NCBI GenBank assembly: GCA_902812335.1
Contig: CADDZL010000002.1
Location: 1 to 47,355 of the forward strand
DNA length: 47,355 nt
Direction of reading: 5' to 3'
DNA from: Chloroflexota bacterium
GTDB taxonomy: Bacteria > Chloroflexota > Anaerolineae > DSLN01
Under the pieces are notes generated by a model, which was given only the letters and a program-made list of their open reading frames with translations, made no database searches and had not been told where the DNA came from. Positions within the stretch are counted from its first letter, which is position 1; every line of letters begins with the position of its first letter. Both the position numbers and the translations under genes were made by a program. Positions 1 to 47,355 of the stretch are shown here, piece by piece.

Positions 1-2
1 GC

Positions 3-344
3 GAATGGGCCGAAGGCGGCGAAGACCAGGTGTTCGCCCGTGACGTGGACGCCGAATCCAGCCCGGTCGTATTGGCCTACCCGCCCTCACCCCCCATCCC
101 CCTCTCCCTAAGCTTGGGGAGAGGGGCCGGGAGTGAGGACGCTCCGGTCCGCGTGGTCGCTGCCTTCATGCTCAGCGCCACAGGGCCGGCTGCCCTCACC
201 CCGACAACAGACCTGGGCCTGCCAGAGCCGATGGCGAACGCACTACGCGGCTATCATCTTAATACAATCCGGCACGATCCGGCCGATCCGGAGACCCGCT
301 GCCTGTTGCGTGACGTGGCTCAAAGGGCAGAGCGTGGAGCGTAA
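3..344 (+). CDS. C-terminal part of an unknown protein (left edge)
   Basis: An open frame enters from the left edge and runs to a TAA at 342-344. Codons up to about 80 look like ordinary GC-rich coding sequence. A palindromic C/T-rich repeat at 85-138 is then read through in frame as a low-complexity Pro/Ser/Leu stretch, and about 60 further residues follow (ending near LLRDVAQRAERGA). I do not recognise the family. The true end may be in or just after the repeat, with the rest non-coding. It lies upstream of, and apart from, the ttuB promoter at 371-399. Confidence 0.4.
   Translation, partial: EWAEGGEDQVFARDVDAESSPVVLAYPPSPPIPLSLSLGRGAGSEDAPVRVVAAFMLSATGPAALTPTTDLGLPEPMANALRGYHLNTIRHDPADPETRCLLRDVAQRAERGA
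85..138. repeat. C/T-rich palindromic repeat (copy 1)
   Basis: Nested inverted repeat. Outer arms CCTCAC (85-90) and GTGAGG (133-138); inner arms CCCCTCTCCC (99-108) and GGGAGAGGGG (117-126) around an 8-base spacer containing AAGCTT. A related element lies at 8541-8582. Such small GC-rich palindromes are commonly dispersed in Chloroflexota and cyanobacterial genomes; here it sits inside an open frame. Confidence 0.75.
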
Positions 345-370
345 AGCCGAGAGCGCCCACTCCGGTGTCC

Positions 371-399
371 TTGACCCCTGCTTCCCTTTCCGGTACAAT
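371..399 (+). promoter_or_regulatory. sigma70-type promoter for ttuB operon
   Basis: TTGACC at 371-376, 17-base spacer, TACAAT at 394-399. Expected start of transcription is near 406, giving a leader of about 36 bases before the ttuB ATG. It is the only good promoter I see for the string of genes ttuB to panE. Confidence 0.75.
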
Positions 400-441
400 C
401 TGGCAGAATACAGATGATGATGTCGTGCTCTGAGAAGCGTG

Positions 442-636
442 ATGAAAGTAACCTATCGCAATAAGGAATGGGAACTGCCGGGCGGCATGACCGTCCGCGA
501 TGTCATCCGCAAGGTCGGCCTGCAGCCTGAACTGGTGCTGGCGGTGCGCCAGGGTCAGCTACTGACCGAGGATGTCATCGTTCAGGAGGATGATCACATC
601 AAGCTTGTCGCTGTGATCTCCGGTGGCTTGGTATAA
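442..636 (+). CDS. ttuB: TtuB-like ubiquitin-fold sulfur carrier (ThiS/MoaD family)
   Basis: A 64-residue beta-grasp protein of the ThiS/MoaD/TtuB group. In Thermus, TtuB carries a C-terminal thiocarboxylate and gives its sulfur to TtuA for 2-thiolation of ribothymidine-54 in tRNA. The ttuA-like gene follows after 5 bases, which decides the assignment over ThiS or MoaD. ATG at 442 is preferred over GTG at 439 because GAGAAG at 432-437 is then correctly spaced. Oddity: the chain ends ISGGLV, two residues past the Gly-Gly that normally forms the C-terminus, so either the tail is trimmed or the carrier works differently. The E1-like activating enzyme (TtuC) is not in this window. Confidence 0.88.
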   Translation: MKVTYRNKEWELPGGMTVRDVIRKVGLQPELVLAVRQGQLLTEDVIVQEDDHIKLVAVISGGLV

Positions 637-641
637 CCGGT

Positions 642-1634
642 ATGAAATGCAAAAAGTGCGGTGAGACCGCCGCGATCAACATGCGCCAGCACAAGCTGGC
701 CCTATGCGCCGAACACTACCTCGAATGGCTGCCACAGCAAACGCAGCGCTTCATCGAGAAGTACCACATGTTCGGCCCTGAGGACCGTATCCTGGTCGCC
801 GTTTCCGGCGGCAAGGACAGTCTGAGCCTGTGGGACGTGCTCCTGCGCCTGGGCTATCGTGCCGATGGACTGTATATTGGTCTGGGCATTGACGGCGGCG
901 TGGATTATTCGCATCAGTCCTATGAAAAAGTCAAACAGTTCGTCGCCGAACGGTCCGGCCAGCACCCTGATATGCATCTGCGAGCGGTAGACGTGGGCCA
1001 AGTCTACGGCGCAACTGTACCGGAGGCGGCGCAGATCAGCAACCGGGGTCACGGCAAGCCGTGCTCGGTGTGTGGACTGATCAAGCGCCATATCATGAAC
1101 CGTGTCGCCTACGATGGTGGCTATGATGTTCTGGCGACGGGCCATAATCTCGACGACGAGGTGGCCGTCTTGATGCAGAACACCCTGCACTGGCAGGCCG
1201 GCTATCTGGCCCGCCAGGCACCGGTGCTGGAGGCATCGCGGCCCGGCCTGGCGCGCAAAGCCAAGCCGTTCTGCCGGTTTTATGAGCGCGAGACGGCTGC
1301 CTACGCCCTTCTGCGCGGTATTGACTATATCTATGATGAGTGCCCTTATGCCGAGGGCTCGAACACGATCTACTACAAGGGCTTGCTGAACCAGCTCGAA
1401 GCCGACCGGCCTGGCGCCAAGCTCCAATTCTACCTCGGTTTCCTCGAGGCCAAAGCCAGCGGCCTGTTTGACCGCGTCCAGGAAGAGGTCGAACTGAACG
1501 CCTGCGAGAAGTGTGGCCAGCCAACCAGCGCGCCGGGCGAGTGCGCCTTCTGCCGGCTATGGGAGCGGATAGCCGCCTATAAAGCCGAGGGCCGCCCGGT
1601 GAGATCACTTCCGGTGTACGCTAAGAGCCTATGA
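642..1634 (+). CDS. ttuA: TtuA-like tRNA 2-thiolation enzyme
   Basis: 330 residues, the usual size for TtuA. The N-terminal zinc site (CKKCG near 3-7, then C and H at LALCAEHYLEW) is followed by the PP-loop VAVSGGKDSLSLWD that adenylates the target uridine. CSVCG, ATGHNLDDEVAVL and a C-terminal zinc ribbon (CEKCG...CAFCRLW) match Thermus TtuA along the whole length. The family uses a Fe-S cluster and TtuB thiocarboxylate as sulfur donor to make 2-thioribothymidine-54, which stabilises tRNA at high temperature. Its stop overlaps the yhhQ start by 4 bases. Homologous Ncs6/TtcA enzymes lack this exact pairing with a TtuB, so TtuA is the best name; the modified position in this organism is inferred. 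Confidence 0.93.
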   Translation: MKCKKCGETAAINMRQHKLALCAEHYLEWLPQQTQRFIEKYHMFGPEDRILVAVSGGKDSLSLWDVLLRLGYRADGLYIGLGIDGGVDYSHQSYEKVKQFVAERSGQHPDMHLRAVDVGQVYGATVPEAAQISNRGHGKPCSVCGLIKRHIMNRVAYDGGYDVLATGHNLDDEVAVLMQNTLHWQAGYLARQAPVLEASRPGLARKAKPFCRFYERETAAYALLRGIDYIYDECPYAEGSNTIYYKGLLNQLEADRPGAKLQFYLGFLEAKASGLFDRVQEEVELNACEKCGQPTSAPGECAFCRLWERIAAYKAEGRPVRSLPVYAKSL

Positions 1635-2311
1635 CGACAGAGCGCAGCTACAAGTGGTTCCCCGCCGTCACAGCGGTCTTCGTTACCTGTCTGATCACCG
1701 CCAACATCATCGCGGTGAAGCCTGTAGCCATCGGCCCATTGCTCTTCCCGGCCGCGATTGTCATTTTCCCGCTCAGCTACATCTTCGGCGACATCTTGAC
1801 CGAGGTCTACGGCTACCAACGTGCCCGCCCCGTTATCTGGCTGGGCTTTATCTGCAATCTCATCGCCGTCATCGCCATCTGGGTGGCCGGACGGCTGCCG
1901 GCAGCCTCCTTCTGGGCGGACCAGCCCGCCTATGAAGCCATCCTCGGCTTCACGCCCCGACTGCTGGCGGCCTCGTTTATCGCCTACCTCGCCGGCGAGT
2001 TTCTCAATTCCTTTGTCCTCGCCAAGATGAAGATCGCGACGCGCGGGCGCTGGCTGTGGACGCGCACTATCGGCTCGACACTCGTCGGCCAGTTAGCCGA
2101 TTCGGCTGTATTCATCAGCCTGGCCTTCAGCGGTGTCTGGCCAGGGGATCAGATGCTGACGGCCATCGTGACCCAATGGTTGCTGAAAAGCATTTACGAG
2201 ACCCTGGCCACACCCGCGACTTATGCTGTGGTCGCCTTCCTGAAGCGGGCTGAGCATGAGGATTACTATGACTACGACACCGACTTCAACCCGTTCCGGC
2301 TTGAAGCCTGA
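1631..2311 (+). CDS. yhhQ: YhhQ family queuosine precursor transporter
   Basis: 226-residue integral membrane protein of the VUT/YhhQ family, with about six hydrophobic segments and the family signature FPLSYIFGDILTEVYGYQRA near residues 45-65. YhhQ imports preQ0/preQ1 as queuosine precursors. It overlaps ttuA by 4 bases and is overlapped by queF for 44 bases, so the three are probably translationally coupled. The pairing with QueF suggests salvage of preQ0 followed by reduction to preQ1. Substrate is inferred from family and neighbour. Confidence 0.9.
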   Translation: MTTERSYKWFPAVTAVFVTCLITANIIAVKPVAIGPLLFPAAIVIFPLSYIFGDILTEVYGYQRARPVIWLGFICNLIAVIAIWVAGRLPAASFWADQPAYEAILGFTPRLLAASFIAYLAGEFLNSFVLAKMKIATRGRWLWTRTIGSTLVGQLADSAVFISLAFSGVWPGDQMLTAIVTQWLLKSIYETLATPATYAVVAFLKRAEHEDYYDYDTDFNPFRLEA

Positions 2312-2714
2312 AGAGGCCGCCGATCTGACCCTGCTGGGGCGCACGGTAACCGAGCCGGTGCGCAAACTGGAGACGTTCCCCAACCGTCACCCTGGCCGCC
2401 CCTACACCGTCACCCTGGTCTGCCCGGAATTCACCTGCATTTGCCCGATGACCGGCCAGCCCGATTTCGCTACGATCACAATCCGCTATATCCCAGATCG
2501 GCGCATCCTGGAATCCAAGTCGCTCAAGCTCTACCTGTGGTCCTTCCGCAACGAAGGCCACTTCCATGAACACGTGACGAATATGATCCTGGATGACCTG
2601 GTGGCAGCGCTCGATCCCATCCGCTGTGAGGTCATTGGCGCCTTCAACGTGCGCGGTGGCATCTCGATCACGGTCGAGGCCAGGTATGAACGGCCAACCG
2701 AGGGTAAGGCGTAA
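2268..2714 (+). CDS. queF: QueF, NADPH-dependent preQ0 reductase
   Basis: About 148 residues, the short unimodular (T-fold) QueF. It reduces the nitrile of 7-cyano-7-deazaguanine (preQ0) to the aminomethyl group of preQ1 in queuosine synthesis. The motif CPMTGQPDFATI contains the active-site Cys and Asp; ESKSLKLYLWSFRNEGHFHE is the family substrate/NADPH signature. ATG 2268 is chosen because GAGG at 2258-2261 is well placed; ATG 2256 in the same frame is possible and adds four residues. The start lies inside yhhQ. The other queuosine enzymes (tgt, queA, queG/queH) are outside this window. Confidence 0.93.
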   Translation: MTTTPTSTRSGLKPEEAADLTLLGRTVTEPVRKLETFPNRHPGRPYTVTLVCPEFTCICPMTGQPDFATITIRYIPDRRILESKSLKLYLWSFRNEGHFHEHVTNMILDDLVAALDPIRCEVIGAFNVRGGISITVEARYERPTEGKA

Positions 2715-2735
2715 CGCCTCACGTTTTGGGAACCG

Positions 2736-3677
2736 ATGACCGAGCACGAGATCGAGGCGATCGCTTTGGAAGAGGTGCCGCCGGGGCACCGGTCGGGCTT
2801 CGTCGCAGTCATCGGGCGGCCCAATGTGGGCAAGTCCACGCTGATCAACGCCTACCTGGGCCAGAAGATCGCCATCGTCTCACCCAAGCCCCAAACGACC
2901 CGGGGGCGGCTGCTGGGTATCCTCACCCGCTCCGACGCCCAGGTGATCTTTGTGGACACACCGGGCATCCATATGCCCAGGCATAAACTGGGCGAGTACA
3001 TGGTTGAAACCGCCCGGCGGGCCATCCCCGACGCCGACGTCATCCTGGTCCTGGTGGATGTGTCTGTCATGCCCACCGCCGAAGACGAACAGATCGCCGC
3101 GCTGCTCACACAAGAGCGCCACGGGCCTGTGATCCTGGGGCTGAACAAGGCCGACCTGCTTCCTCCGCCCAACGTCGTGCCGCACAGCGAGAGCTACCTG
3201 CGGCTGTTCCAACCGGTCGCCTGGATGCTCATCTCGGCTACGCGCGGCGACAACCGGGACAAGCTCCTTGACCTGCTCATCGCCCACCTGCCCGAGGGGC
3301 CACGTTATTATCCACCTGACCAGGTCACCGACCAGAACATCCGCGACATTGCCGCCGAGTTGATCCGCGAGCAGGCCCTGGCCCTGTTGCGCGAGGAAGT
3401 GCCACACTCGGTCGCCGTGCAGGTCGAGGAGTTCAAGGAGCGCAAGCCCCGCCTGACCTACATCAGTGCGACTCTATACGTTGAGAAGGAATCGCAGAAA
3501 GCCATCTTGATCGGTGCCGGCGGTGCCACGTTGCGCGCGATTGGCGCGGCTGCCCGGCGTGAGATCGAAGCCCTGCTGGATAGCCGGGTCTACCTGGAGC
3601 TGTGGGTGAAAGTGCGCAAGAACTGGCGCAAGAACGAGAGCGAACTGCGCCGGTTAGGGTACGTGCTGCCGGAATAA
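2736..3677 (+). CDS. era: Era GTPase
   Basis: 313 residues, typical of Era, which binds the 3' end of 16S rRNA and acts in 30S subunit maturation. G-domain motifs: GRPNVGKST (G1, near residue 27), PQTTR (G2), DTPGIH (G3), NKADLL (G4), SATRG (G5). A C-terminal KH domain follows with the GAGGATLRAIGAAARREIE stretch. The N-terminus carries about 18 extra residues before the G domain. It starts 21 bases after queF and is followed 12 bases later by guaB. Confidence 0.96.
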   Translation: MTEHEIEAIALEEVPPGHRSGFVAVIGRPNVGKSTLINAYLGQKIAIVSPKPQTTRGRLLGILTRSDAQVIFVDTPGIHMPRHKLGEYMVETARRAIPDADVILVLVDVSVMPTAEDEQIAALLTQERHGPVILGLNKADLLPPPNVVPHSESYLRLFQPVAWMLISATRGDNRDKLLDLLIAHLPEGPRYYPPDQVTDQNIRDIAAELIREQALALLREEVPHSVAVQVEEFKERKPRLTYISATLYVEKESQKAILIGAGGATLRAIGAAARREIEALLDSRVYLELWVKVRKNWRKNESELRRLGYVLPE

Positions 3678-6538
<2,861 letters not shown>

Positions 6539-6550
6539 GAGGTGCATATC

Positions 6551-7492
6551 ATGCGGATTGCAGTCTTTGGCGCGGGCGGTGCAGGCGGTTATTTCGGCGG
6601 GCGGCTGGCTCAGGCGGGAGAAGACGTCGTCTTCATCGCACGTGGAGAGCATTTGCGGGCCATGCGTGATCACGGCCTCCGCGTGGACAGCATCAAGGGC
6701 GACTTTGTGATCCGGCCGGTGCAGGCCACCGATGACCCGTCACAGGTGGGGCCGGTAGATGCCGTCCTGGTATGCGTGAAGGCCTGGGATGTGCCGGCAG
6801 CAGCCCAGGCCATGCGCCCCCTGGTGGGACCGGAGACCTTCGTCGTGCCGCTCGAAAATGGCGTCGAGGCCCCGGACCAACTGGCTGCAGTCCTGGGCGC
6901 CGAGCATGTCTTAGGCGGATTGGCCAGGATCATCAGTTTCATCGTCGAGCCGGGCCATATCCGCCACACCGGAGCGGAACCCTATGTGGCCTTTGGCGAA
7001 CTGGACCGGCAACCCAGCCAACGAGCCGAACGGCTGCGCCAGGCGTTTGCGCGGGCCGGCGTGGCCGCCGAAATCCCGCCAGACATTCAGGCCGCTATGT
7101 GGGAGAAGTTCCTGTTCATCGCGGCGATCAGTGGCGTTGGGGCGGTGACCCGCGCCCCGGCCGGAATCATGCGCAGCTTGCCGGAGACACGCCAGATGCT
7201 GGAGCAGGCCATGCGTGAGGTGTTCGCCGTAGCGCAGGCGCGGAGTATCGCCCTGCCTGACGAGATCGTGGCCAAGACGATGGCCTACATGGATAGCCTA
7301 CCGCCGGATGGAACCGCCTCGATGCAGCGTGATATCATTGCGGGGCGACCCTCGGAACTCGAATATCAGAACGGGACCATCGTACGGCTGGGCCGTGAGT
7401 CGGGCGTGCCCACGCCGACCCACGCCTTCATCTACGCCAGTCTATTACCCCAGGAGTTGCGAGCGCGAGGACGGGCGCAGTTCTCGATCTGA
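6551..7492 (+). CDS. panE: 2-dehydropantoate 2-reductase (ketopantoate reductase family)
   Basis: 313 residues. N-terminal Rossmann fold with GAGGAGGYFGGRLAQAG binds NADPH; the C-terminal domain contains EKFLFIAAISGVGAVTRAP, which carries the conserved Lys of ApbA/PanE, and the S-x-x-x-D motif region SMQRDIIAGRPSELEYQNG. The enzyme reduces ketopantoate to pantoate for CoA synthesis. Start at ATG 6551 is preferred over GTG 6542 because GAGAGG at 6537-6542 is then 8 bases upstream. Paralogues with other 2-oxo acid substrates exist, so the exact substrate is less certain than the fold. It ends the plus-strand operon, converging on ribF. Confidence 0.88.
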   Translation: MRIAVFGAGGAGGYFGGRLAQAGEDVVFIARGEHLRAMRDHGLRVDSIKGDFVIRPVQATDDPSQVGPVDAVLVCVKAWDVPAAAQAMRPLVGPETFVVPLENGVEAPDQLAAVLGAEHVLGGLARIISFIVEPGHIRHTGAEPYVAFGELDRQPSQRAERLRQAFARAGVAAEIPPDIQAAMWEKFLFIAAISGVGAVTRAPAGIMRSLPETRQMLEQAMREVFAVAQARSIALPDEIVAKTMAYMDSLPPDGTASMQRDIIAGRPSELEYQNGTIVRLGRESGVPTPTHAFIYASLLPQELRARGRAQFSI

Positions 7493-7542
7493 GCAAAAAC
7501 TCGTAGAAAGCCCAACGGGGGACTCGGAACGAGCGGACCGGC

Positions 7543-8496
7543 TTAGACTACATCGGCCTGGCCTTGGACCCGCTGCAGGATCTCCCGCGCCTGGGCGATG
7601 TCCTTGTGAATCTGCGCCAGCAGGGCCGCGACCCCATCGAAGCGCCGCTCGTCGCGCAGCCGCGCGATGAAATCCAGCACTATCGTTTGCCCATAGAGGT
7701 CGCCATCGAAGTCCAACAGGTGGGTCTCGACTGTCTGCTTACCGGTGCCGTCGAAGGTCGGACGGACACCGATATTGGTGACCGCCTGATAGCCTTCTGT
7801 GCCCAGCCAGGCACGACAGGCATACACACCGTTGGCCGGGATGGCCCGCTCCTCCCATACCGCCAGGTTGGCCGTGGGGATGCCGATCGTCTTGCCGCGC
7901 CGCGCCCCCTCGATCACAACGCCGGGCAGGCGGAATGGCCGGCCCAGACAGCCCATAGCCTCCTCGACATCGCCGACAGCCAGCGCCCGGCGCACCCGGC
8001 TGCTGCTGATGACCTCGCCACGCCAGAGCAAGGGCTGATCAATCACGTGCAGGCCATAGCCCATTTCGTCGCTCAATTGGCGCAGCATGGGCACATTGCC
8101 CTCACGCTGATAACCCATGGCGAAGTCGTGGCCCACCCAGAGCTGGCTCATGCGCAGGTGCCGACACAGCAGCTCAACGAATTCGCGGGCACGGATGTGG
8201 CGCACCTGGTCGTTAAACGGATGGGTCACGACGATGTCCACGCCCAACTCGCCCAGGAGCTGCGCTTTCTCCTCCGGTGTGTTGATATAGAACGGCGGTT
8301 GTTGCCGCCCCAGAACGACACTCGGATGGGGGTAGAAGGTGAGCGCTACAGCCAGCTCGCCGGCTGCGCGCGCTGCTGTGACCATCTGGCCAATGATGTA
8401 CTGGTGCCCGCGGTGCACACCATCGAACGAGCCGATCGTCACCTGTGCCGGCCGGTCGAGCTGAACCTGAGTTAGATCGTGGACATGTTGAACCAT
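7543..8496 (-). CDS. ribF: Bifunctional riboflavin kinase / FAD synthetase
   Basis: 317 residues, typical of RibF. The N-terminal nucleotidyltransferase domain shows GSFDGVHRGHQYI and later SSSRVRRALAVGDVEEA; the C-terminal kinase domain shows GIPTANL and NIGVRPTF...VETHLLDF. Together they make FMN then FAD from riboflavin. Last gene of the nusA operon as seen here, 21 bases after truB; a heptamer repeat array occupies that spacer. No strong ribosome site is seen before ATG 8496. Confidence 0.95.
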   Translation of the reverse strand: MVQHVHDLTQVQLDRPAQVTIGSFDGVHRGHQYIIGQMVTAARAAGELAVALTFYPHPSVVLGRQQPPFYINTPEEKAQLLGELGVDIVVTHPFNDQVRHIRAREFVELLCRHLRMSQLWVGHDFAMGYQREGNVPMLRQLSDEMGYGLHVIDQPLLWRGEVISSSRVRRALAVGDVEEAMGCLGRPFRLPGVVIEGARRGKTIGIPTANLAVWEERAIPANGVYACRAWLGTEGYQAVTNIGVRPTFDGTGKQTVETHLLDFDGDLYGQTIVLDFIARLRDERRFDGVAALLAQIHKDIAQAREILQRVQGQADVV

Positions 8497-8501
8497 ACAG
8501 T

Positions 8502-8529
8502 TATCAGCTTTCAGCCGTCAGCCTTCCGC
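8502..8529. repeat. Tandem heptamer repeat
   Basis: Four adjacent 7-base units: TATCAGC, TTTCAGC, CGTCAGC, CTTCCGC. The same unit types recur at 12616-12643 before infB. This array spans the ribF-truB spacer and the last bases of truB. Confidence 0.7.
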
Positions 8530-9474
8530 TATCTTCTCTTGTCTCCCCTCCCCTCTCAGGGGAGAGGCAGGGGAAGAGGTCTCAAACACCTTGTCCGGAT
8601 GCCAGCGCTCCCCGTCCGGAGTCCGCTTGAGGACTGCCAGCAGGCGGCCCTGACTGTCGTAGGCTCGCGCCGGACCGGCCGGGTCGCCCAGCTGTACCGG
8701 CAAGAACATGCCCTGCCGCACGCGGGCTACCTGCTCCGGCCTCAGGCTAAGTGCGGGCAATCCGGCCAGCGCCGCGTCCAGTGGTAAGAGATAGCGCGGC
8801 CAGGTGCCAGCGGCGAAGGCGGCGGCCAGTTCATCCAGCGTCACAGCCTGCTCCAGCCGGAAGTCGCCGCTGGCCAGCCGGACCAACCCGGCCAGATGTG
8901 CTCCGCAACCCAGGCGTTCGCCCAGGTCGTGCGCCAGCGACCGGATATAGGTTCCTGGCGAGCAAGTCACCTCCACCACGACCGTCGCCTCAGCGCCGTT
9001 CGGGCCGGGCGGCGACCACTCGATCAACTGAAGTGCGTGAATCTCCACCGGCCGCGCCTCGCGCTCAACCACCTGACCGCGTCTCGCCAGCCGGTATAGC
9101 GGTATGCCATCGCGCTTGAGGGCCGAGTACATGGGCGGCGTCTGCATGATCCGGCCGATGAAGGTTCGTAGCGCCGCTTCGAGGTCGGCACGGGTGGCGC
9201 GCACCGGAGACCGGCGCACCACCTGCCCTTCGCGATCATAGGTATCCGTCGCGACACCCAGGATAATAGTTGCGCGGTACCGCTTCGGCGAGGCGGTCAG
9301 ATATTCTGCCAGGCGCGTCGCTTGACCCAGACACACCAGGAGCACGCCGGTTGCCAGCGGATCGAGCGTCCCGGCATGACCCACACGGCGCATTCCGCTC
9401 AGATGGCGCACGCGCGCAACCACAGCGTGTGAGGTCAGGCCAGCCGGTTTATCAACGACGATGATACCGTCCAC
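8518..9474 (-). CDS. truB: tRNA pseudouridine-55 synthase
   Basis: 318 residues. Makes pseudouridine-55 in the T-loop of tRNAs. Motif I KPAGLTSH and motif II GHAGTLDPLATGVLLV (catalytic Asp) lie near the N-terminus; SPGTYIRSLAHDLG and a C-terminal PUA-like segment follow. The start ATG is at 9474, overlapping the nrnA end by 23 bases. The last 30 or so residues (after ERWHPDKVFE) are encoded by a C/T-rich repeat and part of the heptamer array, so this tail is repeat-derived and unlikely to be conserved. Confidence 0.95.
   Translation of the reverse strand: MDGIIVVDKPAGLTSHAVVARVRHLSGMRRVGHAGTLDPLATGVLLVCLGQATRLAEYLTASPKRYRATIILGVATDTYDREGQVVRRSPVRATRADLEAALRTFIGRIMQTPPMYSALKRDGIPLYRLARRGQVVEREARPVEIHALQLIEWSPPGPNGAEATVVVEVTCSPGTYIRSLAHDLGERLGCGAHLAGLVRLASGDFRLEQAVTLDELAAAFAAGTWPRYLLPLDAALAGLPALSLRPEQVARVRQGMFLPVQLGDPAGPARAYDSQGRLLAVLKRTPDGERWHPDKVFETSSPASPLRGEGRQEKIAEG
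8541..8582. repeat. C/T-rich palindromic repeat (copy 2), inside truB 3' end
   Basis: Related in sequence to the element at 85-138: runs of CCCCTC on one side and GGGGAGAGG on the other, with core arms CCTCTC (8552-8557) and GAGAGG (8562-8567). It encodes part of the Ser/Pro/Gly/Arg-rich tail of TruB. Confidence 0.6.
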
Positions 9475-10462
9475 CCTCAGCCTGCTCTCGCAAATGGGCC
9501 CGAAGCAACCCCAGCACTCGCGCCTCGGCTTCGTCTAGCGGTCCCGGCAACGTACAGCCTGCTGCCAGCGGATGGCCTCCTCCGCCCAGGGCCATTGCCA
9601 CAGCAGACACGTCCCGCCCCGGCTTGGCTCGCAGGCTGACGTCCACTGTGCCATCGTCGCGTTCGGTGAAGAGTGCTGCGACCTCAGCTTCCTGTGCAGA
9701 GAGAAGAAAGCTGACCAACCCTGTTTCTGCGCCCTGAACCGGGCCACACTCCGCTCGTGCTGCCCGCGTCAAGTGAGCCCACACAATGCTGTCCTCGCGC
9801 CGCAGTGTCTTCAGCCCGGCGGCCCACATACACAGCCCAGAGAATGGCCGCCGATTCAGCGCCTGCTCATTGATCTCGGCCAGTGACGCACCGGCGCGCA
9901 TCAGCCGGGCCGCCTGCTCCAGCACTCGCGGTGTGACATTGGCCGTGCGGAAACCCAATGTGTCAGTGACAATGCCGCAAAGGAGACAGGTGGCAATCGT
10001 CGCATCGAGCGGCACCCCCAGAGCGTCCACAATCTGAAGCACCACCTCGGCAGAGGCAACCGCCTCTGTATCCACTATGTTCACCGACGCGAAGCCTGTG
10101 TTCGTCACATGATGATCGAGGTTGATCGAGGGCCGGTCGTTCAATCGGGACAGGTCGTCGGCGCTCAGACCCAGCCGGCCGATGTCGGCGCAGTCCACCG
10201 CGATCACCAGATCGGTGCTGCCGTGAGGGGTCGTGACAACCCGATCCGCTCCAGGCAGGAAGTCATAGCGCGGTGGGACGCCATCGCGGCAGTACAGCAC
10301 CGGGCTCTGCCCCAGACGCACAAGCGCCCACCCTAACCCCAACAACGACCCGATCGCATCCCCGTCGGGATCAATGTGGGTGATCAGCAGTGGGCGTTGA
10401 GCGGCGCTAATCAGTGCCTGGGCCTGATTCAGTGAGTCCAGTCGCTGCTCCTCCGCCGTCAT
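9452..10462 (-). CDS. nrnA: DHH/DHHA1 phosphoesterase (NrnA-like)
   Basis: 336 residues from ATG 10462. Metal-binding motifs THIDPDGDAIGSLLG, VDCADIGR and NLDHHVTN mark a DHH domain; the C-terminal DHHA1 domain has GGGGHPLAAGCTL. NrnA-type enzymes degrade nano-RNA and/or dephosphorylate pAp; the position right after rbfA matches Bacillus-type nusA operons. The frame is open upstream to 10585 but that stretch overlaps rbfA and has no match to the family, so the internal ATG is chosen. Its first 56 bases overlap the end of rbfA in another frame. Confidence 0.9.
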   Translation of the reverse strand: MTAEEQRLDSLNQAQALISAAQRPLLITHIDPDGDAIGSLLGLGWALVRLGQSPVLYCRDGVPPRYDFLPGADRVVTTPHGSTDLVIAVDCADIGRLGLSADDLSRLNDRPSINLDHHVTNTGFASVNIVDTEAVASAEVVLQIVDALGVPLDATIATCLLCGIVTDTLGFRTANVTPRVLEQAARLMRAGASLAEINEQALNRRPFSGLCMWAAGLKTLRREDSIVWAHLTRAARAECGPVQGAETGLVSFLLSAQEAEVAALFTERDDGTVDVSLRAKPGRDVSAVAMALGGGGHPLAAGCTLPGPLDEAEARVLGLLRAHLREQAEGGRYHRR

Positions 10463-10811
10463 GGTCAGATGGGATATCCAGATGGTCAATGATTTGAGCA
10501 ATCCGTTCACCACGTTCAAGGCTGGGGTCCCAATGGAAGACCAACTCCGGCACGAGCCGCAGGTGAATGCGGCGGGCGATCTCACGGCGCAGAAAGCCGG
10601 TCGCGCCGGCCAGGGCCTTCATAATCTCGCGCTGTTCTTGCTCATCGGCCAGCGCACTCACAAATGCATTGGCATGCTGCAACTCGCGATCAATCGTCAC
10701 TTCCGTTACGGTGACGAGCTTCAGGCGTGGGTCGCGCAACTCGTTCTGGATCAGGTCCATCAGTTCGGCGCGCAGGCCTTCGGCCACGCGCTGCTGGCGG
10801 ATCTTGGACAC
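10407..10811 (-). CDS. rbfA: Ribosome-binding factor A
   Basis: 134 residues, single KH-type fold. RbfA acts in late 30S maturation and 16S 5' end processing. Conserved pieces: RVAEGLRAELMDLIQNELRDPRL, TVTEVTIDRELQHANAFVS and the C-terminal PELVFHWDPSLERGERIAQI. A GTG start follows the infB stop with no gap, a classical coupled arrangement. The last roughly 18 residues (Gly/Thr-rich) overlap the nrnA start. Confidence 0.94.
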   Translation of the reverse strand: MSKIRQQRVAEGLRAELMDLIQNELRDPRLKLVTVTEVTIDRELQHANAFVSALADEQEQREIMKALAGATGFLRREIARRIHLRLVPELVFHWDPSLERGERIAQIIDHLDIPSDHDGGGAATGLTESGPGTD

Positions 10812-12596
10812 TTACTCCACCTTTTGCTTGACGATGAACTCGATGATGTCACCCACTTTGATACTGTCGAAGCCTTCAAGGCCAACCCCACACTCAAAGC
10901 CGGCCCGCACCTCGCGTACATCTTCGGTGAAGCGCTTGAGCGAAGCTACGGCCCCGGTGTGCAGCACTTTGCCGTCACGTATGACCCGGGCCTGAGCGTT
11001 GCGCTGGGCTGTGCCCTGGCTCACGACGCAGCCGGCCACATGGCCGACCTTGGGGATGCGAAACACCTGCCGCACCTCAGCCCGACCCACAACGACATCC
11101 TCATAGGTCGGCTCAAGCAGGCCGGTCAATGCCTTGTCCACGTCATCAACCAACTTATAGATGATGTCATAGAGGCGGATGTCCACGCCTTCGGCCTCAG
11201 CCAGCCGGCGCGCAGGCTCATCCACCTGTACCGAGAAGCCAATGACGATGGCGTGCGAGGCTGCTGCCAGCATCACATCCGACTCGCTGATATTGCCGGT
11301 CTCCTGATGGAGGATGTTGATCTTCAGCCCTTCGCGCTCCAGTTTCGTAAGCGAGTTGACAATCGGCTCCAGCGACCCCTGCACATCTGCCTTGATAATC
11401 AGGTTCAACTCCCTGGCTTGGCCCGTTTTGAAGCGGGCATAGAAGTCATCCAGAGTCATAGCGCGCGCCGTATCGGCACCTCGCTGATGAGCTTCGACGC
11501 GCTCAGCAATCAGGGCGCGCGCGGCATGGTCGTCGGCGACTACTTCGAAGGACTCGCCTGCGGCAGGCACACCGGATAATCCAAGCACCGCCACCGGCAT
11601 TGAGGGCCCCGCGGCCTTGACCGCCTGGCCGTGCTCATCCAGCATCGCCCGCACCCGGCCAGCTTTGTCACCCACAGCCACAACGTCGCCTACGTGCAGT
11701 GTTCCATTCTGGACAAGCAACGTCGCCACCGGCCCCCGCGTTTTATCCAGTTCGGCCTCGATCACGGTACCCAGCGCCGGCCGGTTCGGGTTGGCGCGGA
11801 TGTCCATCTCGTCGGCGATCAGCAGGATCGCCTCCAGCAGGTCCTCGATCCCCTTCTTCTGCTTGGCCGATACCGGCACGACCAGTGTATCGCCCCCCCA
11901 ATCATCCGGCACCAGGCCGACATCGGCCAATTGCTGTTTGACCAGGTCCGGATTGGCGTTGGGCTTATCTATCTTGTTAAGAGCAACCAGGATGGGCACA
12001 TGGGCCGCCCTGGCATGCGAGATCGCTTCTCGCGTCTGCGGCATGACACCGTCATCGGCGGCAACGACCAAGACGGCAATGTCGGTCGCCTGTGCCCCCC
12101 GGGCACGCATCGCGGTGAAGGCCTCGTGACCGGGCGTGTCGAGAAAGGTGATCTTGCGCCCATTGTGCACTACCTGATAAGCGCCGATGTGTTGAGTGAT
12201 CCCCCCAACCTCACCTCCGGCAACGTCGGTGCGACGAATAGCATCCAGCAAGGATGTTTTGCCATGATCCACATGGCCCATCACCGTGACAACCGGCGGT
12301 CGAGGCCGCAGCGCCTTCGGGTCCTCACCTTGAACCAGCCGCTTCCAGGCAGGAACTTCGGGCTCTTCGACCTTCGCGGCCTCCGGCGGCGTCTCGGGGC
12401 GGGCATCGAAGCCCATTTCCTCGACAACGACGGCTGCCGTGTCATAGTCAATCTGTTGGTTAATGTTCGCCATGATCCCGTTGGCCATCAACTCCTTGAT
12501 GACGTCAATAGGACTGGCCTTAATGAGCGCTGCCAGCTCACGCACGGTCAAGAAACTGGGAAGCTCAACGACCCTGCGTTCTTTCACTTCTGCCAT
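10812..12596 (-). CDS. infB: Translation initiation factor IF-2 (short form)
   Basis: 594 residues, much shorter than the E. coli protein because the long charged N-terminal region is missing, as is common outside Proteobacteria. One IF2-N domain (VRELAALIKASPIDVIKEL) precedes the GTPase: GHVDHGKTSLLD (G1), GGITQHIGAY (G2), DTPGHEAF (G3), NKIDK (G4), SAKQKKG (G5), then domains II to IV ending at KVGDIIEFIVKQKVE. It delivers initiator tRNA to the 30S subunit. The ribosome site AAAGGAGG before ATG 12596 is near perfect. Confidence 0.97.
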   Translation of the reverse strand: MAEVKERRVVELPSFLTVRELAALIKASPIDVIKELMANGIMANINQQIDYDTAAVVVEEMGFDARPETPPEAAKVEEPEVPAWKRLVQGEDPKALRPRPPVVTVMGHVDHGKTSLLDAIRRTDVAGGEVGGITQHIGAYQVVHNGRKITFLDTPGHEAFTAMRARGAQATDIAVLVVAADDGVMPQTREAISHARAAHVPILVALNKIDKPNANPDLVKQQLADVGLVPDDWGGDTLVVPVSAKQKKGIEDLLEAILLIADEMDIRANPNRPALGTVIEAELDKTRGPVATLLVQNGTLHVGDVVAVGDKAGRVRAMLDEHGQAVKAAGPSMPVAVLGLSGVPAAGESFEVVADDHAARALIAERVEAHQRGADTARAMTLDDFYARFKTGQARELNLIIKADVQGSLEPIVNSLTKLEREGLKINILHQETGNISESDVMLAAASHAIVIGFSVQVDEPARRLAEAEGVDIRLYDIIYKLVDDVDKALTGLLEPTYEDVVVGRAEVRQVFRIPKVGHVAGCVVSQGTAQRNAQARVIRDGKVLHTGAVASLKRFTEDVREVRAGFECGVGLEGFDSIKVGDIIEFIVKQKVE

Positions 12597-12615
12597 ACGC
12601 TCCTCCTTTCCTAGC

Positions 12616-12643
12616 TATCAGCTCTCAGCGTTCCGCTCTCAGC
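12616..12643. repeat. Tandem heptamer repeat upstream of infB
   Basis: Four adjacent 7-base units: TATCAGC, TCTCAGC, GTTCCGC, TCTCAGC. It matches the unit set at 8502-8529. It lies in the 94-base spacer between ylxR and infB, just upstream of the infB ribosome site on the minus strand. Confidence 0.7.
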
Positions 12644-12690
12644 CCCTCCCTGCCGCCACCGCCCGGCGCGAGGGCTGGCCGCTGATCGCT

Positions 12691-12960
12691 TCACATGATT
12701 CTGGCTATATAATCGTGCAGTATCTGCTTCTCCTCGGCGTTGAGCGCCGTCTTAAGCGCCCGGTCGAGGGCACCGCCTCGCAGAGCCATCTCCCAGCACT
12801 CAACGCGCCGGCAAAGATATGCGCCCCGACCCGGCAATTTGCCGCTCTCGTCCACTTGAACACCAGCATCATGCGCACGCACAAGCCGAATCAGCTCCCG
12901 CTTGGGCTGGACCCGGCCGCAGGCGACGCATGTGCGCTGCGGGATGTGTTTGGGTGACAC
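12691..12960 (-). CDS. ylxR: YlxR family RNA-binding protein (DUF448, RnpM-like)
   Basis: 89 residues. Family motifs PQRTCVACGR near the start and GRGAYLC plus a C-terminal helix are clear. YlxR (renamed RnpM in Bacillus, where it modulates RNase P) is always found between nusA and infB, as here. GTG start at 12960, 18 bases after nusA. Function here rests on family membership and position. Confidence 0.9.
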   Translation of the reverse strand: MSPKHIPQRTCVACGRVQPKRELIRLVRAHDAGVQVDESGKLPGRGAYLCRRVECWEMALRGGALDRALKTALNAEEKQILHDYIARIM

Positions 12961-12978
12961 CTCTCACACCACCAACAA

Positions 12979-14865
12979 CTATTCTAGCTCGACGTCGAGA
13001 TCCTCCCATTCACCCCGGCGGCCCGGCTTGCGTTCGCGCTTGGCGACGACCCGGCCCAGATTCTCGTCGAATACGAACTGCCGGCCCTTCTTCTTGGCCT
13101 TCTTGCCCTTCTTGGCGGGCAACCCTTCACTGCCTTCTTCGCGGGTGAACGCCATGACGAAATCCGTCACCGGTTCCAGCAGCGGCGGGCCAGGCTCGAC
13201 TTCGGCACCGGGCTCCGCTGAGATCACTTCAACAGCGGGTTCCGGCACAACCTCAGCCGCCGGCTCCGGCACAGCTTCGGCCACCGCTTCTGGCGGCGGT
13301 GCGCCTGCGCCTGCTTCGCCCCCCGGTGCGGCGACCGGGCCACCCAGCAGTTCCAGCAGTTGCTCACGCGATTCCGGCATCGTCAGTTGTGCCAGCCTGG
13401 CTTTGATATCGGCCAATTCCTCCGGCCCAACGCCATCCAGCGTCAGTAATTCGGCCTCATCCAGCGCCAGCCGCTCCATCAGAGCGCCCACGGTAGTTAT
13501 CCCGGCCGCGGTGAAGGCCGCCTGTAGACGCACCGCGAGATCCAGCATGTCAAGCGGCATCTCGAAGGCGAGGGCCGGTACTTTCGCCCGAGCTGCCGCC
13601 CGCGCTTCCTTGCGTCGCTGCCGTTCGGCTTCGCGTCTGGCAAGGAGGGTATTCTCGACCAGGTTGACGATGCGGTTGAGGGCCTGGTAGTCCTCGCCGT
13701 TGAGCGGCCGATCGGAGGATTTCTTGCTCAGGGCCGTCTGCGCCTGGGCCACTGCTTCGGCGTATTGCTCCGCCAACTCAGCGAACTCGGGTCGAGCCAT
13801 GCGTGCCACTGCCTCAGTGGCAGCTTCGGTCAGGCTCTTGATGTCAATGCGCCAACCGGTCAGTTTGGCCGCCAGGCGAGCGTTTTGCCCCTCGCGGCCG
13901 ATCGCCAGCGAAAGCTGGTCATCGGGCACCACCACAAGGGCCGTCCGGCCCTCGACCGGGTCGTCGTCCAGAAACACGCTGTTCACTCGCGCTGGTGAAA
14001 GCGCCTTGGCGATGAACGTCGCCTGGTCCGGATTCCACGCGATCACATCGATCTTCTCGTCATTCAACTCCTTGACGAGCGACTGAATGCGCACGCCCCG
14101 CAGGCCGACGCAGGCTCCGACCGGGTCCACACCTTCCTGAAGCGCGGCGACAGCGACCTTCGAGCGCTGCCCGGCTTCGCGGGCAATAGACTTGATCTCG
14201 ACCGCGCCGTTGTAGATCTCCGGCACCTCGTATTCCAGCAAGCGCCGCAGCATGTTGCGATGGTTGCGCGACACGATGATCTGCGGGCCCCGACTGCTTC
14301 TGCGCACTTCGACAATGTACACACGCAGTTTGTCATGGGGCTTGTAGCGCTCACCCGGCACCTGCTGGTTGCGCGGCATGATCGCCTCCGTGCGACCCAG
14401 GCTGATGGTCACCGCCTGTGCTGTCACGCTTTGCACTGTACCGTTGACGATCTCACCAACGCGGTCACTGTAGTCATCGAACAGCTTCTCGCGTTCGGCT
14501 TCGCGCACCTTCTGCAGGATGACCTGCTTGGCCGTCTGGGCCGCAATGCGCCCGAACTCGGCAGGTGTGCTCTCGACCATGATCGTCTGGCCTAGTTCAG
14601 CCTTGCCGTCCAACCGGTGCGCCTCCTCGAGAGCGACCTCGGTCTTGTCGTCCTGGACCATCTCAACGACCTCTTTCTCGACATAGACGCGGGCTTGGCC
14701 GCTGATCGGATCGATCTTGGCCTCAACCTTTTGGGCGTTGCTGACGTTCATATTGCGCCGGTAGGCAGACACCAGCGCCTGCTGCAGCGCCTCCAGGACG
14801 ACGTCCTTCGGCAGGTGACGTGACTCACATATTTCGTTGAAGGCTAGCATGAACTCGCTTTTCAT
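12979..14865 (-). CDS. nusA: Transcription elongation/termination factor NusA
   Basis: 628 residues, longer than most NusA. The N-terminal RNAP-binding domain (residues 1-130) leads to an S1 domain (GEIVNGTVQSVTAQAVTISL), then KH1 and KH2 (GACVGLRGVRIQSLVKEL, VVPDDQLSLAIGREGQNARL). A helix-hairpin-helix-like segment (LTLDGVGPEELADIKARL) is followed by an acidic, Ala/Pro/Glu-rich linker and a basic C-terminal tail, which together account for the extra length. NusA modulates pausing, termination and antitermination. First gene of the minus-strand operon; the usual upstream partner rimP is absent. Confidence 0.96.
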   Translation of the reverse strand: MKSEFMLAFNEICESRHLPKDVVLEALQQALVSAYRRNMNVSNAQKVEAKIDPISGQARVYVEKEVVEMVQDDKTEVALEEAHRLDGKAELGQTIMVESTPAEFGRIAAQTAKQVILQKVREAEREKLFDDYSDRVGEIVNGTVQSVTAQAVTISLGRTEAIMPRNQQVPGERYKPHDKLRVYIVEVRRSSRGPQIIVSRNHRNMLRRLLEYEVPEIYNGAVEIKSIAREAGQRSKVAVAALQEGVDPVGACVGLRGVRIQSLVKELNDEKIDVIAWNPDQATFIAKALSPARVNSVFLDDDPVEGRTALVVVPDDQLSLAIGREGQNARLAAKLTGWRIDIKSLTEAATEAVARMARPEFAELAEQYAEAVAQAQTALSKKSSDRPLNGEDYQALNRIVNLVENTLLARREAERQRRKEARAAARAKVPALAFEMPLDMLDLAVRLQAAFTAAGITTVGALMERLALDEAELLTLDGVGPEELADIKARLAQLTMPESREQLLELLGGPVAAPGGEAGAGAPPPEAVAEAVPEPAAEVVPEPAVEVISAEPGAEVEPGPPLLEPVTDFVMAFTREEGSEGLPAKKGKKAKKKGRQFVFDENLGRVVAKRERKPGRRGEWEDLDVELE

Positions 14866-14958
14866 CGTCCGTGCTGGTCCTCCGCTCCTCTGGCCTGGGC
14901 CTTGCCGCAGGCCACCGCACGCGCCCGCCCCTGGCAGGCGCTTCCCCTATACATAACA

Positions 14959-14983
14959 GAAAAGTGGGGGCTTCCCACTTTTC
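14959..14983 (-). terminator. Terminator-like hairpin in the nusA leader
   Basis: Perfect 10-base inverted repeat GAAAAGTGGG (14959-14968) and CCCACTTTTC (14974-14983) around a 5-base loop. The A-rich/T-rich stem base gives it the look of an intrinsic terminator in either direction. No gene ends here: nusA is transcribed away to the left and the glycosyltransferase to the right. It lies downstream of the nusA promoter at 15020-15048, so it is best read as a leader attenuator candidate. Confidence 0.6.
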
Positions 14984-15019
14984 CCAACATCCACTATCCA
15001 ACTGACGCAAACCGCTGTT

Positions 15020-15048
15020 ATTATACCACGATGGGGTGCATTAGACAA
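15020..15048 (-). promoter_or_regulatory. sigma70-type promoter for the nusA operon
   Basis: On the minus strand, TTGTCT (15048-15043), 17-base spacer, TATAAT (15025-15020). Predicted start near 15013 gives a leader of roughly 150 bases before the nusA ATG at 14865, including the hairpin at 14959-14983. Confidence 0.75.
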
Positions 15049-15080
15049 GAGCGATTTTCAAGAACGACGTAAAGCTGGTG

Positions 15081-15086
15081 TACAAT
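15081..15086 (+). promoter_or_regulatory. -10 element for a probably leaderless glycosyltransferase mRNA
   Basis: TACAAT at 15081-15086 ends 6 bases before ATG 15093, so transcription would start at or next to the start codon. The upstream hexamer TTCAAG at about 18 bases is only a weak -35. No ribosome site precedes ATG 15093, which fits a leaderless transcript. Confidence 0.5.
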
Positions 15087-15092
15087 CTGGGT

Positions 15093-16202
15093 ATGCGCAT
15101 CTGGCTGATCGAACCGTACTTCACCGGCTCTCACGCTGCCTGGGCCGAGGGTTACAGGCAACACAGCCGCCACCAGGTCAGCTTGTTTCGGCTTGCAGGC
15201 GCCTTCTGGAAATGGCGGATGCACGGCGCTGCAGTGACATTGGCGCGGCTGGTGCGCGAGCGAGACGAGGAACCTGACCTGTTGCTGGTGACCGACATGC
15301 TCAACCTGCCGACCTTTCTGGGCTTATCGCGTGACCGGTTGAGCCGGCTGCCGGTGGCACTGTACTTCCACGAGAACCAATTAACCTATCCCTTACAGCC
15401 TGGGGAGAAGCGCGATCTGACCTATGGTTTCATCAACTTCACCAGTGCGCTGGCTGCCGACCGTGTGTTCTTCAACTCGCGCTACCATCTGGAGAGCTTC
15501 TTCCAGGAATTGCCCCGCCTGCTCAAGCATTTTCCGGATCACAACGAACTGTGGACTGTGGCGGCCATTCGCGCCAAGAGCCAGGTGCTGCCGGTGGGCG
15601 TAGACTTGCGCCGCCTCGATCGGGGAGATACCCAGGAGAGCCGGCATGAGCCGGCTGGAAAGTCTGCCCCACTGATCCTGTGGAACCAGCGCTGGGAATA
15701 CGACAAGAACCCGGCTGAGTTCTTCCGGGCGCTCTATGTGCTGGCGGAGCGGGGGCTGGATTTCCAGGTCGCGCTATGCGGTCAGAATTATCGTCTGGTC
15801 CCAACCGAATTCGAAGAGGCGCGACAGCGGTTAGGCCATCGGATCGCGCAGTACGGCTATGTCAATGACGATGACTATGCGAAAGTTCTGTGGCGGACGG
15901 ATATCGTCGTCAGCACCGCCCTGCACGAGTTCTTCGGTGTAGCCCTGGTTGAGGCGCTCTACTGCGGCGCTTTCCCTGTCCTCCCCCACCGACTGACTTA
16001 TCCCGATCTCCTGCCAGCCACCGTGCACAGCCTATGCCTGTACACGGACTTCGATGGCCTGGTTGAGCGCCTGGCCTGGGCACTCACGCATATCGAAGAG
16101 GCCCGCGCCATATCCTTGCGTGAGGTAGCCGCTGGCTATGACTGGGCTGTACTCGCCCCCCTCTATGACGCGGCCCTGGCCGAGGTGGCATGCTCAAGCT
16201 AG
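15093..16202 (+). CDS. DUF3524/GT4-type glycosyltransferase, GTDC1 (tRNA-queuosine mannosyltransferase)-like
   Basis: 369 residues. The N-terminal part (IEPYFTGSHAAWAEGY, WKWRMHGAAVTLA, YFHENQLTYPLQPGEKRD, VFFNSRYHLESFF) is the DUF3524 domain, and matches recalled vertebrate GTDC1 motif by motif. The C-terminal GT-B donor domain has WNQRWEYDKNPAEFF, GYVNDDDYAKVL and STALHEFFGVALVEALYCG, the retaining E-x7-E type site. GTDC1 (QTMAN) is established as the enzyme that mannosylates queuosine-34 of cytosolic tRNA-Asp. That the bacterial protein acts on tRNA queuosine is inference, helped by queF and yhhQ 12 kb away. ATG 15093 is chosen over GTG 15078, which lies before the -10 box. Its end overlaps the convergent cold-shock gene by 9 bases. 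Confidence 0.85.
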   Translation: MRIWLIEPYFTGSHAAWAEGYRQHSRHQVSLFRLAGAFWKWRMHGAAVTLARLVRERDEEPDLLLVTDMLNLPTFLGLSRDRLSRLPVALYFHENQLTYPLQPGEKRDLTYGFINFTSALAADRVFFNSRYHLESFFQELPRLLKHFPDHNELWTVAAIRAKSQVLPVGVDLRRLDRGDTQESRHEPAGKSAPLILWNQRWEYDKNPAEFFRALYVLAERGLDFQVALCGQNYRLVPTEFEEARQRLGHRIAQYGYVNDDDYAKVLWRTDIVVSTALHEFFGVALVEALYCGAFPVLPHRLTYPDLLPATVHSLCLYTDFDGLVERLAWALTHIEEARAISLREVAAGYDWAVLAPLYDAALAEVACSS

Positions 16203-16619
16203 GTCATCTTCCCCATCGCCGCCACCAGCCTCACCCTCCTCTTCTTCACTCAGAGGCGCTGGACCGGCCAGGGTGACCCCGACAGCTTTGGGTTTACTGC
16301 CGGGCGTTGCCTCGATTTCAAAGGTGACCGGCGTGCCCTCTTTCAGATAAGCTGGGCCGGGCGGCAGGACACCGGTGCGGTGGAAGAAAATCTCCTCGCC
16401 GTCGGAGCGAATAATGAAGCCGTAGCCTTTCTCCGAGCTGTACCATTTGATACGGCCCAGCCAACGCCCCGTTAACGGGTCACGCTGGCGGTCGGCGGGG
16501 CAGAGTTCCGGTTTGACGAGCGGTTGCCCGGCTTCGGCAGCCTGGCGCTGTTCGGTTACAGTCCAGATGAATGACCGCCCGCACACTGAGCAGGTGACAA
16601 GTGTATCGCGATAAGGCAC
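16194..16619 (-). CDS. Zinc-ribbon plus cold-shock domain protein
   Basis: 141 residues. Residues 8-50 form a degenerate zinc-ribbon (CSVCG at 9-13 and a later LCPADR in place of the usual CxxC pair). Residues 53-115 are a cold-shock domain with RNP1-like KGYGFI and IFFHRTGV. A tail of about 25 acidic residues (Glu/Gly/Asp) ends the protein. Cold-shock domains bind single-stranded nucleic acid and act as RNA chaperones. GTG start at 16619 is supported by AGGAGG five bases upstream. Role in the cell is not known. Confidence 0.88.
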   Translation of the reverse strand: MPYRDTLVTCSVCGRSFIWTVTEQRQAAEAGQPLVKPELCPADRQRDPLTGRWLGRIKWYSSEKGYGFIIRSDGEEIFFHRTGVLPPGPAYLKEGTPVTFEIEATPGSKPKAVGVTLAGPAPLSEEEEGEAGGGDGEDDLA

Positions 16620-16700
16620 GGCTTCCTCCTTACTTCCGCTATGCGGCCCGCCGGTTAGATGTGGGTCGGCCTTTCCAGGCTGCCCCCGCCGGGCCGATGG

Positions 16701-19136
<2,436 letters not shown>

Positions 19137-19204
19137 CGGTCTATACCCCCGGTCTCGCAGTGGTTCTGGACACAGATATACGGGGGACCCAGCCCCGGCT
19201 TCAG

Positions 19205-19233
19205 ATTCTAGCAGGGATCGGCATACCGGTCAA
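19205..19233 (-). promoter_or_regulatory. sigma70-type promoter for gyrA
   Basis: On the minus strand, TTGACC (19233-19228), 17-base spacer, TAGAAT (19210-19205). Predicted start near 19198, a leader of about 60 bases before ATG 19136. Confidence 0.7.
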
Positions 19234-19329
19234 ACATTTGTTCGATTTATGCGCCGAAAGAAGCGGAGTACGGGGATGGGGAGGGAGGCGGATTGACAGA
19301 CGAGAGCGGATAGGCAAGGAGAGAAGCCC

Positions 19330-19431
19330 ATGCCAGACACCAGACTCTCTGTGGCCCAGGAAAAGGGCCAGGTGACGATACCCAGCCCGATCTGCAAGCA
19401 GAAAGGGCGGAAGTGAGGTCAGAGAGTTTAG
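19330..19431 (+). pseudogene. Remnant of an AbrB/MazE-type antitoxin gene
   Basis: ATG 19330, with AAGGAG 8 bases upstream, opens a 28-residue frame whose core EKGQVTIPSPI is the swapped-hairpin signature of AbrB/SpoVT/MazE DNA-binding antitoxins (usual form SEKGQVTIPKxIR). The frame stops at TGA 19414-19416; reading past it gives GQRV, the expected continuation, then TAG at 19429-19431. The stop occupies the place of a basic residue in the family, so this looks like a gene broken by a point mutation and then truncated. No toxin gene follows. It is the only gene-like content in the 366-base gap 19137-19502 apart from the gyrA promoter. Confidence 0.5.
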
Positions 19432-19502
19432 ACCTCTATACAGAGATTAGCAGGTCGTCTGCCCACCATTAGCGGTCTGCGGCGGGCGGTTGCCCAGCGC
19501 GT

Positions 19503-19835
19503 CTAGGCAGGCGGGGACGGGTGGTGGAGCGGGCAGGGGCACAGCTCGCGCAGCATATCCCAGGAGTAGATACCGTAGCGATGCCCATCGCCCCAGATAA
19601 CTTGCAGAGCGTAATTGCCCACCAGTTCGACCGAGGTCACGTGGGTGTCAAAGGCCGGCAATATGCGCAGCGGATCGGGGTCCTCACGCAGCGCTTTGCA
19701 CTCGGCACAGGGGCAATGCGCCCGCAGATAGTCGAAGGGGTAGGCACTCTCGTGCCCATCGCTCCAACTGATGCGCAGTTCGCTTCGGGTGCGGTCGAGG
19801 ACGATGTTAGTCGGGCGAATGCGGGTGGATGACAT
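19503..19835 (-). CDS. DUF971 domain protein (GBBH-like N-terminal domain)
   Basis: 110 residues. Full-length match to the DUF971 fold: SELRISWSDGHESAYPFDYLRA at the front (the strand-turn of the family), CPCAEC in the middle and WGDGHRYGIYSWDMLRELCPC at the end. In gamma-butyrobetaine hydroxylases the same domain binds zinc; free-standing copies occur near Fe-S/Mrp proteins, role unknown. ATG 19835 lies 6 bases after a large hairpin that separates it from rpoC. Confidence 0.85.
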   Translation of the reverse strand: MSSTRIRPTNIVLDRTRSELRISWSDGHESAYPFDYLRAHCPCAECKALREDPDPLRILPAFDTHVTSVELVGNYALQVIWGDGHRYGIYSWDMLRELCPCPLHHPSPPA

Positions 19836-19840
19836 AGAAC

Positions 19841-19882
19841 AGTGGGCAGCCGGCAGTAACTGCCTGCCGCCGGCTGCCCACT
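19841..19882 (-). terminator. Large hairpin between rpoC and the DUF971 gene
   Basis: Inverted repeat AGTGGGCAGCCGGCAG (19841-19856) against 19864-19882, with a 3-base bulge. It follows the rpoC stop and immediately precedes the DUF971 start on the minus strand. There is no clean T-run, so it may be a weak terminator, an mRNA-stability element or a folded repeat of the local GTGGGCA heptamer type. Confidence 0.5.
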
Positions 19883-19893
19883 ACCCACTGGGG

Positions 19894-24162
<4,269 letters not shown>

Positions 24163-24358
24163 TTGAACTCCTCCTCGCGGACTGCTGCTCGGCTCTTAGC
24201 CGGGTGGGTGTGAATCCACTTTGCGGCATTCAGAGTGTGGCGTCCAATAATGTCCAATAAAACGACAAAATGATCCTAAGACAAACGTATCCGGCGTCTG
24301 AAAGCTGAGCTTTTCAGCGCTGGCTCCGTATGTCGCGGACCTGCTCCATTTGGAGCTA
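24163..24358 (-). promoter_or_regulatory. Long rpoC leader with hairpin and repeated TTATTGGAC word
   Basis: About 190 bases separate the predicted start of transcription from ATG 24162. The leader holds a near-perfect hairpin (CTGAAAAGCT against AGCTTTCAG, around 24296-24316) and two direct copies of TTATTGGAC within 24240-24260. No open frame in it resembles a gene. A regulatory role is inference. Confidence 0.4.
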
Positions 24359-24386
24359 ATTATAGCCCGTTGGCCGGATTTGTCAA
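24359..24386 (-). promoter_or_regulatory. Consensus sigma70-type promoter for rpoC
   Basis: On the minus strand, TTGACA (24386-24381), 16-base spacer, TATAAT (24364-24359): both hexamers are exact consensus. Predicted start near 24352. Confidence 0.82.
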
Positions 24387-24419
24387 GGGCAGCGAACCTT
24401 AAATCGGGCTCACAGGAGA

Positions 24420-25946
24420 TTAAAACTTCCCGCGAGCCCTCAGCCCTACAAAGCGTGTGACATCCACCCGCATGAACTCCGCTCGCAGGTCCACCTGCCC
24501 ATGCGCCTCCAGCCAGCGACGCACCAGCCCACGCTGGTCCCACATCTCGCTCTCCGATTCGATCAGCCACACCGCATCAAAGCCCATCGTCTGCCCTCGC
24601 AGCGCTGTGTCCGCATCTGCCTGGCTCAGCCCCCCGTTTGTCCACAACCCCTCGGCCCAGGCATAAGTCGGACCGCGATAGTAGTACTCGAACGTGTATC
24701 GAATGTAGGGCATCTGAAAGATCACCAGGTCACCGGGCCGGATGTGGGCCGCCACGTAAGCCGCCGCACCCCGGAAATCGGACTTGAACGGCGTGGTCTC
24801 CTGCACATGGACCCCTTGCACGTCCAGCACCAGTAACATCGCCAGAAGCACCGCCCCAGACCAGCGTGGGATGGAACCGAGATGCGACAGCAGCGCATGC
24901 ATGAAATCGGACCGCGCCGGCCCCGTGATGCCCAGCGCGACTAGCAGATAGAAAGCCGGAGCTACCCAGATGAGGTAGCGGTCGGTGAACAGCGGCCGGA
25001 TGAGCGAGATGGCGAAGACCAGGACGACCGGCAGGAACAGCCACAGGAGCAAGACCGCAACATTGCGCTGGCGCTTGGGCACCTGGGCCTGGGTCACTGC
25101 CCCGACCAGCATCAGCAAGCCAAAGGGCAGCAGCACCACCGTGCTGCCCCAAGGCACCAGGCCAATACTGTAGCCGTTCAGCAACACCATCAGCATGGTC
25201 TGCAACGGCATGAAAGGGTAGCCGGTCTCAGCCGGCGTCAGCGCCATCGGCAACTGCCAGGCCAGCAGCGGCAGGTAGGGCAGTATGAGCGCCGCGAACG
25301 CCGCCGCCGCGCCCAGCCAGGCGCGCCGCCCACCCGGCCGCCAGACGAGCAGGAATGCCACTTGAAGCGGGATTAGCAGCGCCGCCAGAATGTGATTGTA
25401 CATCGCCAGGCTGGTGGTGATCACGACGACAACCCACCAGTGCGCTTGCCCGCCGGTCGCCCGGTGCAGCCCATACAGCGACAGCAGTGCCAGTGTGGTG
25501 AGCAGCGCGTACATCTTCACTTCCTGGCCGTACCACACCAGATAGGGTGAGGCGGCTACGAGCGCGGCTCCCATCAGCCCGACGCGCTGCCCGAACAGCC
25601 GCCGACCCAGCGCGAAGGTCAGTGCCACACTGACAACCCCCGGCAAGAGGGAAGAGTAGCGCAGGCTGAACTCGCCCGATCCGGCCAGCGCTACCCAGCC
25701 GCGCAGGAGGAGGAAGTAAAGTGGCCCATTCTGGCCGGGTTGAGAAAAAGTGCTCAGAAGCTGGGCTGGCGGAGCCAGAGCGAAACGCAGTGCGTCCACC
25801 TCGTCGCGCCACAGGCTTTGCGCCGTGAGCCCGTGCAGACGCAAGCTATAGGCGGCCAGGACCAACAGCAATGGGCAGTAGATGGTGAGCAGTGAGCAGT
25901 GAACTGCCCAACGCTTTCCAACCGCTGCCCTTTGGCTAGTGCCCAC
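24420..25946 (-). CDS. GT39/ArnT-type membrane glycosyltransferase
   Basis: 508 residues with about ten hydrophobic segments. The first loop carries SLWRDEVDALRFA, the acidic motif of GT-C enzymes of the PMT/ArnT group, and a second loop YLVWYGQEVKMYALL matches the P-x-x-x-x-E-K/R-Y region. These enzymes use polyprenyl-phosphate sugars outside the membrane; acceptor unknown. GTG 25946 is the first start, 14 bases after the upstream membrane protein. The first 30 codons overlap a heptamer repeat and the start may be further in. The last residues are followed at once by the rpoC promoter region. Confidence 0.85.
   Translation of the reverse strand: MGTSQRAAVGKRWAVHCSLLTIYCPLLLVLAAYSLRLHGLTAQSLWRDEVDALRFALAPPAQLLSTFSQPGQNGPLYFLLLRGWVALAGSGEFSLRYSSLLPGVVSVALTFALGRRLFGQRVGLMGAALVAASPYLVWYGQEVKMYALLTTLALLSLYGLHRATGGQAHWWVVVVITTSLAMYNHILAALLIPLQVAFLLVWRPGGRRAWLGAAAAFAALILPYLPLLAWQLPMALTPAETGYPFMPLQTMLMVLLNGYSIGLVPWGSTVVLLPFGLLMLVGAVTQAQVPKRQRNVAVLLLWLFLPVVLVFAISLIRPLFTDRYLIWVAPAFYLLVALGITGPARSDFMHALLSHLGSIPRWSGAVLLAMLLVLDVQGVHVQETTPFKSDFRGAAAYVAAHIRPGDLVIFQMPYIRYTFEYYYRGPTYAWAEGLWTNGGLSQADADTALRGQTMGFDAVWLIESESEMWDQRGLVRRWLEAHGQVDLRAEFMRVDVTRFVGLRARGKF
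25873..25909. repeat. Heptamer repeat with flanking inverted repeat, in GT39 gene 5' end
   Basis: AGCAGTG occurs twice in tandem (25888-25901), bounded by GGGCAGT (25873-25879) and ACTGCCC (25903-25909). It encodes the HCSLLTIYCP segment at the N-terminus of the glycosyltransferase. Confidence 0.6.
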
Positions 25947-25960
25947 GGCTCCTGGTGGCT

Positions 25961-26308
25961 CTAATGATGCTCCGTCGGAGGATGTTCTGTCGAATGGTGC
26001 TCTGGCGGTGAAGGCGGCACATACTGCGGTGGCACGGACGGGCGCAGGCTCTGCCCGATGATTTGCACGATCAGCAGCAACAACACTACTATCAGGATGC
26101 CGGTCTGGGTCGGGAGCCCGGGCCCGGCGCCGGGTGGCGGCGGATTAATCACCTGGGGCGGCAGCGCGGCGTTGCCAGCGCCAACAGGCGACTGGAAAGG
26201 TACAGGTGCGGCACTGGCCCCATCCCACATTGCGCCCAGTGCCATCAAGAACGCTAAAGCTACCAAGATAACGCTGTGCATGAAGGTCAGCCGGCGGTCG
26301 GAATGCAT
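25961..26308 (-). CDS. Small membrane protein with Pro/His-rich tail
   Basis: 115 residues, not recognised. Two hydrophobic segments: residues 10-33, possibly a signal peptide ending near GASAA, and ILIVVLLLLIVQIIG near residues 70-85. Between them is a Pro/Gly-rich stretch; after the second comes a Pro-rich tail ending with several His (EHHSTEHPPTEHH), which could bind metal. A very good ribosome site, AGGAGG five bases before ATG 26308, and an extended -10 promoter at 26342-26350 support it. It leads directly into the GT39 gene. Confidence 0.75.
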   Translation of the reverse strand: MHSDRRLTFMHSVILVALAFLMALGAMWDGASAAPVPFQSPVGAGNAALPPQVINPPPPGAGPGLPTQTGILIVVLLLLIVQIIGQSLRPSVPPQYVPPSPPEHHSTEHPPTEHH

Positions 26309-26341
26309 TCACGCCTCCTGGTTATGGTCATAGTTCGACCC

Positions 26342-26350
26342 ATTATATCA
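26342..26350 (-). promoter_or_regulatory. Extended -10 promoter for the small membrane protein
   Basis: TGATATAAT on the minus strand (26350-26342) is an extended -10 (TGn TATAAT). No convincing -35 lies upstream, as usual for this class. Confidence 0.6.
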
Positions 26351-26390
26351 GACGCAGGTGAGATGCGCCATATCTCGCACCTATACAGCT

Positions 26391-26419
26391 TTGACACAAT
26401 GCGCGCCCCGTGATAAACT
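26391..26419 (+). promoter_or_regulatory. sigma70-type promoter for the acylase gene
   Basis: TTGACA at 26391-26396, 17-base spacer, TAAACT at 26414-26419. Predicted start near 26426, a leader of about 107 bases before ATG 26533. Confidence 0.7.
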
Positions 26420-26532
26420 GCGCGCACTGGGCCAATTCTGAAAGGTCACTGAGAGAGGGCTGCACACGGACTTACCGCGCCCCACCATCCGCGTATCCGT
26501 GTGGAAATCCGTGTCGTGCAGGAGGCCATCCC

Positions 26533-28962
26533 ATGCGTATCCTGGGCCGTATTCTTACCGTCCTCGTCGTCGCCATCGTGATCCTGGGGCTGGTCGCCGG
26601 CGGTGGCCTGTTGATGCTGGTCCGCCGCCCCTTCCCCCAGATCGCCGGGACACTGCAAGTATCGGGGCTCAAAGCGCCGGTCACGATCGTCCGCGATACC
26701 TGGGGCGTCCCCCACATTTACGCTCAAAACGCCGATGACCTGTTCTTCGCGCAGGGCTACGTCCATGCCCAGGACCGCTTCTGGCAGATGGAGTTCTGGC
26801 GCCGCATCGGTCAGGGCCGCCTGTCTGAGATCCTGGGGAACTCGACCCTCGACACCGACAGGTTTCTGCGGACACTGGGTATGCACCGCACCGCCGCCAA
26901 AGAGGTCGAGATGCTGGGCGACGAAGAGCGGGCTATCCTGACCGCTTACGCCAACGGCGTCAACGCCTATATCTCCAGCCATCCGGGCCAATTGGGCCTG
27001 GAATTCACCATCCTGAATTCGCCCGCCGTCGGCGCCAACTTCACCCCAGAGCCCTGGACGCCACTCAACTCGCTCACCTGGCTCAAGCTGATGGCCTGGG
27101 ACCTGGGCGGTAACATGGATACCGAGCTTTTGCGCGCTCAGATCGCCGCCAAACTCGGCCCTGAGGCTGTGAATGAGCTTCTGCCGCCTTACCCGGCCAA
27201 TGGGCCCATTATCGTGCCCAGTGGCATCGGCTGGCGCAATCTGGATTCCTCGGCTTTGGCTGCTTCCTCGCATCTGCGCACCCTGCTCGACGGTGTTGGC
27301 GCCGACGCCAGGGCCGATGGCCTGGGCAGCAATAACTGGGTTGTCGCCGGCACGCACACAGCCACCGGCATGCCGCTCCTGGCCAACGACCCGCACCTGG
27401 GTATCCAGATGCCCTCGATCTGGTACGAGGTAGACCTGCAGGGCGGCGGCTTCGACGTGACCGGCTTCTCCTTCGCCGGCGTGCCCGGCGTCATCCTGGG
27501 CCACAATGCCCGCATTGCCTGGGGCTTTACCAACGTCAATCCCGACGTGCAGGACCTGTATATCGAGAAGATTAACCCGGCCAACCCCAATCAGTATGAA
27601 TATCAGGGGCAATGGGTGGATTTCGACATCGTGCCGGAGACCATTCGCGTGCGCGGGCAGCCCAATCCGGTCACACTGAATGTGCGCATCAGCCGCCACG
27701 GCCCGCTCCTCTCCGACGTGGAGGAGAGCCTGAAGCAGCCCATGGCACTGCGCTGGACTGCGCTCGACCCCGGCCATACTTTCCGTACGCTGATTGAGCT
27801 CAACCGGGCGAGCAACTGGGACGAGTTCCGCCGGGCGGCCTCCTTCTTCGACGCGCCCTCGCAGAATATCGTCTACGCCGACGTGGATGGCAACATCGGC
27901 TACCAGATGCCCGGCAAGGTGCCCATCCGCGCCAAAGGCGATGGGCTGATGCCGGTCCCCGGCTGGACCGGTGAGTACGAATGGACCGGCTACATCCCCT
28001 TCGATGCGCTGCCGACATCGTTCAACCCGGCGCGTGGCTGGATCGTCACCTCCAACAACGCTGTGGTCGGCTCCGATTATCCGTATATGATCTCACTGGA
28101 GTGGGATTACGGCTACCGCGCGACACGCATCAGCCAGCTCCTCACCGCCAAAGATAAACTGACGCTCGATGACATGACAGCCATCCAACTCGACGCACTC
28201 TCGCTCCCAGCCCAGCAGATTGTCCCTTATTTCAAGGACCTGCGCACCGGCGACACCCGCGCCGATGCCGCTCTCGACCGGCTGCGCACCTGGGATTTCC
28301 GCGAGACCCGCGACAGTGTCGCCACACTTATCTTCGAGGACATCTTCCTGCACCTGCAGCGCGACCTGTTCAGTGACGAACTCGGCCCCGACTTGAGTAA
28401 AACATATCTGGAGAGCGGCTCACGGGCCGACTTCGTCATGACGCAGATGCTGGCCGATCCAGCAGCGCACTGGTGGGATGACGTGACGACGCCCGACAGG
28501 CAGGAGACTCGTGAGGACATCCTGAAGCGTAGCGTGGCCGAGGCGGTCGCTGATCTAACTGCCCGGCTTGGCCCGGACATGAACGGCTGGACCTGGGGCA
28601 AGCTGCATACCGCGACCTTTGTCAACCAATCGCTGGGCCAGTCGGGCATCGGACCAATCGAGGCTCTGTTCAACCGTGGCCCCTTCGCCGCCGACGGCGG
28701 CAGTGCTCTCGTCAATGCCACCGGTTGGAGCGCAGCCTCGCCCTTCCAGGTACGTAGCCTGCCCTCCATGCGGGCAGTCTATGATCCCGCCTCATGGAGC
28801 AACTCGCGCACCATCCATACCACCGGTCAGTCCGGCCATCCTTACCACAAACATTATGACGACTTTATCGCGCTGTGGCTGAATGGCCGAACCCACCCGA
28901 TGTTGTGGGATCGGGCTGAGGTGGAGAAGCAAGCCGAGGGTGTGCTGACGCTGACGCCTTAG
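26533..28962 (+). CDS. Penicillin acylase family N-terminal nucleophile hydrolase
   Basis: 809 residues from ATG 26533, chosen because AGGAGG precedes it and a hydrophobic export segment (residues 5-33) follows at once; the frame is open 41 codons further up but reads as leader. The alpha part includes GVPHIYAQNADDLFFAQGYV and HAQDRFWQMEFWRR; GSNNWVV holds Ser266, the expected self-cleavage site and nucleophile, followed by LLANDPHLG. The family cleaves amides such as beta-lactam side chains, acyl-homoserine lactones or cyclic peptides outside the cytoplasm. Substrate unknown. Its stop overlaps the stop of the convergent gene. Confidence 0.92.
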   Translation: MRILGRILTVLVVAIVILGLVAGGGLLMLVRRPFPQIAGTLQVSGLKAPVTIVRDTWGVPHIYAQNADDLFFAQGYVHAQDRFWQMEFWRRIGQGRLSEILGNSTLDTDRFLRTLGMHRTAAKEVEMLGDEERAILTAYANGVNAYISSHPGQLGLEFTILNSPAVGANFTPEPWTPLNSLTWLKLMAWDLGGNMDTELLRAQIAAKLGPEAVNELLPPYPANGPIIVPSGIGWRNLDSSALAASSHLRTLLDGVGADARADGLGSNNWVVAGTHTATGMPLLANDPHLGIQMPSIWYEVDLQGGGFDVTGFSFAGVPGVILGHNARIAWGFTNVNPDVQDLYIEKINPANPNQYEYQGQWVDFDIVPETIRVRGQPNPVTLNVRISRHGPLLSDVEESLKQPMALRWTALDPGHTFRTLIELNRASNWDEFRRAASFFDAPSQNIVYADVDGNIGYQMPGKVPIRAKGDGLMPVPGWTGEYEWTGYIPFDALPTSFNPARGWIVTSNNAVVGSDYPYMISLEWDYGYRATRISQLLTAKDKLTLDDMTAIQLDALSLPAQQIVPYFKDLRTGDTRADAALDRLRTWDFRETRDSVATLIFEDIFLHLQRDLFSDELGPDLSKTYLESGSRADFVMTQMLADPAAHWWDDVTTPDRQETREDILKRSVAEAVADLTARLGPDMNGWTWGKLHTATFVNQSLGQSGIGPIEALFNRGPFAADGGSALVNATGWSAASPFQVRSLPSMRAVYDPASWSNSRTIHTTGQSGHPYHKHYDDFIALWLNGRTHPMLWDRAEVEKQAEGVLTLTP

Positions 28963-31064
28963 TAATCGGCCAGCTTCACCCGCCAACCTGGCTCGACGTC
29001 GGCCAGGCCGATGCCCAGGCTTCGGCGCAACCAGTCATCCATCGAGGTTGACGCCGGCAAGAGGGTCAGCGGGGCCAAGAGGGGATTGGCTCCCTTGCCC
29101 CCGAAAGCATAATCAATCAGTGTCAGCCACTCGGCCCGCGCCAGCGGCCAGCCGAGGATTTCCGGCTGGCCGAAGGACGGGCGCACCATCACCGGCGTCG
29201 TCCACAAGACATCCAGCGGCAAGAGATGGTCGCTGGCCAGCGCCCGCTTCAAGCCGTCCTGCGCCTCGGCGTCCAGCAGCGGCTCGCCCAGTACGCGCCG
29301 CACCTCCCATTCGACCAGCGCCGTCAGTGCCGCTTCCTGCGGCGGGGTCAGCTCACCGTGAGCCTGTTCCCGGGCCAACGATTGGGTCATGGCAGTCACG
29401 ATCTGCCGACGCAAGGGTCTGACGCCTGAGGCCCGGTCGTCGCTCACCGGCACGCCCATGACCCAGGGCGAGGGGACGACCAGGTCCGGCAGTTCGGTCA
29501 GTTCTTGTGCCAACGGCTCTATGGAGATAGCCAGCGGAACCGATATAGATATATCAGTACCGCCCAGGTCGCGATCAATGCGCTGGTATAATCGGTCTAA
29601 CCCCGACACGAGCGGGCGCACAAACTCGGCATCGAGCTGACGATAAGTCACGTAAAATAGCGCCGTCTGATCACTGACGGTAGCACCCCAGACCTCGAAC
29701 ACGGGGCCGGTGTGCAGCCAGCGGCCGTTGGCCCAGCGGAACGACTCCAACCTCTCGATTGTCTCCTGTCCGCTTGTTAGGCGGGTCCGCATGACGATGA
29801 ACCGGTCGCGCGTGCTGCGCCGGAGAATCCGACCCACGATCTCGCCCCCCACGGCCAGCCGGACCTCGGAGCGGTCATAACGGCCCGCCTGGAGGCGCAA
29901 CCAACCGGTGCTGAACGGGTCCTGGAGTTCCTCAAACGTGTTCCGGTCGTGGCGACGGATCGCTTCCGCCTCGGCATTCAGCAGAAAGATGAAGTAGTCC
30001 GGCGATCGCTCCAGGGCTGACAGCGAGAGGTCCAACGCAGATGTGAGCGCGCCTTCGATGCTATCCGTCTTGCCCAACGCGGCGATCACCTTGCGCACGG
30101 CGGTAGGCCCCTGCTCAGCCGCCAACGCCGCGATGTAGTTCGAAGGCGCTGTCGCCGTCACCAAGCCACGCTTGCTGGCCTCCCAATCGGCGGCCTGCTC
30201 GGCCAGTGTCGCTTGCAGACGGGCATCGGCAGGCTGAGGCAGGGGCAGCCCGGCGCGGCTGTAGATGACCTTGCGGCTGATCTGCCGCGCCAGTTCGTCA
30301 ACCAGGCTAGCCGGTGGCAGCCCACCAGGGCCACCCCCGCCACTATGGGGCGAGGGAAAGGCCAAGACGCCGGATGCCAGCCAGTCAACTGCCGGCGGCA
30401 GCGAGACCGAATGGGTGATGTCCACCGCGATCGAGGGAACTGAGTCGCAGCCGAAATCTGTGCACGTCCAGTGGATTGCATTAAGCACCCGGCTCAGCAC
30501 GTCCCGCGCTGCGTCCTCGTCGCGGGCAGAGTAGAGCACGGTCACGGTACCCGATTGGATAGCCTGACGCGGCCCCCACCAGCTCTCGTCCAGCCGGGCA
30601 TGACGCCACTCCTGGCCCATACGCCGATATTCCCACGTCACCTGCACCTCGCGCCCGCTGGTTGCTGTGAGCTGCACATCCGCCCAGGCGCGGTCGCCCT
30701 CCACCTGGATACTCAGTACCTCACGCGGCACGATGCTGAACTGGCGGAAGCTGTCAAAGGTGCTTCCCTGAGCAGCCACCCAGCTCCGGTCGGTCGGGTC
30801 CTGGAGCGACAGGAACAATTCACGGTCGTCCGCTGTGATCGCCCGCAACTCTTGCGTAACGGCTTCGCGCACCGCGGCCTCCAGCCGGTGTTGCCCTTCC
30901 TCTGTCATAGCGCGAACGGTGACAATGACGGCGACAGTGGTCAGCGCTACAGCCGCCAGCGCCAGCCACAGGCGGCGCCAGTTGTGAGTTGGCTGGGGCT
31001 CCGCCGGCTCCGGCTCAAGCTCTGACTCGCTCTCGGAGATGTGCCAGTCCAGTTTGACGCTCAC
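28959..31064 (-). CDS. Single-pass membrane protein, paralogue of the next gene, peptidase-MA-like tail
   Basis: 701 residues, unknown function. An acidic cytoplasmic N-tail of about 30 residues starts MSVKLDWHI; one membrane helix lies near 31-50; the rest is outside. A domain with ELFLSLQDPTDRSW follows, and a variant (TFEELQDPFSTGWL) recurs near residue 380, suggesting a duplicated domain. CTDFGC suggests a disulfide loop. The end (WLTLIDYAFGGKG...LGIGLADVEPGWR) resembles the helical tail of peptidase-MA-like proteins, but I see no HExxH zinc motif. Its ATG overlaps the upstream paralogue by 4 bases. Confidence 0.8.
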   Translation of the reverse strand: MSVKLDWHISESESELEPEPAEPQPTHNWRRLWLALAAVALTTVAVIVTVRAMTEEGQHRLEAAVREAVTQELRAITADDRELFLSLQDPTDRSWVAAQGSTFDSFRQFSIVPREVLSIQVEGDRAWADVQLTATSGREVQVTWEYRRMGQEWRHARLDESWWGPRQAIQSGTVTVLYSARDEDAARDVLSRVLNAIHWTCTDFGCDSVPSIAVDITHSVSLPPAVDWLASGVLAFPSPHSGGGGPGGLPPASLVDELARQISRKVIYSRAGLPLPQPADARLQATLAEQAADWEASKRGLVTATAPSNYIAALAAEQGPTAVRKVIAALGKTDSIEGALTSALDLSLSALERSPDYFIFLLNAEAEAIRRHDRNTFEELQDPFSTGWLRLQAGRYDRSEVRLAVGGEIVGRILRRSTRDRFIVMRTRLTSGQETIERLESFRWANGRWLHTGPVFEVWGATVSDQTALFYVTYRQLDAEFVRPLVSGLDRLYQRIDRDLGGTDISISVPLAISIEPLAQELTELPDLVVPSPWVMGVPVSDDRASGVRPLRRQIVTAMTQSLAREQAHGELTPPQEAALTALVEWEVRRVLGEPLLDAEAQDGLKRALASDHLLPLDVLWTTPVMVRPSFGQPEILGWPLARAEWLTLIDYAFGGKGANPLLAPLTLLPASTSMDDWLRRSLGIGLADVEPGWRVKLADY

Positions 31065-32380
31065 GGTCGAATGGGAAAGTCTCGCATCGCCTGGCCATAA
31101 TTCGCAGCGGCGAAGCTACGCCATCCGCTCTCAAAGGCTCTCAAGTCATTGACCGACAGGCCCAGGCGTAGCACATCCGCCATGAGTGCGTGCTCTTGCG
31201 CCGTTCGCAACAACTCGCCGATGTATTGGCGCCCGTATGTCTGAGCCACATACTCAATGAGCGTCCAGGCTTGCCCTTCGGGAAGCTGCCAGGAGGGCGC
31301 AGAAGCCAAATTCTCTAGCGGCACCCATTCGTTCTTTGCCAATGGCGCCAACAGCAGGTTCTTAAAACCGGCCCACTGTTGTCGAAAGTCTGCCGTCCCC
31401 AGCGTCATCACGGCGCGGTCGAATTCCCGATACAAGGCGGCTTGCGCCAGGAGCGCGCTGGCGGCACGCACATCCCTATCGAAGACCGCCTGCCCTCCGC
31501 CGGTGCGCGAGACCGCCTTCAGGCTGAAACTGAGCGCCAGGATCATCAGGGAGCCGCCGCGCCCGGTGGGGTCGTCCTGGCGAATACCGATCGCGTGCGG
31601 CGAGGGCAGTGCCACTGCCGGCCCCTCCGGATCTAGCAACCGCATTGCCTCGGCCAGTGTCAACGTCGGGCTGAGTTCCACCGTCAACGTCAGGTCGGCG
31701 GGGCAGCCCAGGTCAAGACACACCTCCTGAACATAGGGCGTGAGTGTTGCCAGCCACGCCTCCACCTGAGGCCGGTCGCGCTCATAGAAGTCGAACCGAA
31801 TGTGGGCTGCTTCGACGCTGGCGGCCTGGCCCCAATAGGACAGGAAGGCCAGGCTTGGCGCGGCCCGCTTCCAGGTGTCACCGACCCAGCGATAAAACTG
31901 AACCTGGTCGGAGACCACCGGCTTCTTATCATCCGGCCCGCCCAGGTTAAAGATGTTGTCAGCCGGCCGCTCCGCCCGCACTTCGGCCCAGGCCCACTTT
32001 CCCTCCAGGCCCAGGGCCAGTATCTCGACCTGCTCCGAAGCGGCTTCTCCTCCGACTCTATCTTGCAACAGGGTACGTTGCGCCTGCCGCCATTGGCTAT
32101 CAGCCGGGTCTTGAAGCGACATGAATATCTCCTCGTCACCGCGCGCCAATGCCTGGGCTTCCAGCGTCACCACCGAGCGCAGTTCATTTTCCAGGCGGCG
32201 TTGTCCTTGCTCCTGCGCCAACCACACACCGGCTACCGCTATAGCCGCGAGCACCAACCCCATGCTCGCCAGGACGCGCCAGTGGCGGCGCGCCGTCGCT
32301 TGCTCCAGCGGCGCTGTGGTCTCATTTATATCCGGCGGTGCGTCCCGATCCTCGATCTCCCAATCCAGATCAACACCCAT
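31061..32380 (-). CDS. Single-pass membrane protein, paralogue of the previous gene
   Basis: 439 residues from ATG 32380 (GGGAGG 9 bases upstream; ATG-like starts above it are worse). Same plan as its neighbour: N-terminus MGVDLDWEI, cytoplasmic tail, one membrane helix near 40-60, then EIFMSLQDPADSQW, a CLDLGC loop, LPSPHAIGI, and the C-terminal segment WTLIEYVAQTYGRQYIGELL...LGLSVNDLRAFESGWR typical of peptidase-MA-like tails. No HExxH. The two genes arose by duplication and are co-transcribed, probably with birA upstream. Function not known; an extracytoplasmic structural or inactive-protease role is a guess. Confidence 0.8.
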   Translation of the reverse strand: MGVDLDWEIEDRDAPPDINETTAPLEQATARRHWRVLASMGLVLAAIAVAGVWLAQEQGQRRLENELRSVVTLEAQALARGDEEIFMSLQDPADSQWRQAQRTLLQDRVGGEAASEQVEILALGLEGKWAWAEVRAERPADNIFNLGGPDDKKPVVSDQVQFYRWVGDTWKRAAPSLAFLSYWGQAASVEAAHIRFDFYERDRPQVEAWLATLTPYVQEVCLDLGCPADLTLTVELSPTLTLAEAMRLLDPEGPAVALPSPHAIGIRQDDPTGRGGSLMILALSFSLKAVSRTGGGQAVFDRDVRAASALLAQAALYREFDRAVMTLGTADFRQQWAGFKNLLLAPLAKNEWVPLENLASAPSWQLPEGQAWTLIEYVAQTYGRQYIGELLRTAQEHALMADVLRLGLSVNDLRAFESGWRSFAAANYGQAMRDFPIRP

Positions 32381-32439
32381 GACAGCCAACCTCCCAACCC
32401 AGATCACCGCACGTCAACATTCAAACACCAATAAATACG

Positions 32440-33255
32440 TCATCCTACAGCGATTTCGATCACCGTGCCATCACCCTGGCGCAGCAGGAGCGCGCCACTG
32501 GCATTGATCCCCTCAGCCGTGCCGGCTACCTGCCCGGTCGGCGTCTGCACGACCACAGGCCGGCCTAATTGGTCCAGCCGGGCGTTCCACTGCCGGTGGA
32601 GAGAGACACCGCTATAAACTGTTGCCAGGTGTGCCTCGGCTCGGACGAGTAAGGTCTGCAGCAGACGCACGCGGTCTACCGGCTGCCCCAGCTCCAGGCT
32701 CAGGCTGGTGGCCAGGCCGACCAGTTCGTCCAGCCCTGCCGCGGCGAAATCCAGATTAACGTTCAATCCCAAGCCGATGACGGCCCACTCCAACGCTGCG
32801 CCCAGGAGCGACAGTTCGGCCAGGATGCCACCCAGCTTCCGGCCTCGCACGAGCAAATCATTGGGCCATTTGAAACCCACCCTCAGGCCGGTCTCGGCTT
32901 CAACCGCCTCGGCTGCGGCCAACGCCACCGCCAGCGTCAGTTGTCCCGCCCGGTCCGGCGGCAGGGGTGGCCGCAGCACCAGCGACATCAAAAGAGCCGT
33001 GCCCGGAGGGGCCTGCCAGCGCCGGCCTTGCCGCCCCCTGCCCGCGGTCTGCTCCTCGGCCAACACCAGCGTCCCCTCCGGCGCACCCTCGGCAGCCAGG
33101 CGTTTGGCCTCGTCGTTGGTCGAGCCTACGACCGGATAGACCAGCACAGGCCGACCCAATACTTGCGTTTTCAGACCATTCAGGATAGACGCGGCTTCCA
33201 CTTCGATCTGCCCTATCAGCCAGGCGTGAACCCGTTTACCCCTGTGCCCGGCCAT
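32440..33255 (-). CDS. birA: Biotin-[acetyl-CoA-carboxylase] ligase, monofunctional
   Basis: 271 residues. Activates biotin as biotinyl-AMP and attaches it to the carrier protein of carboxylases. GSTNDEAKRL, then TAGRGRQGRRW (biotinyl-AMP binding loop) and KWPNDLLVRGRKLGGIL are diagnostic; a small C-terminal SH3-like domain ends the protein. There is no N-terminal DNA-binding domain, so it is the class I enzyme without repressor function. ATG 33255 is the first start; the divergent HIT gene begins 93 bases away with a palindromic operator between them. Confidence 0.94.
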   Translation of the reverse strand: MAGHRGKRVHAWLIGQIEVEAASILNGLKTQVLGRPVLVYPVVGSTNDEAKRLAAEGAPEGTLVLAEEQTAGRGRQGRRWQAPPGTALLMSLVLRPPLPPDRAGQLTLAVALAAAEAVEAETGLRVGFKWPNDLLVRGRKLGGILAELSLLGAALEWAVIGLGLNVNLDFAAAGLDELVGLATSLSLELGQPVDRVRLLQTLLVRAEAHLATVYSGVSLHRQWNARLDQLGRPVVVQTPTGQVAGTAEGINASGALLLRQGDGTVIEIAVG

Positions 33256-33290
33256 TCTAGCATAGAACGAAGAAGAACGAAATGGACGTT

Positions 33291-33308
33291 TTGTGACTTA
33301 CTTCACAA
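33291..33308. promoter_or_regulatory. CRP/FNR-type palindromic operator
   Basis: TTGTGA-CTTACT-TCACAA: perfect 6-base arms with a 6-base spacer, the exact TGTGA-N6-TCACA layout of CRP-family sites. It is centred about 48 bases upstream of the predicted HIT gene start of transcription, an activator-like position, and about 45 bases upstream of the birA start codon. A very similar site lies at 37744-37761. No regulator gene of this family is in the window. Confidence 0.65.
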
Positions 33309-33311
33309 TAA

Positions 33312-33340
33312 TTGCCTCCCGGCCAGTTTTCTGATAGAAT
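33312..33340 (+). promoter_or_regulatory. sigma70-type promoter for the HIT gene (leaderless)
   Basis: TTGCCT at 33312-33317, 17-base spacer, TAGAAT at 33335-33340. The predicted start of transcription (33347-33349) coincides with ATG 33349 and no ribosome site is present, so the mRNA is probably leaderless. Confidence 0.65.
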
Positions 33341-33348
33341 AGCTGGTA

Positions 33349-33834
33349 ATGGAACACTTATGGACCCCCTGGCGCATGGCCTACTTGCGGGGTGAGGATC
33401 AGGTGGCTGAGGGCTGCATCTTCTGTCACAAAATCGAGGCGAAAGACGACGCGGCCGAGCATATCGTCGCCCGTGGGACGCAGTGCTTCGTGGTCTTGAA
33501 CCGCTATCCCTATAACAACGGCCACCTGCTGGTCGTGCCCTATGCCCACGTCCCTTCGCTCGAAGACCTGGACACCCGGACGCGGGCTGAACTGATGGAA
33601 CTGGTGGTGCGGAGTCTGACTGCGCTGCGCACCGCCTATCACCCCAATGGCTTCAATGTAGGTGTCAACATCGGCCAGGCGGCCGGCGCTGGCGTGGCCG
33701 ACCACGTGCATCTGCACGTCGTCCCGCGCTGGAGCGGCGACACCAACTATATGTCAATTATCGGGAACACGCGTACGATTGCTGAATGGTTGGATGAGAC
33801 CTATCAGCATCTCAGAGCAGCCTGGGGGCAATAG
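33349..33834 (+). CDS. HIT family nucleotide hydrolase/phosphorylase (Ap4A-type)
   Basis: 161 residues. The catalytic triad HVHLHVV is clear near residue 121-127, and CIFCHK near residue 24 is the zinc-type pair seen in this HIT branch; the front WTPWRMAYLRG and the tail are typical of the longer bacterial/actinobacterial Ap4A phosphorylase-like group. Likely acts on dinucleoside polyphosphates or related nucleotides. Probably leaderless. The thiolase gene follows after 65 bases. Confidence 0.9.
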   Translation: MEHLWTPWRMAYLRGEDQVAEGCIFCHKIEAKDDAAEHIVARGTQCFVVLNRYPYNNGHLLVVPYAHVPSLEDLDTRTRAELMELVVRSLTALRTAYHPNGFNVGVNIGQAAGAGVADHVHLHVVPRWSGDTNYMSIIGNTRTIAEWLDETYQHLRAAWGQ

Positions 33835-33899
33835 AAGCGACACCACTTGCGTGTAACGCGCCCCCGGCAGTCACGGCGCACCCGCCGGAAAGGTGAATC

Positions 33900-35117
33900 A
33901 TGAGGACAAACGGAGATCACGCCAGAGAAGCTGTGATCGTCAGCGCGACCCGGACCCCGGTAGGCAAGTTCCAGGGCGCGCTGCAGTCGGTGCCGGCCAC
34001 CCAGCTCGGCGCCATCGCCATTCGCGGCGCTGTCGAGCGTGCCGGAATTGACGGCAGCCTGGTGGACGAGGTCATCATGGGGTTGGTGGTGGCCGCCGGG
34101 ACAGGCCAGGCGCCGGCTCGCCAGGCGGCCCTTCGCGGCGGCCTGCCCAACGAGGTCGGTGCGGTTACCGTCAACAAGGTCTGTGGCTCCGGCCTGAAGG
34201 CGGTCATGCTCGCCACCCAGGCCATTCGGGCTGGCGATGGAGACGTCTTCGTCGCGGGCGGCATGGAGAGCATGAGCAATGCCCCCTACCTGCTGCCCAA
34301 AGCGCGCAATGGCTACCGCTTCGGCCATGATACCTTGCTCGACTCGCTGATCACCGATGGCTTGTGGTGTTCCTTCGAAAAGCAACTGATGGGCAACGCC
34401 GCTGAGTTCATCGCCGACAAGTTTGAGATCAGCCGCGAGGAGATGGATGCCTTCGCGCTGGAGAGCCACCGCAAAGCCATCGCCGCTATAGATGCCGGCA
34501 AGTTCAAGGCCGAAATCACGCCGGTTGAGGTCGTCCAAAAAAAGCAGGTCAGGCTGGTAGATACTGACGAAGGCCCGCGGCGGGATACCAGCATGGAGGC
34601 GTTGGCCGCCCTGCCCCCGGCCTTCAAGCCCGACGGTCGGGTCACGGCGGGCAACGCGCCGGGGCTGAACGATGGTGCGGCTGCTCTTGTCCTCATGAGC
34701 CAGACTAAGGCCGAAGAGCTGGGCATCCGTCCTATGGCACGCATCGTGGCCTACACCCACGCTGCTGTCGAGCCCGTCTGGCTCTTCTACGCACCGGTCA
34801 AGGCCATGTCCAGGCTGCTGGAAAAGACCGGCTTCAGGCTTGAAGACATTGACCTCATTGAGATCAATGAAGCCTTCGCCGCCCAGGTTCTGGCCGATGC
34901 CCGTGGCATGGAGCAGGCCGGCCACAGATGGGACTGGGATAAGGTCAACGTCCATGGCGGCGCGGTGGCGCTGGGCCACCCGGTCGGCGCCAGCGGTGCC
35001 CGCCTTCTGACCACGTTGCTCTATGCCCTGAAGGACCGTGGCCTGGAGCGCGGCCTGGCTACCCTCTGTCTGGGCGGTGGCGAGGCCGTAGCGATGATCG
35101 TCGAGTTGGTTCCCTGA
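33900..35117 (+). CDS. Acetyl-CoA acetyltransferase (thiolase)
   Basis: 405 residues. Thiolase N-domain motif NKVCGSGLKAVMLA holds the nucleophile Cys; NEAFAAQV and the C-terminal GGAVALGHPVGASGAR (catalytic His) and CLGGGEAVAMIVE (second Cys) are all present. Catalyses acetoacetyl-CoA formation or cleavage of 3-ketoacyl-CoA. Start ATG 33900 has GAAAGGTGA upstream. Biosynthetic (AtoB/PhaA) versus degradative role cannot be told from sequence alone; there are no fatty-acid genes beside it. Confidence 0.93.
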   Translation: MRTNGDHAREAVIVSATRTPVGKFQGALQSVPATQLGAIAIRGAVERAGIDGSLVDEVIMGLVVAAGTGQAPARQAALRGGLPNEVGAVTVNKVCGSGLKAVMLATQAIRAGDGDVFVAGGMESMSNAPYLLPKARNGYRFGHDTLLDSLITDGLWCSFEKQLMGNAAEFIADKFEISREEMDAFALESHRKAIAAIDAGKFKAEITPVEVVQKKQVRLVDTDEGPRRDTSMEALAALPPAFKPDGRVTAGNAPGLNDGAAALVLMSQTKAEELGIRPMARIVAYTHAAVEPVWLFYAPVKAMSRLLEKTGFRLEDIDLIEINEAFAAQVLADARGMEQAGHRWDWDKVNVHGGAVALGHPVGASGARLLTTLLYALKDRGLERGLATLCLGGGEAVAMIVELVP

Positions 35118-35213
35118 TCCGTCGTCCCACCATCGGCGATTTCTCTGCTCAGCAGGTATTTCATAACATGTACTCCTAATTTTCTCTCCTAACAAGAGGC
35201 TGGTATAATCCCC

Positions 35214-35500
35214 TCCTTCCCACCTGAGGTGGAAAAGAAGATCATCGCGCTCTCCTTAGAGCGTCCCAGTTGGGGCTGTGACCGCCTGAGCGCTCATCTT
35301 AAGCTGGCCGCAACCAGGGGCTCCCCAGTGGTGGCTACCTGTAGCTCCTATGCCTTCGGTTTCCTGCACACCTCCAAGCAACCCGAAGCCGCCGTCGCCG
35401 TCCTGCATAATGACGCCCCACCCTTCTACCAGGAGCGCGCTATCCCGGTCACAGCGGTCTTGACCGACAAGGGGCGGGAGTTCTGTGGCACCGAACGGTC
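35214..35500 (+). pseudogene. IS481-like transposase remnant
   Basis: Two collinear pieces of an integrase-core transposase are fused: VEKKIIALSLERPSWGCDRL (the helix-turn-helix region after the first domain) and YAFGFLHTSKQPEAAVAVLH ... VTAVLTDKGREFCGTE (catalytic core with one DDE Asp). The linker between them, the first catalytic Asp region, and everything after the GREF motif are lost. The frame has no upstream domain and continues into unrelated sequence. No clear terminal inverted repeats are seen. The rest of 35118-35524 shows only a stray TATAAT at 35204-35209. Confidence 0.75.
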
Positions 35501-35524
35501 AACGAGTATCTCTAGTAGCCAATC

Positions 35525-36295
35525 TCACACCTCGTCGTCCGCCACATACCCCTGTGGTCGCAGATACGCCACCTGTCGCCACGCGGCGACCTGGTCGGCG
35601 ACCTCCTCGCGCAGGATATTGCCTGAGACGTGCATGAGCGTATCCCCATAGTCCGGGTCAATCGTCATACCGGCCAGGCAGGGGAAATGGTGGTGCAGCA
35701 TCCCGGCCTCGTATTCAGCCTCATCTACTGATACACCGATCAGGTGCTCAGCCACGTAGCGGGCACAACCACAGACACTATCGCGCTCGACCTCGGCAAC
35801 GGTGATGACGCGCGTAGTTGGGTCACAGGTCAGGCGGAGGTTGGGCCGGCCAAAGTAATGGGCGAACTCGGCGATGAGCAGGTCGTCATACTCGACCTTA
35901 CGGCGGCGGAGGTTGTAGCTTGCCTCGGTGAGCGAGCACAAGGGTTTGGGGAATACTGAGGCAACGCCGATCTCGGCCAGCCAGCCGCGCAACTGGTTAG
36001 CCAGGCCCGGCGGCAGCCACTCAAGCCGGTCAACCGGCGCGATCACCGCCCGTGCACCGCTCATGCGGGCGACCTCGGGCACGAGTTCGGCAGCGCTGGG
36101 GCTTTCGCCCAGGGCCAGCACCAGGTCGGCCTGAGGCAGGCTCGCCGGCAGGAAGTCGGCCGGGTCGTCCAGGATACGCGGCGGCACCGCCGGTATCTGC
36201 CATATGTCAATCGTCCAGTCCGCCGGGCCATGCTCACGTACGTTGGCAGCGATACGCCGGCCATACTCGCCCTGCACCATCATCAAGATGCGCAT
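35525..36295 (-). CDS. DUF166 family protein
   Basis: 256 residues. Matches the DUF166 family, best known from methanogens: MRILMMVQGEYGRRIAANV at the front, LVLALGESPSAAEL, a Cys/Pro segment FPKPLCSL near residue 118, DSVCGCARYVAEHL near 170-185, and HHHFPCLAGMTIDPDYGDTLMHVSG at the end. Several conserved Cys suggest metal or Fe-S binding. Pfam has labelled the family thymidylate synthase from old work; I would not rely on it. It lies 20 bases after a methyltransferase and next to a ferredoxin gene, likely one operon. Function not known. Confidence 0.8.
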   Translation of the reverse strand: MRILMMVQGEYGRRIAANVREHGPADWTIDIWQIPAVPPRILDDPADFLPASLPQADLVLALGESPSAAELVPEVARMSGARAVIAPVDRLEWLPPGLANQLRGWLAEIGVASVFPKPLCSLTEASYNLRRRKVEYDDLLIAEFAHYFGRPNLRLTCDPTTRVITVAEVERDSVCGCARYVAEHLIGVSVDEAEYEAGMLHHHFPCLAGMTIDPDYGDTLMHVSGNILREEVADQVAAWRQVAYLRPQGYVADDEV

Positions 36296-36315
36296 GGTCC
36301 CACTCCTTTACCTGC

Positions 36316-37101
36316 TTATAGCTCGCCCAGTCTTTCGGCCACAACGACCAGGTCGCCGGACGTGTCCTTGTTGAAAGGCGCGCCGGTCAGGTCGCCGTGA
36401 AACTGAATGTGGGTGAAGCCCGCCCAGGTGAGATGGCTGAACAGTTCACCGCGTCGCCAGGGGCGTTGCAGGGTGCTGTTGACTTCGACCTGCCAGCCGC
36501 CGTCCTGCTTCGTAAATAGCGCGGTGTGGAAGGTGATCAATTGGTCGCCGTAATCAGCAAAGCGCCAGATCAGGGCTTCGCGCCCGCCGACGGTGCCTGC
36601 GTCAGGGGCAAAAAAGCGCGGCCGCTCGCGCCAGCGCCGGTCATAGTTCAGGTTGTGTAACACCAGCAGGCCGCCCGGCCGCAGCCGGTCACGAAATGAC
36701 CTGAGCGTCGCCTCCATTTCCTCGTCGCCCAGGACATGGACGAGGGAATTGCCCAGGCAGACGAGGGCATCATAAGGTTCGGTAAAACGCTCGCCCAGGT
36801 CAGCAAAACCCGCCACTTCAAAGCGCACATTCACACCGATCACGGCAGCATGCTGGCGCGCCAACGCGATCATCGCCGGGCTGGCATCCGCCCCGGCGAC
36901 GTGCAACCCCCAACCGGCGAAGGCCACGGCATGCCGCCCACTGCCGCAGGCGGCATCCAGAACCGAGCATACATTCCGCCGATCAAACAGCCGCCGGAAG
37001 AAGGGCAGTTCGAACGCCAGCCGGGCCGGCCAGTCGTTCATCGTATCGTAGAAGGGCGCCAGGCGGTCGTAGAACTCGCTCGCCTGAAGTGTGGGCTCCA
37101 T
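36316..37101 (-). CDS. Class I SAM-dependent methyltransferase
   Basis: 261 residues. SAM-binding motif I is VLDAACGSGRHAVAFA near residue 44; motif II/III region GADASPAMIALAR and YDALVCLGNSLVHVLGD follow; the C-terminal half has a beta-rich cap (RRWRERPRFF). Target unknown. ATG 37101 follows the ferredoxin stop directly, and the DUF166 gene comes next, so the three genes form a tight unit. Confidence 0.88.
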   Translation of the reverse strand: MEPTLQASEFYDRLAPFYDTMNDWPARLAFELPFFRRLFDRRNVCSVLDAACGSGRHAVAFAGWGLHVAGADASPAMIALARQHAAVIGVNVRFEVAGFADLGERFTEPYDALVCLGNSLVHVLGDEEMEATLRSFRDRLRPGGLLVLHNLNYDRRWRERPRFFAPDAGTVGGREALIWRFADYGDQLITFHTALFTKQDGGWQVEVNSTLQRPWRRGELFSHLTWAGFTHIQFHGDLTGAPFNKDTSGDLVVVAERLGEL

Positions 37102-37103
37102 TC

Positions 37104-37352
37104 CTACTCTCCAGGGTCATTGCGACCCATGTTCATATCCGCATAGCTGATGTAGTAGGGCAAGTTAATCGCGCCCGTCGGACAGATTTCTTCACACCTC
37201 GCCGAGTATATGCAGTTCTCCGGCCACGTGATAAAGGCCAGCTTGCCCACCAACGCCAGCGCCTGCGTGGGGCAGTGGATGACACACACGCCGCAGCCAT
37301 TGCAGCGTTCCGGGTCAATCTCCGGCAACAGCCATTCATTTGTCCGTTCCAA
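37104..37352 (-). CDS. Ferredoxin with two Fe-S motifs, one Cys replaced by Ser
   Basis: 82 residues from TTG 37352, which has GGGAGG 7 bases upstream. The longer open frame to 37532 would run through the tRNA gene and is rejected. First cluster: CNGCGVCVIHCP, complete. Second: CIYSARCEEICP, in which the expected second Cys is Ser (codon TCG), so it may hold a 3Fe-4S cluster or a Ser-ligated one. Likely electron carrier for the methyltransferase/DUF166 partners. A strong hairpin at 37382-37418 precedes it. Confidence 0.82.
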   Translation of the reverse strand: MERTNEWLLPEIDPERCNGCGVCVIHCPTQALALVGKLAFITWPENCIYSARCEEICPTGAINLPYYISYADMNMGRNDPGE

Positions 37353-37381
37353 AGCCACCTCCCGCCCCGCGCTTAAACCAA

Positions 37382-37418
37382 CCGCCTCACGGTCAGGGCC
37401 ATTGTAACCGTGAGGCGG
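37382..37418 (-). terminator. Strong hairpin between tRNA-Glu and the ferredoxin gene
   Basis: Perfect 12-base inverted repeat CCGCCTCACGGT (37382-37393) and ACCGTGAGGCGG (37407-37418), 13-base loop. On the minus strand it follows the tRNA gene by 28 bases and is followed by TTGGTTTAAG. Likely ends or trims the tRNA transcript; it also forms the leader of the ferredoxin mRNA if read through. Confidence 0.65.
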
Positions 37419-37446
37419 CGGGGCGTCTGTGACTTTGGTTGTGCAG

Positions 37447-37519
<73 letters not shown>

Positions 37520-37547
37520 TTAGCGACGTCAATCCTCGATTGCTCGC

Positions 37548-37576
37548 ATTCTACCAGTCTCGGCTGGTTCTGTCAA
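37548..37576 (-). promoter_or_regulatory. sigma70-type promoter for tRNA-Glu
   Basis: On the minus strand, TTGACA (37576-37571), 17-base spacer, TAGAAT (37553-37548). Predicted start near 37541, about 22 bases before the tRNA 5' end. Confidence 0.75.
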
Positions 37577-37648
37577 GGAATGTCAGGGCGTGTGTCACGC
37601 TGGAGGCGACATCTATCATGCCACATCCATGACATACGGTACTGGTGC

Positions 37649-37676
37649 TGTGACCTGATCTGGCTTATGTTATAAG
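37649..37676 (+). promoter_or_regulatory. Possible promoter for nrfHA
   Basis: TGTGAC at 37649-37654, 16-base spacer, TATAAG at 37671-37676. A weaker match than the other promoters listed; predicted leader about 90 bases, containing the operator-like site at 37744-37761. Confidence 0.35.
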
Positions 37677-37743
37677 CTAGCGATGGTACGATGTGACTTT
37701 AGTCCATGCAGCCAGGCGCAAAATCCTCGATAATCCGGTATGT

Positions 37744-37761
37744 TTGTGATCTTCTTCACTA
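37744..37761. promoter_or_regulatory. CRP/FNR-type operator before nrfH
   Basis: TTGTGA-TCTTCT-TCACTA, differing from the site at 33291-33308 only in the spacer and in one base of the right arm (second from the end). It ends 12 bases before ATG 37774 and touches the ribosome site, so it would suit repression or roadblocking rather than classical activation from the promoter at 37649-37676. Confidence 0.5.
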
Positions 37762-37773
37762 AGGGGAGGCCGA

Positions 37774-38280
37774 ATGGATGAAGCCATAGCTGAACCGAGT
37801 GGGCCGCGCCCGCGGCCCGGCTGGCACCGGGTTCTGCCGCCATTCTGGGCCATGATGATATTGGCCGCAGTTATCGGTGGCATCATTGGCCTGGGCGGCT
37901 ACACTTTCGTCTACGCCAACGGCTTCTCATATCTCTCCGATGATCCCAAAGCCTGCGTCAACTGCCATATCATGTGGGACGTGTATGATGGCTGGAACCA
38001 TAGCAGCCACAAGGCTGTGGCTACCTGCAATGATTGCCATGTGCCTCACACCCTCGTGGCCAAGTATGCCATCAAGGCGCTGAGCGGCATAAACCACAGC
38101 ACCGCCTTCACCACCGGCAACTTCCCGGAGCCGATTCGCATCAACTCGCGTGACCGTGCTATCGCGCAGCAGAACTGCCTGTACTGCCATGGCGACCTGG
38201 TAACGCTCATCAGCCACCAGGACAGCCCTGATCCGACCGACTGTCTGACTTGCCATGGGACGGTAGGGCATGGGCGCTAA
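37774..38280 (+). CDS. nrfH: NrfH, cytochrome c nitrite reductase membrane subunit
   Basis: 168 residues. One N-terminal membrane anchor (about 24-46) and four haem c sites: CVNCH (residue 61), CNDCH, CLYCH and CLTCH. This is the NapC/NirT-family quinol dehydrogenase that passes electrons from menaquinol to NrfA. The first motif is followed by M (CHIMWD), in keeping with the Met-ligated first haem of NrfH. Ribosome site AAGGGGAGG precedes ATG 37774. nrfA begins 22 bases downstream of its stop. Confidence 0.95.
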   Translation: MDEAIAEPSGPRPRPGWHRVLPPFWAMMILAAVIGGIIGLGGYTFVYANGFSYLSDDPKACVNCHIMWDVYDGWNHSSHKAVATCNDCHVPHTLVAKYAIKALSGINHSTAFTTGNFPEPIRINSRDRAIAQQNCLYCHGDLVTLISHQDSPDPTDCLTCHGTVGHGR

Positions 38281-38302
38281 TCATACCCCTCAGGAGGCAA
38301 CA

Positions 38303-39613
38303 ATGACATCATCGGACCGTTCTCCCTGGACTCGCCGCAACATAGGCCTGCTGATCATCGCCTTTATCGTGGGTGCCGGCATTATGGGGGGTATCGCCGC
38401 CCTCCTGCTCAGCATCCAGGAGCGCAAAGTCGAGGCACAGCAGTACCCCCTCAAGGTGGTTGAGATCTCGAAGAATGAGCTCGATCCAGCCGTCTGGGGT
38501 CGCAATTTCCCCCGCGAATACGATTCCTTTCTGAAAACTTCCACTGATACAATCACAACAACCTATGGAGGCTCCGTCCCCTACAGCAAGCTGGAACGTG
38601 ACCCGGCCCTGGTGCGCCTCTACGCTGGCTACCCCTTCAGCGTGGACTATAACGAGGAACGGGGGCATTACTATGCACTCATTGACCAAAAGAAGACCAA
38701 GCGCCAGGAAGTGGTCAAGCAGCCGGGGGCCTGCGCCAACTGCCATGCCGCCGAAGCGCCGCAACTAATCGCCGAGATGGGTTGGGAGAATTTCAATCAT
38801 ACTCCGTATAAGGAACTCCAGGACCGACTGCACACGGGGACCTCCTGCGCCGACTGCCATGATCCGGAGACCATGAACCTGCGCATCACCCGACCGGCCT
38901 TTATCAACGCCATGACCGCGCGGGGCATTGACCTGAACCAAGCCACCCGCCAGGAGATGCGCACCTATGTCTGTGCTCAATGCCATGTCGAGTATTACTT
39001 CCAAGGGGACAACAAAGTCCTGACCTTCCCCTGGAGTCAGGGGCTGACGATTGATGACATTGACGCCTATTACGAGAAGATCGGTTTCAAAGACTGGACG
39101 CATCAAGAGAACGGTGCACCCATGATCAAGATTCAGCACCCCGAGTTCGAGATGTGGAGCACGGGCATTCACGCCCGGTCGGGGGTCTCCTGCGCTGATT
39201 GCCACATGCCCTATATACGCGATGGCGCAATCAAGGTGTCCGATCACTGGGTGCGCAGCCCGCTGACCAACATCAACCAGGCCTGCCAGACCTGCCACAG
39301 GGAGAGTGAGCAGGAACTGAAAGATCGGGTGATCTCGATTCAGGACCGCACGGCTGAACTACTGCGCCGCACCGAAGCAGCCCTGCTGGATGCCAGCGAC
39401 GCCATCATGGCCGCGCAAAAGGCTGGGGCCAGCGATGCCGACCTGGCCACAGCTCGCCAGGACTACCGTCGTGGCTCCATGCGCTGGGACTTCGTCTCAT
39501 CCGAGAACAGCATGGGCTTTCACAGCCCACAGGAAGCGGCGCGCGTCCTGGCCACGGCGATTGACCTCGCACGCCAGGCCCAACTGGAGGCCCAGCGGGT
39601 GATGCCGCACTGA
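38303..39613 (+). CDS. nrfA: NrfA, ammonia-forming cytochrome c nitrite reductase
   Basis: 436 residues from ATG 38303 (AGGAGG upstream). An uncleaved-looking N-terminal membrane segment is followed by five haem sites: CANCH 144, CADCH 182, CAQCH 224, CADCH 297, CQTCH 328. The first, which is the catalytic haem, has His in place of the usual Lys (CxxCK), placing it in the CxxCH subgroup of NrfA. Active-site Tyr (TYVCAQCHVEYYF region) and His (KIQHPEFE) are present. Reduces nitrite to ammonium with six electrons outside the membrane. A good terminator follows. Confidence 0.95.
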   Translation: MTSSDRSPWTRRNIGLLIIAFIVGAGIMGGIAALLLSIQERKVEAQQYPLKVVEISKNELDPAVWGRNFPREYDSFLKTSTDTITTTYGGSVPYSKLERDPALVRLYAGYPFSVDYNEERGHYYALIDQKKTKRQEVVKQPGACANCHAAEAPQLIAEMGWENFNHTPYKELQDRLHTGTSCADCHDPETMNLRITRPAFINAMTARGIDLNQATRQEMRTYVCAQCHVEYYFQGDNKVLTFPWSQGLTIDDIDAYYEKIGFKDWTHQENGAPMIKIQHPEFEMWSTGIHARSGVSCADCHMPYIRDGAIKVSDHWVRSPLTNINQACQTCHRESEQELKDRVISIQDRTAELLRRTEAALLDASDAIMAAQKAGASDADLATARQDYRRGSMRWDFVSSENSMGFHSPQEAARVLATAIDLARQAQLEAQRVMPH

Positions 39614-39668
39614 GCGGAGGGCGCAGCAACAACCGAACCTGAAGCCGAATCGTGAGGCTGGACGAACG

Positions 39669-39716
39669 AAGCCCTGCGGGCTGGCGGAAGCATCCTGCGC
39701 CCGGCGGGGCTTTGTT
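39669..39716 (+). terminator. Terminator after nrfA
   Basis: Arms AAGCCCTGCGGGC (39669-39681) and GCGCCCGGCGGGGCTT (39697-39712), pairing with one bulge, followed by TTTGTT. Separates nrfHA from the CRISPR operon. Confidence 0.7.
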
Positions 39717-39724
39717 CATTCAAT

Positions 39725-39752
39725 TTGCATTCTGGGACAGTTGCAGTACACT
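39725..39752 (+). promoter_or_regulatory. Possible promoter for the csm operon
   Basis: TTGCAT at 39725-39730, 16-base spacer, TACACT at 39747-39752. Leader of about 177 bases before csm1. The 323-base gap 39614-39936 otherwise holds the nrfA terminator and the palindrome at 39874-39889. Confidence 0.45.
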
Positions 39753-39873
39753 CACGACATCTTCTCCTCTGCGTGAGGTGAGTCCGAGTGCGCCCACACC
39801 GCTGAACGTCGAGCAATACATATGCGCCTGTGGGCATTCAGATGAGGTTTCTCCGCATAAATGGTCTACTACA

Positions 39874-39889
39874 CAAGGGAGTTCCCTTG
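39874..39889. promoter_or_regulatory. Operator-like palindrome before csm1
   Basis: CAAGGGA-GT-TCCCTTG, perfect 7-base arms with only 2 bases between, too tight for an RNA hairpin and typical of a dimeric repressor site. It lies 47 bases before ATG 39937. Confidence 0.45.
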
Positions 39890-39936
39890 GCCGCTTTCCT
39901 GCACCTCTATGGCCGGCGCAACAAGGAGGCAAGCGC

Positions 39937-42492
39937 ATGAGCGATGACAATCTACAGCGGAATACATACCAGGAGAACGTGTGGCAGACGGCGCTAGCAG
40001 GGCTGCTGCATGACATCGGCAAGTTCGCGCTGCGGGCTGACGTGGGCAAGCGGGAGATAACTGACCACGAATCGCTAGGCGAAGTGAAGTACGAGCACGC
40101 GCTGTACAGCGACAGCTTCGTCCAGGAGTATCTGCCAGCAGAATGGCGCAGCAGAGTCACAGCGCCGCGACGGCACCACAACCCTCAATCTGACCAGGAT
40201 TACCAAGTGCAACTGGCCGACTGGCTTTCATCAGGCGAGCGCGAGGAGGGCGAGGACAACAAGGTACCTTACCTGCTGTCGATCTTTGCGCGCCTGGCCG
40301 GCCATAACGCCCGTGCCTATGTGCCGCTGGCCCGCCTGAACCCGGCGCAGGGCCATATTTTTCCTACCCTGGGTGAGCCGGGCGGCTGGCGTCGTGAGTA
40401 CCGTGACCAGTACAAGGCCCTATGGGACGAATTCACTGCGGAGTGCAAGCGGCTGCCGGTTGACAGCCTGGTGACGTTCCTGGAATCGTTGTATGGTCTG
40501 CTGCAGGAATTCACTTGGTGTATTCCCTCGGCCTATTATGGGAATGTGCCGGACGTCAGCCTGTTTGACCATGCGCGGACGACGGCGGCGTTGGCGGCGT
40601 GCCTGGCGGCCGACGGGCGCGACGGCGCGTGGTGTCGGCGCGTCACCGACGATTTGAAGGCGAAGCAAGGCGACGAAGAGGTGTGCTTGCTCGTGGGCGG
40701 CGATCTCTCGGGCGTGCAGGCGTTTCTCTACACGCTGGCTTCCGCTGGTGCGGCCAGGTCGCTGCGGGCGCGCTCGTTCTATTTGCAATTACTGACCGAA
40801 GTAGTGGCCCAGTACGTGCTGGACGAGTTGGACCTGCCGATCACGAATCTGCTATATGCTGGCGGAGGCAATTTTCTTCTTCTGGCCCCAGTCATGCAAG
40901 ATGGCAGGCTGCAACGCTCTCGGGCTGAAATCAGTCAGAAGCTGATGGCCGCGCACGATGGCGCATTGCATCTGACACTGGCCGCTGTGCCAGTGCAGGC
41001 AGGTGAGTTTGGATACGGCCACTTTTACCAGGTATGGGACAGGCTGCAGCAGCGGCTGGCCGTTGAGAAACGCCGTCCTCTGGCTGACCTCGATCCGGCA
41101 CAGTTGGCGCAAGAGATAGGTGGCCCTGGCGGTGAGGGCGGCAGCACTGACAGGGTATGCAACGTGTGCGGACGGGAAAGCAGGCGCGCCATCCCGGCGG
41201 ACAAGGACGGAGTTCGTAAGTGCCTCTTTTGCGCCAGCCTAGAGGACCTGGGCGCGCAGCTCTCACGTGCGACCCATCTGGTCTGGCTTAAGTCGTCCCC
41301 TCAGGCCTCGATAAGCAAAGAGCCAGCCGAGTGGTGGCGCACCATGATGACCTTTGGTGTGAATATCTACGCCATCAGCGCTAACGAGCCACCCAAGAGC
41401 ACTGGCTATATCGGCTACTGGCCCAAGCAGTTGGAGATCATCCGCGTCAACCCATTGTCAACGGGGGCACGTTACGCCACCACTCTTCAGAAGGAATTGG
41501 GTGAGTCAGGCGCGCCGGTAGTGAACGCCTACCGCCCCTTTGCACAGCTTACTCCATTTAAGGATCGGCGGGTCATGACATTCGATGAACTGGCTCAGGC
41601 AAGCCGGGGCATCACCCGCTGGGCTGTATTGCGTATGGACGTGGATAACCTGGGGGATACCTTCCGTGACGGCTTTAAGCAGGGTGATAAGAATATCCTG
41701 ACGCTTTCACGCGTGGCGGCTTTATCGTTCGCGCTGCGCTTGTTCTTCGAGGGCTGGTTACCTAGGCTGGGTGAACGCGGCTGGCGCCATGCTCAGGAAG
41801 ACGACCCGGCTGGCGGGCGTATTCGCGAGAACACGTTATACGTGCAATACGCGGGCGGCGACGATCTATTCGTCGTAGGCGCATGGGATGCGCTCCCTGA
41901 GTTTGCGACGCGCATCCGTGAGTCATTCCGCGCTTACGCCTGCAACAACCCAGCCATTAGCATCTCAGCCGGCATCACGCTGGCCGATGAGAAATTCCCG
42001 CTCTATCTGGCAGCGGAACAGGCGGCTGAGGCTGAACATGCGGCTAAGAGCTTCATCCGCCCGGATGGTCGAGGTAAAGATGCGGTGTGCTTCTTAGGGC
42101 AGACGGTCGGCTGGGAGCAGTTTTACGCAGCCCGCCACCGTGCTCACTTAATGGCGGGTTGGTGTGACGGTTCTGAGGGCGAGCCATTGCCCAAGTCGAT
42201 TATCCAATCGTTCCTGGCGATTGACGCCGAGTTCCAGCGGGGCCCGGTCGAGAAAGGTCGCTTCCCCAGCGCGGGCAAGCGGCGCAGCCAGTTCTACTAT
42301 GGGCCGTGGGTATGGCATGCAGCCTACAGGCTGACCCGCACGATCGCAGCGCTCAGCCGCGCGCCGCAGGTAGCTGGGACATTGAAGCAATGGGAGGAAG
42401 AGCTATTGAACCCAGACACGCATCTGATCGCCATTATAGGACTTTCCGCCCGCTGGGCGGAACTGTTGACACGAAAGGAGAGCAGACGATGA
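39937..42492 (+). CDS. csm1: Type III-A Cas10 (Csm1)
   Basis: 851 residues from ATG 39937 (AAGGAGG upstream; the frame is open to 39652 but that part reads as leader). HD nuclease motif GLLHDIGKF (H25, D26); a zinc finger with CNVCG (408) and CLFC (429); first Palm LRMDVDNLGDTFRDG; second Palm with AGGDDLF, GGDD at residues 640-643. HD supports single-strand DNA cleavage; GGDD supports cyclic oligoadenylate synthesis on target RNA binding. Large subunit of the Csm complex. Overlaps csm2 by 4 bases. Confidence 0.96.
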   Translation: MSDDNLQRNTYQENVWQTALAGLLHDIGKFALRADVGKREITDHESLGEVKYEHALYSDSFVQEYLPAEWRSRVTAPRRHHNPQSDQDYQVQLADWLSSGEREEGEDNKVPYLLSIFARLAGHNARAYVPLARLNPAQGHIFPTLGEPGGWRREYRDQYKALWDEFTAECKRLPVDSLVTFLESLYGLLQEFTWCIPSAYYGNVPDVSLFDHARTTAALAACLAADGRDGAWCRRVTDDLKAKQGDEEVCLLVGGDLSGVQAFLYTLASAGAARSLRARSFYLQLLTEVVAQYVLDELDLPITNLLYAGGGNFLLLAPVMQDGRLQRSRAEISQKLMAAHDGALHLTLAAVPVQAGEFGYGHFYQVWDRLQQRLAVEKRRPLADLDPAQLAQEIGGPGGEGGSTDRVCNVCGRESRRAIPADKDGVRKCLFCASLEDLGAQLSRATHLVWLKSSPQASISKEPAEWWRTMMTFGVNIYAISANEPPKSTGYIGYWPKQLEIIRVNPLSTGARYATTLQKELGESGAPVVNAYRPFAQLTPFKDRRVMTFDELAQASRGITRWAVLRMDVDNLGDTFRDGFKQGDKNILTLSRVAALSFALRLFFEGWLPRLGERGWRHAQEDDPAGGRIRENTLYVQYAGGDDLFVVGAWDALPEFATRIRESFRAYACNNPAISISAGITLADEKFPLYLAAEQAAEAEHAAKSFIRPDGRGKDAVCFLGQTVGWEQFYAARHRAHLMAGWCDGSEGEPLPKSIIQSFLAIDAEFQRGPVEKGRFPSAGKRRSQFYYGPWVWHAAYRLTRTIAALSRAPQVAGTLKQWEEELLNPDTHLIAIIGLSARWAELLTRKESRR

Positions 42493-42971
42493 GCGACTTT
42501 GACAGGAATCGCGAGCAGGCCCGCCGGCGCGGGGACCCGCCTCCGGCTGGAGGCGGCGATCGACTTCACCACGTGAAGAAGATCATCAGCACAGATGATC
42601 CACAACTGCTGGTCAGACAGGCCGAAGAGATCGGCCGGCAGGTGGCCGAGGCCAGGTTGACGACCAGTCAGATTCGCAACGTGTATGGGCCGGTGCGCCA
42701 GATCGAATTAACCTGGCCGGAGACCATCCAAACGGAGGAGGATCGGCGAAACGCGAACGTGGCATATCGGCAAGCGATCCTGCTCAAGCCCAAGATGGGC
42801 TACCTGGCTGCGCGTGAGAAGAAACTAGCGGACCTGGAGCAGATCTTCAGCGCAGCCATTGACGAGATCAGCCAGGCAGCAGATCAGGGCGAGCGACGGG
42901 TTCGCTTCAGGCGGTTCGTGGAGTTCTTCGAGGCCATCCTGGCCTATCATAAGAAATATGGTGGCAAGTAG
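42489..42971 (+). CDS. csm2: Csm2, small subunit of the type III-A complex
   Basis: 160 residues, mostly helical, as expected for Csm2, which lines the target RNA groove of the complex. Recognised from ELTWPETIQ...LLKPKMGYLAAR and RFVEFFEAILAYHKKYGGK at the end, plus its fixed place between csm1 and csm3. Start ATG 42489 overlaps the csm1 TGA. The first 30 residues are charged and Pro/Gly-rich. Confidence 0.9.
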   Translation: MSDFDRNREQARRRGDPPPAGGGDRLHHVKKIISTDDPQLLVRQAEEIGRQVAEARLTTSQIRNVYGPVRQIELTWPETIQTEEDRRNANVAYRQAILLKPKMGYLAAREKKLADLEQIFSAAIDEISQAADQGERRVRFRRFVEFFEAILAYHKKYGGK

Positions 42972-42980
42972 GAGGGCGCC

Positions 42981-43766
42981 ATGGACGGGAGAACCATTCA
43001 ACTCTACGGTCGGATCATTCTGCGCGGCGACATCCGCGCGCTGTCCGGTCTGCACATCGGCACATCGAAAGACACGGTGGGGATCGGTGAGGTGGATTTG
43101 CCGGTAATCCGCGATGCCTACCGTCGGCCCTATGTGCCAGGCTCGTCGCTCAAAGGCAAGATGCGCTCGCAGTGGGAGAAGCTGAAAGGCGTACAGCAGA
43201 ACCAGCAGATCGGCAGAGTCGAGGGCAAAGAGGTCTGGATTCATGCTTGTGAGGACTTGGCCTGCCCGGTCTGTACGATCTACGGCGTGACCGGCGACTT
43301 TGCCAAAGACGCTCCCACCCGGCTGGCGGTGCGCGACGTTCCGCTCAAGCCGGAGAGCCTGGAAGGCACGACGGCGATTCTGTACTCCGAGGTTAAGTGG
43401 GAAGTGGCGATTGACCGCGTGACCAGTGCGGCGTCCCCGCGACAGATGGAGCGGGTACCCGCCGGCGCGGTGTTTAGCCCAATGGAACTGGTCTTCAGCG
43501 TGTACAAGGCGGCCGACCGGGCCCGCTTCGGCGACGTGCTCACCGGCCTGCAACTGGTGGCAGATGACTACCTGGGTGGCCAGGGTAGCCGGGGCAGCGG
43601 CAAAGTCGCATTTGAAGACCTGTCGGTGACGCTCAAGACAGGCGATGAGTACCGTGAGGAGACCCACCCCAGCTTCAGTCACAAATCGCTGGAAGAGCTG
43701 ATCGCGGCCCGGGCTGAGTTGCTCAAGTGGATCGAGGAGCACATCGCGGTCAATGGAGGTGCGTAA
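42981..43766 (+). CDS. csm3: Csm3, backbone RAMP of the type III-A complex
   Basis: 261 residues. RAMP fold with GLHIGTSKD, the loop IGEVDLPVIRD holding Asp39 (equivalent to the catalytic Asp that cuts target RNA every 6 bases), PYVPGSSLKGKMRSQWE and the glycine loop GGQGSRGSGKVAF near the end. CEDLACPVCTIYG is the usual Csm3 Cys motif. Multiple copies form the filament on crRNA. Stop and the csm4 start share TAATG. Confidence 0.96.
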   Translation: MDGRTIQLYGRIILRGDIRALSGLHIGTSKDTVGIGEVDLPVIRDAYRRPYVPGSSLKGKMRSQWEKLKGVQQNQQIGRVEGKEVWIHACEDLACPVCTIYGVTGDFAKDAPTRLAVRDVPLKPESLEGTTAILYSEVKWEVAIDRVTSAASPRQMERVPAGAVFSPMELVFSVYKAADRARFGDVLTGLQLVADDYLGGQGSRGSGKVAFEDLSVTLKTGDEYREETHPSFSHKSLEELIAARAELLKWIEEHIAVNGGA

Positions 43767-44863
43767 TGGCGATGGTGACGCTGCGGCTCAACGGGCCGTT
43801 TCACGTGGGGCAGGACACTGGCGCCGAGCGGCAGAAGGTCCATGCCTACATCCCATCGGACACACTATTCAGTGCACTGGTCACAGCCTGGGCGCAACTG
43901 GGCCGGGCCGATGAGGTGATCGAGCAATTTCGGGGTCAACCGCCGTTCACGTTGACCTCGGCGTTCCCCTGTCTGCTGGCGCGAACTGATCCTCCGCGAG
44001 CGCTGGTGCGCCTGTTGCCGCTGCCGCTGGTCAGACTGCCAGCCGATGAGTTGCTGCCACCCAGGCAGAAGAAGGGCATTCGTTGGGTGTCGTGGGGCGT
44101 GTTTGAAAAGCTCTGCGCCGCGCAGACACTTGAGGGTGAGACGAGTGAGGCAAACCGGGTCCAGGCTGGAACGGTTTGGCTCTTGCGAGAGGAGCGCGAA
44201 GCGATCAGCCGGGGCTGGGGACGCGAAGCCGATTCCGTGATATGGTGGGCGACGGAGGCAGTGCCGCGGGTAGTGGTAGACCGGGTCACCAGCGCGAGCA
44301 ATCTGTTCTATACTGGCCGGATGGCGTTAGCCGAGAACGTAGGGCTGTGGTTCGCCATCAGAGGTGAGGGCGGGGTGGAGGTGGCATCGCGTTGGTTGGA
44401 CCTGGTCGGACGGGCACTGCATGTGCTGGCCGATGCCGGCTTGGGGGGACTACGCAGTGCGGGCCACGGCGCATTTACGTGGGCATGGGACGATGGGCCA
44501 GCGCCCCTGCTAAGAGAAAGCCAGATCGAGGCAGGCTACGCTGTAACGTTGGCGCGCTACGCGCCAAAAGACGAGGTAGAAGTAGCTCGCTCACTGCAGG
44601 CGCGGGCTGCCAGCTATCAATTGGTCACTATCGCGGGCTGGTGCCAGGACGAGGCGCTGCATCCCTGGCGGCGCAAGCGCGTGCGGTTGGTGAGTGAAGG
44701 CAGCGTGATTGGCCGGCTGGAAGGGCCTATGGGCCGCCTAGTGGACGTGAGGCCTACCGGTGCGCCGCAGGCCAATTTCGGTGAGCGCGGCGTGTATCGT
44801 TACGGCTACGCCTTCCCGATGAGCGTGCGGCCCGAAGCGCTGCGGGAGGTGGCCCATGACTGA
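43766..44863 (+). CDS. csm4: Csm4, RAMP that binds the crRNA 5' tag
   Basis: 365 residues. Begins with the RAMP strand and HVGQDTGAERQKVHAYIPSD TLFSAL-type N-terminus, includes VDRVTSASNLFYTGR and ends with the glycine-rich loop GLGGLRSAGHGAF. In the complex, Csm4 caps the crRNA 5' end next to Csm1. TAATG coupling with csm3; overlaps csm5 by 8 bases. Confidence 0.93.
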   Translation: MAMVTLRLNGPFHVGQDTGAERQKVHAYIPSDTLFSALVTAWAQLGRADEVIEQFRGQPPFTLTSAFPCLLARTDPPRALVRLLPLPLVRLPADELLPPRQKKGIRWVSWGVFEKLCAAQTLEGETSEANRVQAGTVWLLREEREAISRGWGREADSVIWWATEAVPRVVVDRVTSASNLFYTGRMALAENVGLWFAIRGEGGVEVASRWLDLVGRALHVLADAGLGGLRSAGHGAFTWAWDDGPAPLLRESQIEAGYAVTLARYAPKDEVEVARSLQARAASYQLVTIAGWCQDEALHPWRRKRVRLVSEGSVIGRLEGPMGRLVDVRPTGAPQANFGERGVYRYGYAFPMSVRPEALREVAHD

Positions 44864-45950
44864 ACGCCTGGGGGTGAACTATGCGTTGGACATCGAAGTG
44901 CTGACGCCCTTGCATATCGGCTGCGGGCGTAAGCTAGTCCAGGGATTCGACTTTGCAGTGCAGAACGGGGTCACCTATCGGTTGAATGAAGATGCCATCC
45001 TGACCGACCGCTGGCCGGATGATCCGGCGTTGCAACGCAAGTTCCTGGGGCAACCGCTGGCGGACCTGCTCGAACGTGGCGATTATCAGGCCCACCCTGA
45101 GTACTTTCGCTACAGCCTGCGCGGCGAGCCGGCGATGCGCGAGATCATAGAGTGCATCCGTGATGTACACGGTCAGCCTTACCTGCCCGGCTCATCGCTG
45201 AAGGGTGCGCTGCGAACAGCGCTCTTGCGCGCGGCCACCGACAAGCAGGCCTTCAAGCGATCGGACTTCGGACCGGGAGGCGGGCCGAATGAAGCCAAAC
45301 AAGCCGCCAAAGGACTGGAGCAAGAGGTGCTGGGAAGGGATCCCAACCGCGATATTCTACGTGCGTTGATCGTGGGCGATAGCCAACCGATACCGATGGC
45401 AGCGCTCAGGTTGCAGCGTATCCAGATGGTGCCCGGCCTGAACATAGACGTCGAGGCCATCGCCCGCGGGACGCACCTGACGGCCACATTGCGCCTAGAC
45501 ACCTGGCTGCTGAAGCGCACGGAACGGGGGCTGGATTGGCCCCCACTGGTGCGACAAATCGTCAGGCAGGTGGCCCGGACCGCCCAGTTCGTGGCGCGGA
45601 GACGCATCGAGCACGAGTACCGGTACCATGAGAAACGCGGCGATCGGCAGGCGATGGGCTTTTATGCCAGCCTGGCCGAAGAGGCGGTGAGCGGCCACTG
45701 GCCTGAGAACGAGTTTCTGATTCAGGTAGGCTTTGGCACCGGCTGGCGGGCCAAGACCGTGCTGGGCGGGTTGGGCGACGCGGACCCGCTGCTGGCCACC
45801 GTCGTCCGCGACTTTCGCCTGGACCGGGGGGGAGGCAAGGCCAGCCGGGGCTATGTGAAAGGACAGCCGTTCCCCAAGGCGCGCCATCTGGCCTGGGTAG
45901 GGGGCAGTCCGGCGCTGCCGATGGGGTGGTTGCGAGTGAGGATGAGTTAA
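44856..45950 (+). CDS. csm5: Csm5, RAMP at the crRNA 3' end
   Basis: 364 residues. RAMP protein with LTPLHIGCGRKLVQGFDF at the front and PYLPGSSLKGALRTALLRA near residue 107, the usual Csm5 pattern, and a glycine-rich region near the end (GGGKASRGYVKG). It sits at the head of the complex and helps crRNA maturation. The TAA is followed directly by the ATG of the next gene. Confidence 0.93.
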   Translation: MTERLGVNYALDIEVLTPLHIGCGRKLVQGFDFAVQNGVTYRLNEDAILTDRWPDDPALQRKFLGQPLADLLERGDYQAHPEYFRYSLRGEPAMREIIECIRDVHGQPYLPGSSLKGALRTALLRAATDKQAFKRSDFGPGGGPNEAKQAAKGLEQEVLGRDPNRDILRALIVGDSQPIPMAALRLQRIQMVPGLNIDVEAIARGTHLTATLRLDTWLLKRTERGLDWPPLVRQIVRQVARTAQFVARRRIEHEYRYHEKRGDRQAMGFYASLAEEAVSGHWPENEFLIQVGFGTGWRAKTVLGGLGDADPLLATVVRDFRLDRGGGKASRGYVKGQPFPKARHLAWVGGSPALPMGWLRVRMS

Positions 45951-47189
45951 ATGTCAACGCTTTTGGTTATAACCGTAGGTGGCTCATGTGCACCGGTCAT
46001 CACGGCGGTGCGCGGTTATGCGCCAGATTTCGTCTGCTTCTTCGCCAGTGCCGGGCCACACGGCAGTCGTGTCATGGTGGACGGGCAAGGCCATCCATGC
46101 ACCTCCAATGGCGCCAACATCATCACCCAAACGGGACTGAGGCCGGAGCAGTTTGAGATCGTTGATCTGGCCGAACCGGACAGCCTGCCCGATTGTTACG
46201 CCGCGATGCGGGCTGCCCTGGCCCGCCTGGCCACTGACCGGCCTGGCTGGCGGCTGGTGGCTGACTACACCAGCGGCACCAAGACGATGAGCGTGGCGCT
46301 GTCGCTGGCTGCCCTGGAAGCCGGCTGGCAGCTTTCGCTGGTCCGGGGCACCCGCACCGACCTGGTGAAGGTGCTGAACGGCTCAGAGATGGCGGCACTG
46401 GTCAATGCCTGGGAGGTGCGCGCGGACCAGCAGATAAACGAGGCGCGGCGGCTGTTCAACGCTCACGCCTACGCTGCGGCAGGGGCGCTACTGGAGAGCC
46501 TGGCGCGCACCGGGCCACTTTCGTACGAGCTGCAACGGAGCGTCACCCGATGGGTCGGCCTGTGCCGCGCCTTTGACGCCTGGGACCGTTTCGATCACGC
46601 GCGGGCGCACCAATTGCTGGAGCCTTATCAAAGCCGCACTGTGCCCCAATGGCGTTTCCTCAAGGCCCTGATGGGATGGGAGCGGGCGACGGGCTATGAG
46701 CCAATCCTGGACCTGATGCGGAATGCCGAACGCCGGGCAGCGCGGGGCCGCTACGATGACGCCGTGGCGCGGCTATACCGGGCGCTGGAGATGCTGGCGC
46801 AAACTCGGCTGGGGGAGCGCACTCCGTCGCTGACAACGGGTGACCTGGACGTGAGCCTGTTGCCCGACGGCCTACGCAAGAAGTATGAGGCACTGCGCGA
46901 CCCATCGGATGGCAAAATCAAGCTCGGGCTACGCCAGGATTACGAGTTACTGGCTGAGTTGGATGACCCGCTGGGGCGCGTGTATCGGCAACACGAAAAC
47001 GCGCTGCTGAACGTGCTCAGCCGGCGCAACAACTCGATCCTGGCACATGGTAAGATACCGCTGACGAAGGGCGATTACCAGGAGGCGGCCCAGCTTATTG
47101 AGACGATGGTTAGGCAAGGACTGGGGGAACTGGGCGTGCGGTGGCAAGCGCCGCAGTTCCCCCAGTGGGATGACGTCAAGTGGGAGTGA
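45951..47189 (+). CDS. CARF-HEPN effector of the Cas02710/Csm6-like group
   Basis: 412 residues. The N-terminal CARF domain starts STLLVITVGGSCAP and has the ligand loop DYTSGTKTMSVAL (residues 105-117). A helical middle follows, then a C-terminal HEPN domain with RRNNSILAHG, giving R359-x6-H366 as the RNase pair. It fits the TIGR02710/Cas02710 family better than classical Csm6. Expected role: RNase switched on by cyclic oligoadenylate from Csm1. Directly follows csm5 and precedes cas6. Ligand size and RNA specificity are not evident. Confidence 0.85.
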   Translation: MSTLLVITVGGSCAPVITAVRGYAPDFVCFFASAGPHGSRVMVDGQGHPCTSNGANIITQTGLRPEQFEIVDLAEPDSLPDCYAAMRAALARLATDRPGWRLVADYTSGTKTMSVALSLAALEAGWQLSLVRGTRTDLVKVLNGSEMAALVNAWEVRADQQINEARRLFNAHAYAAAGALLESLARTGPLSYELQRSVTRWVGLCRAFDAWDRFDHARAHQLLEPYQSRTVPQWRFLKALMGWERATGYEPILDLMRNAERRAARGRYDDAVARLYRALEMLAQTRLGERTPSLTTGDLDVSLLPDGLRKKYEALRDPSDGKIKLGLRQDYELLAELDDPLGRVYRQHENALLNVLSRRNNSILAHGKIPLTKGDYQEAAQLIETMVRQGLGELGVRWQAPQFPQWDDVKWE

Positions 47190-47195
47190 CCCGTG

Positions 47196-47355
47196 ATGTC
47201 TTTGCTCAGTCTTGTCTTGACATTGCGCCCGCGCCGGGCGGCAGAGTTGCCGAGCGCGTTGGGGCGGGCGGCGCACGCAGCGCTCTTACGGGCCATCGCG
47301 CAGGCCAGGCCGGGGCTGGCCCAGCAGTTGCATGACGAAGGAGGGCCCCGGCCGT
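47196..47355 (+). CDS. cas6: Cas6 crRNA endoribonuclease (N-terminal part, runs off the edge)
   Basis: The first 53 codons are present: SLLSLVLTLRP, then GRAAHAALLRAIAQARPGLA and QLHDEGGPRP. This is the front of a Cas6 RAMP with its usual small-residue helix. Cas6 cuts the pre-crRNA within repeats. ATG 47196 is preferred; GTG 47193 directly before it is in frame. The catalytic part lies beyond the window, and an array may be there too. Confidence 0.8.
   Translation, partial: MSLLSLVLTLRPRRAAELPSALGRAAHAALLRAIAQARPGLAQQLHDEGGPRP

Follow-up and report, generated by a model that had tools for sequence, protein, structure and literature searches.

A QTMAN/GTDC1-family glycosyltransferase gene in a Chloroflexota bacterium as a candidate for queuosine-tRNA glycosylation

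The gene and its product

The window (the whole stretch of DNA analysed, 47,355 nucleotides) contained an intact open reading frame of 369 codons on the forward strand at 15093-16202. This gene and the domains and motifs of its product were located as follows:

15093..16202, +: QTMAN/GTDC1-family glycosyltransferase gene, 369 aa (open reading frame, Pfam, family alignment, human GTDC1 match)
15096..15602, +: QTMAN_N domain, residues 2-170, acceptor-side Rossmann half of the GT-B fold (Pfam; model pLDDT 90.6)
15369..15392, +: family signature HENQLTYP, residues 93-100 (no variation at HENQL, Y and P among 20 bacterial members)
15648..16091, +: Glycos_transf_1 donor-binding domain, residues 186-333 (Pfam)
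15690..15707, +: R200...K205, candidate donor-phosphate binding pair (invariant in the family alignment)
15927..15953, +: EX7E motif of retaining GT4 enzymes, E279-FFGVALV-E287 (E287 invariant, E279 conserved in at least 90%)

The ATG at 15093 was the better start, since M1 was invariant in the alignment of the family and an alternative GTG at 15078 gained just five codons. A TACAAT box with TGGTG upstream (window 15079-15093) ended about 8 bases before this ATG, a position that would suit a leaderless transcript; the box had no score in the promoter scan.

The Pfam model QTMAN_N (PF12038, formerly DUF3524) was matched over its full length (positions 1-168 of 168; E=1.9e-64; 217 bits against a cut-off of 25), confirming the assignment to the DUF3524/GTDC1 family made in an earlier sequence-only reading of this DNA. 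Glycos_transf_1 was matched in the C-terminal half (E=6.3e-11). Twenty Chloroflexota members were collinear end to end and shared 52 invariant columns, including HENQL-Y-P, WN-R...DK-P and FG....E. R200 and K205 would bind the donor phosphate as the corresponding pair does in GT4 enzymes. The source genome held one full-length copy of a QTMAN-type gene, and more than 500 relatives of the protein occurred in public genomes; together with the match scores, these relatives exclude a chance resemblance. The protein family is already known, and the Pfam family holds bacterial proteins by sequence. Judged by its sequence, in which all features tested were present, the product is a complete GT-B, GT4-type glycosyltransferase of the QTMAN family.

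Predicted fold and relation to characterized glycosyltransferases

An AlphaFold2 model of the 369-aa protein was confident (pLDDT 90.6, pTM 0.89) and had the GT-B fold. Its best neighbours in the PDB were retaining GT4 enzymes (MshA, glycogen synthase and PimA; TM ~0.7), with BshA also among the fold neighbours. Donors used by these GT4 neighbours were UDP-Glc, UDP-GlcNAc, ADP-Glc and GDP-Man. No PDB homologue of QTMAN itself was found. The profile of bacterial members reached PimA, a GDP-Man enzyme, by sequence and ranked it high among named relatives.

PimA (GDP-Man phosphatidylinositol mannosyltransferase, GT4; PDB 2gej/4n9w) shared the GT-B fold and the EX7E motif with the model. It differed in having 18% identity over the fold alignment, a sequence match in the C-terminal half only, no QTMAN_N signature and a lipid acceptor. 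MshA/BshA-type GT4 enzymes were the best neighbours at the fold level, but they showed 13-17% identity and act on small-molecule acceptors. The NCBIfam equivalogs HpsP, EpsE, MshA and BshA scored 10-39 bits, against cut-offs of 274-550.

Comparison with animal QTMAN

Animal QTMAN (GTDC1) is a tRNA-queuosine alpha-mannosyltransferase, according to the mention of Zhao et al. (2023, Cell) in PMC12313893. The human GTDC1 sequence used here was a provisional one, not a database record, and every comparison with it is provisional too. When it was compared by blastp, two segments aligned in the same order, one with 34% identity across 166 aa (E=3e-26) and the other with 40% across 161 aa (E=1e-37). 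The profile of 20 bacterial members gave it 285 bits. It retained 41 of the 52 residues that are invariant in the bacteria and differed at 11. As far as a provisional sequence allows, these results agree with the earlier statement that the protein follows vertebrate GTDC1 along its whole length.

The bacterial and animal proteins shared the domain order QTMAN_N plus GT domain, and HENQL-Y-P, R...K and EX7E were kept; the counterpart of HENQLTYP in the provisional human sequence was HENQLIYP. They differed in size (369 aa against 458 aa in human), the two human domains being separated by ~90 more residues, and in that the bacterial hosts themselves make or salvage queuosine (Q). In a tree of the family the provisional human sequence joined one long-branch member (L028), a grouping that we do not trust.

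Queuosine genes of the window and the source genome

Two queuosine-related genes were present in the window:

1631..2311, +: queuosine precursor transporter (QPTR/YhhQ; TIGR00697 match)
2256..2714, +: QueF type II, preQ1 synthase (TIGR03139); the listed start overlaps the transporter, and translation may begin further in

A TtuA-like tRNA thiolation gene lay directly 5' of both, the three forming one apparent operon (642-2714). The sequence-only reading had pointed to the transporter and QueF as company for the glycosyltransferase gene. Both are indeed there, and they carry little weight as evidence: they lie ~12.4 kb upstream in another operon, and none of 80 other loci of the family had Q genes near the gene.

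Elsewhere in the source genome Tgt was found on C155, QueA on C67 and QueG on C3. The Tgt pocket was of the canonical preQ1 type (MALDEC...GGLSVGE). No true QueC was found in this genome; across the survey described below a true QueC occurred only in one genome (G206), the remaining matches being short PP-loop cross-matches. Because the genome has Tgt, QueA and QueG in addition to the QueF and QPTR of the window, Q is expected on the host tRNA, the likely route being import of preQ0/preQ1 followed by QueF, Tgt, QueA and QueG.

Gene neighbourhood

The gene at 15093-16202 is oriented away from nusA and towards a small cold-shock/zinc-finger gene. Within ~6 kb of the gene, none of the 80 other loci contained Tgt, QueA, QueF, QueG, QueH or the transporter (0/80), and a neighbourhood link to Q genes was therefore rejected. 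Immediate neighbours at these loci were unrelated, mixed housekeeping genes (e.g., cold-shock, SmpB, MutY/NUDIX); gyrA and rpoC lay near the gene in some Chloroflexota, as they do in the window. No glycan-synthesis neighbourhood was seen in the 80 loci. Unrelated neighbours speak against a polysaccharide-cluster function and give no positive link to Q. A mobile origin was also rejected, since plasmids and phages yielded no homologue at E<=1e-5.

In six Fidelibacterota loci (L126, L128, L139, L148, L171 and L172) the gene lay beside smpB and a gene that, judged by eye, resembles a tyrosyl-tRNA synthetase. tRNA-Tyr is a Q target.

Occurrence with queuosine pathways

Among 300 Chloroflexota genomes with a completeness of 90% or more, QTMAN_N was found in 39, Tgt in 239 and QueA in 173. 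Tgt was present in 38 of the 39 QTMAN carriers vs. 201 of 261 non-carriers, and QueA in 12 of 39 vs. 161 of 261, so that QueA alone was anti-correlated with the gene. The single carrier without Tgt (G297; a 4-contig, 95% complete assembly) had QueA, QueG and the transporter. Fisher tests of Tgt against the gene gave p=0.001 by genome, 0.13 by genus and 0.35 by family (family-level counts made by hand from the genome listing). For the check proposed earlier, co-occurrence with tgt and queA, the association with Tgt was too weak to serve as proof once kinship was counted. As Tgt is common anyway, its presence in carriers is permissive evidence.

The family was spread over about ten phyla and is not unique to the source lineage. 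A cross-phylum set of 50 carriers was drawn from ten phyla: Chloroflexota, KSB1, Calditrichota, Fidelibacterota, Bacteroidota, Thermodesulfobacteriota, Acidobacteriota, Actinomycetota, Bacillota, and Myxococcota. Tgt was detected in 45 of these carriers, QueA in 44, and one or the other in 49. The sequence-only reading had held that many carriers lacking any Q pathway would refute it. That situation did not arise: carriers with neither Tgt nor QueA numbered 0 of 39 in Chloroflexota and 1 of 50 in the cross-phylum set, the sole case being a MAG (G332). Cultured carriers included Geomonas silvestris and Thermohalobacter berrensis.

Tgt pocket types and the two predicted routes to queuosine

The Chloroflexota carriers divided by QueA status. 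Twenty-seven of the 39 were QueA-negative, and in all 27 the Tgt had the loop GGSLG in place of GGL[AS]VGE. In Chloroflexales-type families the Tgt also had Cys158->Leu and Gln203->His (Zymomonas numbering). QueH was found in 0 of the 27 and QueG in none of the subset tested for it, while a full-length QPTR was missing from most QueA-negative GGSLG carriers. The same loop occurred in a QueA-negative carrier of the cross-phylum set (Ardenticatena, G345).

QueA-positive carriers with a Tgt had the canonical pocket in 10 of 11 cases. The eleventh (G266) combined a GGSLG Tgt with a weaker QueA match and lacked both QueG and QueH. Of the 12 QueA-positive carriers, ten had Tgt and QueA together with QueG or QueH; G297 (no Tgt found) and G266 did not. 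With kinship ignored, QueA status and Tgt pocket were associated among carriers at p=2e-8 (Fisher).

Queuine-salvaging Tgts typically have a GG[LS][AS]G pocket, and the Val of GGLAVG blocks the cis-diol of queuine (PMC11570991). GGSLG likewise drops the blocking Val but differs literally from the published motif, so direct queuine salvage by GGSLG Tgts is a prediction. The gene therefore accompanies either route to Q, own synthesis or salvage, and its retention through a change of route is as expected if the acceptor is Q itself. Two genomes (G010 and G256) had a GGSLG Tgt without the QTMAN gene, which is thus optional.

Further Tgt types were noted in the survey. Loci L048, L053, L062 and similar (families f23 and f56) had GGSLG, FDELPP and IVHGG pockets, predicted to be of the queuine type, and came from Chloroflexota of which most had no full-length QPTR match. 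A divergent second Tgt paralogue (~270-316 bits on the Tgt model), with GGWPLDA vs. GGLAVGE, stood beside a normal Tgt in many Chloroflexota, at loci L071 (1501-2574), L072, L097, L098 and L099. Another pocket class, FDQPVP...GGLAGDE (L088 and L090-L094, mostly family f31), occurred in QueA-negative, QTMAN-negative genomes and matched the published queuine-salvage motif GGLAG.

Proposed function and alternatives

We consider it probable that the gene encodes a Q34-tRNA hexosyltransferase related to animal QTMAN/GTDC1 at the orthologue level; the sugar would most likely be mannose. In the proposed mechanism a retaining GT-B (GT4-type) enzyme would bind a nucleotide-sugar through the R...K and EX7E residues of its C-terminal half, GDP-mannose being the most likely donor. 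The N-terminal QTMAN_N half would place Q34 of the tRNA, and the sugar would be moved onto a hydroxyl of the queuosine cyclopentenediol. In the source organism the acceptor Q would come from preQ0/preQ1 imported by QPTR and processed by QueF, Tgt, QueA and QueG. While the fold prediction, the motifs, the family membership and the presence of Q genes are observed, we infer the Q-tRNA acceptor, mannose, the use of a cis-diol hydroxyl and tRNA-Asp as the target. The range of donors and acceptors used by GT4 enzymes in general is wide, a point against this reading.

A Q-tRNA glycosyltransferase that transfers another sugar (e.g., glucose, galactose or GlcNAc), or acts on a tRNA other than tRNA-Asp, is unlikely. 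The identity to the provisional human GTDC1 sequence is just 34-40%, 11 of the 52 bacterial invariants differ in that sequence, and the GT4 neighbours in the PDB use the four different donors listed above. Mannose is favoured by the donor-domain motifs, which are closest to human QTMAN (EFFGVA..EA.YCG), and by the high rank of PimA among the profile relatives.

We regard as improbable a GT4 enzyme that shares only its ancestry with QTMAN and glycosylates a non-tRNA acceptor such as a cell-wall glycan, a lipid, a small thiol or a pterin. Such a role would fit the ordinary GT4 domain of the C-terminal half, the MshA, BshA and PimA fold neighbours and the statistically weak Tgt co-occurrence. It fits poorly with a family-specific N-domain that carries HENQLTYP and is kept at full length from Chloroflexota to animals, with 80 loci devoid of glycan-synthesis neighbours, and with a route to Q in the carriers by either pathway.

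Transfer onto preQ1-tRNA or another deazaguanine instead of Q is very improbable: Bartonella, with Tgt as its sole gene of the pathway, shows that preQ1 can be the end product (PMC11570991), and the 27 carriers without QueA and QueH, with no QueG in the tested subset, might be read in that way, but preQ1 has no cyclopentenediol acceptor, the preQ1-type Val loop is gone from the Tgts of all 27, and ten of the 12 QueA-positive carriers have Tgt and QueA plus QueG or QueH.

Mannosyl- and galactosyl-queuosine (manQ and galQ) have been described as animal tRNA modifications of unclear function (PMC12518689). The searchable literature, in which few subscription papers are included, contained no report of glycosylated Q (manQ) in bacteria and no paper mentioning DUF3524. 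We lean towards the view that sugar-modified Q is widespread in bacterial tRNA, occurring across about ten phyla in both Q-completing and queuine-salvaging bacteria; this would place the animal enzyme in a family far older than animals, or far wider. With a QTMAN in bacteria, the modification could be studied by simple genetics, glycosylated Q would no longer be confined to animals, and Q synthesis or salvage would be followed by a further step. Cultured carriers (Geomonas, Thermohalobacter) bring this view within direct reach of nucleoside LC-MS.

Other features of the window

A type III-A CRISPR effector operon, Cas10/Csm1 to Csm6, occupied 39652-47189, and an NrfH/NrfA-like cytochrome pair (37774-39613) lay directly upstream of it. 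A tRNA-Glu(CUC) gene on the minus strand (37446-37519) overlapped the listed start of a ferredoxin-like open reading frame (37104-37532), the true start of which is for this reason probably further in.
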